DNA from: Ruania albidiflava DSM 18029
GTDB lineage: Bacteria > Actinomycetota > Actinomycetes > Actinomycetales > Beutenbergiaceae
Assembly (NCBI RefSeq): GCF_000421225.1
Contig: NZ_ATWL01000003.1
Coordinates: forward strand, 124,001-188,000
DNA: 64,000 nucleotides
Direction of reading: 5' to 3'
The translations under genes were made by a program, and so were the position numbers. The stretch's first letter is position 1. Each line of letters starts with the position of its first letter. Below are positions 1 to 64,000 of this stretch, one piece after another. The notes under the pieces are model-generated. The model worked only from the letters and a program-made list of their open reading frames with translations. It was not told where the DNA came from and did not search any database.

Positions 1-46
1 GCAGGTCGAAGAACGTCACGTCGCGTGGGGTCAGGCGGAAGCGCAC
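1..46 (-). CDS. DUF47/PhoU-like protein, N-terminal codons only (partial)
   Basis: Only the first 15 codons are in the window; the gene runs off the left edge. Read on the minus strand from a GTG at 46, the peptide is VRFRLTPRDVTFFDL. That is the characteristic start of actinobacterial DUF47 (PhoU-like) proteins, which usually accompany a Pit phosphate transporter. A GGAG motif at 53-56 lies six bases upstream of the GTG, which supports the start. Family knowledge suggests a role in phosphate uptake or its regulation. The neighbouring GlnR-type regulator fits, because such regulators often sit near phosphate genes in actinobacteria. The call rests on a short peptide. The 258 bases between this gene and the next show only a weak 6-bp hairpin near 204-218. 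Confidence 0.6.
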   Translation of the reverse strand, partial: MRFRLTPRDVTFFDL

Positions 47-304
47 AGCAGACTCCAGGAGGGGTGGGAGGGCAACTCGAACAGGCTAGAGCATTCCAGG
101 CGGCTGTGGTCCGCGCGGGGCGTGACGTGGCCCGCACGTGGGGCGTGGGCCGCGCGGGGCGGGGGAAAGGACACCGGGCCGCCCAGCGCCTGACGGCGCG
201 AAGGCCGCTCGAAGCGGCAGATGTTGGAGCCCGGGGCTAGCGCGACCCGGTGTCGCGGCCCAGTGTACGAGGCGGATCTGGGTGCTGCAGCACGCGGGCG
301 GGAG

Positions 305-1057
305 TCAGTCGGCCGGCGAGGGCTCTGCCGGCGGGGGCTCTGCCGGTGGGAGGTGGGCTGTCGGTGGCTCGGACGGTGGGCGGTCCGCCGGCAGGTCGAA
401 GCGGTACCCGACGTTGCGCACCGTGCCGATCAGCTGGTCGTGCTCCGGACCGAGCTTGGCGCGCAGCCGGCGGATGTGCACGTCCACGGTGCGGGTGCCG
501 CCGAAGTAGTCATACCCCCACACCTCCTGCAGCAGCTGTGCCCGGGTGAACACCCGCCCCGGGTGCTGGATGAGGAAGCGGAGCAGCTCGAACTCCTTGT
601 AGGTCAGGTTCAGCGCGACCCCGCGCAGCCGGGCGGTGTACCCGCCGGGATCGATGGTCAGGTCGCCGGCCTCGATCTGGTCCGGGTCGCCCGGCACGTC
701 CACGTCGCCGGCTCGTTGCACCAGCAGCCGCAACCGCGCGTCCAGCTCGGCGGGGCCGGCGGTGGCGAGCACGATGTCGGCCACACCCCAGTCGGCGCCG
801 ACCACCGGGAGCCCACCCTCGCCCAGCACCAGCAGCACCGGATGCTCCACCCCTGCGGCGTGCAGGGTGCGGCAGACGCCCCGCGCCAGGGCGAGGTCCG
901 CCCGGCCGTCCACCACCACCACGTCGGCGTCGGTGCGGGACAGCGCCGCGCGCGCCTCCGGTGGGGCAAGGTGGACCCGGTGGTGCAGCAGGGCGAGCGC
1001 TGGTACCACCGGTGGCCCGTCCGGGGGCGCGGTGGTCAGCAGCAACAGGTCTGCCAC
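305..1057 (-). CDS. GlnR/MtrA-type winged-helix response regulator
   Basis: A 250-residue OmpR-family regulator with an N-terminal receiver-like domain (about 1-115) and a C-terminal winged helix (about 130-220). The effector domain carries the typical GlnR-type recognition region ([18 protein letters not shown]) and the closing [10 protein letters not shown]. The receiver lacks the usual N-terminal acidic pair (it begins [12 protein letters not shown]), as in GlnR-like orphan regulators that may work without canonical phosphorylation; an Asp remains in VVVVDGR. The last 25 residues are a Pro/Glu-rich tail. The GTG start at 1057 has a GGGAGGAG ribosome site. No histidine kinase is adjacent. 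Likely targets are nitrogen or phosphate genes, by family inference only. Confidence 0.85.
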
Positions 1058-1166
1058 GTGCGCTCCTCCCGACCTGACGCCCTTACCCTAGCGAGTGCCC
1101 GGCGTGCTCTTCGCCGTCGAACGCCGCGGCGACCATTACGATCGACCAGATGAGGTGGACCGAGGC

Positions 1167-1895
1167 ATGATCAGCGGCACGTTCCGCGCCGTGGTGACTG
1201 CCACGGCGGCGGCCGGTATCGGCATCACTGCCTTCGGCGACCGGTTCCTGCTGGTCATCACCGTCGCAGGGATCGCCGCCCTGTTCGCGATCGGCTGGCC
1301 CACGCTGGTGGAGCTGCCCGCACGCCGGGGCGCGGCGATCGTGCTGCTGCTCACCGGTGCCGCCTCGATCGGCCTGCTGCTGCTCTGGGACGACCTGCTC
1401 TATGTGGCGGTGGTGCTCGGGCTGGCCGTCGTCGGCGCGTTCGTGCGCGAGCTGGCCCGCCGGGACGGGCGACCACGGCTGGTGGAGTCGGTCTCCGGGG
1501 TGGTGACCGGCGCCGTCGTGATGGCCTCGGCCGCCGGCTGGTTGGCGATCGGCACCGGGAAGGTCTCCGTTGGGCTGCTGCTGGTGGGTGCGGTGACGTT
1601 GACCGTCTCCTCGGCGTGCACTGCGCTGCCGATCCCCGGGTGGCTCGGCTCGGCTGCAACGATCGTGCTCGGCTGCGCCTCCGGGCTGCTGGTCGGGTCG
1701 CTGATCGAGGTGGTCGGGCTGCTCACCGGGGGCCTGGTGGGCCTGGCCGCCGGGGTGCTCACCGCAGCGGTCCATGCCCTGTTCGGGCAGTTCCCGGCCT
1801 CCGGCAGGCCGACGGCGGCACTTGCAGCGGCGATGCTCCCGGTCGCCGTGGCAGGGGTGCCGGTCTACGTCGTGGGTCGGCTGGTGCTGGGCTGA
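1167..1895 (+). CDS. multi-pass membrane protein of unknown function
   Basis: I do not recognise this family. The 242-residue product has about seven to eight hydrophobic segments separated by short loops, and one charged stretch (about 90-105, RELARRDGRPR). Glycine- and valine-rich helices near the C-terminus (LLTGGLVGLAAGVLTA) look like close-packed membrane helices. The ATG at 1167 is chosen because GAGG at 1153-1156 is correctly placed, and upstream codons read as non-protein-like. It is divergent from the GlnR-type regulator, so the ~110 bases between them must hold two promoters. Some actinobacterial permease-like proteins look similar, but no motif fixes a substrate. Confidence 0.7.
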   Translation: MISGTFRAVVTATAAAGIGITAFGDRFLLVITVAGIAALFAIGWPTLVELPARRGAAIVLLLTGAASIGLLLLWDDLLYVAVVLGLAVVGAFVRELARRDGRPRLVESVSGVVTGAVVMASAAGWLAIGTGKVSVGLLLVGAVTLTVSSACTALPIPGWLGSAATIVLGCASGLLVGSLIEVVGLLTGGLVGLAAGVLTAAVHALFGQFPASGRPTAALAAAMLPVAVAGVPVYVVGRLVLG

Positions 1896-2042
1896 GCGTC
1901 CGTCCTGCACAGGAGCCGGCGGGAAAAGGCCTCGCAGCGGCGGCCGGTGCTCGGTAGGCTGACGCTCATGTGGCTGTGACCCTCACCTGTCCTGTGCCCG
2001 CGGCGTCGCCCGGCAGGACCCCGCACGACCTCGAGGACACCT

Positions 2043-3767
2043 GTGACCACAGCTCCCACTGCGCCCGGTTCCGCCGCCCACCTGCGGATCGAGGGCGTCT
2101 CCTGCTCCTTCGGCACCCGCCGGGTGCTCACCGACGTCTCCGTGTTGGTCCCCGCCAGCCGGCGCACAGGGCTGATCGGCGAGAACGGCTCCGGTAAGAC
2201 CACGCTGCTGCGGATCGCTGCGGGACTGCTGCGCCCGGACGGCGGTGCTGTGCACGTCACGGCGCCCGGAGGGCGAACGCCGCGGGTCGGGCTGCTGCAC
2301 CAGGAGAGCCCGTTCGCGCCCACCGACTCAGTCACCCAGGCCCTGGAAGCAGCGATCGCACCGGTCCGCCAGGCCGCCGCTGCTGTGGACTCCGCCGGCG
2401 CCAGACTGGCGACAGCCCCGGGGGACCCCGCCGTCGAGACCGCGTTCGCCACCGCCCTGGAGACCGCCGAACGCATGGAAGCCTGGAGCGTCGACGCCCG
2501 GGTGGAGGCGATGCTCGCCGGGCTGGGACTGGCCGACCTACCGCGCGACCGGCCCACCAGCACGCTCTCCGGCGGCCAGCGGGCCCGGCTGGCGCTGGCC
2601 TGGCTGCTGCTGTCCGCCCCGGACGTGCTGCTCCTGGACGAACCGACCAACCACCTCGACGACGCCGCGGCCGCCCACCTGCAGCAGGTCCTGGCCGACT
2701 GGCCCGGCCCGGTGCTGCTGGCCAGCCACGACCGGGCCTTCCTGGACGAGACGGTGAGCTCCCTGGTGGACCTGGACCCCGCACCGATGCCGCACGCGGT
2801 GGCCGGCCCACTGGTCGGCGACGGTGACGGCTCCGGGATCGGCACGGTCAGCTTCACCGGCAGCTACACCGACTACCTGCACGCACGCATGGATGCGCGC
2901 GCCCGCTGGGAGCAGCAGTACATAGCCGAGCAGGATGAGCTGGGGCAGCTGCGCGCGGCCGTGCGGGACTCCCACACCGTGGGCCACCCCGGTCGCGCAC
3001 CGCGCACCGAGGCCCGTGCGGCGAAGAAGTTCTACGCTGACCGCAACGCCAAGGTCGTCTCCCGGCGGGTGAACGACGCCCGCACCCGCCTGGCCCAGCT
3101 GGAGGAGAGCCAGCTGCGCAAACCGCCCCGCGAGCTGTGGTTCCGCGGGCTGACGGTCGGCGCGGACCGCGCTCGCCGGTCCTGGACCGGACCGGTGCTC
3201 ACCGCCACCCAGGTGTCGGTGCCGGGGCGGCTGCCGGTGACCTCGCTGAGCGTGGCAGCGGGGGAGAAGTGGCTGGTCACCGGCCCGAACGGGTCCGGCA
3301 AGTCCACGCTGCTGCAGCTGCTCGCCGGCGACCTGCACCCGTGGGCCGGATCGGTCAACGCCCCGGGAGCCCTGCGCATCGGTCTGCTCGCCCAGGAGGT
3401 GCACCTCCCGGACCCGCAGCGCCGGGGCGAGGGGCGCACCGCCCGGCAGGCGTATGCGGACCTGGTCGGTGCCGAGCGTGCCGAGCAGGTGCCGCTGAGC
3501 ACGTTCGCGCTGCTGCCCGGCCGGGACGAGAACCGCCCGGTCGGCGTGCTCAGCGTCGGCCAGCGGCGCCGGCTCGCACTCGCCGTGCTGCTCGCCGACC
3601 CACCGGACGTGCTGCTCCTGGACGAGCCGACCAACCACCTCTCCCTGCTGCTGGTCACCCAGCTCGAAGCCGCCATCGGCGACTACCCGGGCAGCGTCGT
3701 CCTCGCCTCGCACGACCGTTGGTTGCGCCGGTCCTGGACCGGGCACCGGCTGGACCTGAGCACGTGA
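2043..3767 (+). CDS. ABC-F family ATPase (ribosome-associated type)
   Basis: A 574-residue soluble protein with two fused ABC ATPase domains and no membrane segments, typical of ABC-F translation or resistance factors. Domain 1 has Walker A GENGSGKTT, signature LSGGQ and Walker B LLLDEPTNHLDD. Domain 2 has GPNGSGKST, a variant signature LSVGQ, and LLLDEPTNHLSL. The inter-domain region (about 270-370) is rich in Arg, Ala and Glu and should form the interdomain linker helices that reach the ribosomal tRNA site in this family. A GTG start at 2043 follows CGAGGAC. The family includes both housekeeping factors and macrolide/lincosamide protection proteins; which applies cannot be decided here. Nothing nearby suggests an antibiotic cluster. 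Confidence 0.85.
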   Translation: MTTAPTAPGSAAHLRIEGVSCSFGTRRVLTDVSVLVPASRRTGLIGENGSGKTTLLRIAAGLLRPDGGAVHVTAPGGRTPRVGLLHQESPFAPTDSVTQALEAAIAPVRQAAAAVDSAGARLATAPGDPAVETAFATALETAERMEAWSVDARVEAMLAGLGLADLPRDRPTSTLSGGQRARLALAWLLLSAPDVLLLDEPTNHLDDAAAAHLQQVLADWPGPVLLASHDRAFLDETVSSLVDLDPAPMPHAVAGPLVGDGDGSGIGTVSFTGSYTDYLHARMDARARWEQQYIAEQDELGQLRAAVRDSHTVGHPGRAPRTEARAAKKFYADRNAKVVSRRVNDARTRLAQLEESQLRKPPRELWFRGLTVGADRARRSWTGPVLTATQVSVPGRLPVTSLSVAAGEKWLVTGPNGSGKSTLLQLLAGDLHPWAGSVNAPGALRIGLLAQEVHLPDPQRRGEGRTARQAYADLVGAERAEQVPLSTFALLPGRDENRPVGVLSVGQRRRLALAVLLADPPDVLLLDEPTNHLSLLLVTQLEAAIGDYPGSVVLASHDRWLRRSWTGHRLDLST

Positions 3768-3779
3768 GGATCTCCTGCG

Positions 3780-4277
3780 CTAGTCAGCGAGCTGCTGACT
3801 GAGCCGCTGGCCCCACTGCCGAGCACGATCGACCTCTCCGTCGATGAGCGGACCGTGGTAGCCGTAGACGAGGAAGTGCTCCGGAGCGGTCACGGAGAAG
3901 CCGCGCCGGCGGGCCAGCCGGGTGGCGCTGTGGGACGCCGCCCCCGGCAGCAGGGGCATGTTCACGCGTGTGTCGAAGGCGACGAAGTCCTGCGGGTGGC
4001 CACCGGTGGGCAGCGCCTGGAGCCACTCCCGGATCCCGCCGGGAGTACGGTCGCCACCGCGGCGGGCAGCTTCCTCCCGAGTAGCCTCCCGCGACATGGT
4101 GAAGGTGTGCGTCGGCCCGCCGACGACGACCACGTCCACATCGGGTGGCACATCGGTCGGAGCGTCGGCGACGTGGGTGAGGGTGACCTCGGCGCCGGTG
4201 GACAGGCCGTCGGCGACCGCCTGGGCGATCGCGGCGGTGTTGCCGAACATGGACTCGTAGACGACGAGCGCGCGCAT
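3780..4277 (-). CDS. flavodoxin family protein
   Basis: A 165-residue flavodoxin-like protein. The N-terminus (ALVVYESMFGNTAAIAQAVADGL) contains the phosphate-binding loop that holds FMN in this fold, followed by the VVVVGGPTHTFTMSRE loop. No cysteine pair or transmembrane segment is present, so it should be a small cytosolic electron carrier or flavin reductase. It is divergent from a DosR-like regulator, and the space between them contains a DosR-box-like palindrome. This suggests it belongs to a hypoxia/stationary-phase group together with the universal stress protein and BON protein. The start at 4277 has an AGGAA ribosome site. The redox partner is unknown. Confidence 0.82.
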   Translation of the reverse strand: MRALVVYESMFGNTAAIAQAVADGLSTGAEVTLTHVADAPTDVPPDVDVVVVGGPTHTFTMSREATREEAARRGGDRTPGGIREWLQALPTGGHPQDFVAFDTRVNMPLLPGAASHSATRLARRRGFSVTAPEHFLVYGYHGPLIDGEVDRARQWGQRLSQQLAD

Positions 4278-4347
4278 GGTGTTCCTCGATCCTTGATCGT
4301 CACATCGGGTGTGCTGCCAGTCTTCGGCCCCCGACCGGGGCGCTGTT

Positions 4348-4361
4348 GGGTCCTTGGTCCC
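4348..4361. promoter_or_regulatory. DosR-box-like palindrome between flavodoxin and regulator
   Basis: GGGTCCTTGGTCCC matches the mycobacterial DosR consensus GGGACTWWAGTCCC at 11 of 14 positions. It lies between the divergent flavodoxin and DosR-like genes, about 70 bases from the first and 110 from the second. This is an inference from motif similarity; three better or similar sites stand in front of the UspA and BON genes. Confidence 0.45.
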
Positions 4362-4471
4362 ACGGGCGCCCCCGGCCTCTCACGTGCAGGTCGAAGGGGC
4401 GCTCGGTACACTGCGGTATCGATGCCGCAGCGGTGCCGGCACTCCAGCGCAGGGGTGAGAGGTGGTGGCTG

Positions 4472-5173
4472 ATGACCAGGGTCTTCCTCGTCGATGACCA
4501 TGAGGTCGTCCGCAGCGGTGTTGCCGGTGTCGTGGACCTGCAGCCGGACCTCCAGGTGGTCGGAGAAGCCTCCAGCTGCGCAGAGGCGCGGCGCCGGATC
4601 GCGGCCGTCCGTCCCGATGTCGCAGTGCTGGACGTCATGCTGCCGGACGGCAACGGTATCGACCTGTGCCGTGACATCCGGCAGTCGCACCCTGACGTGC
4701 GGTGCCTGGTCCTGACCGCGTTCGAGGACGACGACGCGCTCCTGGCGGCGGTGATGGCCGATGCCTCCGGGTACCTGCTGAAGACCCTCCGCACCGCCGA
4801 CATCACCGGGGCCATCCGTGCCGTGGCCGCCGGACGGACGTTGCTGGACCCGTCGATGAAGAGACGGGCTACGCAGCGGATGCGTGCCGACCACGACGAT
4901 GATCCCCGGTTCCGGTCGCTGAGCCTGCGGGAGCGGCAGATCCTCGCCCTGATCGCTGACGCGCTCACCAACCGGCAGATCAGCGACCGGCTCGGGCTGG
5001 CGGAGAAGACGGTGAAGAACTACGTCTCCTCCATGCTGGGCAAGCTCGGGTTCGAGCACCGCACCCAGGCCGCCGTCTTCGAGCTGGAGCGGACCGCCGG
5101 TTCTGCGCGGCCGGCAGCTGCGCAGGTTCCGCACACCGGTGGCCATCGGGCCGGTCCGGGCCCGAGGAGCTGA
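4472..5173 (+). CDS. DosR/DevR-like NarL-family response regulator
   Basis: A 233-residue regulator with a receiver domain (1-120) and a LuxR-type helix-turn-helix (about 148-205, SLRERQILALIADALTNRQI). All key receiver residues are present: Asp8-Asp9, phospho-acceptor Asp54 in VAVLDVMLPDGNG, Thr82 and Lys104. The recognition helix LAEKTVKNYVSSML is almost the DosR type. In mycobacteria DosR controls the hypoxia/nitric-oxide dormancy regulon, which includes universal stress proteins, as seen next door. The ATG at 4472 is preferred over the earlier in-frame ATG at 4346 because GAGAGGTGG precedes it and homology begins there. No DosS/DosT-like kinase is in the window, so the signal input must lie elsewhere. 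Confidence 0.85.
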   Translation: MTRVFLVDDHEVVRSGVAGVVDLQPDLQVVGEASSCAEARRRIAAVRPDVAVLDVMLPDGNGIDLCRDIRQSHPDVRCLVLTAFEDDDALLAAVMADASGYLLKTLRTADITGAIRAVAAGRTLLDPSMKRRATQRMRADHDDDPRFRSLSLRERQILALIADALTNRQISDRLGLAEKTVKNYVSSMLGKLGFEHRTQAAVFELERTAGSARPAAAQVPHTGGHRAGPGPRS

Positions 5174-5195
5174 CTCGCCCGGGCCGGCCTGGGCC

Positions 5196-5678
5196 TCAGC
5201 CAGCGTCCGAGCGGGACCTGCCCTTCTCGGTGCTGCCCTGCTCCTGGGTCTCCTCGTCGCCGTGCATGATCAGCACCGGGCAGTGCGCGTGCTGGGCACA
5301 GGCCGCGCTGACCGAACCGAGGAGCATCCCGACGAAACCGCCGTGCCCGCGGCTCCCGAGCACGAGCATCGCGCTGGTCTTGCTCAGATCGATGAGGGTG
5401 GGTGCGGGTGGGCCGGACAGCACGGTGCGGGTCAGGTCCTCGGGCGGCTCGTCGTCGAACGCCTCAGCGATCGCAGCAGCGAGGCTCTCGCCGGCGTCTT
5501 CCTCCGGTGACCAGTGCGCGACCAGGTAGGGGTCGGTGAACGCCGGATACGACCAGGTGATCACTGCCTCCAGCGGTGCGTCGAGTGCCGTGGCCAGCCG
5601 TGCGGCATACCGCAGAGCGGCCACCGATGAGCTCGACCCGTCCACACCGACGACGATGCGGTCCCTGTTGATGTCCAT
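5196..5678 (-). CDS. universal stress protein, UspA family
   Basis: A 160-residue single-domain Usp. The N-terminal VGVDGSSSS and the C-terminal ATP-binding signature G-x2-G-x9-G-S (GSRGHGGFVGMLLGSVSAA) are intact, so this is the ATP-binding type. It is convergent with the DosR-like gene and divergent from the BON protein. Upstream on its own strand, a GATAGT -10-like box sits near the start codon, with a DosR-box-like site at 5714-5727, roughly -34 to -47. That is an ideal position for an activator. Usp proteins of this kind are classic members of DosR regulons. The C-terminal tail (EETQEQGSTEKGRSR) is charged and probably disordered. Confidence 0.88.
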   Translation of the reverse strand: MDINRDRIVVGVDGSSSSVAALRYAARLATALDAPLEAVITWSYPAFTDPYLVAHWSPEEDAGESLAAAIAEAFDDEPPEDLTRTVLSGPPAPTLIDLSKTSAMLVLGSRGHGGFVGMLLGSVSAACAQHAHCPVLIMHGDEETQEQGSTEKGRSRSDAG

Positions 5679-5713
5679 GCCCCTACTATCCCCCGGTCTC
5701 GGCGTGCGCGGCC

Positions 5714-5727
5714 GGGACGAAAGTCAC
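5714..5727. promoter_or_regulatory. DosR-box-like site upstream of uspA
   Basis: GGGACGAAAGTCAC agrees with the DosR consensus GGGACTWWAGTCCC at 12 of 14 positions. It lies 36 to 49 bases before the uspA ATG on the minus strand, next to a GATAGT -10-like element, so it is placed where an activator would contact RNA polymerase. It may also serve the divergent BON gene. Confidence 0.5.
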
Positions 5728-5743
5728 ATGGTCAGCCGGCGCC

Positions 5744-5785
5744 CCCGGCGTGGGACCTAGGACGCCCCGGCGTGGGACTTAGGAC
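5744..5785 (+). repeat. 20-bp direct repeat, two DosR-box-like sites upstream of BON gene
   Basis: A 20-base unit beginning CCCGGCGTGGGAC occurs at 5744-5763 and again at 5766-5785, differing at one base and spaced 22 bp, two helical turns. Each copy holds a DosR-like box: GGGACCTAGGACGC (5752-5765) and GGGACTTAGGACCC (5774-5787, 12 of 14 matches). The same-face spacing suggests cooperative binding of regulator dimers upstream of the BON-phosphoribosyltransferase operon. Confidence 0.5.
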
Positions 5786-5853
5786 CCTGCCGCCGCCGGC
5801 GGGTGCAGGTGAGCGTGGGAGGTGCAGCTTCGCACCGCGGGAAAGGACCACCG

Positions 5854-6519
5854 ATGACCATCGCAACAGACCGAGACCTCGATGTGCAGGCACTGGTCAG
5901 CGCAGAGCTCGAATGGACTCCGGACGTGGACTGCACCGGAATCGTGGTGGCTGTGGAGCACGGCGCCGTCGTGCTCTCCGGGGAGGTGGACAGCTACGCC
6001 GAGCGGCTCGCGGCCCGACGAGCAGCCCTGCGCGTGCGCGGCGTCCGGGCGGTCGTGGACAACCTCACCGTTCACCCACGGTCACCGTGGCCGGTCACGG
6101 AGGCCGGCATCGCCCAACGGGTCGAGCGGTCCCTGCGGGAGACCAGCGACGTTCCCGAGGCGGTCACGGCCGAGATCCACGCCCGCACCGTCACACTGGT
6201 CGGCGAGGTGGACTGGGACTTCCAGCGGCACGCTGCCCAGCGGGCTGTGCAGTACCTGCGAGGCGTGGGCACGGTCCACAACCTCATCAGTCTCACCGCC
6301 CGGGTGCCGGCTCCTGGGACCCAGGAACAGATCAGGACCGCGATCACCCGCAACGCACAGCTGGACGTGACGCGGATCCGCGTGCTCGTCTCCGGGAGCC
6401 GGGTCACGCTCACCGGCACCGTGAAGTCCTGGTCCCAACGTGCCCAGGCCGGCCATGCGGCCTGGGCGTCACCGCACGTGGTCGAGGTGGACAACCAGAT
6501 CATCGTCCGCACCTACTGA
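5854..6519 (+). CDS. protein with three BON domains
   Basis: A 221-residue protein built from three BON (bacterial OsmY and nodulation) domains at about 8-75, 80-150 and 155-221. Each shows the hydrophobic V-x-V-x-x-G-x-V-x-L-x-G core (AVVLSGEVDS, TVTLVGEVDW, RVTLTGTVKS). BON domains bind membranes or lipids and are linked to osmotic and envelope stress. No signal peptide is visible, so it is probably cytoplasmic or at the inner face of the membrane. The ATG at 5854 follows GGAAAGGA. It lies 34 bases before the phosphoribosyltransferase and is probably co-transcribed with it under the DosR-like sites upstream. Confidence 0.85.
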   Translation: MTIATDRDLDVQALVSAELEWTPDVDCTGIVVAVEHGAVVLSGEVDSYAERLAARRAALRVRGVRAVVDNLTVHPRSPWPVTEAGIAQRVERSLRETSDVPEAVTAEIHARTVTLVGEVDWDFQRHAAQRAVQYLRGVGTVHNLISLTARVPAPGTQEQIRTAITRNAQLDVTRIRVLVSGSRVTLTGTVKSWSQRAQAGHAAWASPHVVEVDNQIIVRTY

Positions 6520-6553
6520 GACCCCGCACCCGTTCAGACCCCAGGAGCCAACC

Positions 6554-7279
6554 ATGTCACCCGCCGCGCCGTCGAGCACCCGAAGTGCTTGCACGATGGT
6601 GACCCCGCCGGGTCAACGGCCCGGCCCACGAGGGATGATGTTCCGCGATCGACGCGACGCCGGGCGACGACTGGGCCGCGAGCTGGTCAGCAGAGGGGAG
6701 CAGGTGTCGGTGGTCTGCGGACTGCTGCCGGGTGGCGTGCTCGTAGCAGCCGAGGTGGCCGACGTGCTGGCTGTACCCCTGGACGTCATCGTCGTGCGCA
6801 AGCTCGGGTTACCCGCTCGCCCCGGTATGGCCATGGGCGCCATCGGCGAGGACTGGGTCCGGCTCATCGACGCAGCCCTCCTTCGGCGCGCTGGAGCGAC
6901 GTTCGGTGACTTCGCGGCCGCGGAGCGCAGGGAGCGGGAGGTGCTCGACCGGTGGGTCGAGGCGGTCCGCGGCGATCACCGGCCACGGGACCTGATCGGG
7001 CAGACTGTCCTGATCGTCGACGACGGAATCACCAGCTGGGTGACGATGTCGGCGGCCAGCCTCGTTGCCCGCAAGCGCGGTGCTGCACGGGTGATCGCCG
7101 CAGCGCCCGTCGCCAGCCTCATGGCCGTGCCTCGGATCACTGGCGCCGCTCAGGTGGTCTGTCTCGAGCAGCGGCCGCACGTCCAGGCTGTCTCCGCCTG
7201 CTACCGGGACTTTCCGCAGACCACCGCCAGCCAGGTGTACGCCCTGCTCGGCGACCGGCCCGAGCTCACGGCGTCCTGA
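6554..7279 (+). CDS. phosphoribosyltransferase-fold protein with altered PRPP loop
   Basis: A 241-residue type I phosphoribosyltransferase fold. The core VCGLLPGGVLVAAEVADVL, IVVRKLGLPARPG and VLIVDDGITSWVTMSAA follows the family order. The PRPP loop is normally DDGIATGAT; here it reads DDGITSWVT, with Trp in place of the Gly. This could impair PRPP binding or change substrate. Dormancy-associated proteins of this family exist in mycobacteria, and the neighbours here (BON, UspA, DosR-like) fit. An AGGAG site supports the ATG at 6554, although internal ATGs at 6596 and 6635 could also be used. Codon 86 is a rare TTA leucine. The 3' end overlaps the convergent SulP gene by 14 bases. Confidence 0.75.
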   Translation: MSPAAPSSTRSACTMVTPPGQRPGPRGMMFRDRRDAGRRLGRELVSRGEQVSVVCGLLPGGVLVAAEVADVLAVPLDVIVVRKLGLPARPGMAMGAIGEDWVRLIDAALLRRAGATFGDFAAAERREREVLDRWVEAVRGDHRPRDLIGQTVLIVDDGITSWVTMSAASLVARKRGAARVIAAAPVASLMAVPRITGAAQVVCLEQRPHVQAVSACYRDFPQTTASQVYALLGDRPELTAS

Positions 7280-8966
7280 CCGCCGCAGCGGTACCGACCG
7301 CCGTCTCGCGTCGCACGTGCGAGCGGGCGTGGTCGGCTGCCGCAGCGAGCGTGTCGAACAGGTGGTTCTCGTGCCGCAGCACGCTCAGCGTGCCGACAGT
7401 GGTCAGGGTGCCGCGGTGGCGGGCCTGCACCCCCTTGACCAGCACGGTGATGCGCCGCCGCTCCAGCGTCTCGATCAGCTCGGCCAGCGCCTTGGCAGCG
7501 GTCGCGTCCACCAGCTGCACCCGGGAGAGGCGCAGGATCACCACCTGCACCCCGTTCTCTGCCGCCTCGTCGGTCACCTGCGCCATGATCCGGTCCGCGG
7601 CCCCGAAGAACACCGCCCCCTCCAGGCGGTACAGCGCGATGTGCTCGTCCCCTGGGCAGGCTGTGCCGGGCAGCGCCTCCCGGCGTACCCCGGCCGCCCG
7701 GGCGATCGAGCGCAGCGTGAAGAACGCCGCCACCACGAGCCCGATCTGGATCGCCTGGACCAGGTCGAAGGCCACGGTGACCACCGCCGTCACCGTGAAC
7801 GTGAGCGCACTGGACCGGTTCACCCGCAGCACCGCCCGGGCCGAGGGCACCGAGACCATCCGCACCGCGGTGACCATCAGCACCCCGGCCAGGGCCGCCA
7901 GCGGGATGCGGGAGACCGGGCCGGTGGCCAGGTAGATCACCGCGAGGATCACCAGGGCATGGCTGACCGAGGCCAGCCGGGTGCGCGCCCCGGAGCGGAT
8001 GTTCACCGCGGTGCGTGCGATCGCCCCGGTCGCGGGCATCCCGCCGAACAGCCCGCTGGCCAACGAAGCCAGCCCCTGCCCGACCAGCTCCCGGTCCGGT
8101 TCGTACACGGTGCCGTCCGGCTCCCCCGCGTGCTCCATCGCCGCCGCCACCCGGATGGACAGCAGCGACTCGATCGCCGCCAGTGCCGCGATCGCCACCG
8201 CGGCGCCAGCCAGCTCGCGCAGCGCCCCGGGGTCCACCTCCGGCAGCGTGGGGGCCGGCAGCCCGTCCGGCAGCGCCCCGATCCGCGCGAGGGGGGCGTG
8301 GGCCAGCTCGGCGACCAGGGTCGCGGCCGCCACCCCGACCAGCGAGGCCGGGATCGCACTGTGCCACCGGGGCAGGACGAGCATCGCCGCTGCCACCAGC
8401 AGCACTGCCCCCAGGGTCCAGGCGAGCTGGACCAGGTCAGCGTCCTCGACGGCGGAGCGCACCGAACGTAGCGCCGTCACCAGGGTGTTGTGGCCGGGGT
8501 CCGCACGCTCGCCCACTGCGGCGGGAACCTGCTGCAGGAAGATGATGCAGGCGATACCGAGGGTGAACCCCTCCACCACCGGCCACGGGATGTAGGTGAC
8601 GATCCGGCCCAGCCGGGCCAGGCCGAGCAGCAGCACGATCAGCCCGGCCGCCAGGGTCACCAGCGCCAACGACCCCAACCCGTGCGCGGCGACCACCGGT
8701 GCGAGAACGACGGCCATCGCCCCGGTGGGGCCGGACACCTGGTGGTGCGACCCGCCGAACACGGCCGCTACCACCCCGGCGACCACCGCCGTCACCAAAC
8801 CGGCAGCCGCACCCACCCCAGAGCTGATCCCGAAGGCGAGCGCCAGCGGAAGGGCCACCACCCCCACGGTGAGGCCGGCGAGCAGGTCGGCGCGGACAGC
8901 AGCCGGGCGCAGCAGGTAGTCGGTCCGCCGGGGGAGCAGGTCCGCGGCGGCGGTCCGCAGCCTCAC
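7266..8966 (-). CDS. SulP family anion permease with STAS domain
   Basis: A 566-residue secondary transporter. The N-terminal ~430 residues hold 10-12 hydrophobic helices with SulP hallmarks (LALAFGISSGVGAAAGLVTA, VSGPTGAMAVVLAPVV, GQGLASLASGLFGGMPATGAIARTA written in part). A C-terminal STAS domain (about 455-555, GVQVVILRLSRVQLVDATAAKAL) follows. SulP proteins carry sulfate, bicarbonate or other anions; the substrate cannot be read from sequence. The GTG at 8966 is preferred because it overlaps the stop of the upstream ArsR-type gene (GTGA), which implies translational coupling. The gene is thus under the regulator's own promoter and operator. Confidence 0.85.
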   Translation of the reverse strand: MRLRTAAADLLPRRTDYLLRPAAVRADLLAGLTVGVVALPLALAFGISSGVGAAAGLVTAVVAGVVAAVFGGSHHQVSGPTGAMAVVLAPVVAAHGLGSLALVTLAAGLIVLLLGLARLGRIVTYIPWPVVEGFTLGIACIIFLQQVPAAVGERADPGHNTLVTALRSVRSAVEDADLVQLAWTLGAVLLVAAAMLVLPRWHSAIPASLVGVAAATLVAELAHAPLARIGALPDGLPAPTLPEVDPGALRELAGAAVAIAALAAIESLLSIRVAAAMEHAGEPDGTVYEPDRELVGQGLASLASGLFGGMPATGAIARTAVNIRSGARTRLASVSHALVILAVIYLATGPVSRIPLAALAGVLMVTAVRMVSVPSARAVLRVNRSSALTFTVTAVVTVAFDLVQAIQIGLVVAAFFTLRSIARAAGVRREALPGTACPGDEHIALYRLEGAVFFGAADRIMAQVTDEAAENGVQVVILRLSRVQLVDATAAKALAELIETLERRRITVLVKGVQARHRGTLTTVGTLSVLRHENHLFDTLAAAADHARSHVRRETAVGTAAAVRTP

Positions 8967-9364
8967 TGCTGCGCGGCGGCGTCCAGCACCGCCTGCGCAC
9001 TGGCCCCGGGCAGCGGCGGCAGCTCGGCAGCAGCGTGCAGCTGGTCCGAGGCGCCCGCCAACCGACTGAGCAGGAACGCCCGTGCCGTGGTGAGCAGCTC
9101 GGCCACCACCGGGGCGGTGAGCCGGTACTCCACGTGGTTGCCGCTGCGTACGGAAGCGACGACTCCGGCGCGCTTCAGCACGGCCAGGTGCTGGGAGAGC
9201 TGGGAGGCCTCGCAGCCGGTGGCCTCCAGCAGCCGGGCGACCCCGGCATGGTGGTCCGGGGTGGCGGCGAGCACCTCGAGCACCTGGATGCGGGTGGGGT
9301 GGGCGAGGGACTTGAACAGGTCTGCCTTGATCCGATACAGCGGCTCGGTGGCACGGGTGGGCAC
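8963..9364 (-). CDS. ArsR-type winged-helix repressor controlling the SulP gene
   Basis: A 133-residue ArsR-family regulator with a winged helix between about 10 and 95 (FKSLAHPTRIQVLEVL, EASQLSQHLAVLKRAGVV, GNHVEYRL). A Cys occurs at the recognition helix (ATGCEASQ), but the classical ELCVCDL metal-binding motif is absent, so metal sensing is not supported. It is the first gene of a two-gene operon with SulP. The GTG start at 9364 has a strong AAGGAGGT site. A perfect 8-bp inverted repeat lies just upstream and is the likely autoregulatory operator. The ligand is unknown; sulfate- or bicarbonate-linked ArsR/SulP pairs are common. Confidence 0.85.
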   Translation of the reverse strand: MPTRATEPLYRIKADLFKSLAHPTRIQVLEVLAATPDHHAGVARLLEATGCEASQLSQHLAVLKRAGVVASVRSGNHVEYRLTAPVVAELLTTARAFLLSRLAGASDQLHAAAELPPLPGASAQAVLDAAAQQ

Positions 9365-9378
9365 TCAGCAACCTCCTT

Positions 9379-9408
9379 GACTTGATGATTCTATCAAGTC
9401 GTCAAGTC
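9379..9408. promoter_or_regulatory. inverted-repeat operator for the ArsR/SulP operon
   Basis: GACTTGAT at 9379-9386 and ATCAAGTC at 9393-9400 form a perfect 8-bp inverted repeat with a 6-bp spacer, followed directly by a third half-site GTCAAGTC. It starts 15 bases upstream of the ArsR start codon. The AT-rich core stands out in this GC-rich DNA. Dyads of this shape and position are typical ArsR-family operators. Confidence 0.7.
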
Positions 9409-9591
9409 GCACGGTGGTCGACGTGATGCGGAGGGGCTGCCGCGACGTGCCGGCGACTGCGGCCCGGACCAGCACAGCACCCTGCGGCTGCTCGGGCACC
9501 GCCGGTGCTGGGACCAGGGTGAGCCGATAACCTGGGGCGCGTACCGTCGTCGACCTGCGCCAGTGCGCACGGACCACCGAGAGGGGCGCCC

Positions 9592-10167
9592 ATGAGCTTC
9601 ACCATCCCCGAAGGACTCCCGCCCGAGGTGTACCCGCTGGCGTGGCTGGTGGGCACCTGGCGGGGACCGGGGTTCATCGACTACCCCGGCATCGGGGAAC
9701 GGCCGGTGCTGGTGGAGGCCCACTTCAGCAGCGACGGCGGCCCCTACCTGCTGTACACCGCGACCACCTGGGAGCTGACCAACCCGCCAGCCTCCCTCGA
9801 GGGCGACATCGACGTGGCCAGCCTGCAGGCAGGACAGGTGTGGACCAGCGAGTCGGGCTACTGGCGGGTACCGCCGCCGGCCGAGGACGCCCCCACCACC
9901 CCGGACGACCAGCCTGCTCGCACCGAGCTGGAGGTGCTGCTGGCCGAACCGAGCGGCCATGTGAGCGTCTACCTCGGCGTGGCCCAGGGCCCACGGATCC
10001 AGCTGGCCACCGACCTGATCGCCCGCACCGCCACCGGTGCGGAGATGACCGCCGCGCAGCGGATGTACGGGCTGGTCCACTCCGAGCTGATGTGGGCCAC
10101 CGACCTGGCCGCCTTCGGCCACGAGATGCAGTCCTACTCCTCCGGCCGGATGCAGCGGCAGGAGTAG
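9592..10167 (+). CDS. nitrobindin-like heme-binding beta-barrel (FABP-like)
   Basis: A 191-residue protein of the nitrobindin/FABP-like family. The N-terminal GTWRGPG motif (about 22-28) and the C-terminal conserved His in AFGHEMQ, the expected heme ligand, are both present. Family members bind ferric heme in a beta-barrel and isomerise peroxynitrite or sense NO. It is cytoplasmic, with no signal peptide. GAGAGG precedes the ATG at 9592. It is followed 56 bases later by the YgfZ-like gene on the same strand, an arrangement common in actinobacteria. An internal Pro/Asp-rich segment (about 98-108) is probably a loop insertion. Confidence 0.85.
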   Translation: MSFTIPEGLPPEVYPLAWLVGTWRGPGFIDYPGIGERPVLVEAHFSSDGGPYLLYTATTWELTNPPASLEGDIDVASLQAGQVWTSESGYWRVPPPAEDAPTTPDDQPARTELEVLLAEPSGHVSVYLGVAQGPRIQLATDLIARTATGAEMTAAQRMYGLVHSELMWATDLAAFGHEMQSYSSGRMQRQE

Positions 10168-10223
10168 GTCGTGCAGCGCTCGCGGGCCGGAATGAAGCAC
10201 CCCTGCCTGGTGATTGAGGAGAC

Positions 10224-11345
10224 ATGACCACCCAGACCGCTGAGTACCGTTCTCCGCTGCTGAGCCGCCGCGGCGCTGTCGCCGCCTCCGCCCCGGACGA
10301 AGGTGTGGCCGCGCACTACGGTGAACCGGTCGCCGAGCAGCGAGCCCTGGTGCGCGGTATCGGCGTAGTGGACGCCAGCCACCGCGGCGTGGTCACCGTC
10401 ACCGGACCGGACCGGCTCAGCTGGCTGGACACGCTCTCCTCCCAGTGGCTGCGGGACCTGGCACCTGGGCAGAGCGCAGAGATGATGCTGCTGGACGTGA
10501 ACGGGCGGATCAGCCACGCCCCGGCGGTGCTGGACGACGGCGAGTGCACCTTCCTGGTCGCCGACGCGGCCGACGGCGCCGACCTGGCCGCCTTCCTGGA
10601 GTCGATGAAGTTCATGCTCCGGGTGGAGATCACCCACCGCAGCGACCTCGGGGTGCTGGCCACCAGCGCCACCGGCCCCACCCTGCGCGGAGCGGACGGG
10701 GCCGAGCTGCCGTCCTGGACCGACCCGTGGCCACACACCCCGGAGGGCTCCACCCGGTACGGCCCGCCCGAGGCGGAGCACCCCGGCACCGAGTGGCAGG
10801 TGCGCTACTGGATCACCCCCCGGGACCAGGTCGCCGACGTGGTCGCCGAGGCGGAGTCCGCCGGTGCACGTGCAGCTGGTGTCTGGGCGCTGGAAGCGTT
10901 GCGGGTGGGCGCCTGGCGGCCTCGGCTGGCCCGGGACGTCGACGAACGGGCCATCCCGCACGAGCTGGACTGGTTGCGCACCGGGGTGCACCTGCACAAG
11001 GGTTGCTACCGCGGCCAGGAGTCGGTGGCCCGCGTGTTCAACCTGGGTCGCCCACCCCGGCGGCTGACCATGCTGCACCTGGACGGCAGCGAGCACGTGC
11101 TGCCCGAGCCGGGAGACGACGTCCTGCACGGGGAACGGAAGGTGGGCGTGGTGACCTCCGTGGTGCGCCACCACGAGCTCGGGCCGGTGGCGCTCGCCCT
11201 GCTCAAGCGCAACCTGGACCCGGCTGCGGAGCTGATGGTCGCCGGGATCGCTGCCGCCCAGGAGGTCATCGTGAACACCGACGGGTTCGGCACCGGCCGC
11301 CCGGAGCCCTCCGGCCGGCCGCAGCTGCGCCGACGGACGCTGTAG
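10224..11345 (+). CDS. YgfZ/GcvT-like folate-binding Fe-S cluster maintenance protein
   Basis: A 373-residue YgfZ-type protein related to the glycine-cleavage T protein. The diagnostic motif KGCYRGQE is present near residue 258, with the catalytic-type Cys. YgfZ uses folate to help assemble or repair Fe-S clusters. The C-terminal domain (about 280-350) forms the usual barrel. A GAGGAG ribosome site precedes the ATG at 10224. It is followed after three bases by the FUSC-like membrane gene, suggesting co-transcription. The final residues (PEPSGRPQLRRRTL) are a basic tail. Confidence 0.88.
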   Translation: MTTQTAEYRSPLLSRRGAVAASAPDEGVAAHYGEPVAEQRALVRGIGVVDASHRGVVTVTGPDRLSWLDTLSSQWLRDLAPGQSAEMMLLDVNGRISHAPAVLDDGECTFLVADAADGADLAAFLESMKFMLRVEITHRSDLGVLATSATGPTLRGADGAELPSWTDPWPHTPEGSTRYGPPEAEHPGTEWQVRYWITPRDQVADVVAEAESAGARAAGVWALEALRVGAWRPRLARDVDERAIPHELDWLRTGVHLHKGCYRGQESVARVFNLGRPPRRLTMLHLDGSEHVLPEPGDDVLHGERKVGVVTSVVRHHELGPVALALLKRNLDPAAELMVAGIAAAQEVIVNTDGFGTGRPEPSGRPQLRRRTL

Positions 11346-11348
11346 CAG

Positions 11349-12548
11349 GTGGCCGGCGCCGCTGACCCGACCGCCCGCAGCAGCCAGACCGGGCTGCGGC
11401 AGACCTGGGTGCGGGCGCGGGCCAGGGTCCGCCGCGGCGGCCGCCGGGTGCGCTCGGAGGCGCGCGCCATCCTCACCGCTGCGCTGGCTGCCGGCGCCGC
11501 GTACGCGATCGCGCACTACGCCCTGGGCCACCCGTACCCGATCTTCGCCCCGATCGCCGCGTTCGTCTCCCTCGGCTTCGGCATCGACCGCCGCCCCCGG
11601 AAGGTCGCCGAGCTCGCCCTGGGGGTGAGCGTCGGGGTGGCGTTCGGGGAGCTGTTCGCCTACCTGTTCGGCTCCGGACCGGTGCAGATCGCAGTGGTGC
11701 TGGCCCTGGCGGTGAGCCTGGCGCGGCTGGTCGACGGCGCCACCATGTTCGGTATGCAGGCCGGGGTGCAGTCCGTGGTGGTGGTGGCGCTGCCGGCGAT
11801 CGTCGGCGGTGGTGGGTTCACCCGGTGGACCGATGCGCTGGTCGGCGGCTCGATGGCACTGCTGGTGGCGGCGGGGCTGCCGCTGGACGTGCGCCGACGC
11901 TCGCGACGGCTCGCCGAGTCCGGGATGACCGAGATCGCCCTCACCCTCACCGACGTCGCCCGCGGCCTGCGCAGCGGGGACGGGGCGGTGGTCGACGATG
12001 CGCTCACCCGCGCCCGCGGCTCCCAGGGGGTGATCGACGAGTGGGCCGACCTGGTGGACACCGCCCTGGCCGCCACCCGGCTCACCCCGGCCCGCCTGCG
12101 CCATGACGACTACCTGCTGCGGATGCGCCGGGCCGGGGTGCTCGCCGACCGGGCGATGCGCAACACCCGGGTGATCGCTCGCCGCGCCTGGGTGGTCACG
12201 CGGGACGTAGCGCACCAGGAGGAGCTGGCGGACATCCTGGAGTCGATCGGCCACTCGGTGCGTGAGCTTTCCGTGGCCCTGGGCTCCAGCGCAGAGCTGA
12301 TCCAGCTGCGCCCCCGGCTGCTGGAGGTGGCCGGCCGGCTGGACCCGCAGCAGTTCTCCGGCTGGCCGGCGCAGACGCTGGTGGTGCTGGTCCGCTCCCT
12401 GGTGGTGGACCTGCTGGAGCTGACCGGGCTGACCGGCTCCCAGGCGCGGGAGGTCCTGGTGGGCACCGGCGCACCGGAACCGCCGAGCACCGGGGAGACC
12501 GGACCGAGCACCGGTCAGACCGGTCCGGGCACCGGGAAGACCGGCTGA
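11349..12548 (+). CDS. FUSC-like aromatic acid exporter family membrane protein
   Basis: A 399-residue protein with one cluster of about six hydrophobic helices (40-175) and a long cytoplasmic helical domain (180-370), the layout of FUSC/aromatic acid exporter family proteins. The N-terminus is very basic (RARARVRRGGRRVR), expected to stay in the cytoplasm. The last 30 residues are a low-complexity tail of repeated TGxTGPSTG units coded by imperfect 18-bp repeats, probably unstructured. The GTG at 11349 is three bases after the ygfZ stop, so translation is likely coupled. Substrate unknown; efflux of small aromatic compounds is the family inference. Confidence 0.75.
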   Translation: MAGAADPTARSSQTGLRQTWVRARARVRRGGRRVRSEARAILTAALAAGAAYAIAHYALGHPYPIFAPIAAFVSLGFGIDRRPRKVAELALGVSVGVAFGELFAYLFGSGPVQIAVVLALAVSLARLVDGATMFGMQAGVQSVVVVALPAIVGGGGFTRWTDALVGGSMALLVAAGLPLDVRRRSRRLAESGMTEIALTLTDVARGLRSGDGAVVDDALTRARGSQGVIDEWADLVDTALAATRLTPARLRHDDYLLRMRRAGVLADRAMRNTRVIARRAWVVTRDVAHQEELADILESIGHSVRELSVALGSSAELIQLRPRLLEVAGRLDPQQFSGWPAQTLVVLVRSLVVDLLELTGLTGSQAREVLVGTGAPEPPSTGETGPSTGQTGPGTGKTG

Positions 12549-12585
12549 GGGCCGCTGCCGTGGCACACTCGCGTAGGCTTCCCCT

Positions 12586-12909
12586 GTGATCATCGCGAGC
12601 ATCCAGTACTACCTGTTCCTGGCGCTGGCACTGGTGGCGTTCGGGCTCGCGGCCTGGGCGCTGATCGACGCTGCGATCCGGCCGGCGTCGGCGTTCACGG
12701 ACGCGGACAAGCGCACCAAGGGCTTCTGGTGCCTCGTCACCGGTCTGGCCACGCTGCTCGCCTTCCTCGGCATCCCGGCCGGTGGCTCCGGGAGCTCGCT
12801 GCTGCTGATGCTGCTCGGCGGAGTGCCGGCGGGGGTGTACCTGGCGGACGTGCGCCCGGCGGTCTCCCGCTACAGCCGCGGCTCGGGCGGCAACCGGGGG
12901 CCGTGGTGA
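12586..12909 (+). CDS. DUF2516 family membrane protein
   Basis: A 107-residue protein with three predicted transmembrane helices (about 6-28, 46-62 and 64-85). The N-terminus (YYLFLALALVAFGLAAWALIDAAIRP) is the signature of DUF2516, a family confined to actinobacteria and of unknown function. The C-terminus is short and basic. The GTG start at 12586 has no strong ribosome site. Its stop overlaps the GTG of the asparaginase gene in a GTGA junction, so the two are likely translated together, though no functional link is known. Confidence 0.82.
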   Translation: MIIASIQYYLFLALALVAFGLAAWALIDAAIRPASAFTDADKRTKGFWCLVTGLATLLAFLGIPAGGSGSSLLLMLLGGVPAGVYLADVRPAVSRYSRGSGGNRGPW

Positions 12910-13967
12910 CCTCGCCGGGTCTGGAGGTGCCCGCCCGCGGGGCCGAGCTGGCCTGGGTGGTGCGTTCGGAGATGGTCGAGTCGGTGCACACCGGCCACCT
13001 GCTCGCCCTGGCCGCTGACGGCACCGACGTGCTCAGCCTCGGGCAGCCGGAGCAGCAGATCTACGCCCGCTCTTCGCTCAAGCCGCTGCAGACGGTGGCG
13101 ATGCTACGCGCAGGGGTGGTGCTGACCGATGAGCAGATCGCCCTGGCCTGCGCCTCGCACAACGGGGAAGGCCGGCACCGGGAGGTGGTGCGCAGCATCC
13201 TCGCCGCTGCGCACCTGACCGAGGCCGACCTGGGCAACACCCCGGACTGGCCGTTGAGCACGGACGCGGCGACCGCCTGGCGGGAGGCCGGCCGGGGTGC
13301 CGAACCGATCGCGCAGAACTGCTCCGGCAAGCATGCGGCCATGCTGGCCACCTGTGTCGCCGCTGGCTGGCCCACCGCCGGCTACCTGGAGGCGCAGCAC
13401 CCGCTGCAGGCGCACATCCTGCAGGTGATCACCGAGCTCACCGGTGCGCCGGACCGCTACCTGGCCGTGGACGGGTGCGGGGCGCCGCAGCCCTCCACCA
13501 CGGTGCGCGGGCTGGCTCGGTCGTTCGCGCACATCGCCACCGCCGCCCCGGGCACGCCCGAGCACCGGGTGGCCAGCGCCATGCGCGCCCACCCGTTCCT
13601 GGTCGCCGGTACCGGCAGGGACGCGACCGCGGCGATGCAGACCGTGCCCGGGCTGATCGCCAAGGACGGTGCCGAAGGGGTGTACGCAGCGGCGCTACCC
13701 GATGGGCGGGCAGTCGCGCTCAAGGTCTCCGACGGCGCCTCTCGCCCCCGCCCGGTGCTGCTCGCCGCCGCGCTGCGCGCTCTGGGGGAGCGGGGCCACT
13801 GGCCGTGGGCACAAGTGCCGGTGCTCGGGCACGGGGAGCCGGTCGGGTCGGTGCTGCCGGCGTTCCAGGTTGACGGCGGAGCATCACGTGGGGTGGCCGG
13901 GTCGCCGGGGTCTGGTGGTGCTGCGGGGCCTGCGGGTGCCGCCGGCTCCGGCGCGGGGCGGGACTGA
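12906..13967 (+). CDS. asparaginase (R. etli type II-like)
   Basis: A 353-residue asparaginase of the family typified by the Rhizobium etli enzyme, unrelated to E. coli AnsA/AnsB. Conserved motifs are SSLKPLQ (catalytic Ser-x2-Lys pair), NCSGKHAAML (Cys-x2-Lys) and DGCGAP. It hydrolyses L-asparagine to aspartate and ammonia in the cytoplasm. The GTG at 12906 overlaps the DUF2516 stop by four bases. The C-terminal 25 residues are Gly/Ala/Ser-rich and look like a disordered tail. The dtd gene follows after three bases, so the four genes from DUF2516 to Dtd may form one transcript. Confidence 0.85.
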   Translation: MTSPGLEVPARGAELAWVVRSEMVESVHTGHLLALAADGTDVLSLGQPEQQIYARSSLKPLQTVAMLRAGVVLTDEQIALACASHNGEGRHREVVRSILAAAHLTEADLGNTPDWPLSTDAATAWREAGRGAEPIAQNCSGKHAAMLATCVAAGWPTAGYLEAQHPLQAHILQVITELTGAPDRYLAVDGCGAPQPSTTVRGLARSFAHIATAAPGTPEHRVASAMRAHPFLVAGTGRDATAAMQTVPGLIAKDGAEGVYAAALPDGRAVALKVSDGASRPRPVLLAAALRALGERGHWPWAQVPVLGHGEPVGSVLPAFQVDGGASRGVAGSPGSGGAAGPAGAAGSGAGRD

Positions 13968-13970
13968 GCT

Positions 13971-14420
13971 GTGCGGGCAGTGCTGCAACGGGTCACCCGT
14001 GCCCGGGTGAGCGTGGCCGGGCAGACAGTCGGTGAGATCGGCCCAGGCCTGCTGGCCCTGGTCGGGGTCACGCACACCGACACGGTCGCCGAGGCGCAGT
14101 GGATCGCCCGCAAGATCGCCGACCTGCGCATCCTGCGTGAGGAGACCTCGGTGGCCGATACGGGTGCCGAGGTGCTCGTGGTCAGCCAGTTCACCCTGTA
14201 CGGGCAGGCGCGCAAGGGCCGTCGTCCCTCCTGGACCGACGCGGCCCCCGGTGAGGTGGCAGAGCCACTGGTGGACACCGTCGTCGCGGCGCTGCGGGAG
14301 CGAGGCGTGCGCACCGAGACCGGAGCCTTCGGTGCCGACATGGCGGTGGAGCTGACGAACGACGGCCCGGTCACCCTGGTGCTTGATCGCCGAGCTGGTG
14401 TGGAAGGTTGCTGGTGCTAG
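13971..14420 (+). CDS. dtd: D-aminoacyl-tRNA deacylase
   Basis: A 149-residue DTD. The two active-site motifs are present: SQFTLYG (about 78-84) and the Gly-cisPro motif NDGPVT (about 130-135). It removes D-amino acids from mischarged tRNA, a translation quality-control step. The protein should end soon after VTLVLD, but here it runs on for about ten residues ([10 protein letters not shown]). Those codons are the left arm of a long perfect hairpin that also contains the stop codon, so the tail may be a product of hairpin insertion rather than selection. The GTG start at 13971 is three bases after the asparaginase stop. Confidence 0.9.
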
Positions 14421-14452
14421 AGCACCACCGATCTTCCACACCAGCTCGGCGA
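14387..14452 (+). terminator. long perfect hairpin overlapping the dtd stop
   Basis: The 20-base arm 14387-14406 (starting TCGCCGAGCTGG) is perfectly complementary to 14433-14452. A second small stem, GGTGCT/AGCACC, sits inside the loop around the dtd stop codon. There is no U-tract. Such hairpins without a tail can end transcription in actinobacteria. The stem includes the last dtd codons and ends 17 bases before the macrodomain start. Confidence 0.65.
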
Positions 14453-14469
14453 CTGGCAGAGTGGGACCT

Positions 14470-14997
14470 ATGCGTATCGAGGCCGTCGTCGGGGACATCA
14501 CCACCCAGCCGGTCGACGCGGTGGTGAACGCCGCCAACTCCTCGCTGCTCGGCGGCGGCGGGGTGGACGGAGCGATCCACCGTGCCGCCGGGCCGGACCT
14601 GCTCGCCGAGTGCCGCCACCTGCGCGAGACCGCCCTGCCAGACGGGCTCGCGGTCGGGCACGCGGTGGCCACCGGCGCGGGGAACCTGCCCGCGCGCTGG
14701 GTGATCCACACCGTCGGCCCGAACGCGCACGCCGGTCAGACCGACCCCGCCCTGCTGGCCGCCTGCTTCACCTCCAGCCTGGACGTGGCCGACCAGGTCG
14801 GCGCCACCAGCCTCGCGTTCCCGGCGGTCAGCGCCGGCGTCTACGGCTGGCCGATGGAGCAGGTTGCCCAGATCGCGGTGAGCGCTACCCACGGCTGGGT
14901 GCAGAACCACCCAGCCTCCGCCGTCGAGCTGGGGCGGTTCGTGCTGGTCAACGAGGACGCCCGAGCCAGCTTCACCCAGCACCTGCCCGCGCAGTGA
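14470..14997 (+). CDS. macrodomain O-acetyl-ADP-ribose deacetylase
   Basis: A 175-residue MacroD-type protein made of one macrodomain. Substrate-loop motifs are clear: [22 protein letters not shown] (the Asn and Gly-rich catalytic loop, given here in part) and SAGVYGWP. The fold hydrolyses O-acetyl-ADP-ribose and can remove mono-ADP-ribose from proteins or nucleic acids. The ATG at 14470 is chosen because homology begins at [11 protein letters not shown]; the 29 codons upstream in the same frame lie in the hairpin after dtd. Transcription from its own promoter is likely, but none is obvious in the short gap. Confidence 0.88.
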
Positions 14998-15031
14998 GCC
15001 CACCTGGGTCACAGCCCGGTCTCACCTTCTC

Positions 15032-15045
15032 TGCCGCTGGCGAAC
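15032..15045. promoter_or_regulatory. possible ClgR box upstream of clpC
   Basis: TGC-CGCTG-GCGAAC fits the reverse of the ClgR consensus GTTCGC-N5-GCG, as recalled, at eight of nine fixed bases. It is 85 bases before the clpC ATG, and a TAGCCT -10-like hexamer lies at 15074-15079. ClgR activates clp genes in actinobacteria. A matching -35 element is not clear. Confidence 0.3.
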
Positions 15046-15129
15046 AGGGGCATGCCCAGGGGGTGGGCGCCGTTAGCCTGGATGAACACCGCCATGACCG
15101 CATGCGGTCCGGCCAGTGAGGAGCACGAG

Positions 15130-17658
15130 ATGTTCGAGAGATTTACCGACCGAGCCCGTCGGGTAGTCGTCCTCGCCCAAGAAGAGGCGCGGATGCTTAA
15201 CCACAACTACATCGGCACCGAGCACATCCTGCTCGGCCTCATCCATGAGGGCGAAGGCGTTGCCGCGAAGGCGTTGGAGTCGCTGAACATCTCCCTGGAA
15301 GCAGTACGCCAGCAGGTGCAGGAGATCATCGGCGAGGGCCAGCAGGCCCCGAACGGGCACATCCCGTTCACCCCGCGCGCCAAGAAGGTGCTGGAGCTGT
15401 CCCTGCGCGAGGCGCTGCAGCTCGGCCACAACTACATCGGCACCGAGCACATCCTGCTCGGCCTGATCCGTGAAGGTGAGGGCGTCGCCGCCAAGGTGCT
15501 CACCAAGCTCGGCGCCGACCTGAACCGGGTGCGCCAGCAGGTCATCCAGCTGCTGTCCGGCTACCAGGGCAAGGAGCCGGTCTCCGCTGGTGGCCCGGCC
15601 GAGGGCACCCCGTCCGGGTCTGCCGTGCTGGACCAGTTCGGCCGCAACCTCACCCAGGCGGCCCGGGACGTGAAGCTCGACCCGGTGATCGGGCGTGCCA
15701 ACGAGATCGAGCGGGTGATGCAGGTGCTCTCCCGGCGCACCAAGAACAACCCGGTGCTGATCGGTGAGCCCGGCGTCGGCAAGACGGCGGTGGTGGAGGG
15801 CCTGGCCCAGGACATCGTCCGCGGCGACGTGCCCGAGACGCTGAAGGACAAGCAGCTCTACACCCTCGACCTCGGTGCCCTGGTGGCCGGCTCCCGCTAC
15901 CGCGGTGACTTCGAGGAGCGGCTGCGCAAGGTGCTCAAGGAGATCCGCACCCGCGGCGACATCATCCTGTTCATCGACGAGATCCACACGCTCGTGGGTG
16001 CCGGGGCCGCCGAGGGCGCCATCGACGCCGCCAGCATCCTCAAGCCGATGCTGGCCCGCGGCGAGCTGCAGACCATCGGTGCCACCACGCTCGAGGAGTA
16101 CCGCAAGTACATCGAGAAGGACGCCGCCCTGGAGCGCCGGTTCCAGCCGATCCAGGTGGCCGAGCCCACGCTCGCGCACACCATCGAGATCCTCAAGGGA
16201 CTGCGCGACCGGTACGAGGCGCACCACCGGGTGACCATCACCGATGACGCCCTGGTGGCGGCGGCCAACCTCGCCGACCGGTACGTCAACGACCGGTTCC
16301 TGCCGGACAAGGCGATCGACCTGATCGACGAGGCCGGTGCCCGGCTGCGCATCCGCCGGATGACCGCCCCACCGGAGCTGCGGGAGCTCGACGAGCAGAT
16401 CGCCGAGACCCGCCGCGCCAAGGAGTCCGCGATCGACGACCAGGACTTCGAGCGTGCCGCCCGGCTGCGGGACGAGGAGAAGACCCTCTCGAGCACCCGC
16501 GCGGAGAAGGACAAGGCCTGGAAGTCCGGTGATCTGGACAACGTCGCGGAGGTGGACGAGGAGCTGATCGCTGAGGTCCTCGCCAACTCCACCGGCATCC
16601 CGGTGTTCAAGCTCACCGAGGAGGAGTCCAGCCGGCTGCTGCGGATGGAGGACGAGCTGCACAAGCGGATCGTCGGCCAGGACGCGGCGGTCAAGGCGCT
16701 CTCCCAGGCGATCCGGCGCACCCGTGCCGGCCTGAAGGACCCGAAGCGCCCCGGCGGCTCGTTCATCTTCGCTGGGCCCACCGGCGTCGGGAAGACCGAG
16801 CTGGCCAAGGCGCTCGCGGAGTTCCTGTTCGGGGACGAGGACGCGCTCATCCAGCTGGACATGAGCGAGTACTCCGAGAAGCACACCGTGTCCCGGATGT
16901 TCGGGTCCCCGCCCGGGTACGTCGGCTACGAAGAGGGTGGCCAGCTCACCGAGAAGGTGCGCCGCCGTCCGTTCTCCGTGGTGCTGTTCGACGAGGTGGA
17001 GAAGGCGCACGCGGACATCTTCAACTCGCTGCTGCAGATCCTCGAGGACGGTCGTCTCACCGACGCCCAGGGCCGCGTGGTGGACTTCAAGAACACCGTG
17101 ATCATCATGACCACCAACCTCGGCACCCGGGACATCGCCAAGGGGCTGATCACCGGGTTCCAGGCCGGCGGTGACCTGTCCACCAGCTACGACCGGATGA
17201 AGACGAAGGTGAACGAAGAGCTCAAGCAGCACTTCCGCCCCGAGTTCCTCAACCGGGTGGACGACGTGATCGTGTTCCCGCAGCTGTCCCAGGAGGAGAT
17301 CCACCAGATCGTGGACCTGATGGTGGACAAGCTCTCCGACCGCCTGGCGGACAAGGACATGGACATCGAGCTCACCGAGGCCGCGCACCAGCTGATCGCC
17401 GAGCGTGGGTACGACCCGGTGCTCGGGGCCCGGCCGCTGCGCCGCGCGATCCAGCGGGAGATCGAGGACCAGCTCTCGGAGAAGATCCTCTACGGCGAGC
17501 TGCACGCCGGCCAGAAGATCATCGTGGACGCCACCGGCGAGGGCCTGCTCGGCGAGTTCACCTTCACCGGTGTGGACAAGCAGAAGGACGAGAAGGAGCC
17601 GCTGGCAGTCGGTGCGGGCTCGGCGCCGCAGCTGCCGGAGGCCTCCTCCGGCGAGTAG
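15130..17658 (+). CDS. clpC: ATP-dependent Clp protease ATP-binding subunit ClpC
   Basis: An 842-residue Hsp100/Clp unfoldase. It has an N-terminal double Clp-N repeat (1-145, each with [13 protein letters not shown]), AAA+ domain 1 (Walker A GEPGVGKT, Walker [15 protein letters not shown]), the UVR-like/middle coiled coil (about 415-475, REEE/RARR-rich) and AAA+ domain 2 ([27 protein letters not shown]). The C-terminal ~90 residues form the D2 small domain, which meets ClpP. It feeds unfolded substrates to ClpP1P2 and is usually essential in actinobacteria. GAGGA precedes the ATG at 15130; the earlier in-frame ATG at 15052 is not supported by homology. A possible ClgR box is upstream. Confidence 0.96.
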
Positions 17659-17696
17659 CCGCCCCGGAAGCCACACGCAGGGCCGGTCGGGTGCGA

Positions 17697-17815
17697 GAGC
17701 GCCCGGCCGGCCCGGTGCGTTCTGGTGCTCGCATGGCGTGGTGCTCGCGTGGTGCTCGTGTGGAGGATCGGTGCTGCTCTGACACCAGCAGACGTCCACA
17801 CCAGAGCACGCCGGC
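17697..17815 (+). terminator. repeat-rich region with imperfect hairpin after clpC
   Basis: Three near-copies of TGGTGCTCGC occur between 17720 and 17760. A downstream TCCACACC-AGAGCAC arm (about 17795-17809) pairs with GTGCTC-GTGTGGA (about 17752-17764). This forms an imperfect stem between the convergent clpC and GDSL hydrolase genes, probably a bidirectional terminator. No coding signal was seen in the 244 bases between the genes. Confidence 0.4.
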
Positions 17816-17902
17816 GACGGCGGAGCTCACCTGGCTGAGGTGTTCTCCCCGTGCGTAGGGGTCGGGCCGGCGGCGGCGTGGGCGCGGGCGTGGGCCGCGG
17901 GC

Positions 17903-18490
17903 TCAGGCCTGGTAGAGCTCCAGCCAGCGGTCGGCCAGGAACCGGTGGCCGGCTTCGGTCGGGTGCACCCCGTCGTGGGCGAGCGCCGCGGCACCGGTCC
18001 GCGCGGCGACCTCGGCCAGCGGTCCGTCGGTGGCCAGGTAGTCGGTGGCGAACTCGGCGGCGAGGCGGCGCACCACCTGGATCTTCGGGTCCAGGTCCTC
18101 GCGCCAGGACCACTGTTCTTCGTTCACCGGGAGCAGGAACGGCTCGATGAGCACGATCCGCCCGATGCCCGCCTCCCGGGACCGGGTGAGGATGTCCCGG
18201 TAACCGGCCTCGTAGTCGGCGGCCGAGGTGGGATCCTCGGAGTCGTACCGGCGCCAGGTGTCGTTGATACCGATCATGATCGAGAGCACTGCGGGGGAGT
18301 GCACGAGCACGTCGGCGTCCCAGCGGGCCTGCAGGTCCTTCACCCGGTTGCCGCCGATGCCGGTGTTGATCACCCGCTCCTCCGGCAGCCCAGCAGCCAC
18401 CAGTGCGGCATAGCCTGCGCCGAGGCTGGTCAGGTCGTCACGGTCACGGCCACAGTCGGTGATCGAGTCACCGGTCAGAAGAATCGTCAC
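17903..18490 (-). CDS. SGNH/GDSL-family hydrolase
   Basis: A 195-residue single-domain SGNH hydrolase. All four blocks are present: GDSIT (block I, nucleophile Ser), TGIGGNR (block II, oxyanion Gly), IGIND (block III, Asn) and DGVHPT (block V, Asp and His). It lacks a signal peptide and should act in the cytoplasm as an esterase or lipase on small acyl or acetyl esters. It is convergent with clpC and divergent from the DEAD-box helicase; its start lies about 150 bases from the likely helicase start. It resembles the TesA/rhamnogalacturonan-acetylesterase-like fold, but is not close to the pectin genes. Confidence 0.85.
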   Translation of the reverse strand: MTILLTGDSITDCGRDRDDLTSLGAGYAALVAAGLPEERVINTGIGGNRVKDLQARWDADVLVHSPAVLSIMIGINDTWRRYDSEDPTSAADYEAGYRDILTRSREAGIGRIVLIEPFLLPVNEEQWSWREDLDPKIQVVRRLAAEFATDYLATDGPLAEVAARTGAAALAHDGVHPTEAGHRFLADRWLELYQA

Positions 18491-18638
18491 GGTCCCTGAC
18501 CCTATCGCCAGCTGTGAGGCTGCCCACGATGGTCGTGCCCGCGTGCCGGGATGGGGGACACTAGTGGGTAGGGCAGCGACAGGAGCGCGCCCGGCATCGC
18601 GGTTTCGGGTGCGCCGGCTGGACGCTGGTGAGCGCCAA

Positions 18639-20336
18639 GTGACGGTCTCTGCGGTGAACCTCGACCTGCGGAGTAGTTACTTGTCTGCACCATCCATGCC
18701 TGCCCAGAGCTTCCTCGACCTCGGCGTCCCAGCCCCGCTGGTGGACTCCCTCACCGCAGGAGGCATCACCTCGCCGTTCCCGATCCAGTCCGCCACCCTC
18801 GCCGACACCCTCGCCGGGCGGGACGTGCTCGGCCGCGGCCGCACCGGCTCCGGCAAGACCCTCGCGTTCAGCCTGCCGATGGTGGCCAACCTCACCGGCC
18901 GGCGCGCCCAGCGGGGTCGCCCGCTGGGACTGGTGCTCGCCCCCACCCGAGAGCTGGCCAGCCAGATCAGCGCCACCCTCACCCCGCTGGCCAAGGCGGC
19001 TGGGCTGCGCACCACGGTGATCTTCGGCGGGGTCGGCCAGGGCCGGCAGGTGGAGGCCCTGGCCGCCGGGGTGGAGATCCTCGTCGCCTGCCCGGGGCGA
19101 CTGGAGGACCTGCGCGGTCAGGGCCACCTGCACCTGGACACCGTGGAGATCACCGTGCTCGACGAGGCCGACCACATGGCAGACCTAGGCTTCCTCCCGG
19201 TGGTGCGCCGCATCCTGGACGCCACCCCGGCCAAGGGCCAGCGGATGCTGTTCTCCGCCACTCTGGACCGCGGTGTGGACGTGCTGGTGAAGAAGTACCT
19301 GCACCGCCCCCTGCAGCACTCCGTGGACCCGGAGACCTCACCGGTGGGGGAGATGACCCATCACATCCTCGAGGTCGCCGACCCGGCCGCCAAGCGCGAG
19401 CTGGTCGAACGCCTTGCCTCCGGGAGCAGGCGCCGGCTGCTGTTCACCCGCACCAAGCACCAGGCGCGCAAGCTCGCCCGACAGCTCACTGCCAACGGCA
19501 TCCCCGCCGTCGACCTGCACGGCAACCTGAGCCAGAACGCCCGGGAACGCAACCTGGAGGCGTTCACCACCGGCACCGTGCGAGTGCTGGTCGCCACCGA
19601 CATCGCCGCCCGTGGCATCCACGTGGACGATGTGGACCTGGTGGTGCACGTGGATCCACCCGCCGAGCACAAGGCCTACCTGCACCGCTCTGGACGGACT
19701 GCCCGCGCCGGGTCCGGTGGCACCGTGGTCACGATCATGCTCAGCGAGCAGCGCGGTGACGTGCGCCAGCTGCTGCGCGCGGCGAAGATCTCCGCGCGAC
19801 CGCAGCCCGCCGCACAGCAGCTGGTCGATGCCCTGGTCGGCCAGGTCGCACCGCGGGTGGCACCGGAGCACGCCCCCGCCGCGGCAGCTCGTAAGCCGGC
19901 TCCGCAGGGCCAGCGGCCCGGCCGCAAACCGCGCACTGGGCAATCAGGGGGCGCCGGCGACCGGCGCCGACCCGCAGCAGGGGCCCAGGGCGGTTCGTCG
20001 CGCAGCCGTGGTGGTCGCGGCCGGGGCTCGGGGGCACTGGACCGGGACCGGTCGGGCGCACGCACCGGGCAGCCGGCTGGACGCGGTGCTGGTGGGCGTG
20101 GCTCGACCAGGTCTGGCGGACCGAGCCGGTCCGGGGCCCCGACCCGGGCCGGCGGTTCGACCCTGACCTACTCGACCTCCTCGGGCCAGGTCGGCGGCCA
20201 GACCCGTTCCGGGATGCAGGCGTCCTGGGCCACCGTCCCCGACGGTCCACGCGCCGGCTCCGGGAGCAGCCCATCGCGCAGGGGTCGCCGGTCCCGCCGG
20301 GCGGACCGTCCGGGCGGCCCACCCAGCGGCCGTTGA
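18639..20336 (+). CDS. DEAD-box ATP-dependent RNA helicase
   Basis: A roughly 565-residue DEAD-box helicase with all motifs in order: Q-motif region (FLDLGVPAPLV...PFPIQ), GRTGSGKT, PTRELASQI, DEAD, SAT, and in domain 2 ATDIAARGIHV and HRSGRTARAG. After about residue 400 comes a long basic, Gly/Arg/Ser-rich tail (SRGGRGRGSG, GRGAGGRGSTRSGG) that resembles RGG-type RNA-binding tails. Likely roles are cold-shock or ribosome-assembly RNA unwinding. Start choice is uncertain: the GTG at 18639 has a weak GAGCG upstream; an ATG at 18696 is an alternative that trims 19 residues. Confidence 0.85.
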   Translation: MTVSAVNLDLRSSYLSAPSMPAQSFLDLGVPAPLVDSLTAGGITSPFPIQSATLADTLAGRDVLGRGRTGSGKTLAFSLPMVANLTGRRAQRGRPLGLVLAPTRELASQISATLTPLAKAAGLRTTVIFGGVGQGRQVEALAAGVEILVACPGRLEDLRGQGHLHLDTVEITVLDEADHMADLGFLPVVRRILDATPAKGQRMLFSATLDRGVDVLVKKYLHRPLQHSVDPETSPVGEMTHHILEVADPAAKRELVERLASGSRRRLLFTRTKHQARKLARQLTANGIPAVDLHGNLSQNARERNLEAFTTGTVRVLVATDIAARGIHVDDVDLVVHVDPPAEHKAYLHRSGRTARAGSGGTVVTIMLSEQRGDVRQLLRAAKISARPQPAAQQLVDALVGQVAPRVAPEHAPAAAARKPAPQGQRPGRKPRTGQSGGAGDRRRPAAGAQGGSSRSRGGRGRGSGALDRDRSGARTGQPAGRGAGGRGSTRSGGPSRSGAPTRAGGSTLTYSTSSGQVGGQTRSGMQASWATVPDGPRAGSGSSPSRRGRRSRRADRPGGPPSGR

Positions 20337-20445
20337 TGCTGCGGCCCGGGAGGGACGAAGGTCCCCGGTAGCGAGCCGTTCTCGTCGATAGCGTGGAATC
20401 ACCCCCACCGATCACGGTCGGGGTGGACCAAGGAGGCGCATCGTC

Positions 20446-21501
20446 ATGAAGGCACTCGTCTATCACGGGCCCGGTCAGAAGGCGTGGGAGGAGGTGCCGG
20501 ACCCGACGATCCTCGAACCGACCGACGTGATCGTGCAGGTCGACACCACCACCATCTGCGGCACCGACCTGCACATCCTCAAAGGTGACGTCCCCGCCGT
20601 CACACCTGGCCGGATCCTGGGGCACGAGGGCGTCGGCACCATCACCGAGGTCGGCTCCGCGGTCGGGACTCTGGCGGTCGGCGACCGGGTGATCATCTCC
20701 TGTGTGTCCGCGTGCGGCTCCTGCTCGTACTGCCACCAGCAGCTGCCGTCGCACTGTCTGCACGCCGAGGGGGCACCAGGTGTCGGGTGGATCTTCGGGC
20801 ACCTGATCGACGGCACCCAGGCTGAGTACGTCCGGGTCCCGTTCGCCGACAGCTCCCTGCACAAGCTGCCCGAGGCAGTCAGCGACGAGGCGGCCGTGAT
20901 GCTGTCGGACATCTTGCCGACCGGCTTCGAGATCGGGGTGCGCAACGGCCGGGTGAAGCCGGGCGATGTGGTCGCCGTGATCGGCGCCGGACCAGTGGGC
21001 CTGGCAGTGGTCATGACTGCCGGCCTCTACGGGGCCTCTCGCGTGATCGCGATCGACCTGGATGACAACCGGCTGGAGCTCGCCAAGGAGTTCGGCGCGA
21101 CCGACTCGGTGAACAGCGGTGCCGCGGACTGGCAGGACCAGGTCCTGGCCATGACCGACGGTCTGGGCGTGGACGTGGCCGTCGAGGCAGTCGGTGTGCC
21201 CGCGACCTTCGAGATGTGCACCGAGCTGATCCGGCCTGGTGGCACGGTGGCGAACGTGGGCGTGCACGGCAGCTCGGTCGAGCTGAAGCTGCAGGACCTG
21301 TGGATCAAGGACATCGCCATCACCACCGGTCTGGTCTCGGCGACCACCACACCGATGCTGCTCAAGCTGGTGGCCCAGGGCAAGCTCGACCCGGAGCGGT
21401 TCGTGACCCACACCTTCGCCATGGATGACTTCATGGATGCCTACGACACCTTCGGTCGCGCGGCCGAGACGAAGGCGATGAAGGTCATCGTCCGGCGCTG
21501 A
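20446..21501 (+). CDS. zinc-dependent alcohol dehydrogenase family protein
   Basis: A 351-residue medium-chain dehydrogenase. The catalytic zinc site is visible (ICGTDLHILKG with the Cys, GHEGVG with His-Glu), as is the four-cysteine structural zinc lobe (CVSACGSCSYCHQQLPSHC) and the NAD(P) Rossmann motif GAGPVGLA. The order and spacing fit the zinc alcohol dehydrogenase/Tdh-like branch that reduces short-chain aldehydes or ketones. A clear AAGGAGG site precedes the ATG at 20446. It stands alone; a hairpin lies after it. Substrate cannot be told from sequence. Confidence 0.88.
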   Translation: MKALVYHGPGQKAWEEVPDPTILEPTDVIVQVDTTTICGTDLHILKGDVPAVTPGRILGHEGVGTITEVGSAVGTLAVGDRVIISCVSACGSCSYCHQQLPSHCLHAEGAPGVGWIFGHLIDGTQAEYVRVPFADSSLHKLPEAVSDEAAVMLSDILPTGFEIGVRNGRVKPGDVVAVIGAGPVGLAVVMTAGLYGASRVIAIDLDDNRLELAKEFGATDSVNSGAADWQDQVLAMTDGLGVDVAVEAVGVPATFEMCTELIRPGGTVANVGVHGSSVELKLQDLWIKDIAITTGLVSATTTPMLLKLVAQGKLDPERFVTHTFAMDDFMDAYDTFGRAAETKAMKVIVRR

Positions 21502-21522
21502 GCCACCGGCACCGCGTGTCCG

Positions 21523-21565
21523 GCCTCCACTGTGGGCGAGACGGTCTCCGTCCCACAGTGGAGGC
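21523..21565 (+). terminator. perfect hairpin after the alcohol dehydrogenase
   Basis: The 14-base arm 21523-21536 (GCCTCCACTGTGGG) is the exact complement of 21552-21565. An inner GAGAC/GTCTC stem continues the helix in the loop. There is no U-tract. It lies 22 bases after the dehydrogenase stop and before the glutaredoxin gene, so it probably ends that transcript. Confidence 0.7.
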
Positions 21566-21597
21566 ACGGGGTGCCGCACCCGGGTGATACTGGACAG

Positions 21598-22035
21598 GTG
21601 CGTCGTGGATGGTGGTGGCTCCTGCTGGTCGCGGTCGTGGCGGTGCTGGTCACGTTCGCCCTGGACCGGCAGTGGCTGTTCTTCGCCGGGTACGGGCTGG
21701 CGATGACCGCTGTGCTGGTCTGGACGTTCCCCTGGCGGGGCCGGGGCGGGACGAGCCAGGCTGAGCTGGACCGCTTGCCGGCAGACGACCCGGCCCGAGC
21801 CGTGGTGATCTACTGGCGGCCCGGGTGCCCGTACTGCAGTGCGCTGCGGCGGCGGCTCGGTCGACTGGGCCGCTCGGCGACCTGGATCAACATCTGGACC
21901 GACGAGGACGCCGCCGCCTACCTGCGCAGCGTCAACGACGGCAACGAGACCGTGCCCACTGTGGTGATCGACGGCGTCGCGCACACCAACCCGCCCGCTG
22001 GGCAGGTCCGCCCGCACCTGGTCGCCGCTGCATGA
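21598..22035 (+). CDS. membrane-anchored glutaredoxin-like protein
   Basis: A 145-residue protein with two N-terminal transmembrane segments (about 4-22 and 25-43) and a C-terminal glutaredoxin fold. The active-site motif CPYC follows VVIYWRPG, and TVPTVVIDG is the cis-Pro loop. It could form a membrane-bound thiol-disulfide reductase facing the cytoplasm, perhaps dependent on mycothiol, as many actinobacterial glutaredoxins (mycoredoxins) are. The GTG at 21598 removes about 22 N-terminal residues from a longer open frame that runs through the upstream hairpin; this is preferred because the hairpin would otherwise be coding. Confidence 0.8.
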   Translation: MRRGWWWLLLVAVVAVLVTFALDRQWLFFAGYGLAMTAVLVWTFPWRGRGGTSQAELDRLPADDPARAVVIYWRPGCPYCSALRRRLGRLGRSATWINIWTDEDAAAYLRSVNDGNETVPTVVIDGVAHTNPPAGQVRPHLVAAA

Positions 22036-22087
22036 GCGGTCGGCTCCACTAGGCTCATCCCACTCGAGCAGAAGGGGTGATCCTCTG

Positions 22088-23179
22088 GTGTCCGCCAGCA
22101 CGTACCCCGGCGCACGGCCGGGGATGAGCGACGTCGCCCGGCTGGCCGGTGTCTCCCACCAGACCGTCTCCCGGGTGCTCAACGGTCACCCGAACGTGCG
22201 GCCGGCGACCCGTGACCGCGTGCAGGCGGCAATCCGTGAGCTCGGCTACCGGCGCAACAGTGCCGCCCGCGCCCTGGTCACCCGGCGCTCCGGGGCGATC
22301 GGCATCGTCACCACCGGCTCGATGCAGTTCGGCCCGGCCACCACGCTGGCGGTGCTGGAGCAGTCCGCACGTGCCGCCGGCTACTTCGTGACCGTGGCGA
22401 TGGCCCCGGACCCGACTCCCGAGGTGCTCACCGGAGTGCTGGACTCGCTGATGGACCAGGCCGTCGAGGGGGTGGTGGTGATCGCGCCGGTGGAGCAGGT
22501 GGCCCGCGCCGCCCAGGCGGTCTCCGCGCAGCTGCCGGTGCTGCTGATCTCCGCGGCGGACGCCGACGCGTTCGAGCCACCGGTGCTGCACGTGGACCAG
22601 GCCGCCGGAGTGCACCTGGTGGTCGAGCACCTCACCGGCCTGGGCCACCGGGACGTGGTGCACGTGGCCGGCCCGCCGGAGTGGTTCGACGCCCAGGTGC
22701 GCCAGCGCGCCTGGTGGGAGGCGCTGGCCGGGGCCGGGCTGGTGCCGCGGGCGGACCTGGTCGGAGACTGGAGCGCCGCCTCCGGCTACGCGGCCGCCCA
22801 GGAGCTGCTCACCGACCTGCCGCAGGCAGTGTTCGCCAGCAACGACCAGATGGCTCTCGGGGTGCTGCACGCCTTCGCTGAGGCGGGGGTGGGAGTGCCG
22901 GAGCAGGTGAGTGTGGTGGGCTTCGACGACGTCGTCGGCTCGGACCACTACATCCCACCGCTGACCACTGTGCAGCAGGACTTCGTCACCCTGGGCCGGC
23001 GGGCGATCGAGGTGCTGGTGGCACAGATCGCCGGCGCGGAGGAGGTGGCCGAACCGGTCACTCCCTCGCTGGTGGTGCGCGCCAGCACCGGCCCTGCCCG
23101 TGAAGCGGCACCGGCGGGCCGAGAGGCGGCACCGCAGGCCCGTCCGAGCACCGGCACCGCGTCCGCCGGTCGACAGTAG
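22088..23179 (+). CDS. LacI-family transcriptional regulator
   Basis: A 363-residue LacI/GalR regulator with an N-terminal HTH (SDVARLAGVSHQTVSRVLNGH) and the hinge RNSAARALVTRRS, followed by a periplasmic-binding-like sugar-sensing domain. It ends in a Pro/Ala-rich tail. The GTG start at 22088 follows AGGGGTGAT. The closest sugar operon is araBDA, about 1 kb downstream, which has a LacI-type operator at 24176-24189, so this protein is a candidate arabinose repressor. An AraC and a VOC gene stand between, so the link is only by proximity. It is not the rhamnose LacI at 35 kb. Confidence 0.85.
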   Translation: MSASTYPGARPGMSDVARLAGVSHQTVSRVLNGHPNVRPATRDRVQAAIRELGYRRNSAARALVTRRSGAIGIVTTGSMQFGPATTLAVLEQSARAAGYFVTVAMAPDPTPEVLTGVLDSLMDQAVEGVVVIAPVEQVARAAQAVSAQLPVLLISAADADAFEPPVLHVDQAAGVHLVVEHLTGLGHRDVVHVAGPPEWFDAQVRQRAWWEALAGAGLVPRADLVGDWSAASGYAAAQELLTDLPQAVFASNDQMALGVLHAFAEAGVGVPEQVSVVGFDDVVGSDHYIPPLTTVQQDFVTLGRRAIEVLVAQIAGAEEVAEPVTPSLVVRASTGPAREAAPAGREAAPQARPSTGTASAGRQ

Positions 23180-23188
23180 CGCCGGCCC

Positions 23189-23590
23189 GTGTTCACCCCG
23201 ACCGAGGACGAGAACCGCAGGTTGCTGCGTGCACGGGACGCGCTGGACCGCGACTACGCGCAGCCGATCGACGTGCCGGCAGTGGCGGCGCTGGCGTACA
23301 TGTCGCCCGCGCACTTCAGCCGCCGGTTCCGTGGTCTGTTCGGCGAGACACCACACCGGCACCTGCAGCGACGCCGGGTGGAGCGCGCCTGCGCCCTGTT
23401 GCGGGACACCACGCTGCCGGTGACCGACGTAGCGCTGGCGGTGGGCTTCGCCAGCCTCGGTACCTTCAGCCGAACATTCACCGCGATCGTCGGCCGCAGC
23501 CCGAGCCGGTACCGGCGGGAGACACACCCGGTGGACGTGCCGGTCTGCTTCACCAAGGCCTGGACGCGGCGACCGAGCAGTTTTGGATAA
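23189..23590 (+). CDS. AraC-family regulator (HTH domain only)
   Basis: A 133-residue protein made almost wholly of the AraC double helix-turn-helix: DVPAVAALAYMSPAHFSRRFRGLFGE and VTDVALAVGFASLGTFSRTFTAIVGRSPSRYR, both near-canonical (given in part). There is no separate ligand domain, so it may respond to protein partners or be constitutive. It starts (GTG 23189) ten bases after the LacI stop and sits 35 bases before a VOC-family gene. AraC-only plus VOC/glyoxalase pairs are common in actinobacteria, and the regulator usually controls the enzyme. Confidence 0.83.
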   Translation: MFTPTEDENRRLLRARDALDRDYAQPIDVPAVAALAYMSPAHFSRRFRGLFGETPHRHLQRRRVERACALLRDTTLPVTDVALAVGFASLGTFSRTFTAIVGRSPSRYRRETHPVDVPVCFTKAWTRRPSSFG

Positions 23591-23625
23591 GCGGCTCGGC
23601 AGCGTGTGCGCTTAGCGTTGGCGGC

Positions 23626-24090
23626 ATGATCACCGGAATCAGCATCCACAGCGTCTATGTTCTTGACCAGCAGAAGGCCCTCGACTTCTACGTCGACATC
23701 CTCGGCTTCGAGGTGACCGCCGACGTGGACATGGGCTTCATGCGCTGGCTCACCGTCGCCCCGGCCAGCCAGCCCGACCGGAACATCCTGCTGGAGGTCC
23801 CGGCGCCGCCGATGCTTCCGGAGAGGACCGCAGCCACGGTGCGCGAGCTGGTCACCCAAGGAGCCATGGGCACTGCCGCCATCTTGTCCACAGACGACTG
23901 CCAGGCGACCTACGACGAGCTCCTCGCCAAGGGGGTGGAGTTCACCGAGAAGCCCACCAAGCAGCCCTACGGGATCGACTGTGCGCTGCGCGACCCGTTC
24001 GGCAACCACATCCGCATCACCCAGCAGACACCGCTGCAGGAGATCACCGAGGAGGACCTCGCCTGCTGGGGTGGTGCGCACCAGGACTGA
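23626..24090 (+). CDS. VOC (glyoxalase/bleomycin-resistance-like) family protein
   Basis: A 154-residue vicinal-oxygen-chelate fold with two beta-alpha-beta-beta-beta modules. It begins ITGISIHSVYVLDQQKALDFYVDILGFEV, where the His is the first metal-binding position, and ends with RDPFGNHIRITQ. The reaction cannot be deduced. It is on the same strand and 35 bases after the AraC-type gene, its likely regulator. A 16-bp perfect hairpin follows the stop at 24105-24143 and separates it from araB. Confidence 0.82.
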   Translation: MITGISIHSVYVLDQQKALDFYVDILGFEVTADVDMGFMRWLTVAPASQPDRNILLEVPAPPMLPERTAATVRELVTQGAMGTAAILSTDDCQATYDELLAKGVEFTEKPTKQPYGIDCALRDPFGNHIRITQQTPLQEITEEDLACWGGAHQD

Positions 24091-24104
24091 TCACCCATCC
24101 GCCC

Positions 24105-24143
24105 GAGTCCTCATGCCACGGGTGCAGCGTGGCATGAGGACTC
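24105..24143 (+). terminator. perfect 16-bp hairpin terminator after the VOC gene
   Basis: GAGTCCTCATGCCACG at 24105-24120 is the exact complement of 24128-24143, with a 7-base loop. It starts 14 bases after the VOC stop and lies before the araB operator, so it should isolate the ara operon. No U-tract follows. Confidence 0.75.
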
Positions 24144-24175
24144 ACGCATGGGGTTGTGGACTGGTCACCCATTGT

Positions 24176-24189
24176 TGTGAGCGCTAACA
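24176..24189. promoter_or_regulatory. LacI-family operator upstream of araB
   Basis: TGTGAGCGCTAACA is a near-perfect palindrome centred on AGCGCT, differing from its complement only at one symmetric pair. Its form (TGT-x-AGCGCT-x-ACA) is typical of LacI/GalR operators. It lies 97 bases before the araB ATG in otherwise GC-rich DNA, where a repressor could block araBDA transcription. The LacI gene at 22088 is a candidate binder. Confidence 0.65.
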
Positions 24190-24285
24190 TCGAGGCAGGA
24201 CCCCGGTCTCTGCACCTGACGCCTTAGCATCGAGTCGCCGGCAACCATCCGGCCCCCGTGCACCGAAGCCCACTGCGAGGACCCC

Positions 24286-26016
24286 ATGACTGACCAGCCC
24301 CAGGACGCCTACGCCATCGGCGTCGATTTCGGCACCCTCTCCGGCCGCGCCGTGGTGGTGCGCGTGTCCGACGGCGCCGAGCTCGCCGATGCCGAGCACG
24401 TCTACCCCCACGCCGTGATGGACACCACGCTGACCGCCGGCGACGACCAGGTGCTGCCGCCGGAGTGGGCGCTGCAGGTCCCCGCTGACTATGTCGACGT
24501 GCTGAAGAACGCCGTGCCGCAGGCCGTCACCGCGGCGGGGATCGACCCGGCGAAGGTGATCGGCATCGGCATCGACTTCACCGCCAGCACCGTGCTGCCG
24601 GTCCGCGCCGACGGCACGCCGCTGTGCGAGGAGGAGCAGTTCGCCAATCGTCCGCACGCCTACGTCAAGCTGTGGAAGCACCACGCCGCCCAGCCGCACG
24701 CCGACCGGATCAACGCCCTCGCCGAAGAACGCGGTGAGGCCTGGCTGCCCCGCTACGGCGGCCTGATCTCCTCGGAGTGGCAGTACGCCAAGGCGCTGCA
24801 GCTGCTGGAGGAGGACCGAGAGATCTATGACGCCACAGACCACTGGGTGGAGGCGGCGGACTGGATCGTCTGGCAGCTGTGCGGGCAGTACGCCGCGAAC
24901 GCCTGCACCGCCGGCTACAAGGGCATCTACCAGGACGGTGCCTACCCGAGCGAGGAGTTCCTCGGCGCGCTGAACCCCGACTTCGCCTCCTTCCCGGCCG
25001 AGAAGCTGCCGCAGGAGATCCACCCGCTCGGCTCCCGCGCCGGCTCGCTGACCGCCGAGGCTGCTCGCTGGACCGGCCTGCCGGAAGGGATCGCGGTGGC
25101 CGTGGGCAACGTGGACGCGCACGTCACCCTGCCCGCCGCGAACGCCGTGGCCCCCGGCAAGCTGGTGCTGATCATGGGCACCTCCACCTGCCACGTGGTC
25201 AACAGCGAGGAGCTGCACGAGGTCCCCGGCATGTGCGGGGTGGTGGACGGCGGAGTCAGCGCCGGCCGGTACGGCTACGAGGCCGGCCAGTCCGGTGTGG
25301 GCGACATCTTCGGGCACTTCGTGGCCACCAGCGTGCCCGCCGCCTACGCCCAGGCGGCCGAGGCCGCCGGACAGTCGCTGCACGCCTACCTCACCGAGCT
25401 CGCCGCGGCCCAGCCGGTGGGCGCCCACGGGTTGGTGGCCCTCGACTGGCACAACGGCAACCGGTCGGTGCTGGTGGACACCGAGCTCTCCGGTCTGGTG
25501 CTCGGCCAGACGCTGGCCACCCGGCCCGAAGACGTCTACCGCGCGCTGCTGGAGGCCACTGCGTTCGGCACCCGCACCATCGTGGAAGCGTTCGTCTCCT
25601 CCGGGGTACCGATCGACGAGCTCGTGGTGGCTGGCGGGCTGCTGAAGAACGAGTTCCTCATGCAGGTCTACGCCGACGTCACCGGGCTGCCGCTGAGCAC
25701 GATCGTCTCCACCCAGGGTCCCGCGCTCGGGTCGGCCATCCATGCCGCGGTCGCCGCCGGCGCGTACCCTGACGTGCAGGTGGCCGGGGAGTCGATGGGC
25801 GCCCGCGTGGTCGGCGCCTACCAGCCCGACCCGCAGGCCAAGGCCGCCTACGACGAGCTGTATGCGGAGTACACCCAGCTGCACGACTACTTCGGCCGCG
25901 GCGGCAACGACGTGATGCGCCGGCTGAAGAAGATCCGCCGGGAGGCGCTGGCCAGCGTTGCCGATACCGACGACGGCGCAGCGCCAGCTCTCCAGGTACC
26001 CGAAGAGCTGGCATGA
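24286..26016 (+). CDS. araB: L-ribulokinase
   Basis: A 576-residue FGGY-family kinase that phosphorylates L-ribulose to L-ribulose-5-phosphate. The N-terminal IGVDFGTLSGRAVVV, the GIGIDFTAST loop, GNVDAHVTLPAA and the C-terminal ELVVAGGLLKN are the expected AraB signatures, and the length is usual. It is the first gene of araB-araD-araA, and this order is typical of actinobacteria. The 5' region holds a LacI-type operator. No arabinose transporter is present in the window, so uptake must be encoded elsewhere. The C-terminal tail (about 550-576) is acidic and variable. Confidence 0.94.
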   Translation: MTDQPQDAYAIGVDFGTLSGRAVVVRVSDGAELADAEHVYPHAVMDTTLTAGDDQVLPPEWALQVPADYVDVLKNAVPQAVTAAGIDPAKVIGIGIDFTASTVLPVRADGTPLCEEEQFANRPHAYVKLWKHHAAQPHADRINALAEERGEAWLPRYGGLISSEWQYAKALQLLEEDREIYDATDHWVEAADWIVWQLCGQYAANACTAGYKGIYQDGAYPSEEFLGALNPDFASFPAEKLPQEIHPLGSRAGSLTAEAARWTGLPEGIAVAVGNVDAHVTLPAANAVAPGKLVLIMGTSTCHVVNSEELHEVPGMCGVVDGGVSAGRYGYEAGQSGVGDIFGHFVATSVPAAYAQAAEAAGQSLHAYLTELAAAQPVGAHGLVALDWHNGNRSVLVDTELSGLVLGQTLATRPEDVYRALLEATAFGTRTIVEAFVSSGVPIDELVVAGGLLKNEFLMQVYADVTGLPLSTIVSTQGPALGSAIHAAVAAGAYPDVQVAGESMGARVVGAYQPDPQAKAAYDELYAEYTQLHDYFGRGGNDVMRRLKKIRREALASVADTDDGAAPALQVPEELA

Positions 26017-26107
26017 GCGTGCGTGGGCATCGCGTAGCGGGCGGGCAACGCGCCGTGCCGGCGCGGCTCGCCGGCGCACCAGCAAGGACAGACGAGGAGA
26101 GAGCACA

Positions 26108-26911
26108 GTGACCGATGAGACCACGGCGGGCTCCGCCGTCGAGAGCCGGATGAGCCGGCCCGGACAGGGCGGTGGGGAGCAGCTGGTGCTGACCGAGCTA
26201 CCCGAGGCGGTGCAGCAGGCGGTGGCCGCGACCCGGGAGCGGGTGGCCGCGCTGCACGCCGAGCTGACCCGGTACGAGCTGGTGGTGTGGACAGCCGGGA
26301 ACGTCTCCGAGCGGGTGCCGTCCGAGGAGGTGGAGCTGTTCGTCATCAAGCCCTCCGGGGTCTCCTACGACGAGCTCACTCCGGCCTCGATGGTGGTGTG
26401 CACCCTGGACGGGGCGAAGATCGCCGACGGCACCCCCGATGCGCTCACCCCCTCCTCGGACACTGCCGCGCACGCCTACGTCTACCAGCACATGCCCGAG
26501 GTCGGCGGGGTGGTGCACACCCACTCCACCTACGCCACCGCCTGGGCCGCCCGGCACGAGCCCATCCCGTGCGTGATCACGATGATGGCCGACGAGTTCG
26601 GCGGGGAGATCCCGGTGGGCCCGTTCGCGCTGATCGGGGACGACTCCATCGGCCGCGGCATCGTTCAGACCCTGCGGGAGTCCCGGTCCCGCGCGGTGCT
26701 CATGGCCGGGCACGGCCCGTTCACCATCGGCAAGGATGCCCGTGAGGCGGTGAAGGCCGCGGTGATGTGCGAGGACGTGGCCCGTACCGTGCACATCGCC
26801 CGCCAGCTCGGGGAGCCGAAGCCGATCGCCCAGTCCGACGTGGACTCCCTGTACGAGCGGTACCAGAACGTGTACGGCCAGCGCGCCGACGATGCTAAGG
26901 AGCAGCAGTGA
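26108..26911 (+). CDS. araD: L-ribulose-5-phosphate 4-epimerase
   Basis: A 267-residue class II aldolase/epimerase-family enzyme. Zn-binding [11 protein letters not shown] (about 138-148), the GNVSERV phosphate loop, [10 protein letters not shown] and the second zinc His in AGHGPF are intact. It converts L-ribulose-5-phosphate to D-xylulose-5-phosphate. The N-terminal ~35 residues ([20 protein letters not shown]) are longer than in E. coli AraD and look disordered. The GTG at 26108 is chosen after GAGGAGAGAGCACA; the ATG upstream at 25958 lies inside araB. Its stop overlaps the araA GTG by four bases. Confidence 0.93.
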
Positions 26912-28416
26912 ACAACCCCTTCGACGGCCGCGAGATCTGGTTCCTCACCGGCAGCCAGGACCTGTACGGCGAGGACACGCTCGCGCAGGTCGCCGAGCAG
27001 TCCCAGGAGGTCGCCCGGCTGCTGTCCGACTCCGGGCGCATCCCGGTGAAGATCGTCTGGAAGCCGGTGCTCAAGGACGCCGCCGCGATCCGCCGCGCCG
27101 CACTGGAGGCGAACGCGGACGAGGCCTGCATCGGGGTGATCACCTGGATGCACACCTTCTCCCCGGCGAAGATGTGGATCACCGGGCTGGACGCGCTGCG
27201 CACGCCGCTGCTGCACCTGCACACCCAGGCCGGTATGGAGCTGCCCTGGGCGGACATCGACATGGACTTCATGAACCTGAACCAGGCCGCCCACGGCGAC
27301 CGCGAGTTCGGGTACGTGGCCGCCCGGCTCGGGGTGGCCCGCAAGATCGTGGTCGGGCACGCCTCCGACGTGGCCGTGCAGGACGAGGTGTCCACCTGGG
27401 CGCGGGCAGCCACCGGCTGGGCGGCGCTGACCGGGATGAAGCTCGCCCGGTTCGGGGACAACATGCGCAACGTCGCCGTGACCGAGGGGGACAAGACCGA
27501 GGCCGAGCTGCGGTTCGGCGTCTCGGTGAACACCTGGGGCGTGAACGACCTGGTCGAGGCCGTGGACGCGGTCCCGGACTCCGTGGTGGACGAGCTGGTG
27601 GCCGAGTACGCCGCTGCCTATGACGTGGCAGGCGAGCTGCTGCCCGGTGGCGACCGGCACGACTCGCTCCGGTACGCCGCCCGGCAGGAGGCCGGGATGC
27701 GCTCGTTCCTGGAGCGCGGCGGGTTCGAGGCGTTCACCACCAACTTCGAGGACCTCGGCGGGCTGCGCCAGCTCCCTGGTCTGGCGGTGCAGCGGCTGAT
27801 GGCCGACGGGTACGGGTTCGGCGCCGAGGGCGACTGGAAGACCGCCATCCTGGTGCGGCTGGCGAAGGTGATGGGCCACGGTCTGCCGGGCGGGGCCTCG
27901 CTGATGGAGGACTACACCTACGAGCTCAGCCCCGGCAAGGAGAAGATCCTCGGCGCGCACATGCTGGAGATCTGTCCGTCGCTGACCACGAGCAAGCCCC
28001 GGGTGGAGATCCACCCGCTGGGCATCGGCGACCGGGAGGACCCGGTGCGGATGGTGTTCGACACCGACACCGGCCCGGCCGTGGTGGTGGCGCTGTCCGA
28101 CATGCGCGAGCGGTTCCGCCTGGTAGCCAACGTGGTGGACGTGGTCGGTCCGGACGCCGAGCTGCCGAAGCTGCCGGTCGCCCGCGCGGTGTGGGTGCCG
28201 CGCCCGGACTTTCGCACCTCTGCCCGCGCCTGGCTGACCGCCGGCGGGGCGCACCACACGGTGATGAGCACCGCACTGGGCATCGAGGTGTTCGAGGACT
28301 TCGCCGAGATCGCCCGCACCGAGCTCGCCGTGATCGATTCGGCGACGACGGTTCGGGAGTTCCAGCGCGAGCTGCGGTGGAACCAGGTCTACTACCGGAT
28401 GACCGCGAGGGTCTGA
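26908..28416 (+). CDS. araA: L-arabinose isomerase
   Basis: A 502-residue isomerase converting L-arabinose to L-ribulose. The family start [17 protein letters not shown] is complete, and metal-binding and active-site regions ([40 protein letters not shown] in part, LMEDYTYEL) are clear. The length is normal. The GTG overlaps araD in a GTGA junction, so araD and araA are translated together. It ends the ara operon; the next 150 bases hold no clear terminator. It provides the first enzymatic step for arabinose freed from arabinan side chains of pectin, which connects with the rhamnogalacturonan genes downstream. Confidence 0.95.
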
Positions 28417-28567
28417 GCGGGGCGCGCGCCGGCGCGGCCCTCGGCCGCTTGTCCGCGCTCCGCTCTGTCCGCGGCAGCCGCGCCTATGGCAGGGTGGTCT
28501 GTCGGGCCGGCGCCCGGCGGCGATGCCGCGTGTGCCGGGGGCGACATCCGGTGGTGAGGGAGGGGCA

Positions 28568-29944
28568 GTGGAGCCATCTGACGCTGGTGAGGGGCGGCGG
28601 GTGCGCGCGGGTAGAACGGAGGACGGGGCCGAACCGGTCGTGCTGACCGGTGGTGGTAGTGGCGTCTTCGTCCGGCAAGTGCTCGGGATGCTGCTTGGCG
28701 GCGCTTGGCTGGTGGCTGCCGGCGTCGCGTCCTCGGCTCCGATCCTGGCGCGGTCCCAACTGCCTCCTGCTTCCGGGCTCTCCGCGGTGACCGACGGGTC
28801 GCTGCTCGACCTGTATGAGCAGTCGCGGCTGGACGCGGAGATGGCGATCCAGGTCGGCGGTATCACGGTGCAGACGCTCGGAGTCTCCGTGGGCGTGGCC
28901 ATTGCGCTCATGATCGCGGCGATCTCCGGCAACCGCGTGGTCCGGGTTGGCGATTACACGAACCTCGTCCGACTGGCGTTCGGTGTCGGCACGGCCACCG
29001 TCTCCCTCGCGATCATCGCCGTGGTGTTCGTGCGGCCGCCCTGGACCGTGGGCGTGCAGATCGTTCTGCTCGCCGTTCTGGCGGTGATCCTGACCGGTGC
29101 GGTGCCGGGTCGGGCAAAAACCTCGAGCGAACGGGGTCGGGAGTGGGAGGTCTGGCGAGCTCTGGGCACGCGGCGGCTGATCCTTGGCCAGCGGTACGCC
29201 GAGCTGGCTTCCCGCCGTGCTCGCACGGTCGTTACTGCCCCGCGGTGGCGATCGGTCGGGTGGTGGACGGTCTGGTGGCGGTCGGTCGGGTGGTGGACGG
29301 TCTGGATGCTCGTGGGGCCAGCGGCCGCGGTGCTCGCTGCCGCACCCTTGATGGTTGTCATCGGTCTCCAGGGCGCCTCCTGGGCGGAGATCTGGGACAT
29401 TGTGAAGGTCGTGGCGGGCTTCAGCGTCGTCCTTGGCTACTGGCTATTGGCGAGGGCAGGGGACCGGTGGGTGTCAGTGCCGAAGGAGTCCGCTGGTCTT
29501 GCGCCCCGTGCACGCCGGACCAGCGCCTGGGTTGCTCTGACGGCCCCGGTGCTGTGCGTGGTCAGCACGCTCGCGCTGGTAATCGGGTCCCGGTTCGGGA
29601 GCGAGGACGCCCCCTCCTGGCTGGCCTACGCGTTGCTGGCACTCTGGCTGCTCTCCTGCCTCCTGACCTCGTACTGCCCGCTGAGGTGGTGCATCCAGGC
29701 ACCGGAGAGTCTGGAACGGGCCGAGAGGTTGACAGCCCGACCCGGGCGAGTGGTCATAGGGCTGACCAGGTTCCGAGCCACCGGATGGGCGCTCGAATGG
29801 GGTGCGGGGCTGCGGCGATGGCTCGTCCAGGGATATCTCTGGCTGACGTACCGCCGGGTCAGAGCACAGTACAGCCGCGCTCTGCGCCAGGTTCGCAGCT
29901 CACCGGGTCGAGCCCCCACCATCGTCGAGCCGCGCCTCAGCTAG
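28568..29944 (+). CDS. multi-pass membrane protein, unknown, with tandem duplication
   Basis: A 458-residue protein with about eight hydrophobic segments in two blocks (about 35-190 and 260-375) and basic loops. I do not recognise a family. A perfect-phase 30-bp tandem duplication (29246-29275 and 29276-29305, one mismatch) encodes WRSVGWWTVW twice, a Trp-rich patch at the edge of a membrane helix. The duplication looks recent. The GTG start at 28568 follows GGGAGGGG, and upstream codons are not protein-like. The C-terminal part (RYRRVRAQYSRALRQVRS-like region) is basic. It sits between araA and the lactate dehydrogenase with no operon link. Confidence 0.55.
   Translation: MEPSDAGEGRRVRAGRTEDGAEPVVLTGGGSGVFVRQVLGMLLGGAWLVAAGVASSAPILARSQLPPASGLSAVTDGSLLDLYEQSRLDAEMAIQVGGITVQTLGVSVGVAIALMIAAISGNRVVRVGDYTNLVRLAFGVGTATVSLAIIAVVFVRPPWTVGVQIVLLAVLAVILTGAVPGRAKTSSERGREWEVWRALGTRRLILGQRYAELASRRARTVVTAPRWRSVGWWTVWWRSVGWWTVWMLVGPAAAVLAAAPLMVVIGLQGASWAEIWDIVKVVAGFSVVLGYWLLARAGDRWVSVPKESAGLAPRARRTSAWVALTAPVLCVVSTLALVIGSRFGSEDAPSWLAYALLALWLLSCLLTSYCPLRWCIQAPESLERAERLTARPGRVVIGLTRFRATGWALEWGAGLRRWLVQGYLWLTYRRVRAQYSRALRQVRSSPGRAPTIVEPRLS
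29246..29305 (+). repeat. 30-bp tandem duplication in a membrane-protein gene
   Basis: Two adjacent 30-bp copies, differing only at 29251 versus 29281, code for two copies of the ten residues WRSVGWWTVW. The reading frame is kept. High identity at DNA level suggests a recent slippage or unequal recombination event. Within each unit the GGTCGGGTGGTGGACGGTC core is itself repetitive. Confidence 0.9.
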
Positions 29945-30096
29945 CGGACGTCGTCCCCCAGGTCAGGAAGACGTTCGATGTGCAGGCCGACGCCCGCTCT
30001 CGTCGTAGGGTGAGGTCGACTGCCGCGTTAGGATGGTCATGAAACGGTTCAATCTGGGGTCCGTCGAGGCCGTTCAGAACTGAGGGAGTAGTACGG

Positions 30097-31347
30097 ATGG
30101 TCCAGCGTCGAATCCCCAAGGCCCGCGATCTTGCGCCACTGCTGCAGTTCAAGCGGCCCGAGCTCGACGGGCGCAAGCGACGGCTCGACGCCGCGTACAC
30201 CATCGAGGACCTGCGCCGGATCGCCAAGCGCCGCACCCCGAAGGCGCCGTTCGACTACACCGACGGTGCCGCCGAGGGCGAGCTCTCCCTGGCCCGAGCC
30301 CGGCAGGCGTTCAAGGACATCGAGTTCCACCCGGCGATCCTGCGCGATGTCTCCGCCGTGGACACCTCCACCACGATCCTCGGCGGCGAGTCGGCGCTGC
30401 CGTTCGGCATCGCCCCCACCGGCTTCACCCGGATGATGCAGACCGAGGGCGAGATCGCCGGTGCCGGGGCCGCCTGCGCCGCAGGCATCCCCTACTCGCT
30501 GTCCACGATGGGCACCAGCTCGATCGAGGACGTGGCCGCCGCCAACCCCGGTGGACGGAACTGGTTCCAGCTCTACATGTGGAAGGACCGGGACCGGTCG
30601 ATGGCGCTGGTCGAGCGCGCGGCGAAGGCCGGATTCGACACCCTGCTGGTCACCGTGGACGTTCCGGTCGGCGGCGCCCGGCTGCGCGACTCCCGCAACG
30701 GGATGACGATCCCGCCGAGCCTGACCCTGAAGACCGTGCTGAACGCGGCCCCCCGAGCCGAGTGGTGGTTCGACTTCCTCACCACCGAGCCGCTCGCCTT
30801 CGCCTCCCTGGACCGCTGGTCCGGGACCGTGGCCCAGCTGCTGGACACCATGTTCGACCCGACCGTGGACTTCGACGACCTGCGCTGGATCGCCGAGCAG
30901 TGGCCCGGAAAGATCGTGGTGAAAGGTATCCAGACCATCGAGGACGCCCGTCGGGTGGCCGAGATCGGCGTGGACGGCATCGTGCTGTCCAACCACGGTG
31001 GCCGCCAGCTGGACCGGGCGCCGATCCCGTTCCGCCTGTTGCCGCAGGTGGCCCGCGAGCTCGGCGACGCCTACGAGATCATCCTGGACACCGGCATCAT
31101 GAACGGTGCCGACATCGTGGCAGCGGTAGCGATGGGCGCCGACTTCACCCTGATCGGGCGCGCGTACCTGTACGGGTTGATGGCCGGCGGTCGGCAGGGG
31201 GTGGACCGCGCGATCGAGATCCTGCGGGGCGAGATCGAGCGCACGATGAAGCTGCTCGGCGCCCCGAGCCTGGCCGACCTGGGCCCCGAGCACGTCACCC
31301 AGCTGCAGCGGCTGGTCCCGGTCGACGGGGTGGGCGCGCGCGTCTGA
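30097..31347 (+). CDS. lldD: FMN-dependent alpha-hydroxy-acid dehydrogenase, LldD-like
   Basis: A 416-residue FMN enzyme of the L-lactate dehydrogenase/glycolate oxidase family. Active-site blocks are present: [40 protein letters not shown] and the catalytic His-Arg in SNHGGRQLD. The N-terminal 30 residues are basic and longer than in E. coli LldD, common in actinobacteria. It would oxidise L-lactate to pyruvate with electrons passed to quinones. A GAGGGAG site precedes the ATG at 30097. L-lactate is the expected end product of the rhamnose aldolase-dehydrogenase 8 kb downstream, so there is a possible metabolic link, though no shared operator was found. Confidence 0.85.
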
Positions 31348-31427
31348 CGGCGGAGCTCACCTGCCTCCCGTCGGCCCGCCCGGTGGAGCAGCCCACCGAG
31401 GCGAGCGTGGACTGTTCTCGCCACAGC

Positions 31428-31454
31428 TGTCGAATATGCCTCGGGCTGTTCGTC
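31428..31454 (+). promoter_or_regulatory. predicted ECF42-type promoter for the YCII/sigma operon
   Basis: TGTCGA (31428-31433) and CGTC (31451-31454) are separated by 17 bases, 38 bases upstream of the YCII gene. TGTCGA and CGA/TC are the -35 and -10 elements I recall for ECF42-group sigma factors. The downstream operon encodes such a sigma factor, so autoregulation is predicted. Confidence 0.6.
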
Positions 31455-31491
31455 ATCTGCATGACAGAATCCACACGATGAAGGAGTCGAG

Positions 31492-31872
31492 ATGACTGAC
31501 ACCTGGGTATTCCTGATCCGCGAGGGCGACTGGGACTCCGATCCCTACCTGCCGGAGAGCCTCGGCGGCACGAACCGGACCGAGCTCAACGAAGACTTCG
31601 CCTCGCACGGCCGGTTCCAACAGGCGGTGGCCGATCTGGGGGCCAAGATCACCTACAGCCAGGCGCTGCAGAACGCCTCGTACGGCGGCTGGGTGAAGGT
31701 CGGCAAGGACGGTGAGGCCCCGGTGTACACCGATGCCCCGTTCACCGACTCCTCTGAGCTGATCACCGGCTTCTACACCGTGGAGTGTGACGAGTCGACC
31801 GCGCGGCGCCTGGCCGCCCTGGTGCCGAGCGGGAACATCGTCGAGTGGCGCAAGGTGCATCCCTTCGAGTGA
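31492..31872 (+). CDS. YCII/DGPF-family protein
   Basis: A 126-residue YCII-related (DGPF) protein. Conserved features are VFLIREGDW near the N-terminus, a middle segment with the general DGPF/YCII pattern (GEAPVYTDAPFTDSSELITGFYTVECD) and a C-terminal VEWRKVHPFE. Proteins of this group are repeatedly found beside ECF42 sigma factors and are part of their regulon; their biochemical role is unknown. The stop overlaps the sigma-factor GTG by four bases. A matching TGTCGA/CGTC promoter lies just upstream. It is likely cytoplasmic. Confidence 0.82.
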   Translation: MTDTWVFLIREGDWDSDPYLPESLGGTNRTELNEDFASHGRFQQAVADLGAKITYSQALQNASYGGWVKVGKDGEAPVYTDAPFTDSSELITGFYTVECDESTARRLAALVPSGNIVEWRKVHPFE

Positions 31873-33089
31873 CCATCACCCGCGAGGACTTCCGCACCGC
31901 CTGGCCTCAGGTGGTGCGGAACCTCGCGGTGACCACCCACAGCCTCGACCGCGGCGAGGAGTACGCCGCCGAGGCGTTCGCCCGCGCGGCTGAGCAGCCG
32001 GAGGGGCGCATCGACGACCTGGCCGCTTGGTGCGTGGCTGTGGGTCGGCGGGCGTGGCTGGATGACGTCCGGCGGGCCGAGCGGTTCGGCAAGCTCCGCT
32101 ACCAAGTCGCCCAGCAGGCGGTCGCCGAGTCCGATCACGACGGCGGAGGTTCCGTTCTCGATGATCGGCTCGCGTTGTTGTTCGTCGCCTGTGACGACGC
32201 GCTTGCGGTCGGTGGCCAGCTGGTGCTGGCGATGCGGCTGGTCTGCGGGCTCACCACAGCGCAGATCGCCGGTCACCTCGGAATCAGCACCACCACCGCG
32301 GCCGCCCGCCTGACCCGGGCCAAGTCCGCCCTGGCGCGCCGACGCGGCGGGTTCACCCTGCCGGACGAGGCGCAGCGCGCCGTACGTCTGCCGGCAGTGC
32401 TCACCTGCCTCGCCGCGCTGCTCACGGTGGGCCAGCGCGACGTCGTGGACCCGGAGGACCCGACCGCCGACCCGGCCCGGGACGCGCTCACCCTGGCCGA
32501 GACGCTCGCCGCGGAGTACCCGCGAGAGGCGGAGGTGATCGGCCTGCGCGCGTGCACCCGGCTTGCCCTCGGACGCCGCCCTGGTCGGGTGCGCGATGGT
32601 GTGGCGCTGCCGTTGGACGAGGCCGACCGGTCCGCCTGGGACCCGGTGCTGCTGCGCGCAGGGCTCGCCGACGTCGCTCGTGCGGAGCGGCTCACCGACG
32701 AGCCGGGCCGGTTCGTGCTGGAGGCGGCCATCTCCGGGCTGCACACCACGGCGGTGACCGTCGAGAGCACCGACTGGGACGCCGTCGTGGGCCTCTACGA
32801 CGCCCTGCTGCAGCGCTGGCCGGCCCCGGCCGTGCGCGTCGCCCGACTGGTGGCCCTGTCCCGGCGCGCCCTTCGTGACCACGGTGACCTCACCGCCGTC
32901 GAGAACGAGCTCGAAGATCTGGTGGCGGACGGGCCGCCGTACGCGGCACGCGACGCACAGCTGGCACTGGCAGACCTGGCCCACCGCACCGGCCGGCCGG
33001 TGGAGGCGGCGGCCCGCTACCGGGAGCTGGCCGGCCTCCTGCCCGAGGGGCCGCTGGCGGAATTCTGTCGCCAGCGGGCGCTCCGATGA
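31869..33089 (+). CDS. ECF42-group RNA polymerase sigma factor
   Basis: A 406-residue sigma factor. Region 2 (about 8-70, FRTAWPQVVRNLAVTTHSLDRGEEYAAEAF... AWLDDVRR) and region 4 (about 105-160, LRLVCGLTTAQIAGHLGISTTTAAARLTRAK) are followed by a helical C-terminal extension of about 240 residues (TPR-like), the hallmark of ECF42. In this group no anti-sigma factor is used, and the extension and the DGPF protein take part in control. The GTG at 31869 overlaps the YCII stop. A self-recognised promoter is predicted 400 bases upstream. Its regulon and signal are not visible here. Confidence 0.85.
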   Translation: MTITREDFRTAWPQVVRNLAVTTHSLDRGEEYAAEAFARAAEQPEGRIDDLAAWCVAVGRRAWLDDVRRAERFGKLRYQVAQQAVAESDHDGGGSVLDDRLALLFVACDDALAVGGQLVLAMRLVCGLTTAQIAGHLGISTTTAAARLTRAKSALARRRGGFTLPDEAQRAVRLPAVLTCLAALLTVGQRDVVDPEDPTADPARDALTLAETLAAEYPREAEVIGLRACTRLALGRRPGRVRDGVALPLDEADRSAWDPVLLRAGLADVARAERLTDEPGRFVLEAAISGLHTTAVTVESTDWDAVVGLYDALLQRWPAPAVRVARLVALSRRALRDHGDLTAVENELEDLVADGPPYAARDAQLALADLAHRTGRPVEAAARYRELAGLLPEGPLAEFCRQRALR

Positions 33090-33198
33090 CCCCTGTCCGG
33101 ACGTGCTGATCCAGGGCTCGATGGAACAGTTCGGTGCTGCGGAGGTGGTGACCTTCGACCGCTCTGCTGCCCAGCGTCTGGGCTGGCGGCTGCTCTGA
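33085..33198 (+). pseudogene. remnant of a VapC-like PIN-domain toxin (C-terminus)
   Basis: Between the sigma factor and TetR genes, a frame reads DVLIQGSMEQFGAAEVVTFDRSAAQRLGWRLL before a stop at 33196-33198. This has the form of the last ~35 residues of PIN-domain toxins (last catalytic Asp in VVTFDR, then AA..LG..LL). The rest of the toxin and any antitoxin are missing; the upstream part of the frame overlaps the sigma-factor gene in another frame. It looks like the scar of a lost toxin-antitoxin pair. Evidence is a short match made by eye. Confidence 0.45.
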
Positions 33199-33207
33199 CT
33201 CTCCGGT

Positions 33208-33801
33208 TCAGCTGCCCATCTCGACGGCGGACCTCGCCCCGGTCACGATGGCCGCTGCCGCTTGGCGCACCTGGGCCGCGCCGGGCGCCACGGGTGCATT
33301 GACCAGCGCGAACAGGGCGCCGCCGTAGAGGGTGATCAGCAGCCGCAGGGCGTCGGGGGACGTGGTGAGCCCGAGTCGGGCGTGCTCACCCGCGGTGAAG
33401 CGCTGTGCATCACCTGCCAGCGCGGCCAGTGCAACGGCCAGGGCGGGCTGACGGGTGGCTTCGGACTGCAGCTCGAAGAGGGCCAGGTACCGGCGCCGTG
33501 AGGTGGTCACCGCATCCACGAGCGAGGCGGTGACCAGCGCGACCAGCGGGTCGTCGTCGGCGGAGGTGTCGAGCTCGTCGTCGATCCGCTGCATCTGCTG
33601 CTCATGCAGTGCGACGGCGCGTTCGGCGGCAGCGACGAAGAGCTCTTGTCGGCTCGGGAAGTAGTTCGACGCCGTGCCGGCCGGTACGCCCGCAGCGCGC
33701 TCTACCGCCCTGTGGGTCAGCCCGTGGCTGCCCTCGGCGGCGAGGAGCTCGATCGCGGCGTCGGCCAGGGCCCGGCGCCGCTCCGGGTTGGAACGCGGCA
33801 T
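33208..33801 (-). CDS. TetR-family transcriptional repressor
   Basis: A 197-residue TetR-family protein. The N-terminal HTH (AAIELLAAEGSHGLTHRAVERAAGVPAGTASNYFPSRQELF in part) is standard, followed by an all-helical ligand domain. It is divergent from an FAD-dependent monooxygenase gene only 61 bases away, so it most likely represses that gene and itself. The intergenic DNA is AT-richer than its surroundings and holds ACTA-N9-TAGT (33825-33841), a weak candidate operator. The inducing ligand is unknown, probably an aromatic or hydrophobic compound handled by the monooxygenase. Confidence 0.85.
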   Translation of the reverse strand: MPRSNPERRRALADAAIELLAAEGSHGLTHRAVERAAGVPAGTASNYFPSRQELFVAAAERAVALHEQQMQRIDDELDTSADDDPLVALVTASLVDAVTTSRRRYLALFELQSEATRQPALAVALAALAGDAQRFTAGEHARLGLTTSPDALRLLITLYGGALFALVNAPVAPGAAQVRQAAAAIVTGARSAVEMGS

Positions 33802-33862
33802 GGCCAGATTATGACAGAATACGTACTAGAACGATCGTAGTGGTTGAGAGCGGAGGATGCTG

Positions 33863-35035
33863 ATGGGTAGTTCGGCTGTCGTCGTCGGCGCAGGGATCGC
33901 TGGGCTCGCGGCGGCCGTCTCGCTCACCCAGGCCGGCTGGGACGTCACCGTGCTGGAACGTTCGCCCGAGCTCGGTGAGATCGGGGCGGGCTTCGCCATG
34001 TCCCGCAACGCCGTCGCCGCCTATCAAGGCCTCGGCTTCGACGCCGACGAGGTGGCAGCGCTCGGATGTGCCACCAGGGCCGAGGGCACCTGGGACAGCC
34101 ACGGACGTCCCATCCTGACCATCCGGGACGACGAGGCCACGCGGGAGGCGGTAGCACTCATCGGCGTGCACCGCCGGCGCGTGCACCAGGCACTGCTCGG
34201 GCGTGCGCGGAGCGCTGGGGTGCGCCTCGTGCCCGGCGTCCCCGTGACCACCGTGACTCCGGGTGTGCCCGGCGGCGCGCCCGCGGTGGTGGCAGGCCGT
34301 GAGGCCGATCTGGTGGTCGGCGCCGACGGCATGCGCAGCGCGGTCCGCACCGCACTGTATTCCAACCGAGCAACCTACAGCGGGTTCTCCAGCTGGCGCG
34401 CGATCGTGCCCAGAGTCCCCGCCGAGACCACGCTGCGCCAGTACTGGGGGGCGCGCGCCGAGTTCGGCATCATGCCGGTCTCCGAGAGCGAGACCTACTG
34501 GTATGGCTACGTGGCTATGTCCGAGCGGACCCGGATCGCCGACGAGCTGGCCGCGGCGAAGCGCCGGTTCACCGGCTGGGCCGATCCGATCCAGCAGATC
34601 CTGGCCCGCACCGATCCGGCCGCCGTGCTGCGCCACGACGTCCACCACCTACCCGGTGGCCTGCCGGGGTACACGAGCGGGCGGGTCGTGATGGTCGGCG
34701 ATGCCGCGCACGGGTTCCTCCCGACGATGGGGCAGGGCGTGGCCACCGCACTGGAGGACGGGCTGTGCGTCGGGCTGCTGATCGGCTCGCCGGTGGCGGC
34801 TGGCGGGCGGATGGCGCCGGCGCTCGCCGGGTTCGACCGTGCCCGGCGCCCCCGGTGCCGGGCGCTCGGGCGCGCGTCGGTGCTCACCGCGAGGTTCGGC
34901 TCCCACCTGGGTGGGGGACTGCGTCAGCCGCTGCGGAACGCCCTGATGCGACTGACCCCGGCGGGCGCCATCAACCGCGGTGCGGATGCGGCCATGGGCT
35001 GGGTGCCGCCGGCCCCGGCGGCACCGGTTCGCTGA
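33863..35035 (+). CDS. FAD-dependent monooxygenase (aromatic hydroxylase family)
   Basis: A 390-residue flavoprotein hydroxylase of the UbiH/salicylate hydroxylase family. Motifs in order: the dinucleotide fold GAGIAGLAAA near the N-terminus, the DG motif VVGADGMRSAVR (about 150-160) and the second FAD motif GDAAHGFLPTMGQG (about 275-290). It probably hydroxylates an aromatic or polyketide-like substrate with NAD(P)H and O2. The ATG at 33863 is preferred over that at 33857, because GGAGG ends directly before the latter. Control by the divergent TetR repressor is likely. Confidence 0.85.
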   Translation: MGSSAVVVGAGIAGLAAAVSLTQAGWDVTVLERSPELGEIGAGFAMSRNAVAAYQGLGFDADEVAALGCATRAEGTWDSHGRPILTIRDDEATREAVALIGVHRRRVHQALLGRARSAGVRLVPGVPVTTVTPGVPGGAPAVVAGREADLVVGADGMRSAVRTALYSNRATYSGFSSWRAIVPRVPAETTLRQYWGARAEFGIMPVSESETYWYGYVAMSERTRIADELAAAKRRFTGWADPIQQILARTDPAAVLRHDVHHLPGGLPGYTSGRVVMVGDAAHGFLPTMGQGVATALEDGLCVGLLIGSPVAAGGRMAPALAGFDRARRPRCRALGRASVLTARFGSHLGGGLRQPLRNALMRLTPAGAINRGADAAMGWVPPAPAAPVR

Positions 35036-35140
35036 CGCCCGGCCTGACAACTTCCGCTGCCCGCTGGTGATCGTGGCAGCAGATTCCTGCCGTTCGTTGA
35101 CCGTGCCGGGGGCGGTGCTTGTGCAGTCGGTGCGTGAGGT

Positions 35141-36172
35141 TCAGGCTGCCCCGGACGAGGCCCGCACCACCAACTCTGGTTCGAACTCCACCTGCGCGGC
35201 GTCCTCACCGGAGGAGCGGCGGGTGAGCAGCATGTCCGCCGCCGTCCAGCCGAGCGTGTGCATCGGCTGGCGCACCGAGGTCAGCGGCGTGGTGAGCATC
35301 GAGGCGAACATGACATCGTCGTACCCGACCACGGCCACGTCCCCCGGCACCTCCACCTCCAGCTCGCTCAGTGCGCGCAGGGCCCCGAGCGCGGTGAAGT
35401 CGTTCGCGCAGAAGATGGCGGTCGGTCGCGGCCCGGTGCGTGCCCACAGCTCGCGCACGCCCGCGTCGCCCGCATCGGCGTTCAGTGCGTCTAGCGCGAT
35501 CTCCTCGAGCGCCACGGCTGGGTCCAGCCCGTGTGCGTGCAGCGTGCGGTACACACCGTCGCGACGGTCGACGCACTGGCGCAGGTTCAGCGGCCCGTTG
35601 AGGAACGCGAAGTGCTGGTGGCCCAGCCCGATCAGGTGCTCCATCGCCAGCGACGCCCCACCCACGTCGTCCACAGCCACCGACGCGAGGCCCGGCACCG
35701 GGGACGTGTGGTCCAGCAGCACCACCTCGATCCCGTGGTCGCGCAGCCGCAGCAGCGAGTCCAGGCTGCCGTGGCTCGGAGTGGCGATCACCCCCCGGAC
35801 GCCACGCTCCTCGAACAGGCGCAGGAACCGTGCCTCACGTTCCGGGTTCTCGTCCGAGCTGCACAGCATCAAGGTGAAGTCATCCTGGGCGAGTCGGTCC
35901 TCGATACCACGGGCCATCTCGGTGAAGAACGGGTTGGCGATGTCCAGCACCACCGCTCCCACGGTGCTGACTTCACCGCTGCGCAGCTGCCGCGCAGAGG
36001 CGTTCCGGACGAAGTTCAGCTCGCCGATCACGCGCTCGACCTTCGCCCTGGTGCGCTCGGAGACGCTCTCCGGTCGGTTCAGCACGTTGGACACCGTGCC
36101 CACGGAGACGCCGGCTCGCTTGGCGACGTCGGTGACGCTCGGCCGACGGATGGTCGGGGGCTGGTTCGACAT
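35141..36172 (-). CDS. LacI-family regulator, candidate rhamnose/RG-I regulator
   Basis: A 343-residue LacI/GalR regulator. The HTH (VTDVAKRAGVSVGTVSNVLNRPESV) and hinge (NASARQLRSG) are followed by the sugar-binding domain, and the length is normal. It stands at the head of the rhamnose/rhamnogalacturonan locus. A palindrome TGTATCGATTCA at 36247-36258 lies 75 bases upstream of its start, and the same palindrome occurs in front of rhaI and the lyase, transporter and GH29 genes. It is therefore the leading candidate for binding that operator, with autoregulation. The DeoR protein next to it is the competing candidate; the CG-centred even palindrome favours a LacI protein. Confidence 0.88.
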   Translation of the reverse strand: MSNQPPTIRRPSVTDVAKRAGVSVGTVSNVLNRPESVSERTRAKVERVIGELNFVRNASARQLRSGEVSTVGAVVLDIANPFFTEMARGIEDRLAQDDFTLMLCSSDENPEREARFLRLFEERGVRGVIATPSHGSLDSLLRLRDHGIEVVLLDHTSPVPGLASVAVDDVGGASLAMEHLIGLGHQHFAFLNGPLNLRQCVDRRDGVYRTLHAHGLDPAVALEEIALDALNADAGDAGVRELWARTGPRPTAIFCANDFTALGALRALSELEVEVPGDVAVVGYDDVMFASMLTTPLTSVRQPMHTLGWTAADMLLTRRSSGEDAAQVEFEPELVVRASSGAA

Positions 36173-36246
36173 GGTGCTCCTGTCACGCGTTCGGATGGGC
36201 CGCTGCCTGACGGACGGATCCGACCGGCTCCGGTGCCCGCCCGTAG

Positions 36247-36258
36247 TGTATCGATTCA
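36247..36258. promoter_or_regulatory. regulon operator 1 (LacI gene)
   Basis: TGTATCGATTCA, one mismatch from the perfect palindrome TGAATCGATTCA. It overlaps the 3' end of the deoR-type gene and is 75 bases upstream of the LacI start on the minus strand, consistent with autoregulation. Confidence 0.65.
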
Positions 36259-37029
36259 TTCCACGGCTGCGAGGACAATCTGCTCGATCTGGGTGTCGAG
36301 CTCTTCTCGTGCTTCGGCAGGAAGCTGGTCGTCGCAGACCAGTACGTCCGCCGCTGCCAGCTCGGCGATCGTGCTCAGGCCGATCCTGCCCCACTTGGAG
36401 TGGTCGGCCACCACCGCGACGCGGCGGGCGGTCTGGACCAGTGCGCGGTTGGTCTCTGCCTCCATCAGGTTGGGAGTGGTGAACCCGGCCCGGGGTGCCA
36501 TCCCGAACACCCCCATGAACAACAGGTCGCAGTGCAGGTGCTGCAGCGCCTGCACCGCCACCGGCCCCACGAGCGCGTCTGAGGGGGTGCGGATCCCGCC
36601 GGTGAGGATCACCGTGGGCTTGGCCTCGCCCCCGGCGAACTCGTCTCCGATGCGCAGCGAGTTCGTCACGATCGTCAGGTCCGGCACCCGTCGCAGCTCG
36701 CGTGCCAGCGTCCACGTGGTCGACCCGCCGGAGAGGCCGATGCACATCCCGGGCTGGACGAGGTGCGCCGCGGCCCGGCCGATGGCTTCTTTCTCTGCGG
36801 TGTGCCGGCGGGTGGTCTCGGCGAACACCGGCTCTTCGGTGTCCTGGGCACGGGGCGCGACAGCCCCGCCCCGCACCCGGTGCAGCCGGCCCTCGGCGGC
36901 GAGCTGTTCGAGGTCTCGCCGGATGGTCATCTCCGACACGGCGAGTCGATCGGCTAGGTTCCGCACGCTCACCGACCCGTAGCGGCGCACCTCGTCGAGC
37001 ACACGCCGACGACGATCGGTCACCAGCAC
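36256..37029 (-). CDS. DeoR/GlpR-family regulator in the rhamnose locus
   Basis: A 257-residue DeoR-type regulator with an N-terminal HTH (SVSVRNLADRLAVSEMTIRRDLEQLAAEGRLHRVRGGA, in part) and a C-terminal sugar-phosphate sensor with the ISOCOT-like fold (IGLSGGSTTWTLARELR, DLLFMGVFGMAP, VVADHSKWG). In Bacillus and rhizobia, DeoR-type RhaR controls rhamnose use, so a role here is credible. GTG at 37029 is chosen because GGAGG at 37036-37040 is six bases upstream; an open frame continues to a GTG at 37098 without a ribosome site. It is divergent from rhaI and shares the 185-bp promoter region. Confidence 0.85.
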   Translation of the reverse strand: MLVTDRRRRVLDEVRRYGSVSVRNLADRLAVSEMTIRRDLEQLAAEGRLHRVRGGAVAPRAQDTEEPVFAETTRRHTAEKEAIGRAAAHLVQPGMCIGLSGGSTTWTLARELRRVPDLTIVTNSLRIGDEFAGGEAKPTVILTGGIRTPSDALVGPVAVQALQHLHCDLLFMGVFGMAPRAGFTTPNLMEAETNRALVQTARRVAVVADHSKWGRIGLSTIAELAAADVLVCDDQLPAEAREELDTQIEQIVLAAVE

Positions 37030-37107
37030 CACGGCCCTCCAGATTCTCTCGTCCTCGTTCAGTCTGGCACGGGAGGGCTTGTTCGACGGCGTCCCCACGG
37101 GTCGGTC

Positions 37108-37161
37108 TTGACGCCGAAGCGGCTGGGCTCGTAAAGTGCTGCCAGACGATGAATCGTTTCA
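37108..37161 (+). promoter_or_regulatory. rhaI promoter with operator 2
   Basis: A sigma70-type promoter is visible: -35 TTGACG at 37108-37113, an 18-base spacer, and -10 TAAAGT at 37132-37137. The operator TGAATCGTTTCA follows at 37150-37161, just after the expected start site, where a repressor would block initiation. The rhaI ATG is 53 bases further on. Confidence 0.7.
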
Positions 37162-37213
37162 GAGACGTTCGACGGTCATCTTTACCACGAGTCCCGTTTG
37201 GAGCATCCGTCCC

Positions 37214-38392
37214 ATGACCAGCACGGTCCCCGTCGCACCAGGGGTGCGCGACGCGCTCGCTGCCCAGACCATCGAGCTGCCCTCCTGGGCATTCGGCAAC
37301 TCCGGCACCAGGTTCAAGGTGTTCTCTCAGCCGGGCGTCCCCCGTGACCCGTACGAGAAGCTCGCCGATGCGGCCCAGGTGCACACCTACACCGGTGCGG
37401 CACCGCGGGTGTCGTTGCACATCCCGTGGGACCTGGTAGAGGACTTCAGCGACCTGGCCAAGCACGCCGCCGACCTCGGTGTGCAGATCGGGATGATCAA
37501 CTCCAACGTCTTCCAGGACGAGGACTACAAGCTCGGATCGCTCACGAACGCCGACCCGGCGATCCGCAAGAAGGCCGTCGACCACCACCTGCAGTGCATC
37601 GAGGTGATGACCGCGACCGGTTCGACCGAGCTGAAGCTCTGGCTCCCGGACGGCACCAACTACCCCGGGCAGGACTCGATCCGCGGCCGGCAGGAGCGGC
37701 TGGCCGACTCGCTGCAGCAGATCTACGCGGCGCTCGGGCCGGACCAGCGCATGGTGATCGAGTACAAGTTCTTCGAACCGTACTTCTACACCATGGACAT
37801 CCCGGACTGGGGCACCTCGCTCACCCACTGCCTGGCCCTGGGCGACAAGGCGAAGGTGGTGCTGGACACCGGCCACCACGCACCCGGCACGAACATCGAG
37901 TTCATCGTCGCCCAGCTGCTCCGGCTCGGCAAGCTCGGCGCATTCGACTTCAACTCCCGCTTCTACGCCGACGACGACCTGATGGTCGGTGCCGCGGACC
38001 CGTTCCAGCTGTTCCGGATCATGCACGAGATCGTGGCGGCGGACGCGCTGCGGCCGGAGGCCGGAGTGAACTTCATGCTGGACCAGTGCCACAACATCGA
38101 GGACAACATCACTGCTCAGATCCGGTCGGTGATGAACGTCCAGGAGGCCACCGCCAAGGCCCTGCTGGTCGACCACGAGGCGCTGCGCGAGGCCCAGCTC
38201 GGTGGGGACGTGCTCGGCGCCAACGAGATCTTCATGGACGCCTACAACACCGACGTGCGCCCACTGCTGGCAGAGATCCGCGAGCAGAAGGGGCTGGCAC
38301 CCGACCCGGTGCGGGCGTACAAGGACTCCGGCTACGGCAGCAAGATCGCTGCCGAGCGCGTGGGCGGCACCCAGGCCGGCTGGGGCGCCTGA
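37214..38392 (+). CDS. rhaI: L-rhamnose isomerase
   Basis: A 392-residue isomerase of the actinobacterial/Pseudomonas RhaI type (xylose-isomerase-like TIM barrel), not the E. coli RhaA type. Metal-site regions are IEYKFFEPYF (Glu), LDTGHHAPGTNIEF (Asp/His) and FDFNSRFYADDDLMVGAADPF (Asp). It converts L-rhamnose to L-rhamnulose. The ATG at 37214 (MTSTVPVAPGVRDAL) is preferred; an open frame extends upstream over the operator. It is the first gene of rhaI-rhaEW-rhaB-GH106. A strong intercistronic hairpin after it may set expression of the following genes. Confidence 0.92.
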   Translation: MTSTVPVAPGVRDALAAQTIELPSWAFGNSGTRFKVFSQPGVPRDPYEKLADAAQVHTYTGAAPRVSLHIPWDLVEDFSDLAKHAADLGVQIGMINSNVFQDEDYKLGSLTNADPAIRKKAVDHHLQCIEVMTATGSTELKLWLPDGTNYPGQDSIRGRQERLADSLQQIYAALGPDQRMVIEYKFFEPYFYTMDIPDWGTSLTHCLALGDKAKVVLDTGHHAPGTNIEFIVAQLLRLGKLGAFDFNSRFYADDDLMVGAADPFQLFRIMHEIVAADALRPEAGVNFMLDQCHNIEDNITAQIRSVMNVQEATAKALLVDHEALREAQLGGDVLGANEIFMDAYNTDVRPLLAEIREQKGLAPDPVRAYKDSGYGSKIAAERVGGTQAGWGA

Positions 38393-38433
38393 CCGGCCCC
38401 GCCCTCCCGACCCGCCGCCCGCCCCGGGCGGAA

Positions 38434-38478
38434 TTGCTCGTCGATCTGGCCACAGATCGTGGCCAGATCGACGAACAA
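38434..38478 (+). terminator. intercistronic hairpin between rhaI and the fusion aldolase
   Basis: TTGCTCGTCGATCTGGCCAC at 38434-38453 pairs with 38459-38478 with one mismatch over 20 bp and a 5-base loop. There is no U-tract. It lies within an apparent operon and could act as a partial terminator or an RNA-stability element favouring rhaI. Confidence 0.65.
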
Positions 38479-38518
38479 GTTCCAGACTGACCGACCCCAG
38501 ACCTATCGGAAAGCCACT

Positions 38519-40555
38519 ATGACCCACCCCGTCGTGTCCGACCTGATCGCCCGTTCCAACCGTCTCGGTGCCGACCCGCGCAACACCAACTACGCCGGCG
38601 GGAACACCTCCGCCAAGGGCAGCGCTACCGACCCGGTCACCGGGCAGGAGATCGAGCTGTGCTGGGTGAAGGGCTCCGGCGGTGACCTGGGCACCCTCAC
38701 CGAGAAGGGGCTGGCCGTGCTTCGGGTGGACCGGCTCCGGTCCCTGGTGGACGTCTACCCGGGCGTGGACCGCGAGGACGAGATGGTCGCCGCCTTCGAC
38801 TACTGCCTGCACGGCAAGGGCGGTGCGGCGCCGAGCATCGACACCGCGATGCACGGTCTGGTGGATGCCCCGCACGTGGACCACCTGCACCCCGACTCCG
38901 GCATCGCCATCGCCACCGCCGCCGACGGTGAGCAGCTCACCGAGACCATCTTCGGTGACACGGTGGTATGGGTGCCCTGGCGCCGCCCCGGTTTCCAGCT
39001 CGGCCTGGACATCGCTGCGATCAAGGAGGCCAACCCCCGGGCGATCGGCTGCATCCTCGGTGGGCACGGCATCACCTCCTGGGGCGAGACCAGCGAGGAG
39101 GCCGAGGCGAACTCGCTGCAGATCATCCGCACCGCTGAGGAGTACATCGCCGCGCACGGCAAGGCCGAGCCGTTCGGCGCTGTGGTGCCTGGCTACGAGC
39201 CCCTGCCGGAGGCCGAGCGGCGCGCGAAGGCTGCCGCGCTGGCGCCGGTGATCCGCGGCCTGGCCTCCACCGACGCCCCGCAGGTGGGGCACTTCACCGA
39301 CTCCGAGGAGGTGCTGGAGTTCCTCTCCCGGGAGAAGCTGGCCCCGCTGGCCGAGCTCGGTACCTCCTGCCCGGACCACTTCCTGCGCACCAAGGTCAAG
39401 CCGCTGGTCCTCGATCTGCCCGCCGACGCCCCGGTGGAGGACGTCGTGGCTCGCCTCGGTGAGCTGCACGAGACCTACCGCGCCGACTACGCCGCCTACT
39501 ACGAGCGGCACGCCGACGCCGAGTCCCCCGCCATGCGGGGTGCCGACCCGGCGATCGTGCTGGTGCCGGGCGTGGGCATGTTCTCCTTCGGGAAGAACAA
39601 GCAGACCGCCCGGGTCGCCGGTGAGTTCTACGTCAACGCGATCAACGTGATGCGCGGTGCCGAGGCGCTGTCCACCTACGCCCCGATCGACGAGCGGGAG
39701 AAGTTCCGGATCGAGTACTGGGCGCTGGAGGAGGCCAAGCTGCAGCGGATGCCCAAGCCGAAGGCGTTGGCCACCCGGGTGGCCGTGGTCACCGGCGGTG
39801 CCTCCGGGATCGGCAAGGCCACCGCGCAGCGGCTCGCCGCCGAGGGTGCCTGCGTGGTGATCGCCGACCTGAACCTCGAGGCCGCCCAGCAGCTGGCCGA
39901 CGAGCTCGGGGGTGCGGACGTGGCCACCGCCGTGGCCTGCGACGTCACCGACGAGGCCCAGGTGAGCGCGCTCATCGACGCCGCCGCGCTGGCCTTCGGC
40001 GGGGTCGACCTGGTGGTGAACAACGCCGGGCTGTCCATCTCCAAGCCGCTGCTGGAGACCAGCACCAAGGACTGGGACCTGCAGCACGACGTGATGGCCC
40101 GCGGCTCCTTCCTGGTCTCCCGGGAGGCGGCCCGGGCGATGATTGCCCAGAAGATGGGCGGTGACATCGTCTACATCGCGAGCAAGAACTCGCTGTTCGC
40201 CGGCCCGAACAACATCGCCTACTCCGCCACCAAGGCCGACCAGGCGCACCAGGTGCGGCTGCTGGCCGCCGAGCTGGGTGCGCACGGCATCCGGGTCAAC
40301 GGCATCAACCCCGACGGTGTGGTGCGCGGCTCGGGCATCTTCGCCGGCGGTTGGGGCGCCAAGCGCGCCGCGGTCTACGGGGTGGAGGAGTCCGAGCTGG
40401 GCGCCTACTACGCCAAGCGCACCCTGCTCGGCCGCGAGGTGCTGCCCGAGCACGTGGCCGCCGCCGTGTTCGCCCTCACCGGCGGCGACCTGGCCCAGAC
40501 CACCGGTCTGCACATCCCGGTCGACTCCGGGGTGGCGGCCGCCTTCCTGCGCTGA
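38519..40555 (+). CDS. rhaEW: bifunctional rhamnulose-1-phosphate aldolase / lactaldehyde dehydrogenase
   Basis: A 678-residue fusion. The N-terminal half (about 1-420) is a class II aldolase with zinc ligands in VDHLHPDSG and LGGHGITSWG. The C-terminal half (about 425-678) is a short-chain dehydrogenase with the cofactor motif TGGASGIGKATA, NNAG and the catalytic Tyr-x3-Lys in YSATKADQ. In Bacillus the same fusion splits rhamnulose-1-phosphate into DHAP and L-lactaldehyde and oxidises the aldehyde to L-lactate. The ATG at 38519 is directly downstream of the hairpin; the longer frame would read through the hairpin. The stop overlaps the rhaB ATG in TGATG. Confidence 0.9.
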   Translation: MTHPVVSDLIARSNRLGADPRNTNYAGGNTSAKGSATDPVTGQEIELCWVKGSGGDLGTLTEKGLAVLRVDRLRSLVDVYPGVDREDEMVAAFDYCLHGKGGAAPSIDTAMHGLVDAPHVDHLHPDSGIAIATAADGEQLTETIFGDTVVWVPWRRPGFQLGLDIAAIKEANPRAIGCILGGHGITSWGETSEEAEANSLQIIRTAEEYIAAHGKAEPFGAVVPGYEPLPEAERRAKAAALAPVIRGLASTDAPQVGHFTDSEEVLEFLSREKLAPLAELGTSCPDHFLRTKVKPLVLDLPADAPVEDVVARLGELHETYRADYAAYYERHADAESPAMRGADPAIVLVPGVGMFSFGKNKQTARVAGEFYVNAINVMRGAEALSTYAPIDEREKFRIEYWALEEAKLQRMPKPKALATRVAVVTGGASGIGKATAQRLAAEGACVVIADLNLEAAQQLADELGGADVATAVACDVTDEAQVSALIDAAALAFGGVDLVVNNAGLSISKPLLETSTKDWDLQHDVMARGSFLVSREAARAMIAQKMGGDIVYIASKNSLFAGPNNIAYSATKADQAHQVRLLAAELGAHGIRVNGINPDGVVRGSGIFAGGWGAKRAAVYGVEESELGAYYAKRTLLGREVLPEHVAAAVFALTGGDLAQTTGLHIPVDSGVAAAFLR

Positions 40556-42003
40556 TGGCCCGGGCCGGCACGTTCGCCGCAGTCGACCTGGGCGCCACCT
40601 CCGGGCGGGTGATCCGCGCGGAGGTGCGCGCCGGCGGGGTCGACCTGCAGGAGGTGCACCGGTTCGCCAACGAGCCCATCGAGGACGGCGGCACGTTGCG
40701 GTGGCAGGTCATCGCACTCTGGCAGGAGGTGCTGGTAGGGCTCCGGGCGGCCGGCGCAGACGGGGTCCTGGACGGCATCGGCATCGACTCCTGGGCGGTG
40801 GACTACGGTCTGCTGGACTCCGCGGGCCGACTGCTCGCCGACCCGGTCGCCTACCGGGACGAGCGCACCGCCGACGTGATCGAGCAGGTGCACACCCGGA
40901 TCAGCCCGGAGGACCTGTACGCGATCAGCGGCATGCAGCACCTGCCGTTCAACACCATCTACCAGCTGGCCGCCGAGCAACGCGGCCCGCTGTGGGACCG
41001 GGCGGCCCGCGCGCTGCTGCTGCCCGACCTGCTCGGCTACTGGCTCACCGGCGTGCAGGTGAGCGAGCTGACCAATGCCTCCACCACCGCCCTGCTGGAC
41101 CAACGCAGCCGGACCTGGTCGAGCCAGCTGCTCTCCGCCGTCGGCGTGCCGGGCGACCTGCTCGCCCCGGTGGTCGAACCGGGCACGCTGCTCGGCCACC
41201 TCACCGAGGAGGTCCAGACCAGCACGGGTCTGGGCTCGGTCCCGGTGTACACCGTCGGCTCGCACGACACCGCCTCAGCAGTGCTCTCGGTGCCGGCAGA
41301 GCGGGAGGACTTCGCCTACATCTCCTCGGGTACGTGGTCCCTGGTCGGGGTGGAGCTCACCGAGCCGGTGCTCACCGAGGACTCCCGGACGGCGAACTTC
41401 ACCAATGAGCTCGGTGTCGACGGCACGGTGCGCTACCTGCGCAACGTGATGGGCCTGTGGGTGCTCTCGGAGTGCCAGCGCACCTGGGCGGACCAGGGGC
41501 ACCCGGTCGAGCTGGCCGAGCTGCTCGCCGAAGCCGAAGCACTCCCTGCGCGCCGCACGCTGCTGGACGTGGACCACGCGGACTTCCTGCCGCCCGGGGA
41601 CATGCCGGCCCGGCTGCGCGCGCACGCCCGCGCCGCCAGACAACCGGAACCGACCAGCCCGGCTGAGCACGCCCGCTGCATCATCGACTCCCTCGCCCTG
41701 GCCTACCGGAGAGCCATCGACGACGCTGCTCGCCTGTCCGGCCGGCAGGTCGCCGTGGTGCACGTGGTCGGGGGCGGGTCGCAGAACAGCCTGCTCTGCC
41801 AGGCCACCGCCGATGCCACCGGCCTACCCGTGCTGGCCGGACCGGTCGAGGGCACCGCGCTGGGCAACGCCCTGGTGCAGGCCCGAGCTGCCGGGGTGCT
41901 CAGCGGCGACCGCACCGCCCTGCGCGCAGTGGCCGCCCGCACCGCCGACGTGCGCACCTACCAGCCGGACCGTGCCGAGCACACCGCCTGGCAGACGGTC
42001 TGA
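40555..42003 (+). CDS. rhaB: rhamnulokinase
   Basis: A 482-residue FGGY-family kinase. Motifs: N-terminal AAVDLGATSGRVI, GIDSWAVDYGLLD, SHDTASAVLSVPA (the RhaB-type activation loop), and VVHVVGGGSQNSLLCQATADATGLPV. It phosphorylates L-rhamnulose at C1, the substrate of the upstream aldolase. The ATG overlaps the aldolase stop (TGATG), and the GH106 gene begins directly after its TGA, so this is a tightly coupled operon. The length is typical. Confidence 0.92.
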   Translation: MARAGTFAAVDLGATSGRVIRAEVRAGGVDLQEVHRFANEPIEDGGTLRWQVIALWQEVLVGLRAAGADGVLDGIGIDSWAVDYGLLDSAGRLLADPVAYRDERTADVIEQVHTRISPEDLYAISGMQHLPFNTIYQLAAEQRGPLWDRAARALLLPDLLGYWLTGVQVSELTNASTTALLDQRSRTWSSQLLSAVGVPGDLLAPVVEPGTLLGHLTEEVQTSTGLGSVPVYTVGSHDTASAVLSVPAEREDFAYISSGTWSLVGVELTEPVLTEDSRTANFTNELGVDGTVRYLRNVMGLWVLSECQRTWADQGHPVELAELLAEAEALPARRTLLDVDHADFLPPGDMPARLRAHARAARQPEPTSPAEHARCIIDSLALAYRRAIDDAARLSGRQVAVVHVVGGGSQNSLLCQATADATGLPVLAGPVEGTALGNALVQARAAGVLSGDRTALRAVAARTADVRTYQPDRAEHTAWQTV

Positions 42004-44589
42004 GTGTCTGCGCTATCAGCTCAGCAGCACAGCGACCTGCTCCCGGAGGCCTTCGCGACCTTCACCGACCCGCCCGCCGAGGCCCGTCCGATGATGCGGT
42101 GGTGGTGGTTCGGCGCGGGCATGTCCACGGCCGACATCGACGACCAGCTGGCCTCGATGCACCGCTCCGGTCTCGGTGGTGTGGAGCTCGCCTTCGTCTA
42201 CCCGCTGGATCCCGCGCCGGGGCCGGCCTTCCTGTCGCAGGAGATGCTCCACCTGGTCGGCCACGCCGCGCGCCGCGGGCGCGACCTCGGCCTGCGTGTG
42301 GACCTCACGCTGGGCAGCGGCTGGTCCTATGGAGGCGCGCACGTCCCGCCAGCGCTGGCTGCGCAACGACTGTGGTGGGACCAGCGGACCATCGGGCCAG
42401 GAGCGGCGCGGCTGCGCATCGGGAGCCGATGGCCGCAGGAGCACGTGGTCGCCGCCTACGTTGGTGAGGGCTCACCCGGCGAGGGGCCGGAGGACTACCA
42501 GCAGGTCGAGCTCACCGGAGCCGAGGTCGTCGTGCCACCCGGGGCCGGGCCGCGTACCCTGCTGCTCGCGGTCGCCGGTCCTACCGGGCAGCAGGTGAAG
42601 CGCGCGGCGAACGGTGCCGAGGGACCGGTGCTGGACCACTACTCGGCCGAGGCGATCGCCCACCACCTGCGCGCGGTCGGCGAACCGCTGCTGGCTGCTG
42701 CCGGTGCGAAGAACATCACCGCCGTGTTCTGCGACAGCCTCGAGGTCTACCACGCGGACTGGACGCCCAGCATGGTGGCGGAGTTCATCGCACGCCGCGG
42801 CTACGACCCGCTGCCGGTGCTGTACCGGCTCCGGGTGGACCATCCCGAGGCAGCCGGGCTGCGGGCGGACTACTACCGCACGCTCTCGGAGCTGCAGGAG
42901 GAGAGCTTCCTCACCCCGGTGCGCTCCTGGGCCCGCGAGCACGGGGTCGCCTTTCGGGTGCAGAACTACGGCCGCCCACCCGCGCGAGTGAGCGGCTACC
43001 GCTGCGCTGACCTGGTCGAGGGGGAGGGTTGGGGCTGGCGCGGCATCCCAGAGACCAAGTGGGCCTCCTCCGCCGCCCACCACCTGGGCCGACCGGTGGT
43101 CTCCTCGGAGACCTGGACCTGGGTGGCCTCCCCCTCGTTCCGCGCCCGCCCGATCGACCTGAAGGGCGAGGCGCACGAGCACCTGCTGCTCGGCGTCAAC
43201 CAGCTCATCGGTCACGGCTGGCCGTTCTCCCCACGAGCGGCCGTCGACCCCGGCTGGGCCTTCTACGCCGCCGGCGCCCTCAGCGACCGGAACGCCTGGT
43301 GGGCTGCCGCCCCGGAGCTGTTCGGGTACCTGACCCGGCTGTCGGCGCTGCTGCGCACCGGTGAGCACGTAGCCGACGTGGCGCTCTGGCTCCCCTACGA
43401 GGACACCTATGCCGCCTTCGGCCCCGACTGCGCAGCCAACCTGTGGCGCGGCAGCGTGGCACAGATCGGTGCCCAGGTGCCGGCGATGCTCCGGGAGGCG
43501 GGTTACGACTTCGACGTCGTCGACGCCCAGACCTCGGTGGAGTCCATCACCCGCCGACACCGGGTGGTCGTGCTGGCGGGTAGCAAGCTCCTGTCCGCAC
43601 AGGATGCCGACCACCTGCGCGCGATCACCGCGCGAGGGTGTCCGGTGGTCGTGGTCGACTCCCCAGTGCTACCGGAGGCCCGGCACGTCGCGGCCGCCGA
43701 GCTGTTGCGCGTGATCGGTGACGTCGTCGCCCCGGACGCCGCCGTGGACCACCCGGACGTGGGGGTGCTGCACCGGCGCCACGAGGCCGGGGAGGTCTAT
43801 CTCGTGGTCAACACCGGACCACGACCGGTGGCCGCCCGCCTGCAGCCACGGACGCCCTACGGCGGCTGGGAGACCTGGGACGCCCACAGCGGCGCCGTCA
43901 GCCATCGTGGTAGTGGCGAGATCCGGCTGGCGCTTGCCCCCTACGAGGCGAGCGTGGTGGTCACCTCGCCGCGGCCACCCCTGGATCGCGAACGCTCCCA
44001 TCCGCGACCTGAATCGGTTCACGGGCCGCACGGGGGAGCGTTCGCGACTGGTGGCGGGGGTGCTGGCCCCACCTGGCAGCTCTCGGACTGGCAGCTGACC
44101 GAGCCCGGTGGTCGGTCCAGACCCGTACGGCTGCCGCACGTCTGGGAGGAGGACGGTCTGGACGGCGTGGTCGGGACGGCGACCTACACCAGCACGGTGA
44201 CCTGCGAGGGCGTGCTGCCGGAGCACCTGGTGCTCGACCCGGCCGGGCTGCCGGTACCGCCGCGCACCGCCCGCCAGCCGCAGTCCTACCAGGCGCACGC
44301 CGCCGAACCGCTCGGCGTGGTCGCCGTGGTCCGGGTGAACGGCGAGCAGGCCGGCGTGCTCTGGGACCACCCCCACCGGCTGCGGGTCGGGCACCTGCTG
44401 CGCGAGGGTGCGAACCAGATCGAGCTGCAGGTCAGCGGCACCTCGGTGGCCGGTCTGCGCGACGAGCGCTGGCGTGAGGTGTACCGGCAGGCAACTGCTG
44501 TGCACGGACGGCGATTCACCATGCAGGAGATCGACCTGGCCGACGAACCGACCCGGACCGGGATCTTCGTGGTGCCGCAGCTGCGCTGA
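42004..44589 (+). CDS. GH106-family alpha-L-rhamnosidase, intracellular
   Basis: An 861-residue protein with the GH106 beginning (PMMRWWWFGAGMSTADIDDQLASMHRSGLGGVEL in part), the catalytic TIM-barrel strands (LGLRVDLTLGSGWSYGG, FCDSLEVYHADWTP) and a C-terminal beta-sandwich region. It lacks a signal peptide, so it should remove rhamnose from imported oligosaccharides in the cytoplasm. The GTG at 42004 directly follows the rhaB stop with no gap. It is shorter than many GH106 enzymes. A 14-bp perfect inverted repeat (43986-43999 and 44034-44047) lies inside the frame and encodes a Pro/Gly/His-rich linker between the barrel and beta domains. Confidence 0.82.
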   Translation: MSALSAQQHSDLLPEAFATFTDPPAEARPMMRWWWFGAGMSTADIDDQLASMHRSGLGGVELAFVYPLDPAPGPAFLSQEMLHLVGHAARRGRDLGLRVDLTLGSGWSYGGAHVPPALAAQRLWWDQRTIGPGAARLRIGSRWPQEHVVAAYVGEGSPGEGPEDYQQVELTGAEVVVPPGAGPRTLLLAVAGPTGQQVKRAANGAEGPVLDHYSAEAIAHHLRAVGEPLLAAAGAKNITAVFCDSLEVYHADWTPSMVAEFIARRGYDPLPVLYRLRVDHPEAAGLRADYYRTLSELQEESFLTPVRSWAREHGVAFRVQNYGRPPARVSGYRCADLVEGEGWGWRGIPETKWASSAAHHLGRPVVSSETWTWVASPSFRARPIDLKGEAHEHLLLGVNQLIGHGWPFSPRAAVDPGWAFYAAGALSDRNAWWAAAPELFGYLTRLSALLRTGEHVADVALWLPYEDTYAAFGPDCAANLWRGSVAQIGAQVPAMLREAGYDFDVVDAQTSVESITRRHRVVVLAGSKLLSAQDADHLRAITARGCPVVVVDSPVLPEARHVAAAELLRVIGDVVAPDAAVDHPDVGVLHRRHEAGEVYLVVNTGPRPVAARLQPRTPYGGWETWDAHSGAVSHRGSGEIRLALAPYEASVVVTSPRPPLDRERSHPRPESVHGPHGGAFATGGGGAGPTWQLSDWQLTEPGGRSRPVRLPHVWEEDGLDGVVGTATYTSTVTCEGVLPEHLVLDPAGLPVPPRTARQPQSYQAHAAEPLGVVAVVRVNGEQAGVLWDHPHRLRVGHLLREGANQIELQVSGTSVAGLRDERWREVYRQATAVHGRRFTMQEIDLADEPTRTGIFVVPQLR
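43986..44047 (+). repeat. inverted repeat inside the GH106 coding frame
   Basis: TCGCGAACGCTCCC at 43986-43999 is perfectly complementary to 44034-44047, with a 34-base loop. The whole element is in frame and codes for a low-complexity linker (about residues 661-681). Long perfect hairpins elsewhere in the window are intergenic, so one within a gene suggests an insertion that kept the frame. Confidence 0.8.
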
Positions 44590-44633
44590 GCGGGGCCGGC
44601 GACCAACGACCTATCGGCGATCGGCGAGCCACG

Positions 44634-44661
44634 AGCGCCCAGCGCCCAGCGCCCAGCGCCC
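44634..44661 (+). repeat. four tandem 7-bp units (AGCGCCC)
   Basis: Four perfect copies of AGCGCCC lie just upstream of the promoter for the CE12-PL11 gene. No function is known. The repeat may be a slippage product, and copy number is likely variable between strains. Confidence 0.85.
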
Positions 44662-44662
44662 C

Positions 44663-44730
44663 TAAATCGATCCAAGACTGTCTTGACGCGGCGTTGACCG
44701 CTCCGCTAGCGTCAGGGGATAACGCTTACC
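44663..44730 (+). promoter_or_regulatory. promoter of the CE12-PL11 gene with operators 3 and GGATAACGCTTACC
   Basis: -35 TTGACG (44683-44688), 18-base spacer and -10 TAGCGT (44707-44712). TAAATCGATCCA (44663-44674, operator 3) lies just upstream of the -35. GGATAACGCTTACC (44717-44730), a second and different LacI-like motif, begins 5 bases after the -10. The same -10/GGATAACGCTTACC arrangement recurs before the PL4 gene. The 285-base intergenic region also holds operator 4. Confidence 0.65.
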
Positions 44731-44841
44731 GGACGGGGGGCAGCCGTCGAGGATCGGTGAGCGAGGTCCGGCCGCACTTGGCTGGGCCGACAGTCAGATC
44801 ATGACGATCGCCTGCGCGTACCCATAGCGCAGACAATTGTT

Positions 44842-44853
44842 TGAATCGATTCA
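44842..44853. promoter_or_regulatory. regulon operator 4, perfect palindrome
   Basis: TGAATCGATTCA, perfectly palindromic, 21 bases before the CE12-PL11 ATG. A weak second promoter (ATGACG 44801-44806, CATAGC 44823-44828) lies before it. The flanking sequence up to GAAGATC is also shared with the PL4 gene leader. Confidence 0.75.
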
Positions 44854-44874
44854 TGACCGATCGGAGAAGATCTC

Positions 44875-47800
44875 ATGACCGTCGCTTTCTCGTCCCGAGG
44901 GCGGCCAGTAGCACTGCTTGCGGCAGCGGCCACTGCCGTCACCACCGGGCTGGTGGTGAGCGCACCCGCCACCGCAGCGCCTCAGGACCCGGCTGATGCC
45001 GGCACCTCCGAAGCGCAGCAGGAGCCGCTGCGCTTCGACTTCGGTCCCGGCACCGTGGCGGACGGCTACGCCCAGGTCACTGCCGACAGCACCTACAGCG
45101 AGGAGACCGGGTTCGGTTTCACCGGGGACGCAGAGGTGACCGGCGCCGACCGCGGCGGCGAGGACCCGATCAAGGGGGACTTCCTCACCCCCGCTGAGGC
45201 GACCTTCGTGGTCGACCTGCCGAACCTGGACTACACGGTCTCCCTGGTCGCCGGGGACTCGGAGGAGGCCACGCAGATCGCCATCTCCAGCGAGCAGATG
45301 CAGAAGGTGCAGACCGCCGACCGCGGGCCCGGTGAGTACCTGGAGATGAACTACGACATCGCCCTGGTGGACGGGCAGATGTCCTTCACCTTCACCGGCG
45401 ACGCGCCGAACATCAACGCCATCGTGATCACCGCTCAGGAGGAGCAGAGGCCGGGCGATGTGCCCACCGCGTTCCTCACCGGTGACTCCACGATGCAGAC
45501 CTACGACGAGTACTGGGAGCCGCAGGCCGGCTGGGGCCAGGTGTTCGACCAGTTCGTGCCCGAGGGTGTGGTGGTGGACAACCAGTCCATCGGTGGCCGC
45601 AGCTCGAAGACGTTCGTCACGGAGGGCCGGCTGGACGCAGTGCTGCTCGAGGCCCGGCCCGGCGACTACGTGTTCGCGCAGTTCGGCCACAACGACGCCA
45701 CCCAGTCCCGTCCGGAGCGCTACACCACCCCCGAGGAGTACCAGGGCTACCTGCGGATCTTCGTCGAAGGTGCCCGGCAGCGCGGCGCCACACCGGTCCT
45801 CATCACCCCGGTGAACCGGCTGGACTACGACGCCGAGACCGGCAAGTTCAACGAGAGCTTCCCCGAGTACGTGGCCGCGATGAAGGAGGTCGCGGCAGCC
45901 TCCGACGTCGACCTCATCGACCTGTCCGCCTCCTCGCGGGCCTACCTGGACGAGATCGGCCCGGAGATGGCCGAGTCGGTGTTCCTGCACGTACCACCGG
46001 GCGTGTACCCGAACCGCCCCGAGGGCACCCAGGACGACACCCACTTCCAGTCCTACGGCGCCATCCAGATGGCCCGGCTGGTCGCGCTCGACCTGGCCGA
46101 GCTGGACCTGCCGGTCTCCGAGCTGGTGCAGGTGACCGAGCCGGACGAGCTGCCCGCAGCGCCCGCCGGCGTGGCGGTGCAGACCGTGACCAGCGCCTCG
46201 GTCACCCTCACCTGGGACGCTGTGGACGGCGCGGACGTCTACCGCGTGTTCCGCAGCGAGGCTGGGGCAGACGAGTTCACCCTGGCCGGGACCTCCACTC
46301 TTGACCAGGCGCTCATCGGCGGTCTGGAGGAAGGGGTGGCCTACGACTTCCGGGTCAGTGCGATGAACGGCCTCGGCGAGGGCGTGGTGAGCGAGACCGT
46401 CAGCGCCACCACCCGTTCGGCGCAGTACAAGTTCGACTTCCAGCCCGCCGGTGCACCGGTCGCTGACGGCTACACCGAGGTGAACCGCAGCACCCTCTAC
46501 ACCCCCGAGCTCGGGTATGGCCTCGTGGATGCCGAGGGGATGGACGACCGGGACCGCGGCGACGGAGACGATGATGTCGCCTGCGACTTCGTCATCGAGT
46601 TCGGCGGCCGGTACGAGTTCCTCGTCGACCTGCCGAACGGCAGCTACTCCGCCGCCACGGTGGTGGGTGACCTGCTCGGCAGCGTGCGCACGAACATCGA
46701 GATCGAGGGTCGTGACTATGGCGGGCAGAGTGCCCGCGAGGGCCACACGGAGAAGGTGCACGAGGACATCGTGGTCACCGACGGCCAGCTGAACCTGGTC
46801 ATCACCGGCCAGACCGCGCACCTGAACGGCTTCACCCTCACCCCGATCCTGGTGGCACCGGAGTCGGTGCAGCTGGAGAACCTGACCATGGAGGGCGCCA
46901 CCGGCCAGGTGGAGCTGTCCTGGCCGGAGGCGCCGGAAGCGGAGTCCTACCGGGTGTACCGCACCGGACCGGACGGCGAGGCGACGCTCGTCGGCGAGAC
47001 CGAGGGCACCACGCTGACCGACGACGAGGCGCACGCCGGCGTCACCTACTCCTACGCCGTCACCACGGTGACCGCCAGCGGGGAGGAGTCCTTACCCTCG
47101 GTGAGCCTGGACGTCGAGGTGGTCGACCCCGATGTGGCAGTGCCCGCCGCGCCCACCGGGCTCGCCTACACCTCGGTGACGAAGAACGCCGTCGAGCTGG
47201 TCTGGGACGAGAGCACCGAGGCGCTGTTCTACCTGGTGGAGCGTGCCGAGGACACCGACGGTGACTTCACCGTCGTCGGCCGGACCGAGGACGCCACCTT
47301 CACCGACGAGACCGTGCTCACCACGATCGAGTACTACTACCGCGTGGTGGCAGTGAACGCCGGCGGCGCCTCCGAGCCCTCGGCGGTGATCGAGACTCCC
47401 GGTGAGACCGAGCTGGTCCGGGACGCCGAGTACCTGGACCGCTCCCCGGTGGCGGTGACCCAGGAGCAGGGCGTCTACCTCGGCTGGCGGATGCTCGGCC
47501 TGGACCCGGCCGGGATCGCGTTCCACGTCTACCGCGACGGTGAGCGCATCACCGACGAGCCGATCACCGACAGCACCAACTACGTCGACACCGGCGGCGC
47601 AGCCGACTCCGTCTACCGGATCTCCCAGGTGCTCGACGACGGGGAGAGCTGGGCCACCGACGAGTTCAGCCCGTGGGCCGAGCAGTACCTGGACGTGCCC
47701 CTGGAGAAGCCGGCCGACGCCTACACCAAGGACGGCCAGCCCTACTCCTACTCCGCCGGCGATGCGTCCGTGGGGGACGTGGACGGTGACGGCGAGCTGG

Positions 47801-49845
47801 AGATCATCCTGATCTGGAACCCCTCGAACGCCAAGGACAACTCCCAGGCCGGCTACACCGGCAACGTGTACGTGGACGCCTACAAGCTCGACGGCACCCG
47901 GTTGTGGCGCATCGACCTCGGGGTGAACATCCGTGCCGGGGCGCACTACACCCAGGCGATGGTCTACGACCTGGACTCCGACGGCCGGGCCGAAGTGGTG
48001 ATGAAGACCGGTGACGGCACGGTCGACGGCCAGGGCACCGTGATCGGCGATGCCGATGCCGACTGGCGCAACTCCAGCGGCTACATCCTCACCGGACCGG
48101 AGTTCCTCACCGTCTTCGACGGCGAGACCGGTGCGGCGATCGACACGGTTGACTACGTCCCGCCGCGCGGGGACGTGGAGTCCTGGGGCGACGGCTACGG
48201 CAACCGGGTGGACCGGTTCCTGGCTGCAGTGGCCTACCTGGACGGGGAGCACCCGAGCGTGATCTTCTCCCGGGGCTACTACACCCGAGCGGTGGTCGCC
48301 GCGTTCGACTTCGACGGCGAACAGCTCACCAGCCGGTGGGTGTTCGACTCCTCGGATCCGGGCAACGGCGACTACGCCGGACAGGGCAACCACAACCTGT
48401 CCGTGGGGGACGTGGACGAGGACGGCAAGGACGAGATCGTGTTCGGCTCGGCCACCATCGACGACGACGGCACCGGTCTGTACTCCACCGGCCTGGGTCA
48501 TGGGGACGCCCTGCACCTGGGCGACCTGGACCCCAGCCGTGCCGGCCTGGAGGTGTTCGCCGTGCACGAGGACATGGGCGCCTCCGGGAACCTCGGTTCC
48601 ACGTTCCGGGATGCCGCCACCGGTGAGGTGCTGTGGTCCACACCGGCTGAGGTGGACACCGGCCGCGGTGCCGCTGCGGACATCGACCCGCGGCACGAGG
48701 GTGCCGAGGCGTGGAGCGTGGGCGGTGACGCCGCCTGGAACTCCCCCGAGGGGTACCTGATGAGCGCCGACGGGGAGCAGATCAGCACCGACATCCCGGC
48801 CGCGAACTTCGTCACCTGGTGGGACGGCGACCTGCTCCGGGAGATCACCGACCACGAGTTCGACGAGACCAGCCGCACCGGAGAGCCGGTCGTGTACGAG
48901 TGGGACTACGAGAACAACGAGCAGGTGGAGATCTTCCGACCCGAGGGTGTGCTCAGCAACAACGACACCAAGGGCAACCCCTCGCTGCAGGCGGACCTGT
49001 TCGGCGACTGGCGCGAAGAGCTGGTGTACCGCACGGAGGACTCCTCCGCGCTGCGCATCTTCACCACCACCGACGTCACCGACACCCGGTTGCGCACCTT
49101 GATGTCCGACCCGGTCTACCGGCTCGGCATCGCCTGGCAGCTCACCGGCTACAACCAGCCCCCGCACACCAGCTACTTCCTGGGTGAGGGGATGGAGACA
49201 CCGGCGGCGCCGTCGATCGCCTACACCACCGAGCCGCCGGCGCCCGAGCCGGTGCCCGGTCCGGCGACCAGCGCTCCGGCACGTGGTGAGCTGTCCACCA
49301 CCAGCGGGTGGGCGTATGGGTTGGCTGATGGGAACTACACGGTCTCGATGAACCTGTGGTGGGGTCAGAACGCCAACGAGGTCCGGGTGTACGAGAACGG
49401 TGAGCTGATCGGCTCCTCGCTGCTGACCGACGACACCCCGGCAGCCCAGGAGTTCTCAGTGGACGTGTCCGGCCGTGCGAACGGCAGCTACACCTACACC
49501 TGTGAGCTGGAGAACCAGCACGGGGTGAGTGAGTGTGCGCCGGTGACGGTGCAGGTGACCGATGCTGAACCGGGGCAGGCGGTGCTCAGTGCGGACAACT
49601 GGGACGGCGACGGGCAGTACACGGTCACGGCCAACCTCTGGTGGGGGACCAATGCCACCGAGTACCGGCTGTATGAGGACGGTGAGCTCATCGACTCCCA
49701 GGAGCTGACCGCGCACACCCCGGACGCGCAGTCGGCGGTCACCGAGATCAGCGGCCAGGAGCCGGGCACGTACACCTACGTGGCCGAGCTGGTCAACGAT
49801 GCTGGGTCGACCGAGACCGAGGCGATCGAGGTGGACGTGGACTGA
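44875..49845 (+). CDS. secreted multidomain CE12 acetylesterase - PL11 rhamnogalacturonan lyase
   Basis: A 1656-residue secreted protein. It has a Sec signal peptide (1-35, ending ATAAPQ), a malectin/CBM35-like domain (about 45-190) and a CE12-type rhamnogalacturonan acetylesterase (195-425; GDSTMQ nucleophile, GHND and DDTHFQSYG). These are followed by Fn3 (430-514), a second malectin-like domain (516-660), two Fn3 domains (661-842), a PL11 lyase (850-1445; GDASVGDVDGDGELEIIL, Ca-binding repeats, HYTQAMVYDLDSDG) and two tandem Ig-like domains with WWGxNAxExRxYE (1462-1656). One polypeptide thus removes acetyl groups and cleaves the RG-I backbone. Codon 740 is a rare TTA. No cell-wall anchor is seen. 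It has its own regulated promoter. Confidence 0.92.
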   Translation: MTVAFSSRGRPVALLAAAATAVTTGLVVSAPATAAPQDPADAGTSEAQQEPLRFDFGPGTVADGYAQVTADSTYSEETGFGFTGDAEVTGADRGGEDPIKGDFLTPAEATFVVDLPNLDYTVSLVAGDSEEATQIAISSEQMQKVQTADRGPGEYLEMNYDIALVDGQMSFTFTGDAPNINAIVITAQEEQRPGDVPTAFLTGDSTMQTYDEYWEPQAGWGQVFDQFVPEGVVVDNQSIGGRSSKTFVTEGRLDAVLLEARPGDYVFAQFGHNDATQSRPERYTTPEEYQGYLRIFVEGARQRGATPVLITPVNRLDYDAETGKFNESFPEYVAAMKEVAAASDVDLIDLSASSRAYLDEIGPEMAESVFLHVPPGVYPNRPEGTQDDTHFQSYGAIQMARLVALDLAELDLPVSELVQVTEPDELPAAPAGVAVQTVTSASVTLTWDAVDGADVYRVFRSEAGADEFTLAGTSTLDQALIGGLEEGVAYDFRVSAMNGLGEGVVSETVSATTRSAQYKFDFQPAGAPVADGYTEVNRSTLYTPELGYGLVDAEGMDDRDRGDGDDDVACDFVIEFGGRYEFLVDLPNGSYSAATVVGDLLGSVRTNIEIEGRDYGGQSAREGHTEKVHEDIVVTDGQLNLVITGQTAHLNGFTLTPILVAPESVQLENLTMEGATGQVELSWPEAPEAESYRVYRTGPDGEATLVGETEGTTLTDDEAHAGVTYSYAVTTVTASGEESLPSVSLDVEVVDPDVAVPAAPTGLAYTSVTKNAVELVWDESTEALFYLVERAEDTDGDFTVVGRTEDATFTDETVLTTIEYYYRVVAVNAGGASEPSAVIETPGETELVRDAEYLDRSPVAVTQEQGVYLGWRMLGLDPAGIAFHVYRDGERITDEPITDSTNYVDTGGAADSVYRISQVLDDGESWATDEFSPWAEQYLDVPLEKPADAYTKDGQPYSYSAGDASVGDVDGDGELEIILIWNPSNAKDNSQAGYTGNVYVDAYKLDGTRLWRIDLGVNIRAGAHYTQAMVYDLDSDGRAEVVMKTGDGTVDGQGTVIGDADADWRNSSGYILTGPEFLTVFDGETGAAIDTVDYVPPRGDVESWGDGYGNRVDRFLAAVAYLDGEHPSVIFSRGYYTRAVVAAFDFDGEQLTSRWVFDSSDPGNGDYAGQGNHNLSVGDVDEDGKDEIVFGSATIDDDGTGLYSTGLGHGDALHLGDLDPSRAGLEVFAVHEDMGASGNLGSTFRDAATGEVLWSTPAEVDTGRGAAADIDPRHEGAEAWSVGGDAAWNSPEGYLMSADGEQISTDIPAANFVTWWDGDLLREITDHEFDETSRTGEPVVYEWDYENNEQVEIFRPEGVLSNNDTKGNPSLQADLFGDWREELVYRTEDSSALRIFTTTDVTDTRLRTLMSDPVYRLGIAWQLTGYNQPPHTSYFLGEGMETPAAPSIAYTTEPPAPEPVPGPATSAPARGELSTTSGWAYGLADGNYTVSMNLWWGQNANEVRVYENGELIGSSLLTDDTPAAQEFSVDVSGRANGSYTYTCELENQHGVSECAPVTVQVTDAEPGQAVLSADNWDGDGQYTVTANLWWGTNATEYRLYEDGELIDSQELTAHTPDAQSAVTEISGQEPGTYTYVAELVNDAGSTETEAIEVDVD

Positions 49846-49861
49846 GCCCTGGCCCCGCCGT

Positions 49862-49919
49862 GGGCGCAACGTCACTGAAGACCGGGCACCTGTGCCCGAT
49901 GTTGATTGACGTTGTGCCC
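49862..49919 (+). terminator. double-stem terminator after the CE12-PL11 gene
   Basis: GGGCGCAACGTCA (49862-49874) pairs with TGACGTTGTGCCC (49907-49919) with one mismatch. Inside, CGGGCAC and GTGCCCG form a second stem around 49883-49898. It begins 17 bases after the stop codon. Confidence 0.65.
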
Positions 49920-50007
49920 GCATGGGTGCCCGGATCACCGCTGGGGCCGGAGCGATGGACGTAACCAGATCGTCATGATCGTCGAGCTGGATCGCGCTTT
50001 CCGCGGC

Positions 50008-50063
50008 TTGCGCCGGGACGAACCGTCTGCCATAGTTTGTAACGATTCACGCGAATCGATCCA
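50008..50063 (+). promoter_or_regulatory. promoter of binding protein 1 with operators 5 and 6
   Basis: -35 TTGCGC (50008-50013), 17-base spacer and -10 CATAGT (50031-50036). Operator 5 TGTAACGATTCA (50038-50049) starts 2 bases after the -10, and operator 6 CGAATCGATCCA (50052-50063) follows. The binding-protein 2 promoter has the same layout, and both share a GCGCTTTCCG block upstream. Confidence 0.7.
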
Positions 50064-50132
50064 AAGAAAGCAGGATGTGGAGCAGCGACTCCTTCGGTGC
50101 GCTGCGACAGACCGAGCAGAGAGGCTCTGCAG

Positions 50133-51461
50133 ATGACATCGACGACCAGGCGAAGTGCTCGCCATCTCCTCCCGCTCGCTGCCGCGGCGACTGCTGCGGC
50201 GCTGGCGCTGACTGCCTGTTCTGGTGGTGGCGGAGGGGGTGGCTCGGAGGAGGCCGAGTCCCTCGACCCGGACGAGCAGATCACTCTCCGGATGGACTGG
50301 TGGGGTAACGACGACCGTGCCGAGCGGTACAACGAGGCGATCGAGCTGTTCGAGGAGGAGTACCCGAACATCGACGTGCAGGCGAACTTCTCCTCCTGGG
50401 ACGACTACTGGACCGCGCGCAACACCGAGGCCGCCGGCTCCTCGTTGCCGGACGTCTTCCAGATGGACCTCGCCTACCTCACCCAGTACGGCAACCGGAA
50501 CCAGCTGCTGGACCTGGCTCCCTACCTGGGTGGTGAGCTCGATGCGAGCGGCATGCCGGAAGAGCTTCTCGACTCTGGCCGCGTCGGGGACGCGCTCTAC
50601 GGCGTTCCGCAGAGCACGAACACCCTCGCGCTCTTCTACATCCCGGCCACGGTGGAGAAGATCGGCGTGGAGCCGCCGACCGCGGACATGACCTGGGCCG
50701 ATTATGTGCAGTGGAACGCCGAGGCTGCTGACGCCGGAACCGACCAAGAACCGGCGTTGTACGGAACTGGTGACTTCACCGGCGTGTTCTGGATGTACAT
50801 CCAGTGGATGGTGCAGAACGGGAACGACGTCTTCACCGATGACGGTGAGCTGGCGTTCACCGAGGACGACGTGCGCAGCTGGCTGGAGCTCACCGCGGAC
50901 CTGCGGGAGAACGACCAGCTCTTCCCCGCCGAGCGTGCCGCCCAGCTTGACCCGATGAGCGGGTTCACCGAGGGTGAGGTCGCCACCGAGTTCTCCTGGG
51001 ACAACTTCCTCGCCGGCTACTTGGCCGACTCCGGAGCGGACCAGATCGAGATGCTCCCGGTGCCCACGGTCGAGGGGTCGGATGCGCGAGCGATGTTCCA
51101 GAAGCCGTCGATGCTGCTCTCAGCAGCCCAGACCACGCAGCACCCGGCTGCTGCCGCTGCCCTGATCGATTTCATCACCAACGACCCGGAGGTGGGCGAG
51201 GTGTTTGGCACCTCCCGCGGCGTGCCCTCCACCGAGTCCGCACGCTCGCAGCTCGATGCCGAGGGTGTGGATGCACAGGTGATCGGTTACGAGGAGGACG
51301 TTGCCGACCAGATCACCGAACCGGTACCGACCTTGCCGGAAGGCTTCGGCACCATCGAGTCGGCCTGGCTGCGGCTCTCGGAGAGCCTTGGCTACGGCGA
51401 GATCACGGTGGACGAGTTCATCGAGCAGTGGTTCGCGGAGGCGGACAGCGCGCTGTCCTGA
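50133..51461 (+). CDS. extracellular sugar-binding lipoprotein, orphan (paralogue 1)
   Basis: A 442-residue CUT1-type solute-binding protein. The signal sequence ends in the lipobox LTAC, so it is lipid-anchored outside the membrane. It is closely similar to the protein at 56151 along its whole length (both contain QITL, NEAIELFEEEYPNIDVQAN, LDSGRVGD, QNGN-VFTDDGELAFTEDDV). No permease follows it: a strong terminator comes after the stop, then a lyase gene. It probably delivers a different RG-I fragment to the permease pair at 57.5-59.4 kb. The ATG at 50133 is taken because it begins a typical signal peptide. Confidence 0.9.
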   Translation: MTSTTRRSARHLLPLAAAATAAALALTACSGGGGGGGSEEAESLDPDEQITLRMDWWGNDDRAERYNEAIELFEEEYPNIDVQANFSSWDDYWTARNTEAAGSSLPDVFQMDLAYLTQYGNRNQLLDLAPYLGGELDASGMPEELLDSGRVGDALYGVPQSTNTLALFYIPATVEKIGVEPPTADMTWADYVQWNAEAADAGTDQEPALYGTGDFTGVFWMYIQWMVQNGNDVFTDDGELAFTEDDVRSWLELTADLRENDQLFPAERAAQLDPMSGFTEGEVATEFSWDNFLAGYLADSGADQIEMLPVPTVEGSDARAMFQKPSMLLSAAQTTQHPAAAAALIDFITNDPEVGEVFGTSRGVPSTESARSQLDAEGVDAQVIGYEEDVADQITEPVPTLPEGFGTIESAWLRLSESLGYGEITVDEFIEQWFAEADSALS

Positions 51462-51541
51462 CCGAGACCGCACGAGGCGGGCTGCACGCTGACCGGCTGC
51501 GGATCGGCAGGTATGGACCGCCGTCCGCCGAGCGACAAGCA

Positions 51542-51578
51542 CCTAGACCCAGGATCCAGCCCGGATCCTGGGTCTAGG
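51542..51578 (+). terminator. perfect 16-bp hairpin after binding protein 1
   Basis: CCTAGACCCAGGATCC (51542-51557) is the exact complement of 51563-51578, with a 5-base loop; a flanking CAAGC/GCTTG pair extends the stem. It ends the transcript of the orphan binding-protein gene. No U-tract follows. Confidence 0.75.
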
Positions 51579-51630
51579 CGCTTGTGGGATCGGCGTGCGT
51601 TGGTGGTGTGCACCATGCCCGAGGGGGTGC

Positions 51631-51677
51631 TTGACCCGGCTGGTGCCCATCACTAGCGTCGCTGGATAACGCTTACC
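51631..51677 (+). promoter_or_regulatory. promoter of the PL4 gene with GGATAACGCTTACC
   Basis: -35 TTGACC (51631-51636), 17-base spacer and -10 TAGCGT (51654-51659). GGATAACGCTTACC (51664-51677) begins 5 bases after the -10, exactly as before the CE12-PL11 gene. The conserved block extends from ACTAGCGTC to CGGGGG. The 373-base gap also holds the terminator of binding protein 1 and operator 7. Confidence 0.65.
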
Positions 51678-51753
51678 GACGGGGGTGCGGCGCAGGTCGG
51701 ATGCTCGACCGAGCCGGGTGACGGGCTCCGGTGCGTCGTCTCACCAACGTGAG

Positions 51754-51765
51754 TGAATCGATTCA
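51754..51765. promoter_or_regulatory. regulon operator 7, perfect palindrome
   Basis: TGAATCGATTCA, perfectly palindromic, about 95 bases after the PL4 -10 and 70 before its start codon. It occupies the same leader context as operator 4 (followed by CGA and GAAGATC). Confidence 0.75.
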
Positions 51766-51834
51766 TAGTCGAGGAAGATCGCACGGCACGCGCCACGATC
51801 CTTCTGACACCGCGATGAGAGAAGGGTCGTGCCC

Positions 51835-53280
51835 ATGACCGATGTACCTGAGATGTCCCGCCGGACGTTCGGCAGGCTGGCCGGAGTGACCGCCTGCGCG
51901 CTCCTCCCACTGGCGGTGCCGAGCCGCGCTGCGGCGCAGGAGGCGCCCGCCGTCCAGGAGACGGACAGCCAGATCATCGTCGACAACGGCGAGATAGAGC
52001 TCACCATCGACAAGTCCAACGGCCGCGCCCGCTCGCTCGTCTACGGCGGACGCAACCTGGTCGGTCGAGGTAACTATGACATGAACAGCACCCGCGAGGG
52101 TTCGCGACTCCCGCTGCCTGGCGGGGAGACGACGTTCAGCATCCGGCAGGAGGCGGACTTCGTGGACGTCGCCTTCACCCATCCGCCCAGCAACGACATG
52201 CCGTGCTGGCTCACCCGGCACCACATCGTCAGGTCCGGGGAGACCGGCGTCCATCTCGCCACGAGCTTTGAGCACCCCGCCGATCTGCACGGGTTCCGCA
52301 CCGACCAGCACCGTTACGTCGTCTACACCGCAGGTGACACCTTCACCCACGCGTGGGTGGAGGACGACCCGATCGGCGAGCCGTGGCGCCAGGCGGCAGC
52401 CAAGATGCCCACACCGCAGGAGATGAGCCAGGCGGCCGTGGTCATGGACGCCACCTACGACCTGGCCGGTACCGGCAGCGAGTACCCGCGCCGCTACTAC
52501 ACGAAGTACGACTGGGCGGTGTACATGCAGGAGCACGGGCTGCACGGGCTGCACGGGCTGTACGGCAACGGCTACGGGATGTGGGCAGCGCTGCCGAACC
52601 TCGAGGCGTTCAGCGGTGGCCCGGTGCGGCAGGACCTGATCCTGCACCAGCGCACCGGAGGGCCGGTGCTGCTGGTAGAGCCGCACGCCACGCACTACGG
52701 CGCACCACCGATCCGGGTCGAGGCCGGCCAGCCCTGGCAGAAGACCTATGGCCCCTACTACGTGCACCTCAACCGCGGTGACGATCCAAGGCAGCTCCAC
52801 GAGGATGCAGCGCAGTACGCCCGGTTCGATGCGCATGCGGACCTCTACGACCGCCTCGCCCTGCCTGGCTGGACGCCGCGCGCCGACCGGTCCACGGTGA
52901 GCGGCGTTGCCAGGATCCCGGGAGTGCGCCAGTGGGACGGCGCCCTCGCGGTCCTCTCCGACAACCGCACACCGATGCAAGACACCGTCCTGGGCTACAA
53001 CTACTGGACCAGCATCGGCCGCGGTGGCCGGTTCGAGATCGACCACGTACGCCCTGGCACCTACCGGCTCACCCTGTACGGCGACGGGATCTGGGGTGAG
53101 CACGTGATCGACGACGTCCAGGTCGGCGCCGGACAGCACGTGCGACTGGGCGCGATGCACTGGGAGACGGAGGAGCACGGTCGCACCGTCTTCCAGATCG
53201 GGACGCCGAACCGCACCTCGGTCGAGTTTCGCAACGGTGCCCAGTTCCGGCAGTACGGCCTCTACCAGCAGTTCCACTAG
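51835..53280 (+). CDS. PL4 rhamnogalacturonan lyase, N-terminal part, ended by in-frame TAG
   Basis: Codons 1-481 of a PL4-family rhamnogalacturonan lyase. A Tat-type signal (SRRTFGRLAG, hydrophobic core, then AAAQ) directs it out. The beta-sandwich catalytic region includes TKYDW (expected catalytic Lys) and DLILHQ (expected His), and the Fn3-like domain 2 runs from about 355. The frame stops at TAG (53278-53280) right after QYGLYQQFH, but the next codons continue in frame with DFPDGVAYTVGESD, the start of PL4 domain 3. A 9-bp unit CACGGGCTG is repeated three times at 52534-52560 (HGL x3) in the catalytic region. The ATG at 51835 fits the AGAGAAGGG site better than the GTG at 51829. Confidence 0.85.
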   Translation: MTDVPEMSRRTFGRLAGVTACALLPLAVPSRAAAQEAPAVQETDSQIIVDNGEIELTIDKSNGRARSLVYGGRNLVGRGNYDMNSTREGSRLPLPGGETTFSIRQEADFVDVAFTHPPSNDMPCWLTRHHIVRSGETGVHLATSFEHPADLHGFRTDQHRYVVYTAGDTFTHAWVEDDPIGEPWRQAAAKMPTPQEMSQAAVVMDATYDLAGTGSEYPRRYYTKYDWAVYMQEHGLHGLHGLYGNGYGMWAALPNLEAFSGGPVRQDLILHQRTGGPVLLVEPHATHYGAPPIRVEAGQPWQKTYGPYYVHLNRGDDPRQLHEDAAQYARFDAHADLYDRLALPGWTPRADRSTVSGVARIPGVRQWDGALAVLSDNRTPMQDTVLGYNYWTSIGRGGRFEIDHVRPGTYRLTLYGDGIWGEHVIDDVQVGAGQHVRLGAMHWETEEHGRTVFQIGTPNRTSVEFRNGAQFRQYGLYQQFH

Positions 53281-54465
53281 GACTTCCCGGACGGAGTCGC
53301 CTACACCGTCGGGGAGAGCGACGAGTCCGACTGGAACTACATCCAGTACCAACGCGCCTACCGGGTCGAGGCGCCGAGCGGCACTGTGCTGCCCGAAGGA
53401 GCCGAGGGTGTCTACCTGTTCGATTTCGGGAGCGGCAGCAGTCCCCTGGCCGCCGGCTACGAGCGTGTGGCCGATGACCTGCTCTACTCCGCTGGCCAGG
53501 GCTTCGGGCTCGACAAGAGCGTGGACTCCCGCTCTCGGGACAGTGGCAGCGAGCTGCTGCGGGACTTCACCGTCGGGGCCGACTACACCTTCTCGGTGGA
53601 CCTGCCGGACGGGGAGTACGCCCTCACCGTGCACTCGGGGGACGCGATCGCGGCGAACCAGTCGCAGGTCTCGGTCGATGGCGGCCCGCCGGTGGATCTG
53701 TCTGCCGATGCTGGCGAGTACGCCACCCACACTGAGCAGGTGACAGTCCAGGGTGGTCGCCTGGACCTGACCGCCAGCGGCGACGGACGGATCAATGCGG
53801 TAGAGATCCTCGCCGCTGATGCTGCTGTGCCGGTGCTGGAGTCCCTCAGCACGGACGGTGCCGAGCTGGTGCCGGAGTTCAGCCCGTTCCGCTCGGACTT
53901 CGCCGTGGACCTGGCCCCAGGCGTCGAGTCGGTCACCATCCAGGCAATCGGCAAGGACGGTGAGCCGGTGTCCGTGGCGGGTGAGCCGGTTCCGGACAGC
54001 GGGCTCACCGTGCCGCTGAGCGGGCGCCGCAGCGAGATCGAGATCCAGGTCGGCGCTGGCGACGGGGAGCCGACCACCTACCGCCTGCACGTCACCACCC
54101 AGGAGCCGCCCTGGCAGATCCTCTTCGATCTGCCCAGCGCGCCTGCCCCGCAGGTGAAGGCGACCCTCTCGGTCTGGCTGGCCGCCTGGGCGATGGGTGC
54201 GGCGCTGCCTGTGCCGCCGGAGGAGAGCAACCTGACCATCTCGGTGAACGACACTCCGTTCGTCTGGACGTTCAAGCCGGACGATGCCCGCGGGGCGACC
54301 TACCGCAGCGCGTGCGGTGGTCGGGTCTACCGTCGGGAGATCGCATTCGACGGCGCGCTGCTGCGTAGCGGCCGTAACGAGATTACAGTGCAGATCAACA
54401 AGGGTGCAGCCCACTTGTTTAACGAGGCGGCCTACGACGCCATCCGGCTGCAGATCGCCGACTGA
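53281..54465 (+). pseudogene. PL4 lyase, C-terminal part beyond the amber codon
   Basis: This stretch of 394 codons is in the same frame as the lyase before it and has no further stop. It holds the beginning of PL4 domain 3 (DFPDGVAYTVGESD..DWNYIQYQ), an inserted malectin/CBM35-like module (about 53410-53810, VYLFDFGSG..), a cadherin-like beta-sandwich (about 53820-54100), then the rest of the PL4 carbohydrate-binding domain (PPWQILFDLP to IRLQIAD). The only in-frame ATG-like start is a CTG/GTG near 53386 without a good ribosome site, so it cannot easily be a separate gene. Either the lyase is a recent pseudogene, the TAG is read through, or it is a sequencing error. Confidence 0.8.
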
Positions 54466-54544
54466 GCTGCCCCGCTGCCGCGCACTTGTGGAGCCGTCCG
54501 GCTCACCTCTGTGCTGGCACCGCAGCGGCGGCGCGTCGGCAGGG

Positions 54545-55747
54545 TCAGCTCTCGGGTAGCGCCAGCACGGTCACGGGACGCCCCTCCGGTGACCGTGCTT
54601 CGACGTCCTGGCGCTCGGCCACCACGACGATCTCCTCGCCGTGCTGCCATGCCCGCCACCAGCTCGAGCCACGGACGGTGAGCTCGCCTGCGGCCAGCTG
54701 GGAGCGGGCGGTGGTCAGCGGTTTGACCGTGGTCATGAACGGTGCCACCTGCTCCAGGGTGCGGCGCTGGACGTCGGGAATCCGACCTGAGGCCTCCGGC
54801 CCGACGTTCAGCAGCAGTCGGCCACCACGGGAGACCACGTCCGCGTACAGCTGGGCCAGCTCTCGTGCCGACAGGGTCAGGGCGGTGTCCTCCATCTGGT
54901 TGTAGCCGAAGGAGAACCCGAGACCGCGGGTGTGCTCCCAGCTGCTGCCCGTCTCGTTAGCGACGTCGTGGGAGTATTCGCTGGTGCGGTAGTCCCACAC
55001 CGGGCTGCCCCAACGGTCGTTGACGATCCCGTCCGGCACGGCCCGCCGGTACCGGGTCAGCAGCGCATCCAGCGAGCCGTCCGCCTTGCCCGCATCCGGC
55101 CAGTTGATGTCGTTCCAGAGCACGGACGGGAGGTAGCGCTCGATCAGGTCGTCCACGTGCGCGGTGGCGTAGGCGGCGTAGTCGGCACCGTTGGGTCGCA
55201 GCGGCTCCAGGTCGTCGCTCGAGGTGATCGGCGGGTGGTCGGCGAATGCCCAGTCCAGCCCGCCGGAGTAGTAGACGCCGAACCGCAGGCCGGCCTGTCT
55301 CGTCGCGTGGGCGAGGGGAGCGAGCAGGTCACGGCCCGGTCCTGCCTCGACAGTGGTAGGCGCCCGGTCTCCCGGGGCGTCCCACAGGCAGATCCCGTCG
55401 TGGTGCTTGGTCACCGGGATGACGTAGTCGGCCCCGGCGTCCTGGAACAGCTGCACCCAGTCCGCGGGGTCGTAGCTCTCCGCCTGCCAGTCCTGCAGGA
55501 ACGATGCGTACGGCCGGTCACCGTGCGCGGTGGCGTGGTGCTGGGCTGCGGGGGACCCGGCGATCCGGATCGTGTTCGCGTACCACTCCGCATAGGCGTT
55601 GTGCGTGAACCACTCGTCGTCCGGCACCGCGCCGAGCGCACCGGTGGGCTCGGCCCACGCGGGCACGGAGTAGGCCCCCCAATGGATGAAGATCCCGAGG
55701 CTGGCGTCTTGAGCCCAGGTCGGCAACGGATCTGGCTGCGGCATCAT
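54545..55747 (-). CDS. GH29-family alpha-L-fucosidase
   Basis: A 400-residue GH29 enzyme. Family motifs: GIFIHWGAYSVPAW at the start, YVIPVTKHHDGICLW, and the nucleophile region LWNDINWPDAGK with the Asp. There is no signal peptide, so it is probably cytoplasmic and acts on imported oligosaccharides carrying fucose. It is encoded opposite to the transporter operon and shares the intergenic region that holds operators 8 and 9. Its inclusion in the regulon suggests that it trims fucose-bearing side chains of RG-I. The start at 55747 is followed by MMPQPDPLPTW; an ATG three bases later is also possible. Confidence 0.87.
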   Translation of the reverse strand: MMPQPDPLPTWAQDASLGIFIHWGAYSVPAWAEPTGALGAVPDDEWFTHNAYAEWYANTIRIAGSPAAQHHATAHGDRPYASFLQDWQAESYDPADWVQLFQDAGADYVIPVTKHHDGICLWDAPGDRAPTTVEAGPGRDLLAPLAHATRQAGLRFGVYYSGGLDWAFADHPPITSSDDLEPLRPNGADYAAYATAHVDDLIERYLPSVLWNDINWPDAGKADGSLDALLTRYRRAVPDGIVNDRWGSPVWDYRTSEYSHDVANETGSSWEHTRGLGFSFGYNQMEDTALTLSARELAQLYADVVSRGGRLLLNVGPEASGRIPDVQRRTLEQVAPFMTTVKPLTTARSQLAAGELTVRGSSWWRAWQHGEEIVVVAERQDVEARSPEGRPVTVLALPES

Positions 55748-55916
55748 CGGCTCCTGTCGGGCGCGGTGTGGCTGCTGCCGGAGGTGCCAACGGTTGACCG
55801 CCAGCGCAGCGTGGACTCGGCCATCTCATCACACGTCAGAGCCGACCAGGGTCGGCGCGGCGTGGCGATGGTCGGCGACGGGGCCGGTGGTGGTCGCCGT
55901 AGCTCCAATGCGATCT

Positions 55917-56077
55917 TGTATCGATCCAGCGCTGACCTGCGACGATGCGGCGAAGGGCTCGTCCAGAGTGCTCTGCACGGGCTGCCCGCTGTGACTAAAA
56001 CGTGACCATTACTGCCGGATGGCGCTTTCCGGCGCTTGCGTCGAGGCGTTCGCCATGTCATCATCTGTAACGATTCA
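55917..56077. promoter_or_regulatory. divergent control region with operators 8 and 9 and the transporter promoter
   Basis: The 403-base gap between GH29 and binding protein 2 carries TGTATCGATCCA (55917-55928, operator 8, nearer GH29) and TGTAACGATTCA (56066-56077, operator 9). The transporter promoter is -35 TTGCGT (56036-56041), 17-base spacer and -10 CATCAT (56059-56064), with operator 9 starting 2 bases after it. This copies the geometry of the binding-protein 1 promoter. No other gene was found in the gap. Confidence 0.7.
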
Positions 56078-56150
56078 TTTTGCTCCCGACACGAGGCCTG
56101 CACCGCCCACGGCGTACTCCGATGCGGGCCGAGCAGAGAGGCTCCTCCGT

Positions 56151-57482
56151 ATGACTGCAAGGAACCGGCGCTCCACTCCGCGATACCTCCCGCTGGCCGC
56201 AGCGGCTACCGCCGCAACACTCGCTCTCACGGCGTGCTCCAGCGGGAGCGATGGCGGCGGGGAACCGGGCAGTGGCGGCACTGTCGACCCGGACGAGCAG
56301 ATCACGCTGACCATGTACTGGTGGGGCAACGAGGATCGTGCCGACCGGTACAACGAGGCGATCGAGCTGTTCGAGGAGGAGTACCCGAACATCGACGTGC
56401 AGGCGAACTACTCCGCATGGGACGACTACTGGCCCGCGCGGGCGACAGAGGCTGCCGGATCGTCGCTGCCGGACGTGTTCCAGATGGACCTGGCCTACCT
56501 GAGCCAGTACGGCGGACGGAACCAGCTGGTCGACCTGACCCCGTACCTGGGCGGTGAGCTGGATGCGACCGGTATGCCCGAAGAGCTCCTCGACTCCGGC
56601 CGGGTGGGCGACGGGCTGTACGCGATCCCGCAGAGCACCAACACGTTGGCGATGTTCTCCAATCCGGAGCTGATCGAGGAGCTCGGCGTGGAGGCGCCCA
56701 CTGCGGACATGACCTGGAGCGACTACGCCCAGTGGGCAGCGGAAGCAGCAGGCGCCGGGGCCGACGCTGATCCGGCGCTCTATGGCGCCTACGACTTCAC
56801 CGGAGTGTTCTGGCTGTTCATCCAGTACATGGTGCAGAACGGCAACGAGGTCTTCACTGACGACGGTGAGCTGGCCTTCACCGAGGACGACGTTCTCGAG
56901 TGGCTCAGCCTGGCGAGCGACCTGCGGGCCGAGGGGCAGGTCTGGCCCCCGGACCGGGCTGCCCAGTTCGATCCGCTGGACGGCTTCAGCGCCCAGGAGG
57001 TCGCGACGTCAGGCACCTGGGACAACTTCCTCGCGATGTACTACGCCGACACCGGGCTGGACGAGCTGGACATCCTGCCGATACCCACTGTTGAGGGGAA
57101 CGACGCACGCGGACTGTTCCAGAAACCGTCGATGCTGCTCTCAGCCGGCCAGAACACTGAGCACCCGGAGGCAGCGGCAGCGCTGATCAACTTCATCACC
57201 AACGATGCCGAAGCCGGAGCGATCTTCGGGACCTCCCGCGGCGTCCCGGCCACCGAGTCCGCGCGCTCAGAGATGGACGTGAGCGGTACGGACGAGCAGG
57301 TCATCACCTTCGAGGAGGAGATGGCTGACGAGATCACCGAGCCGGTGCCCACGCTGCCGGAAGGCTTCGGCACGATCGAGGCGGCATGGCTGCGCCTCTC
57401 CGAGACCCTCGCTTACGGCGAGATCACCGAGGACGAGTTCGTCCAGCAGTGGTTCGCTGAGGCCGAGAGCGCTCTGCCGTGA
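56151..57482 (+). CDS. extracellular sugar-binding lipoprotein of the RG-I transporter (paralogue 2)
   Basis: A 443-residue CUT1 solute-binding protein with a signal sequence and lipobox LTAC (about 26-29), followed by a Gly/Ser linker. It is the closest relative of the lipoprotein at 50133. It is the first gene of a seven-gene operon with two permeases, a YesL-like protein, an oxidoreductase, rhaM and an esterase. Together these point to an unsaturated RG-I disaccharide or oligosaccharide as the ligand. The ATG at 56151 is chosen because a typical signal peptide (MTARNRRSTPRYLPLAAAATAATLAL) begins there; an open frame reaches back to 56019 over the operator. Confidence 0.91.
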   Translation: MTARNRRSTPRYLPLAAAATAATLALTACSSGSDGGGEPGSGGTVDPDEQITLTMYWWGNEDRADRYNEAIELFEEEYPNIDVQANYSAWDDYWPARATEAAGSSLPDVFQMDLAYLSQYGGRNQLVDLTPYLGGELDATGMPEELLDSGRVGDGLYAIPQSTNTLAMFSNPELIEELGVEAPTADMTWSDYAQWAAEAAGAGADADPALYGAYDFTGVFWLFIQYMVQNGNEVFTDDGELAFTEDDVLEWLSLASDLRAEGQVWPPDRAAQFDPLDGFSAQEVATSGTWDNFLAMYYADTGLDELDILPIPTVEGNDARGLFQKPSMLLSAGQNTEHPEAAAALINFITNDAEAGAIFGTSRGVPATESARSEMDVSGTDEQVITFEEEMADEITEPVPTLPEGFGTIEAAWLRLSETLAYGEITEDEFVQQWFAEAESALP

Positions 57483-57516
57483 TTCAGGCCGCGTCCCCTG
57501 AGATCGAGGAGGTCTC

Positions 57517-58461
57517 ATGACGACTGACACTCGCCTCGGCGCTGCCGCCGACACCGGGAAGCGGCCCCACCAGGGGTCGCGGACCCGGGCGGAGGCGCGG
57601 GCCGGCTATGTGTTCCTGCTGCCATGGCTGGTGGGCTTCTTCGTGCTGACGGTCGGTCCGATGCTGGCGTCGCTCTACCTGTCGTTCACCGACTATGACC
57701 TGTTCGGCGCGCCGGAGTTCATCGGGGCGGACAACTACAAGGACCTGTTCGCCGACCCGCGGTTCCGCAAGTCGGCGCAGGTGACCGGGCTGTACGTCGT
57801 CCTGGGTGTACCGATCAAGCTGGCGGCGGCTTTGGGTGTGGCGATGTTGTTGAACGCCAAGCGCAAGGGTCTGGGCTTCTACCGGTCAGCGTTCTACGCG
57901 CCGTCGCTGGTGGCGGCGAGTGTGTCGATCGCGATCGTCTGGCGTGCGATGTTCATCGACGACGGCGCCGTGGACCGAGCGCTGCAGGTGTTCGGTATCC
58001 ACCTGGGCGGCTGGGTCGGAAACACCAGCATGATCATGCCGATGTTCATCCTGCTGGCAGTCTGGGCCTTCGGTGCGCCGATGGTGATCTTCCTCGCCGG
58101 TCTGAAGCAGGTGCCTGGAGAGCTGTACGAAGCGGCCGATATGGACGGCGCCGGCCGGTGGCGCAAGTTTGTCAACATCACGTTGCCGATGCTCTCGCCG
58201 GTGATCTTCTTCAACCTGCTGATGGACACGATCGGCTCGTTCCAGGTGTTCGGCTCGGCGTTCATCATCTCCAGCGGGACCGGTGGTCCTGCCGACGCCT
58301 CGCTGTTCTACACCCTGTACCTGTACATCAAGGGGTTCAGCGAGTTCCGGATGGGCTACGCCTCGGCGATGGCCTGGGTGCTGGTGGTCGTCGTCGGTCT
58401 GCTGACCCTGGTCTTCTTCCGGACCTCGAAGTTCTGGGTCCACTACGCAGGGGAGGAGTGA
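57517..58461 (+). CDS. sugar ABC transporter permease, CUT1 MalF-like
   Basis: A 314-residue inner-membrane permease with six helices. The EAA loop that contacts the ATPase is clear (PGELYEAADMDGAGRWRKFVNITLP). The N-terminal cytoplasmic stretch before the first helix (1-25) is basic. It overlaps functionally with the next gene, which encodes the MalG-like partner; they are separated by one base. No ATP-binding subunit is in the window, so a shared MsiK-like ATPase is expected, as usual for actinobacterial CUT1 systems. Confidence 0.93.
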   Translation: MTTDTRLGAAADTGKRPHQGSRTRAEARAGYVFLLPWLVGFFVLTVGPMLASLYLSFTDYDLFGAPEFIGADNYKDLFADPRFRKSAQVTGLYVVLGVPIKLAAALGVAMLLNAKRKGLGFYRSAFYAPSLVAASVSIAIVWRAMFIDDGAVDRALQVFGIHLGGWVGNTSMIMPMFILLAVWAFGAPMVIFLAGLKQVPGELYEAADMDGAGRWRKFVNITLPMLSPVIFFNLLMDTIGSFQVFGSAFIISSGTGGPADASLFYTLYLYIKGFSEFRMGYASAMAWVLVVVVGLLTLVFFRTSKFWVHYAGEE

Positions 58462-58462
58462 G

Positions 58463-59404
58463 ATGAGCACCAGCGGAATCCAGGACGGGGTGGCCAACGT
58501 CCCGCCGGAGCAGAGTGTCGCGCCGCCGAGCCGAGAGGACAGCATCCGGCTGCGCAAGCAGGCCAAGCAGCGCTCCCGCGTGGGCAGCATCGTCTACCAC
58601 GTCGTGATGCTGATCATGGTCGCGATCGTGCTCTACCCGGCGCTGTGGATGGTCATGAGCTCGTTGCGACCCAGCTCGGAGATCGTGGGCAACGTCTCGT
58701 TGATCCCGCGCCAGGGGACGATTCGCAACTACATCACGATCATGGACGGGATCGGCGGGGTGTCCACCTGGACGTTCTTCGCCAACTCGATGATTCTCGC
58801 CGTGCTCAGCGTCGTGGGCGTGGTGCTCTCCTCGGCGGTGACCGCCTACGCCTTCGCCCGGCTGCGGTTCAAAGGGCACGGGCTGTGGTTCGGCATCATG
58901 ATCGGCACGATGCTGCTGCCCTTTCACGTGGTGATCATCCCGCAGTACATCCTGTTCAACACCCTGGGCATGATCAACACCTTCTGGCCGCTGCTGCTGG
59001 GCAAGTTCCTGGCCGCCGAGGCGTTCTTCGTATTCCTCGTGGTGCAGTTCATGCGCGGCATCCCCAAGGAGCTCGACGAGGCAGCCTCGATCGACGGCGC
59101 GGGCCACTTCCGGGTGTTCGCCACAGTGATCCTGCCGCTGACCCGGCCGGCGCTGCTGACGGCTGGCATCTTCACCTTCATCAACGCGTGGAACGACTTC
59201 CTCGGACCGTTGCTGTACCTGAAGCGGCCGGACCTGTACACGTTGCCGGTGGCGATGCGGCTGTTCGTGGACCAGACCACCACCAGCGACTATGGCGCCC
59301 AGATCGCCATGGCGGTCTTCGCGCTGATCCCGGTGCTGATCTTCTTCTTCATCTTCCAGCGCTACCTCGTCGAAGGCGTCTCCACCTCCGGGCTGAAGGG
59401 CTGA
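58463..59404 (+). CDS. sugar ABC transporter permease, CUT1 MalG-like
   Basis: A 313-residue permease with six helices, the second half of the RG-I importer. The EAA loop reads PKELDEAASIDGAGHFRVFATVILPL. The N-terminus (about 1-40) is a long cytoplasmic segment rich in Arg/Gln. It starts one base after the partner permease stop, and the YesL-like gene follows after three bases, so the operon is compact. Confidence 0.93.
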   Translation: MSTSGIQDGVANVPPEQSVAPPSREDSIRLRKQAKQRSRVGSIVYHVVMLIMVAIVLYPALWMVMSSLRPSSEIVGNVSLIPRQGTIRNYITIMDGIGGVSTWTFFANSMILAVLSVVGVVLSSAVTAYAFARLRFKGHGLWFGIMIGTMLLPFHVVIIPQYILFNTLGMINTFWPLLLGKFLAAEAFFVFLVVQFMRGIPKELDEAASIDGAGHFRVFATVILPLTRPALLTAGIFTFINAWNDFLGPLLYLKRPDLYTLPVAMRLFVDQTTTSDYGAQIAMAVFALIPVLIFFFIFQRYLVEGVSTSGLKG

Positions 59405-59407
59405 CCC

Positions 59408-60046
59408 GTGCCGTCCGCGAGCAGCAGCACCGCCACCTGGCCGCACGAGGTGGTCGCGGCGCACCGGCCGAAGAGGTTCGCCCTGTTCGGCGAGGTGCTC
59501 TCCGTGGCACTGGTGACGCTGCTGCTCTGGCTGCCGGTGGTGACCGTGCTGCCGGCGCTCGCCGCCGGTACCGCACACCTGCGCCGGTACCTGGAAGGCC
59601 GTGCTGACCCGGTGCGTCAGGTGCTCACCGACTTCGTCGCCAGCTGCCGGGGGGTCTGGGGCTACGGGATCGCGTTGCCCGCGATCGCGTTCTTGCTGGT
59701 GCTGAATGTCGACATCGCCACCTACACCGAGCTGCCGGGCGGTTCGGTGCTGCGGCTGCTCAGCGTCCTGGTCGGCGCCGCAGTCGCTGTGGTGGCGCTG
59801 CGTGCCGCCGGTCGGCACGCAGCGGCGCGACAGAGCGGCCGGCACACCACCTGGACGGACAGTCTCCGCGCGGCAGTCGACCTGAGCCGGAAGGACCCAG
59901 CGGGATCTGCCCTGCTGGTGGCCGCCCTCGTCGTCTGCGCCGTGATCGTCTGGATGCTCACCGCCCTGGCCATCCTCGTGCCCGGATTGCTCGCCCTGGC
60001 GATCCTGGGTGTCGACTACCGCTACGAGCTTCGCCAGACCCGCTGA
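59408..60046 (+). CDS. YesL-like (DUF624) membrane protein
   Basis: A 212-residue protein of the YesL/DUF624 family with about five to six membrane helices. In Bacillus subtilis yesL is part of the rhamnogalacturonan cluster next to its transporter genes, which matches the position here. Its role is unknown; an accessory function in transport is a reasonable guess. A GTG at 59408 starts it three bases after the permease stop. The C-terminus (GVDYRYELRQTR) matches the end of family members. It has no enzymatic motif. Confidence 0.83.
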   Translation: MPSASSSTATWPHEVVAAHRPKRFALFGEVLSVALVTLLLWLPVVTVLPALAAGTAHLRRYLEGRADPVRQVLTDFVASCRGVWGYGIALPAIAFLLVLNVDIATYTELPGGSVLRLLSVLVGAAVAVVALRAAGRHAAARQSGRHTTWTDSLRAAVDLSRKDPAGSALLVAALVVCAVIVWMLTALAILVPGLLALAILGVDYRYELRQTR

Positions 60047-60082
60047 CCTCGCCGTCCGAACCCCGACCTGTTGGAGAGAGAC

Positions 60083-61483
60083 ATGACCACCTCGCGCCGC
60101 CGGTATGCGGTGATCGGCACCGGAGCCCGGGCCGGGATGTACCTGCACGAGATCACCGGAACCTTCTCCCGCGCCAGTGAGCTCGTCGCCGTCTGCGAGC
60201 CGAACCCCGGCCGCGCCGCCTACCACGCGGACCGGCTCGGTGTGCAGGTGCCGCGGTACGAGCCTGCTCAGCTCGAGGACATGATCGCCACCGAGCGGGT
60301 CGACCGGGTGGTGGTCACCGCACCCGACCATGCTCATGCCGAGCTGGTGGCCCGGGCCATGCGTGCTGGTGCGGACGTGGTGGTGGAGAAGCCGCTGACC
60401 ACCACGGCCGAGGGTGTGCGCACCATCCTTACCGCGATCGACGAGACCGGCCGCGACCTGGTGATGACGTTCAACTACCGGTACTCGCCGCGCAACTCCG
60501 CGCTGCGGGAGGTGATCGCCTCCGGCCGCATCGGGCGGGTGCTGTCCGTGCACTTCGAATGGGTGCTGAACACCTCGCACGGTGCGGACTACTTCCGCCG
60601 CTGGCACCGGGAGAAGGCCAGCTCCGGTGGTCTGCTGGTGCATAAGGCCTCGCACCACTTCGACCTGGTGAACTGGTGGCTGGACGACGCTCCGACGCGG
60701 GTCTTCGCCAGCGGCGGGCTGAGGTTCTACGGCCCGGACGGTGCAGGCGCCGAGCAGGCCGGGCGACGGCCGCACCGTGGCACCGGTGCCCCGGCCGAGG
60801 ACCCCTGGTCGCTCGACCTGGCCAAGGACCCGCGGCTGAAGGCGCTGTACCTGGACGCCGAGGCCTATGACGGCTACCGCCGCGACCAGGACGTGTTCGG
60901 CCCTGGTATCACCATCGAGGACAACCTGGGCCTGGTGGTCAACTACAGCCGCGGCGCCGTGCTGACCTACTCCCTGAACGCGCACGCCCCGTGGGAGGGC
61001 TACCGGGTCAGCGTGAACGGCACCGAGGGGCGTGCCGAGCTGGACGTGGTGGAGTCGAGCTGGGTGGACGCCGGACGCGATCCCGGTGCCATCGACCCCT
61101 CCGCCGACCCCGAGGCTGTTGGCGGGGACGGTGCCCGCCCGGTCGGCGAGCACCTGGTGGTGCAGCGGTACTGGCAGCGGGCCGAGGAGGTGACCATCCC
61201 CGAAGGCACCGGTGGTCACGGTGGCGGTGACGCCATCCTGCTCAGGGACGTCTTCGACCCCGACGGTGCCGCCGACCCGTTGGGCCGGGCCGCCGGGGTG
61301 CTGGACGGTGTCCGAGCAGTCAGCGTGGGTATCGCGGGGAACGCGTCCCTGGTCAGCGGCCAGCCGGTGACCATCGCCGAGCTCGACCTCGGCGTCGACC
61401 TGACCGCACCCGGATCCGTGGGCTCGCGGGCCACCGACGATGCCGCCTCATCTGCCCCCACGACGACGGAGGGCGCCCGCTGA
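60083..61483 (+). CDS. Gfo/Idh/MocA-family oxidoreductase
   Basis: A 466-residue NAD(P)-dependent oxidoreductase. The Rossmann motif AVIGTGARAGMYLHEI, the EKPLT motif and the catalytic-type KASHHFDLVNWW are visible. It is longer than usual (~350) because of a large middle insertion (about 220-275, with the RRPHRG and DQDVFGPG segments) and a Ser/Ala-rich C-terminal tail. It lies in the transport operon between YesL and rhaM, so it likely acts on a sugar from RG-I, for example oxidising or epimerising a galacturonic-acid or rhamnose derivative. GGAGAGAG precedes the ATG. Its stop overlaps rhaM (TGATG). Confidence 0.83.
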   Translation: MTTSRRRYAVIGTGARAGMYLHEITGTFSRASELVAVCEPNPGRAAYHADRLGVQVPRYEPAQLEDMIATERVDRVVVTAPDHAHAELVARAMRAGADVVVEKPLTTTAEGVRTILTAIDETGRDLVMTFNYRYSPRNSALREVIASGRIGRVLSVHFEWVLNTSHGADYFRRWHREKASSGGLLVHKASHHFDLVNWWLDDAPTRVFASGGLRFYGPDGAGAEQAGRRPHRGTGAPAEDPWSLDLAKDPRLKALYLDAEAYDGYRRDQDVFGPGITIEDNLGLVVNYSRGAVLTYSLNAHAPWEGYRVSVNGTEGRAELDVVESSWVDAGRDPGAIDPSADPEAVGGDGARPVGEHLVVQRYWQRAEEVTIPEGTGGHGGGDAILLRDVFDPDGAADPLGRAAGVLDGVRAVSVGIAGNASLVSGQPVTIAELDLGVDLTAPGSVGSRATDDAASSAPTTTEGAR

Positions 61484-61839
61484 TGCCCCGCTACTGCTTC
61501 ATCAACCGGGTCCGCGCCGACCGGCTGGCCGAATACACCGCGGCACACGCTGCTGTCTGGCCGGAGATGCTCAAGGCGTTGCGAGACGCCGGTTGGCGCA
61601 ACTACCGCCTCTACCTCAGCCCGGACGGTCTGCTGGTGGGGCACTTCGAGGCCGACGACTACGACGCCGCTCAGGCCGCGATGGCCCAGACCCAGGTGAA
61701 CGCCCGATGGCAGGCAAGCATGGAGAAGTACTTCGTCAACCCGGGGAACCCGGACGAAGGCTTCGAGGTGCTGCCGGAGATCTTCAGCCTGGAGGACCAG
61801 CTCCAGGCAGCCGCCCTGCCCACCACGCCGAACGGCTGA
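61483..61839 (+). CDS. rhaM: L-rhamnose mutarotase
   Basis: A 118-residue RhaM/YiiL-family protein. The family landmarks are RVRADRLAEYTAAHAAVWPEML (with the catalytic His), YRLYLSPDGLLVGHFE and MEKYFV. It interconverts alpha- and beta-L-rhamnose so that RhaI has its preferred anomer. The rest of the rhamnose pathway is about 20 kb upstream under the same operator family. The ATG overlaps the oxidoreductase stop by four bases. It is the clearest sign that the imported product carries rhamnose. Confidence 0.92.
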   Translation: MPRYCFINRVRADRLAEYTAAHAAVWPEMLKALRDAGWRNYRLYLSPDGLLVGHFEADDYDAAQAAMAQTQVNARWQASMEKYFVNPGNPDEGFEVLPEIFSLEDQLQAAALPTTPNG

Positions 61840-61930
61840 CACCTGACCCACCGCCGTCACCGGCGTGACGCCAGGCGTGCAACGCTGGACCCGGCCGGAG
61901 GGGGCGACCCGCGAGCAGGTAGGAGATGTG

Positions 61931-62989
61931 ATGAGCAGTGCGCTGACCTGGCACAACCTCGGTGAACCCCGCGGCCGCGGCTGGCCCGCCGAGGCGATGG
62001 ACCGCAGGTACGACCGGCTGCCCGCCCACGCCCGCCACCTCGTGCCCGAGCTGGTCTGGGGTCTGAGCCGGCACGCCTCGAGCCTGTTCCACGAGTTCGA
62101 GACCGACGCCACCGAGCTGCACGCGCGCTGGGAGATCCGTGGCCCGGAGATGGTGCTGGGACACATGCCGGCCACTGCGACCGCCGGTATCGACCTGTAC
62201 GCCCACAGCCCGGCAGGCACGCTGCGCTGGGCCGGTTCGGCCGCGCCCACTGGCCTGCAGAGCGAAGCCGTCATCGCCGAGAACCTGGCGCCCGGCCGGC
62301 GCCGGTACCGGCTCTACCTACCGTTGGTCAACCAGCTCGCCGACATCACCCTGGGCCTGCCAGGCGGGACCGACCTCACCGTGGTGGGACCTGGGGGGCA
62401 GCTGCCGGTGGTGTACTACGGCACCTCGATCATCCACGGCATCGCCGCATCCCGTACCGGGATGAGCCTGCCGGCGATCCTCGGGCGCCGGCTCGGCCGG
62501 GACGTGGTCGGGCTCGGGTTCTCCGGCAACGGGAAGATGGAGACCGCGCTGGCCGAGCTGCTCGCCGAGCTCGACGCCGCGGTGTACGTGGTGGACTGCC
62601 TGCCGAACATGGACGCCGACCTGGTCCGCGAACGCGCTCTGCCGTTCCTGCGCACGCTGCGCGCGGCCCGCCCCGCGACACCGATCCTGCTGGTGGAGGA
62701 CCGCTCGTACACCAACGCGTGGCTCCGGCCGGACCGGCAGGAGGCGCACGCAGCCTCCCGCCGCGAGCTGCGCACCGCCGTCGAGACGTTGCTGGCGGAG
62801 GGGGAGACGAACCTGCACCTGCTGGCACACACCGGGCTGCTCGGCGAGGACGACGAGGGCACAGTGGACAGCTCGCACCCGACCGACCTCGGCTTCCTGC
62901 GGATGGCCGACCGGGTGACGCCGGTGCTGGCCGACCTGCTTGTGGCCGGCCAGCACCGCCCGCTCACCGCTGACCGAGTCCCTGGATGA
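61931..62989 (+). CDS. SGNH-type esterase in the RG-I operon
   Basis: A 352-residue protein with an N-terminal beta-sandwich (about 1-150) and a C-terminal SGNH hydrolase fold. Nucleophile motif GTSIIHG, block II GFSGNGKME, block III DCLPNM and terminal SSHPTD are visible. There is no signal peptide, so it is probably a cytoplasmic deacetylase acting on imported acetylated RG-I fragments, in contrast to the secreted CE12 module. The ATG at 61931 follows AGGAGATGTG; upstream sequence is not protein-like. The 3' end overlaps the convergent PL11 gene by 26 bases. Confidence 0.86.
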   Translation: MSSALTWHNLGEPRGRGWPAEAMDRRYDRLPAHARHLVPELVWGLSRHASSLFHEFETDATELHARWEIRGPEMVLGHMPATATAGIDLYAHSPAGTLRWAGSAAPTGLQSEAVIAENLAPGRRRYRLYLPLVNQLADITLGLPGGTDLTVVGPGGQLPVVYYGTSIIHGIAASRTGMSLPAILGRRLGRDVVGLGFSGNGKMETALAELLAELDAAVYVVDCLPNMDADLVRERALPFLRTLRAARPATPILLVEDRSYTNAWLRPDRQEAHAASRRELRTAVETLLAEGETNLHLLAHTGLLGEDDEGTVDSSHPTDLGFLRMADRVTPVLADLLVAGQHRPLTADRVPG

Positions 62990-64000
62990 GGTAGCCGAGC
63001 CGCGCCGCCGCGTCCGCTGACAGCCAGCCCTTGTCGATACTGCGCTCCAGCGCCCGGACGAACCGGTCCGCGGCCCGCGCCGCCTGCTCGTGGCGCCCGG
63101 CGTCCAGGTGCCGCTGTGCCGCGGACACTGCGTTGCCCAGCTGGGCCGCCGCGGGCCGGTCCACCTGGCCGGCAGCGATCGCCGAGTCCACTGCCGTAGC
63201 CAGGTCCTCCAGCGCGCCCGGCAGCCACACCGCGGGCGTGGGCACGTCACGGACGTCCATGTCCGAGGCGAGGTAGTAGCTCGGCCAGGAGGGCTGGTTG
63301 TAGGCGGTCTGCTGTCGGGCCACCTCCGCCCGGTACTGCACGTCGTGCATCAGCGTGGTCAGTGCCATGTCGGTGACCTCTGTGGACAGGTAGATGCGGA
63401 TCGCGTCGGAGTCGCCGGTGCGCACCAGCAGCTCCTCGCGCCAGTCGCCGAAGATGTCCGCGACCAGGCTCGGGTTGCCCTTGGTGTCGTTGTTCGTCCG
63501 GGTGCCCTCGGCCACCAGCAGCGTGCCGTTCTCCCAGTCCTCGATGGTGGGGGTCTCCTCCTGCGCGCCGTGCACCTGCTGCGTGCTGCCATCAGCCGCC
63601 CAGTGGATGGACTGGTTCGTGCCCGGTGCCGCATCAGCCAGCAGTGCACCGTCAGCGCTGCGCAGGTCCCAGGCCCAGGTCTCCAGGCCCGGTGTGGTGC
63701 GATCGACGTCACCGACCATCCCGCGCCCGGTGTCCTGCCCGGAGTAGGCGCCGTAGAGCACCTCACCGGTCGCCGCGTCGCGCAGGGCGTAGCCGTACGG
63801 GGCCCACGCTGCGCCCTCGTGCACGGTGTAGATCTCCAGCCCGGGACGGTTCGGGTCGATGTCGGTCACGTGCATCGCGTCGCCGTGCCCGAGCCGAGCC
63901 TCCGCACCCGGGTCGGCGCTCTCCTCCGGCAGCGTGTCGAAGGAGCTGTACAGCAGGCTGCCGTCGTCGTCGATCGTGGCCGATCCGTAGATGATCTCGT
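62964..64000 (-). CDS. PL11 rhamnogalacturonan lyase, C-terminal part (cut by window edge)
   Basis: The 3' part of a second PL11 lyase runs leftwards; its 5' end lies beyond 64000. Signature motifs of the seven-bladed PL11 propeller are seen: LGHGDAMHVTDIDPNRPGLEIY, NNDTKGNPSLVADIFGDWREELLVR and AYNQPSWPSYYLASDM. These match the PL11 module at 48.5-49.2 kb. The tail is different: a helical ~75-residue FIMAH/FIVAR-like domain (LEDLATAVDSAIAAGQVDRPAAAQLGNAV onward). The upstream frame is open to the window edge. It was probably secreted; the signal peptide is not visible. Control elements lie outside the window. Confidence 0.9.
   Translation of the reverse strand, partial: EIIYGSATIDDDGSLLYSSFDTLPEESADPGAEARLGHGDAMHVTDIDPNRPGLEIYTVHEGAAWAPYGYALRDAATGEVLYGAYSGQDTGRGMVGDVDRTTPGLETWAWDLRSADGALLADAAPGTNQSIHWAADGSTQQVHGAQEETPTIEDWENGTLLVAEGTRTNNDTKGNPSLVADIFGDWREELLVRTGDSDAIRIYLSTEVTDMALTTLMHDVQYRAEVARQQTAYNQPSWPSYYLASDMDVRDVPTPAVWLPGALEDLATAVDSAIAAGQVDRPAAAQLGNAVSAAQRHLDAGRHEQAARAADRFVRALERSIDKGWLSADAAARLGYLIQGLGQR

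Follow-up and report, generated by a model that had tools for sequence, protein, structure and literature searches.

A PL4 rhamnogalacturonan lyase gene in the window (the whole 64-kb stretch of DNA analyzed here) is interrupted by one in-frame TAG codon, which probably represents a recent nonsense substitution that has left a likely young pseudogene, its loss presumably buffered by two PL11 lyases. Positions 51835-54465 translate as 481 residues, a TAG (53278-53280), a further 394 residues and a TGA, with no second internal stop, and this 876-codon frame runs without any frameshift. Its features are the following.

51835-53277, + strand: upstream half, comprising an RR-type (Tat-like) signal region, the catalytic domain, FnIII-like domain II and the first 31 residues of domain III
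51922-52368, + strand: match to Rhamnogal_lyase (PF06045), residues 30-178
52533-52565, + strand: in-frame 9-bp tandem repeat (HGL) in the catalytic domain, with one more copy than in all nine long relatives
52945-53145, + strand: PL4 domain II (PF14686), residues 371-437
53185-53364, + strand: PL4 domain III (PF14683), first segment, profile positions 1-56, with the TAG inside it
53278-53280, + strand: in-frame TAG stop at residue 482 (from translation), where relatives have Glu, Asp or Gly codons
53281-54465, + strand: downstream half (394 codons and the TGA), which retains coding constraint
53413-53778, + strand: galactose-binding-like domain AGA-YXIM_GBD (PF21254), nested in domain III
53842-54096, + strand: Cadherin-like domain (PF12733), nested in domain III
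54106-54450, + strand: PL4 domain III (PF14683), second segment, profile positions 53-160

The initial annotation had described a PL4 gene broken by a single in-frame amber codon, and this description holds: the halves share one frame, PL4 domains lie on either side of the TAG, and the nine long relatives are unbroken. Behind a signal region in which a twin-arginine motif can be read from the sequence, the catalytic domain, FnIII-like domain II and CBM-like domain III follow in PL4 order. All three family profiles (PF06045, PF14686 and PF14683) are present, the last of them split by the stop and by the nested domains. The protein also shares with its relatives the conserved stretch TKYDW...HGLYG...GGPVRQDL...HATHYG, in which the Lys of TKYDW and the His of HATHY are invariant; these are candidate counterparts of the catalytic Lys/His pair of the fungal PL4 enzyme. 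Domain III falls into two parts (residues 451-510 and about 757-872, counting one residue at the stop), and residue 482 lies inside the first of these and not at a domain border. The protein thus differs from the PL4 rhamnogalacturonan lyase in having a stop within domain III and, together with nine relatives, in having two domains nested there. When solved structures were searched by sequence, the YxiM-like nested domain was matched and no PL4 structure was. An AlphaFold2 model of the read-through protein (ten sequences) reached a mean pLDDT of only 51, too poor for use, and was left out of both the placement of the stop and the fold searches. The domain-insertion architecture of domain III, seen here and in the nine relatives L015-L023, is itself worth a structural look; in the relatives of L075, L076, L078 and L079 domain III is continuous.

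The initial annotation had thought it unlikely, for want of a good start codon, that the downstream half forms a gene of its own, and it does not. The earliest in-frame start past the TAG, a GTG, lies 35 codons further along and has no well-placed Shine-Dalgarno sequence. A scan of the window found nine stops with coding-like open frames on both sides. In eight of them a start codon comes no more than 18 codons later, the usual arrangement where one gene follows another; the stop at 53278 is the only one with no start close by. The openness of the downstream half is far beyond chance, being reproduced in 1 of 5000 mononucleotide shuffles. An antisense frame over the PL4 gene (51763-54414, minus strand, 883 aa) was dismissed as a side effect of the GC-rich coding sequence.

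Relatives were collected by scanning one genome per species and then by class- and order-wide searches. Nine long relatives (L015-L023; Tessaracoccus, Agromyces, Isoptericola, Microbacterium and Allorhizocola) have the full architecture and are 59-72% identical over the upstream half; the wider searches added four that are shorter or more distant and have no nested domains; identity to the PL4 protein among the 13 is about 40-72%. The shortest relatives, which have no nested domains, have frames of 646-665 codons. The PL4 gene was not found in 23 other species of the family examined, and the comparison is therefore made without any close relative. Alignment of the PL4 homologues across the site (with the column placed via the neighboring FPxG motif in the four added relatives) gives a sense codon in 13 of 13, all of them uninterrupted there, and the stop only in the window's gene. 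The uninterrupted genes L015-L023 resemble this one in their full-length architecture, and L015 and L020 partly share its neighboring genes, but all nine encode an amino acid at the site and lack one of the HGL repeats found here. In the column, GAG occurs in seven relatives and GAC in three, while GAT, GGG and GGC are each found once. Since most are acidic and none encodes Gln, the simplest origin of the stop is one substitution in a codon for an acidic residue, and the change from CAG to TAG suggested earlier is not supported.

Constraint on the two halves, assessed by pairwise dN/dS and by separate codon trees, is alike: dN/dS versus relatives is about 0.3 on both sides of the TAG, near the value of an intact relative, and GC3 is 0.89 upstream and 0.865 downstream. 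Among columns that are otherwise invariant, the window's protein departs at 6 of 197 upstream and at 8 of 134 downstream; the difference is small, and the intact relative L015 shows a similar tendency. Because the downstream half retains both purifying selection and codon bias, the stop is either recent or a consensus error. Stop-creating changes make up 2.7% of the possible downstream substitutions, a rate at which a second stop becomes likely after about 0.09 neutral substitutions per site; about a fifth of codons are one step from a stop, so a single nonsense event needs no special cause. As in a young pseudogene, the disabling change is absent from the orthologues. The claim that the loss is recent is consistent with the dN/dS values and with the lack of a second lesion, which would also be expected if the stop were a base-call error. 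Judged from the sequence, the change is recent or not real, and the divergence from the nearest relative is too large for good dating.

Because no second stop or frameshift accompanies the TAG, a true mutation and a base-call error would look the same in the sequence. An error in sequencing or consensus, with the gene in fact intact, is a real though unlikely alternative. A single base is at stake in a gene that is otherwise whole and under normal constraint, and the source genome is a 60-contig draft assembly. Against this, the site contains no homopolymer or repeat, where many sequencing errors fall, and the scan for stops between coding-like open frames revealed no further interrupted gene in the window; neither is a strong point.

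If instead, as we think probable, the substitution is genuine, the ancestral gene would have encoded an intact, exported PL4 rhamnogalacturonan lyase (activity predicted) of an RG-I utilization locus, in which one recent nonsense substitution then struck domain III. With translation ending at the TAG, the product would be 481 residues long. It would comprise the catalytic domain, the FnIII domain and some 31 residues of domain III, but not the galactose-binding-like and cadherin-like domains nested there. Both parts of domain III are present in all 13 relatives, so the domain seems to be needed, and for the same reason the stub probably harms folding: with an unfinished beta-sandwich the product is probably unstable or poorly exported, since a Tat substrate whose folding is incomplete would be a bad candidate for export. 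The backbone on which PL4 enzymes act is also the target of PL11 enzymes, and the PL4 gene may therefore be dispensable, its loss offset by the two intact PL11 lyases of the cluster. We infer here that the base call is true, that the product has lost its activity and that the PL11 enzymes make up for the loss. The counterpoint is that the catalytic half is complete, which leaves room for some activity in a truncated enzyme. In its stronger form, in which the 481-residue product still works as a lyase and has shed only an accessory C-terminal region, this alternative is improbable: the catalytic and FnIII domains are indeed whole upstream of the stop, and upstream constraint is retained, but the stop cuts into domain III itself instead of marking its border, and even the relatives with frames of 646-665 codons keep both domain III parts.

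The initial annotation had also raised readthrough of the TAG, yielding enzymes with and without the carbohydrate-binding region. Low dN/dS around bacterial in-frame stops has been taken to argue that such stops are functional (Belinky et al., 2021; PMC7918605), and the gene resembles those cases in having one stop with downstream constraint kept; however, that survey required the same stop in at least two genomes, to exclude errors, and here it occurs in one. Programmed or regulated amber readthrough to short and long enzymes is very improbable because the stop is shared by 0 of 13 relatives, none of the 44 tRNA matches in the genome (family search plus short stretches) has a CUA anticodon, PylS was not found in the genome, RF1 is present with its frame open, TAG terminates other genes in the window (e.g., the Clp ATPase gene at 15052-17658), and RNA folding at the site is unremarkable (z -1.75 downstream, 0.24 across). 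Literature searches turned up no report of this gene, nor any of natural amber readthrough among enzymes of this kind. Low-level natural readthrough, by weak near-cognate decoding, may nonetheless occur; that a real and leaky stop gives mostly short lyase and a little full-length enzyme, and so acts as a new, strain-specific switch of enzyme dosage or isoform in RG-I degradation, is likewise very improbable. Two clean isoforms are unlikely in any case, since a stop inside domain III removes the nested domains and leaves a stub, and the proposal of two enzyme lengths differing by the carbohydrate-binding region is not supported. The interruption has the look of a commonplace loss-of-function mutation of recent date, or of a base-call error, rather than of a programmed two-length device.

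The PL4 gene sits in an RG-I/rhamnose utilization cluster that encodes L-rhamnose isomerase, a bifunctional rhamnulose-phosphate aldolase, an alpha-L-rhamnosidase-like enzyme, a GDSL-PL11 fusion, an alpha-L-fucosidase-like enzyme, two solute-binding proteins and a second PL11. The two intact PL11 lyases flank it: the GDSL-PL11 gene is at 44875-49845, and the second PL11 frame begins outside the window and ends at 62964. The GDSL-PL11 protein has 1656 residues and comprises a GDSL esterase, galactose-binding-like domains, FnIII domains and the PL11 lyase. A second broken lyase, suspected at 62964-63875, proved to be the intact PL11 gene running past the window edge. One further feature lies upstream of the PL4 gene.

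51753-51766, + strand: near-perfect palindrome GTGAATCGATTCAT, resembling a LacI-type operator (motif search)

Related palindromes occur at 36246, 37149, 44009 and 44841 (nine matches over the two strands, corresponding to five sites, with 0.14 expected), and the position of five TGAATCGATTCA-like palindromes by RG-I and rhamnose genes suggests one shared regulator. Of the promoter and operators earlier described as intact, the operators are consistent with the palindrome at 51753 and its four related sites; no sigma-70-like promoter match was found upstream of the PL4 gene. Between a solute-binding-protein gene and the PL4 gene there is a very strong, perfect 16-bp hairpin without a T run (51542-51578, z -5.95), probably a terminator.

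The comparative data thus correct a possible claim of recoding, in that the stop is isolated and has no decoding machinery behind it, and they serve as a warning that automatic annotation here would give a truncated enzyme or two genes. At most, the interrupted gene would document that a pectin-utilization cluster is at an early stage of losing one of its several RG-I lyases.
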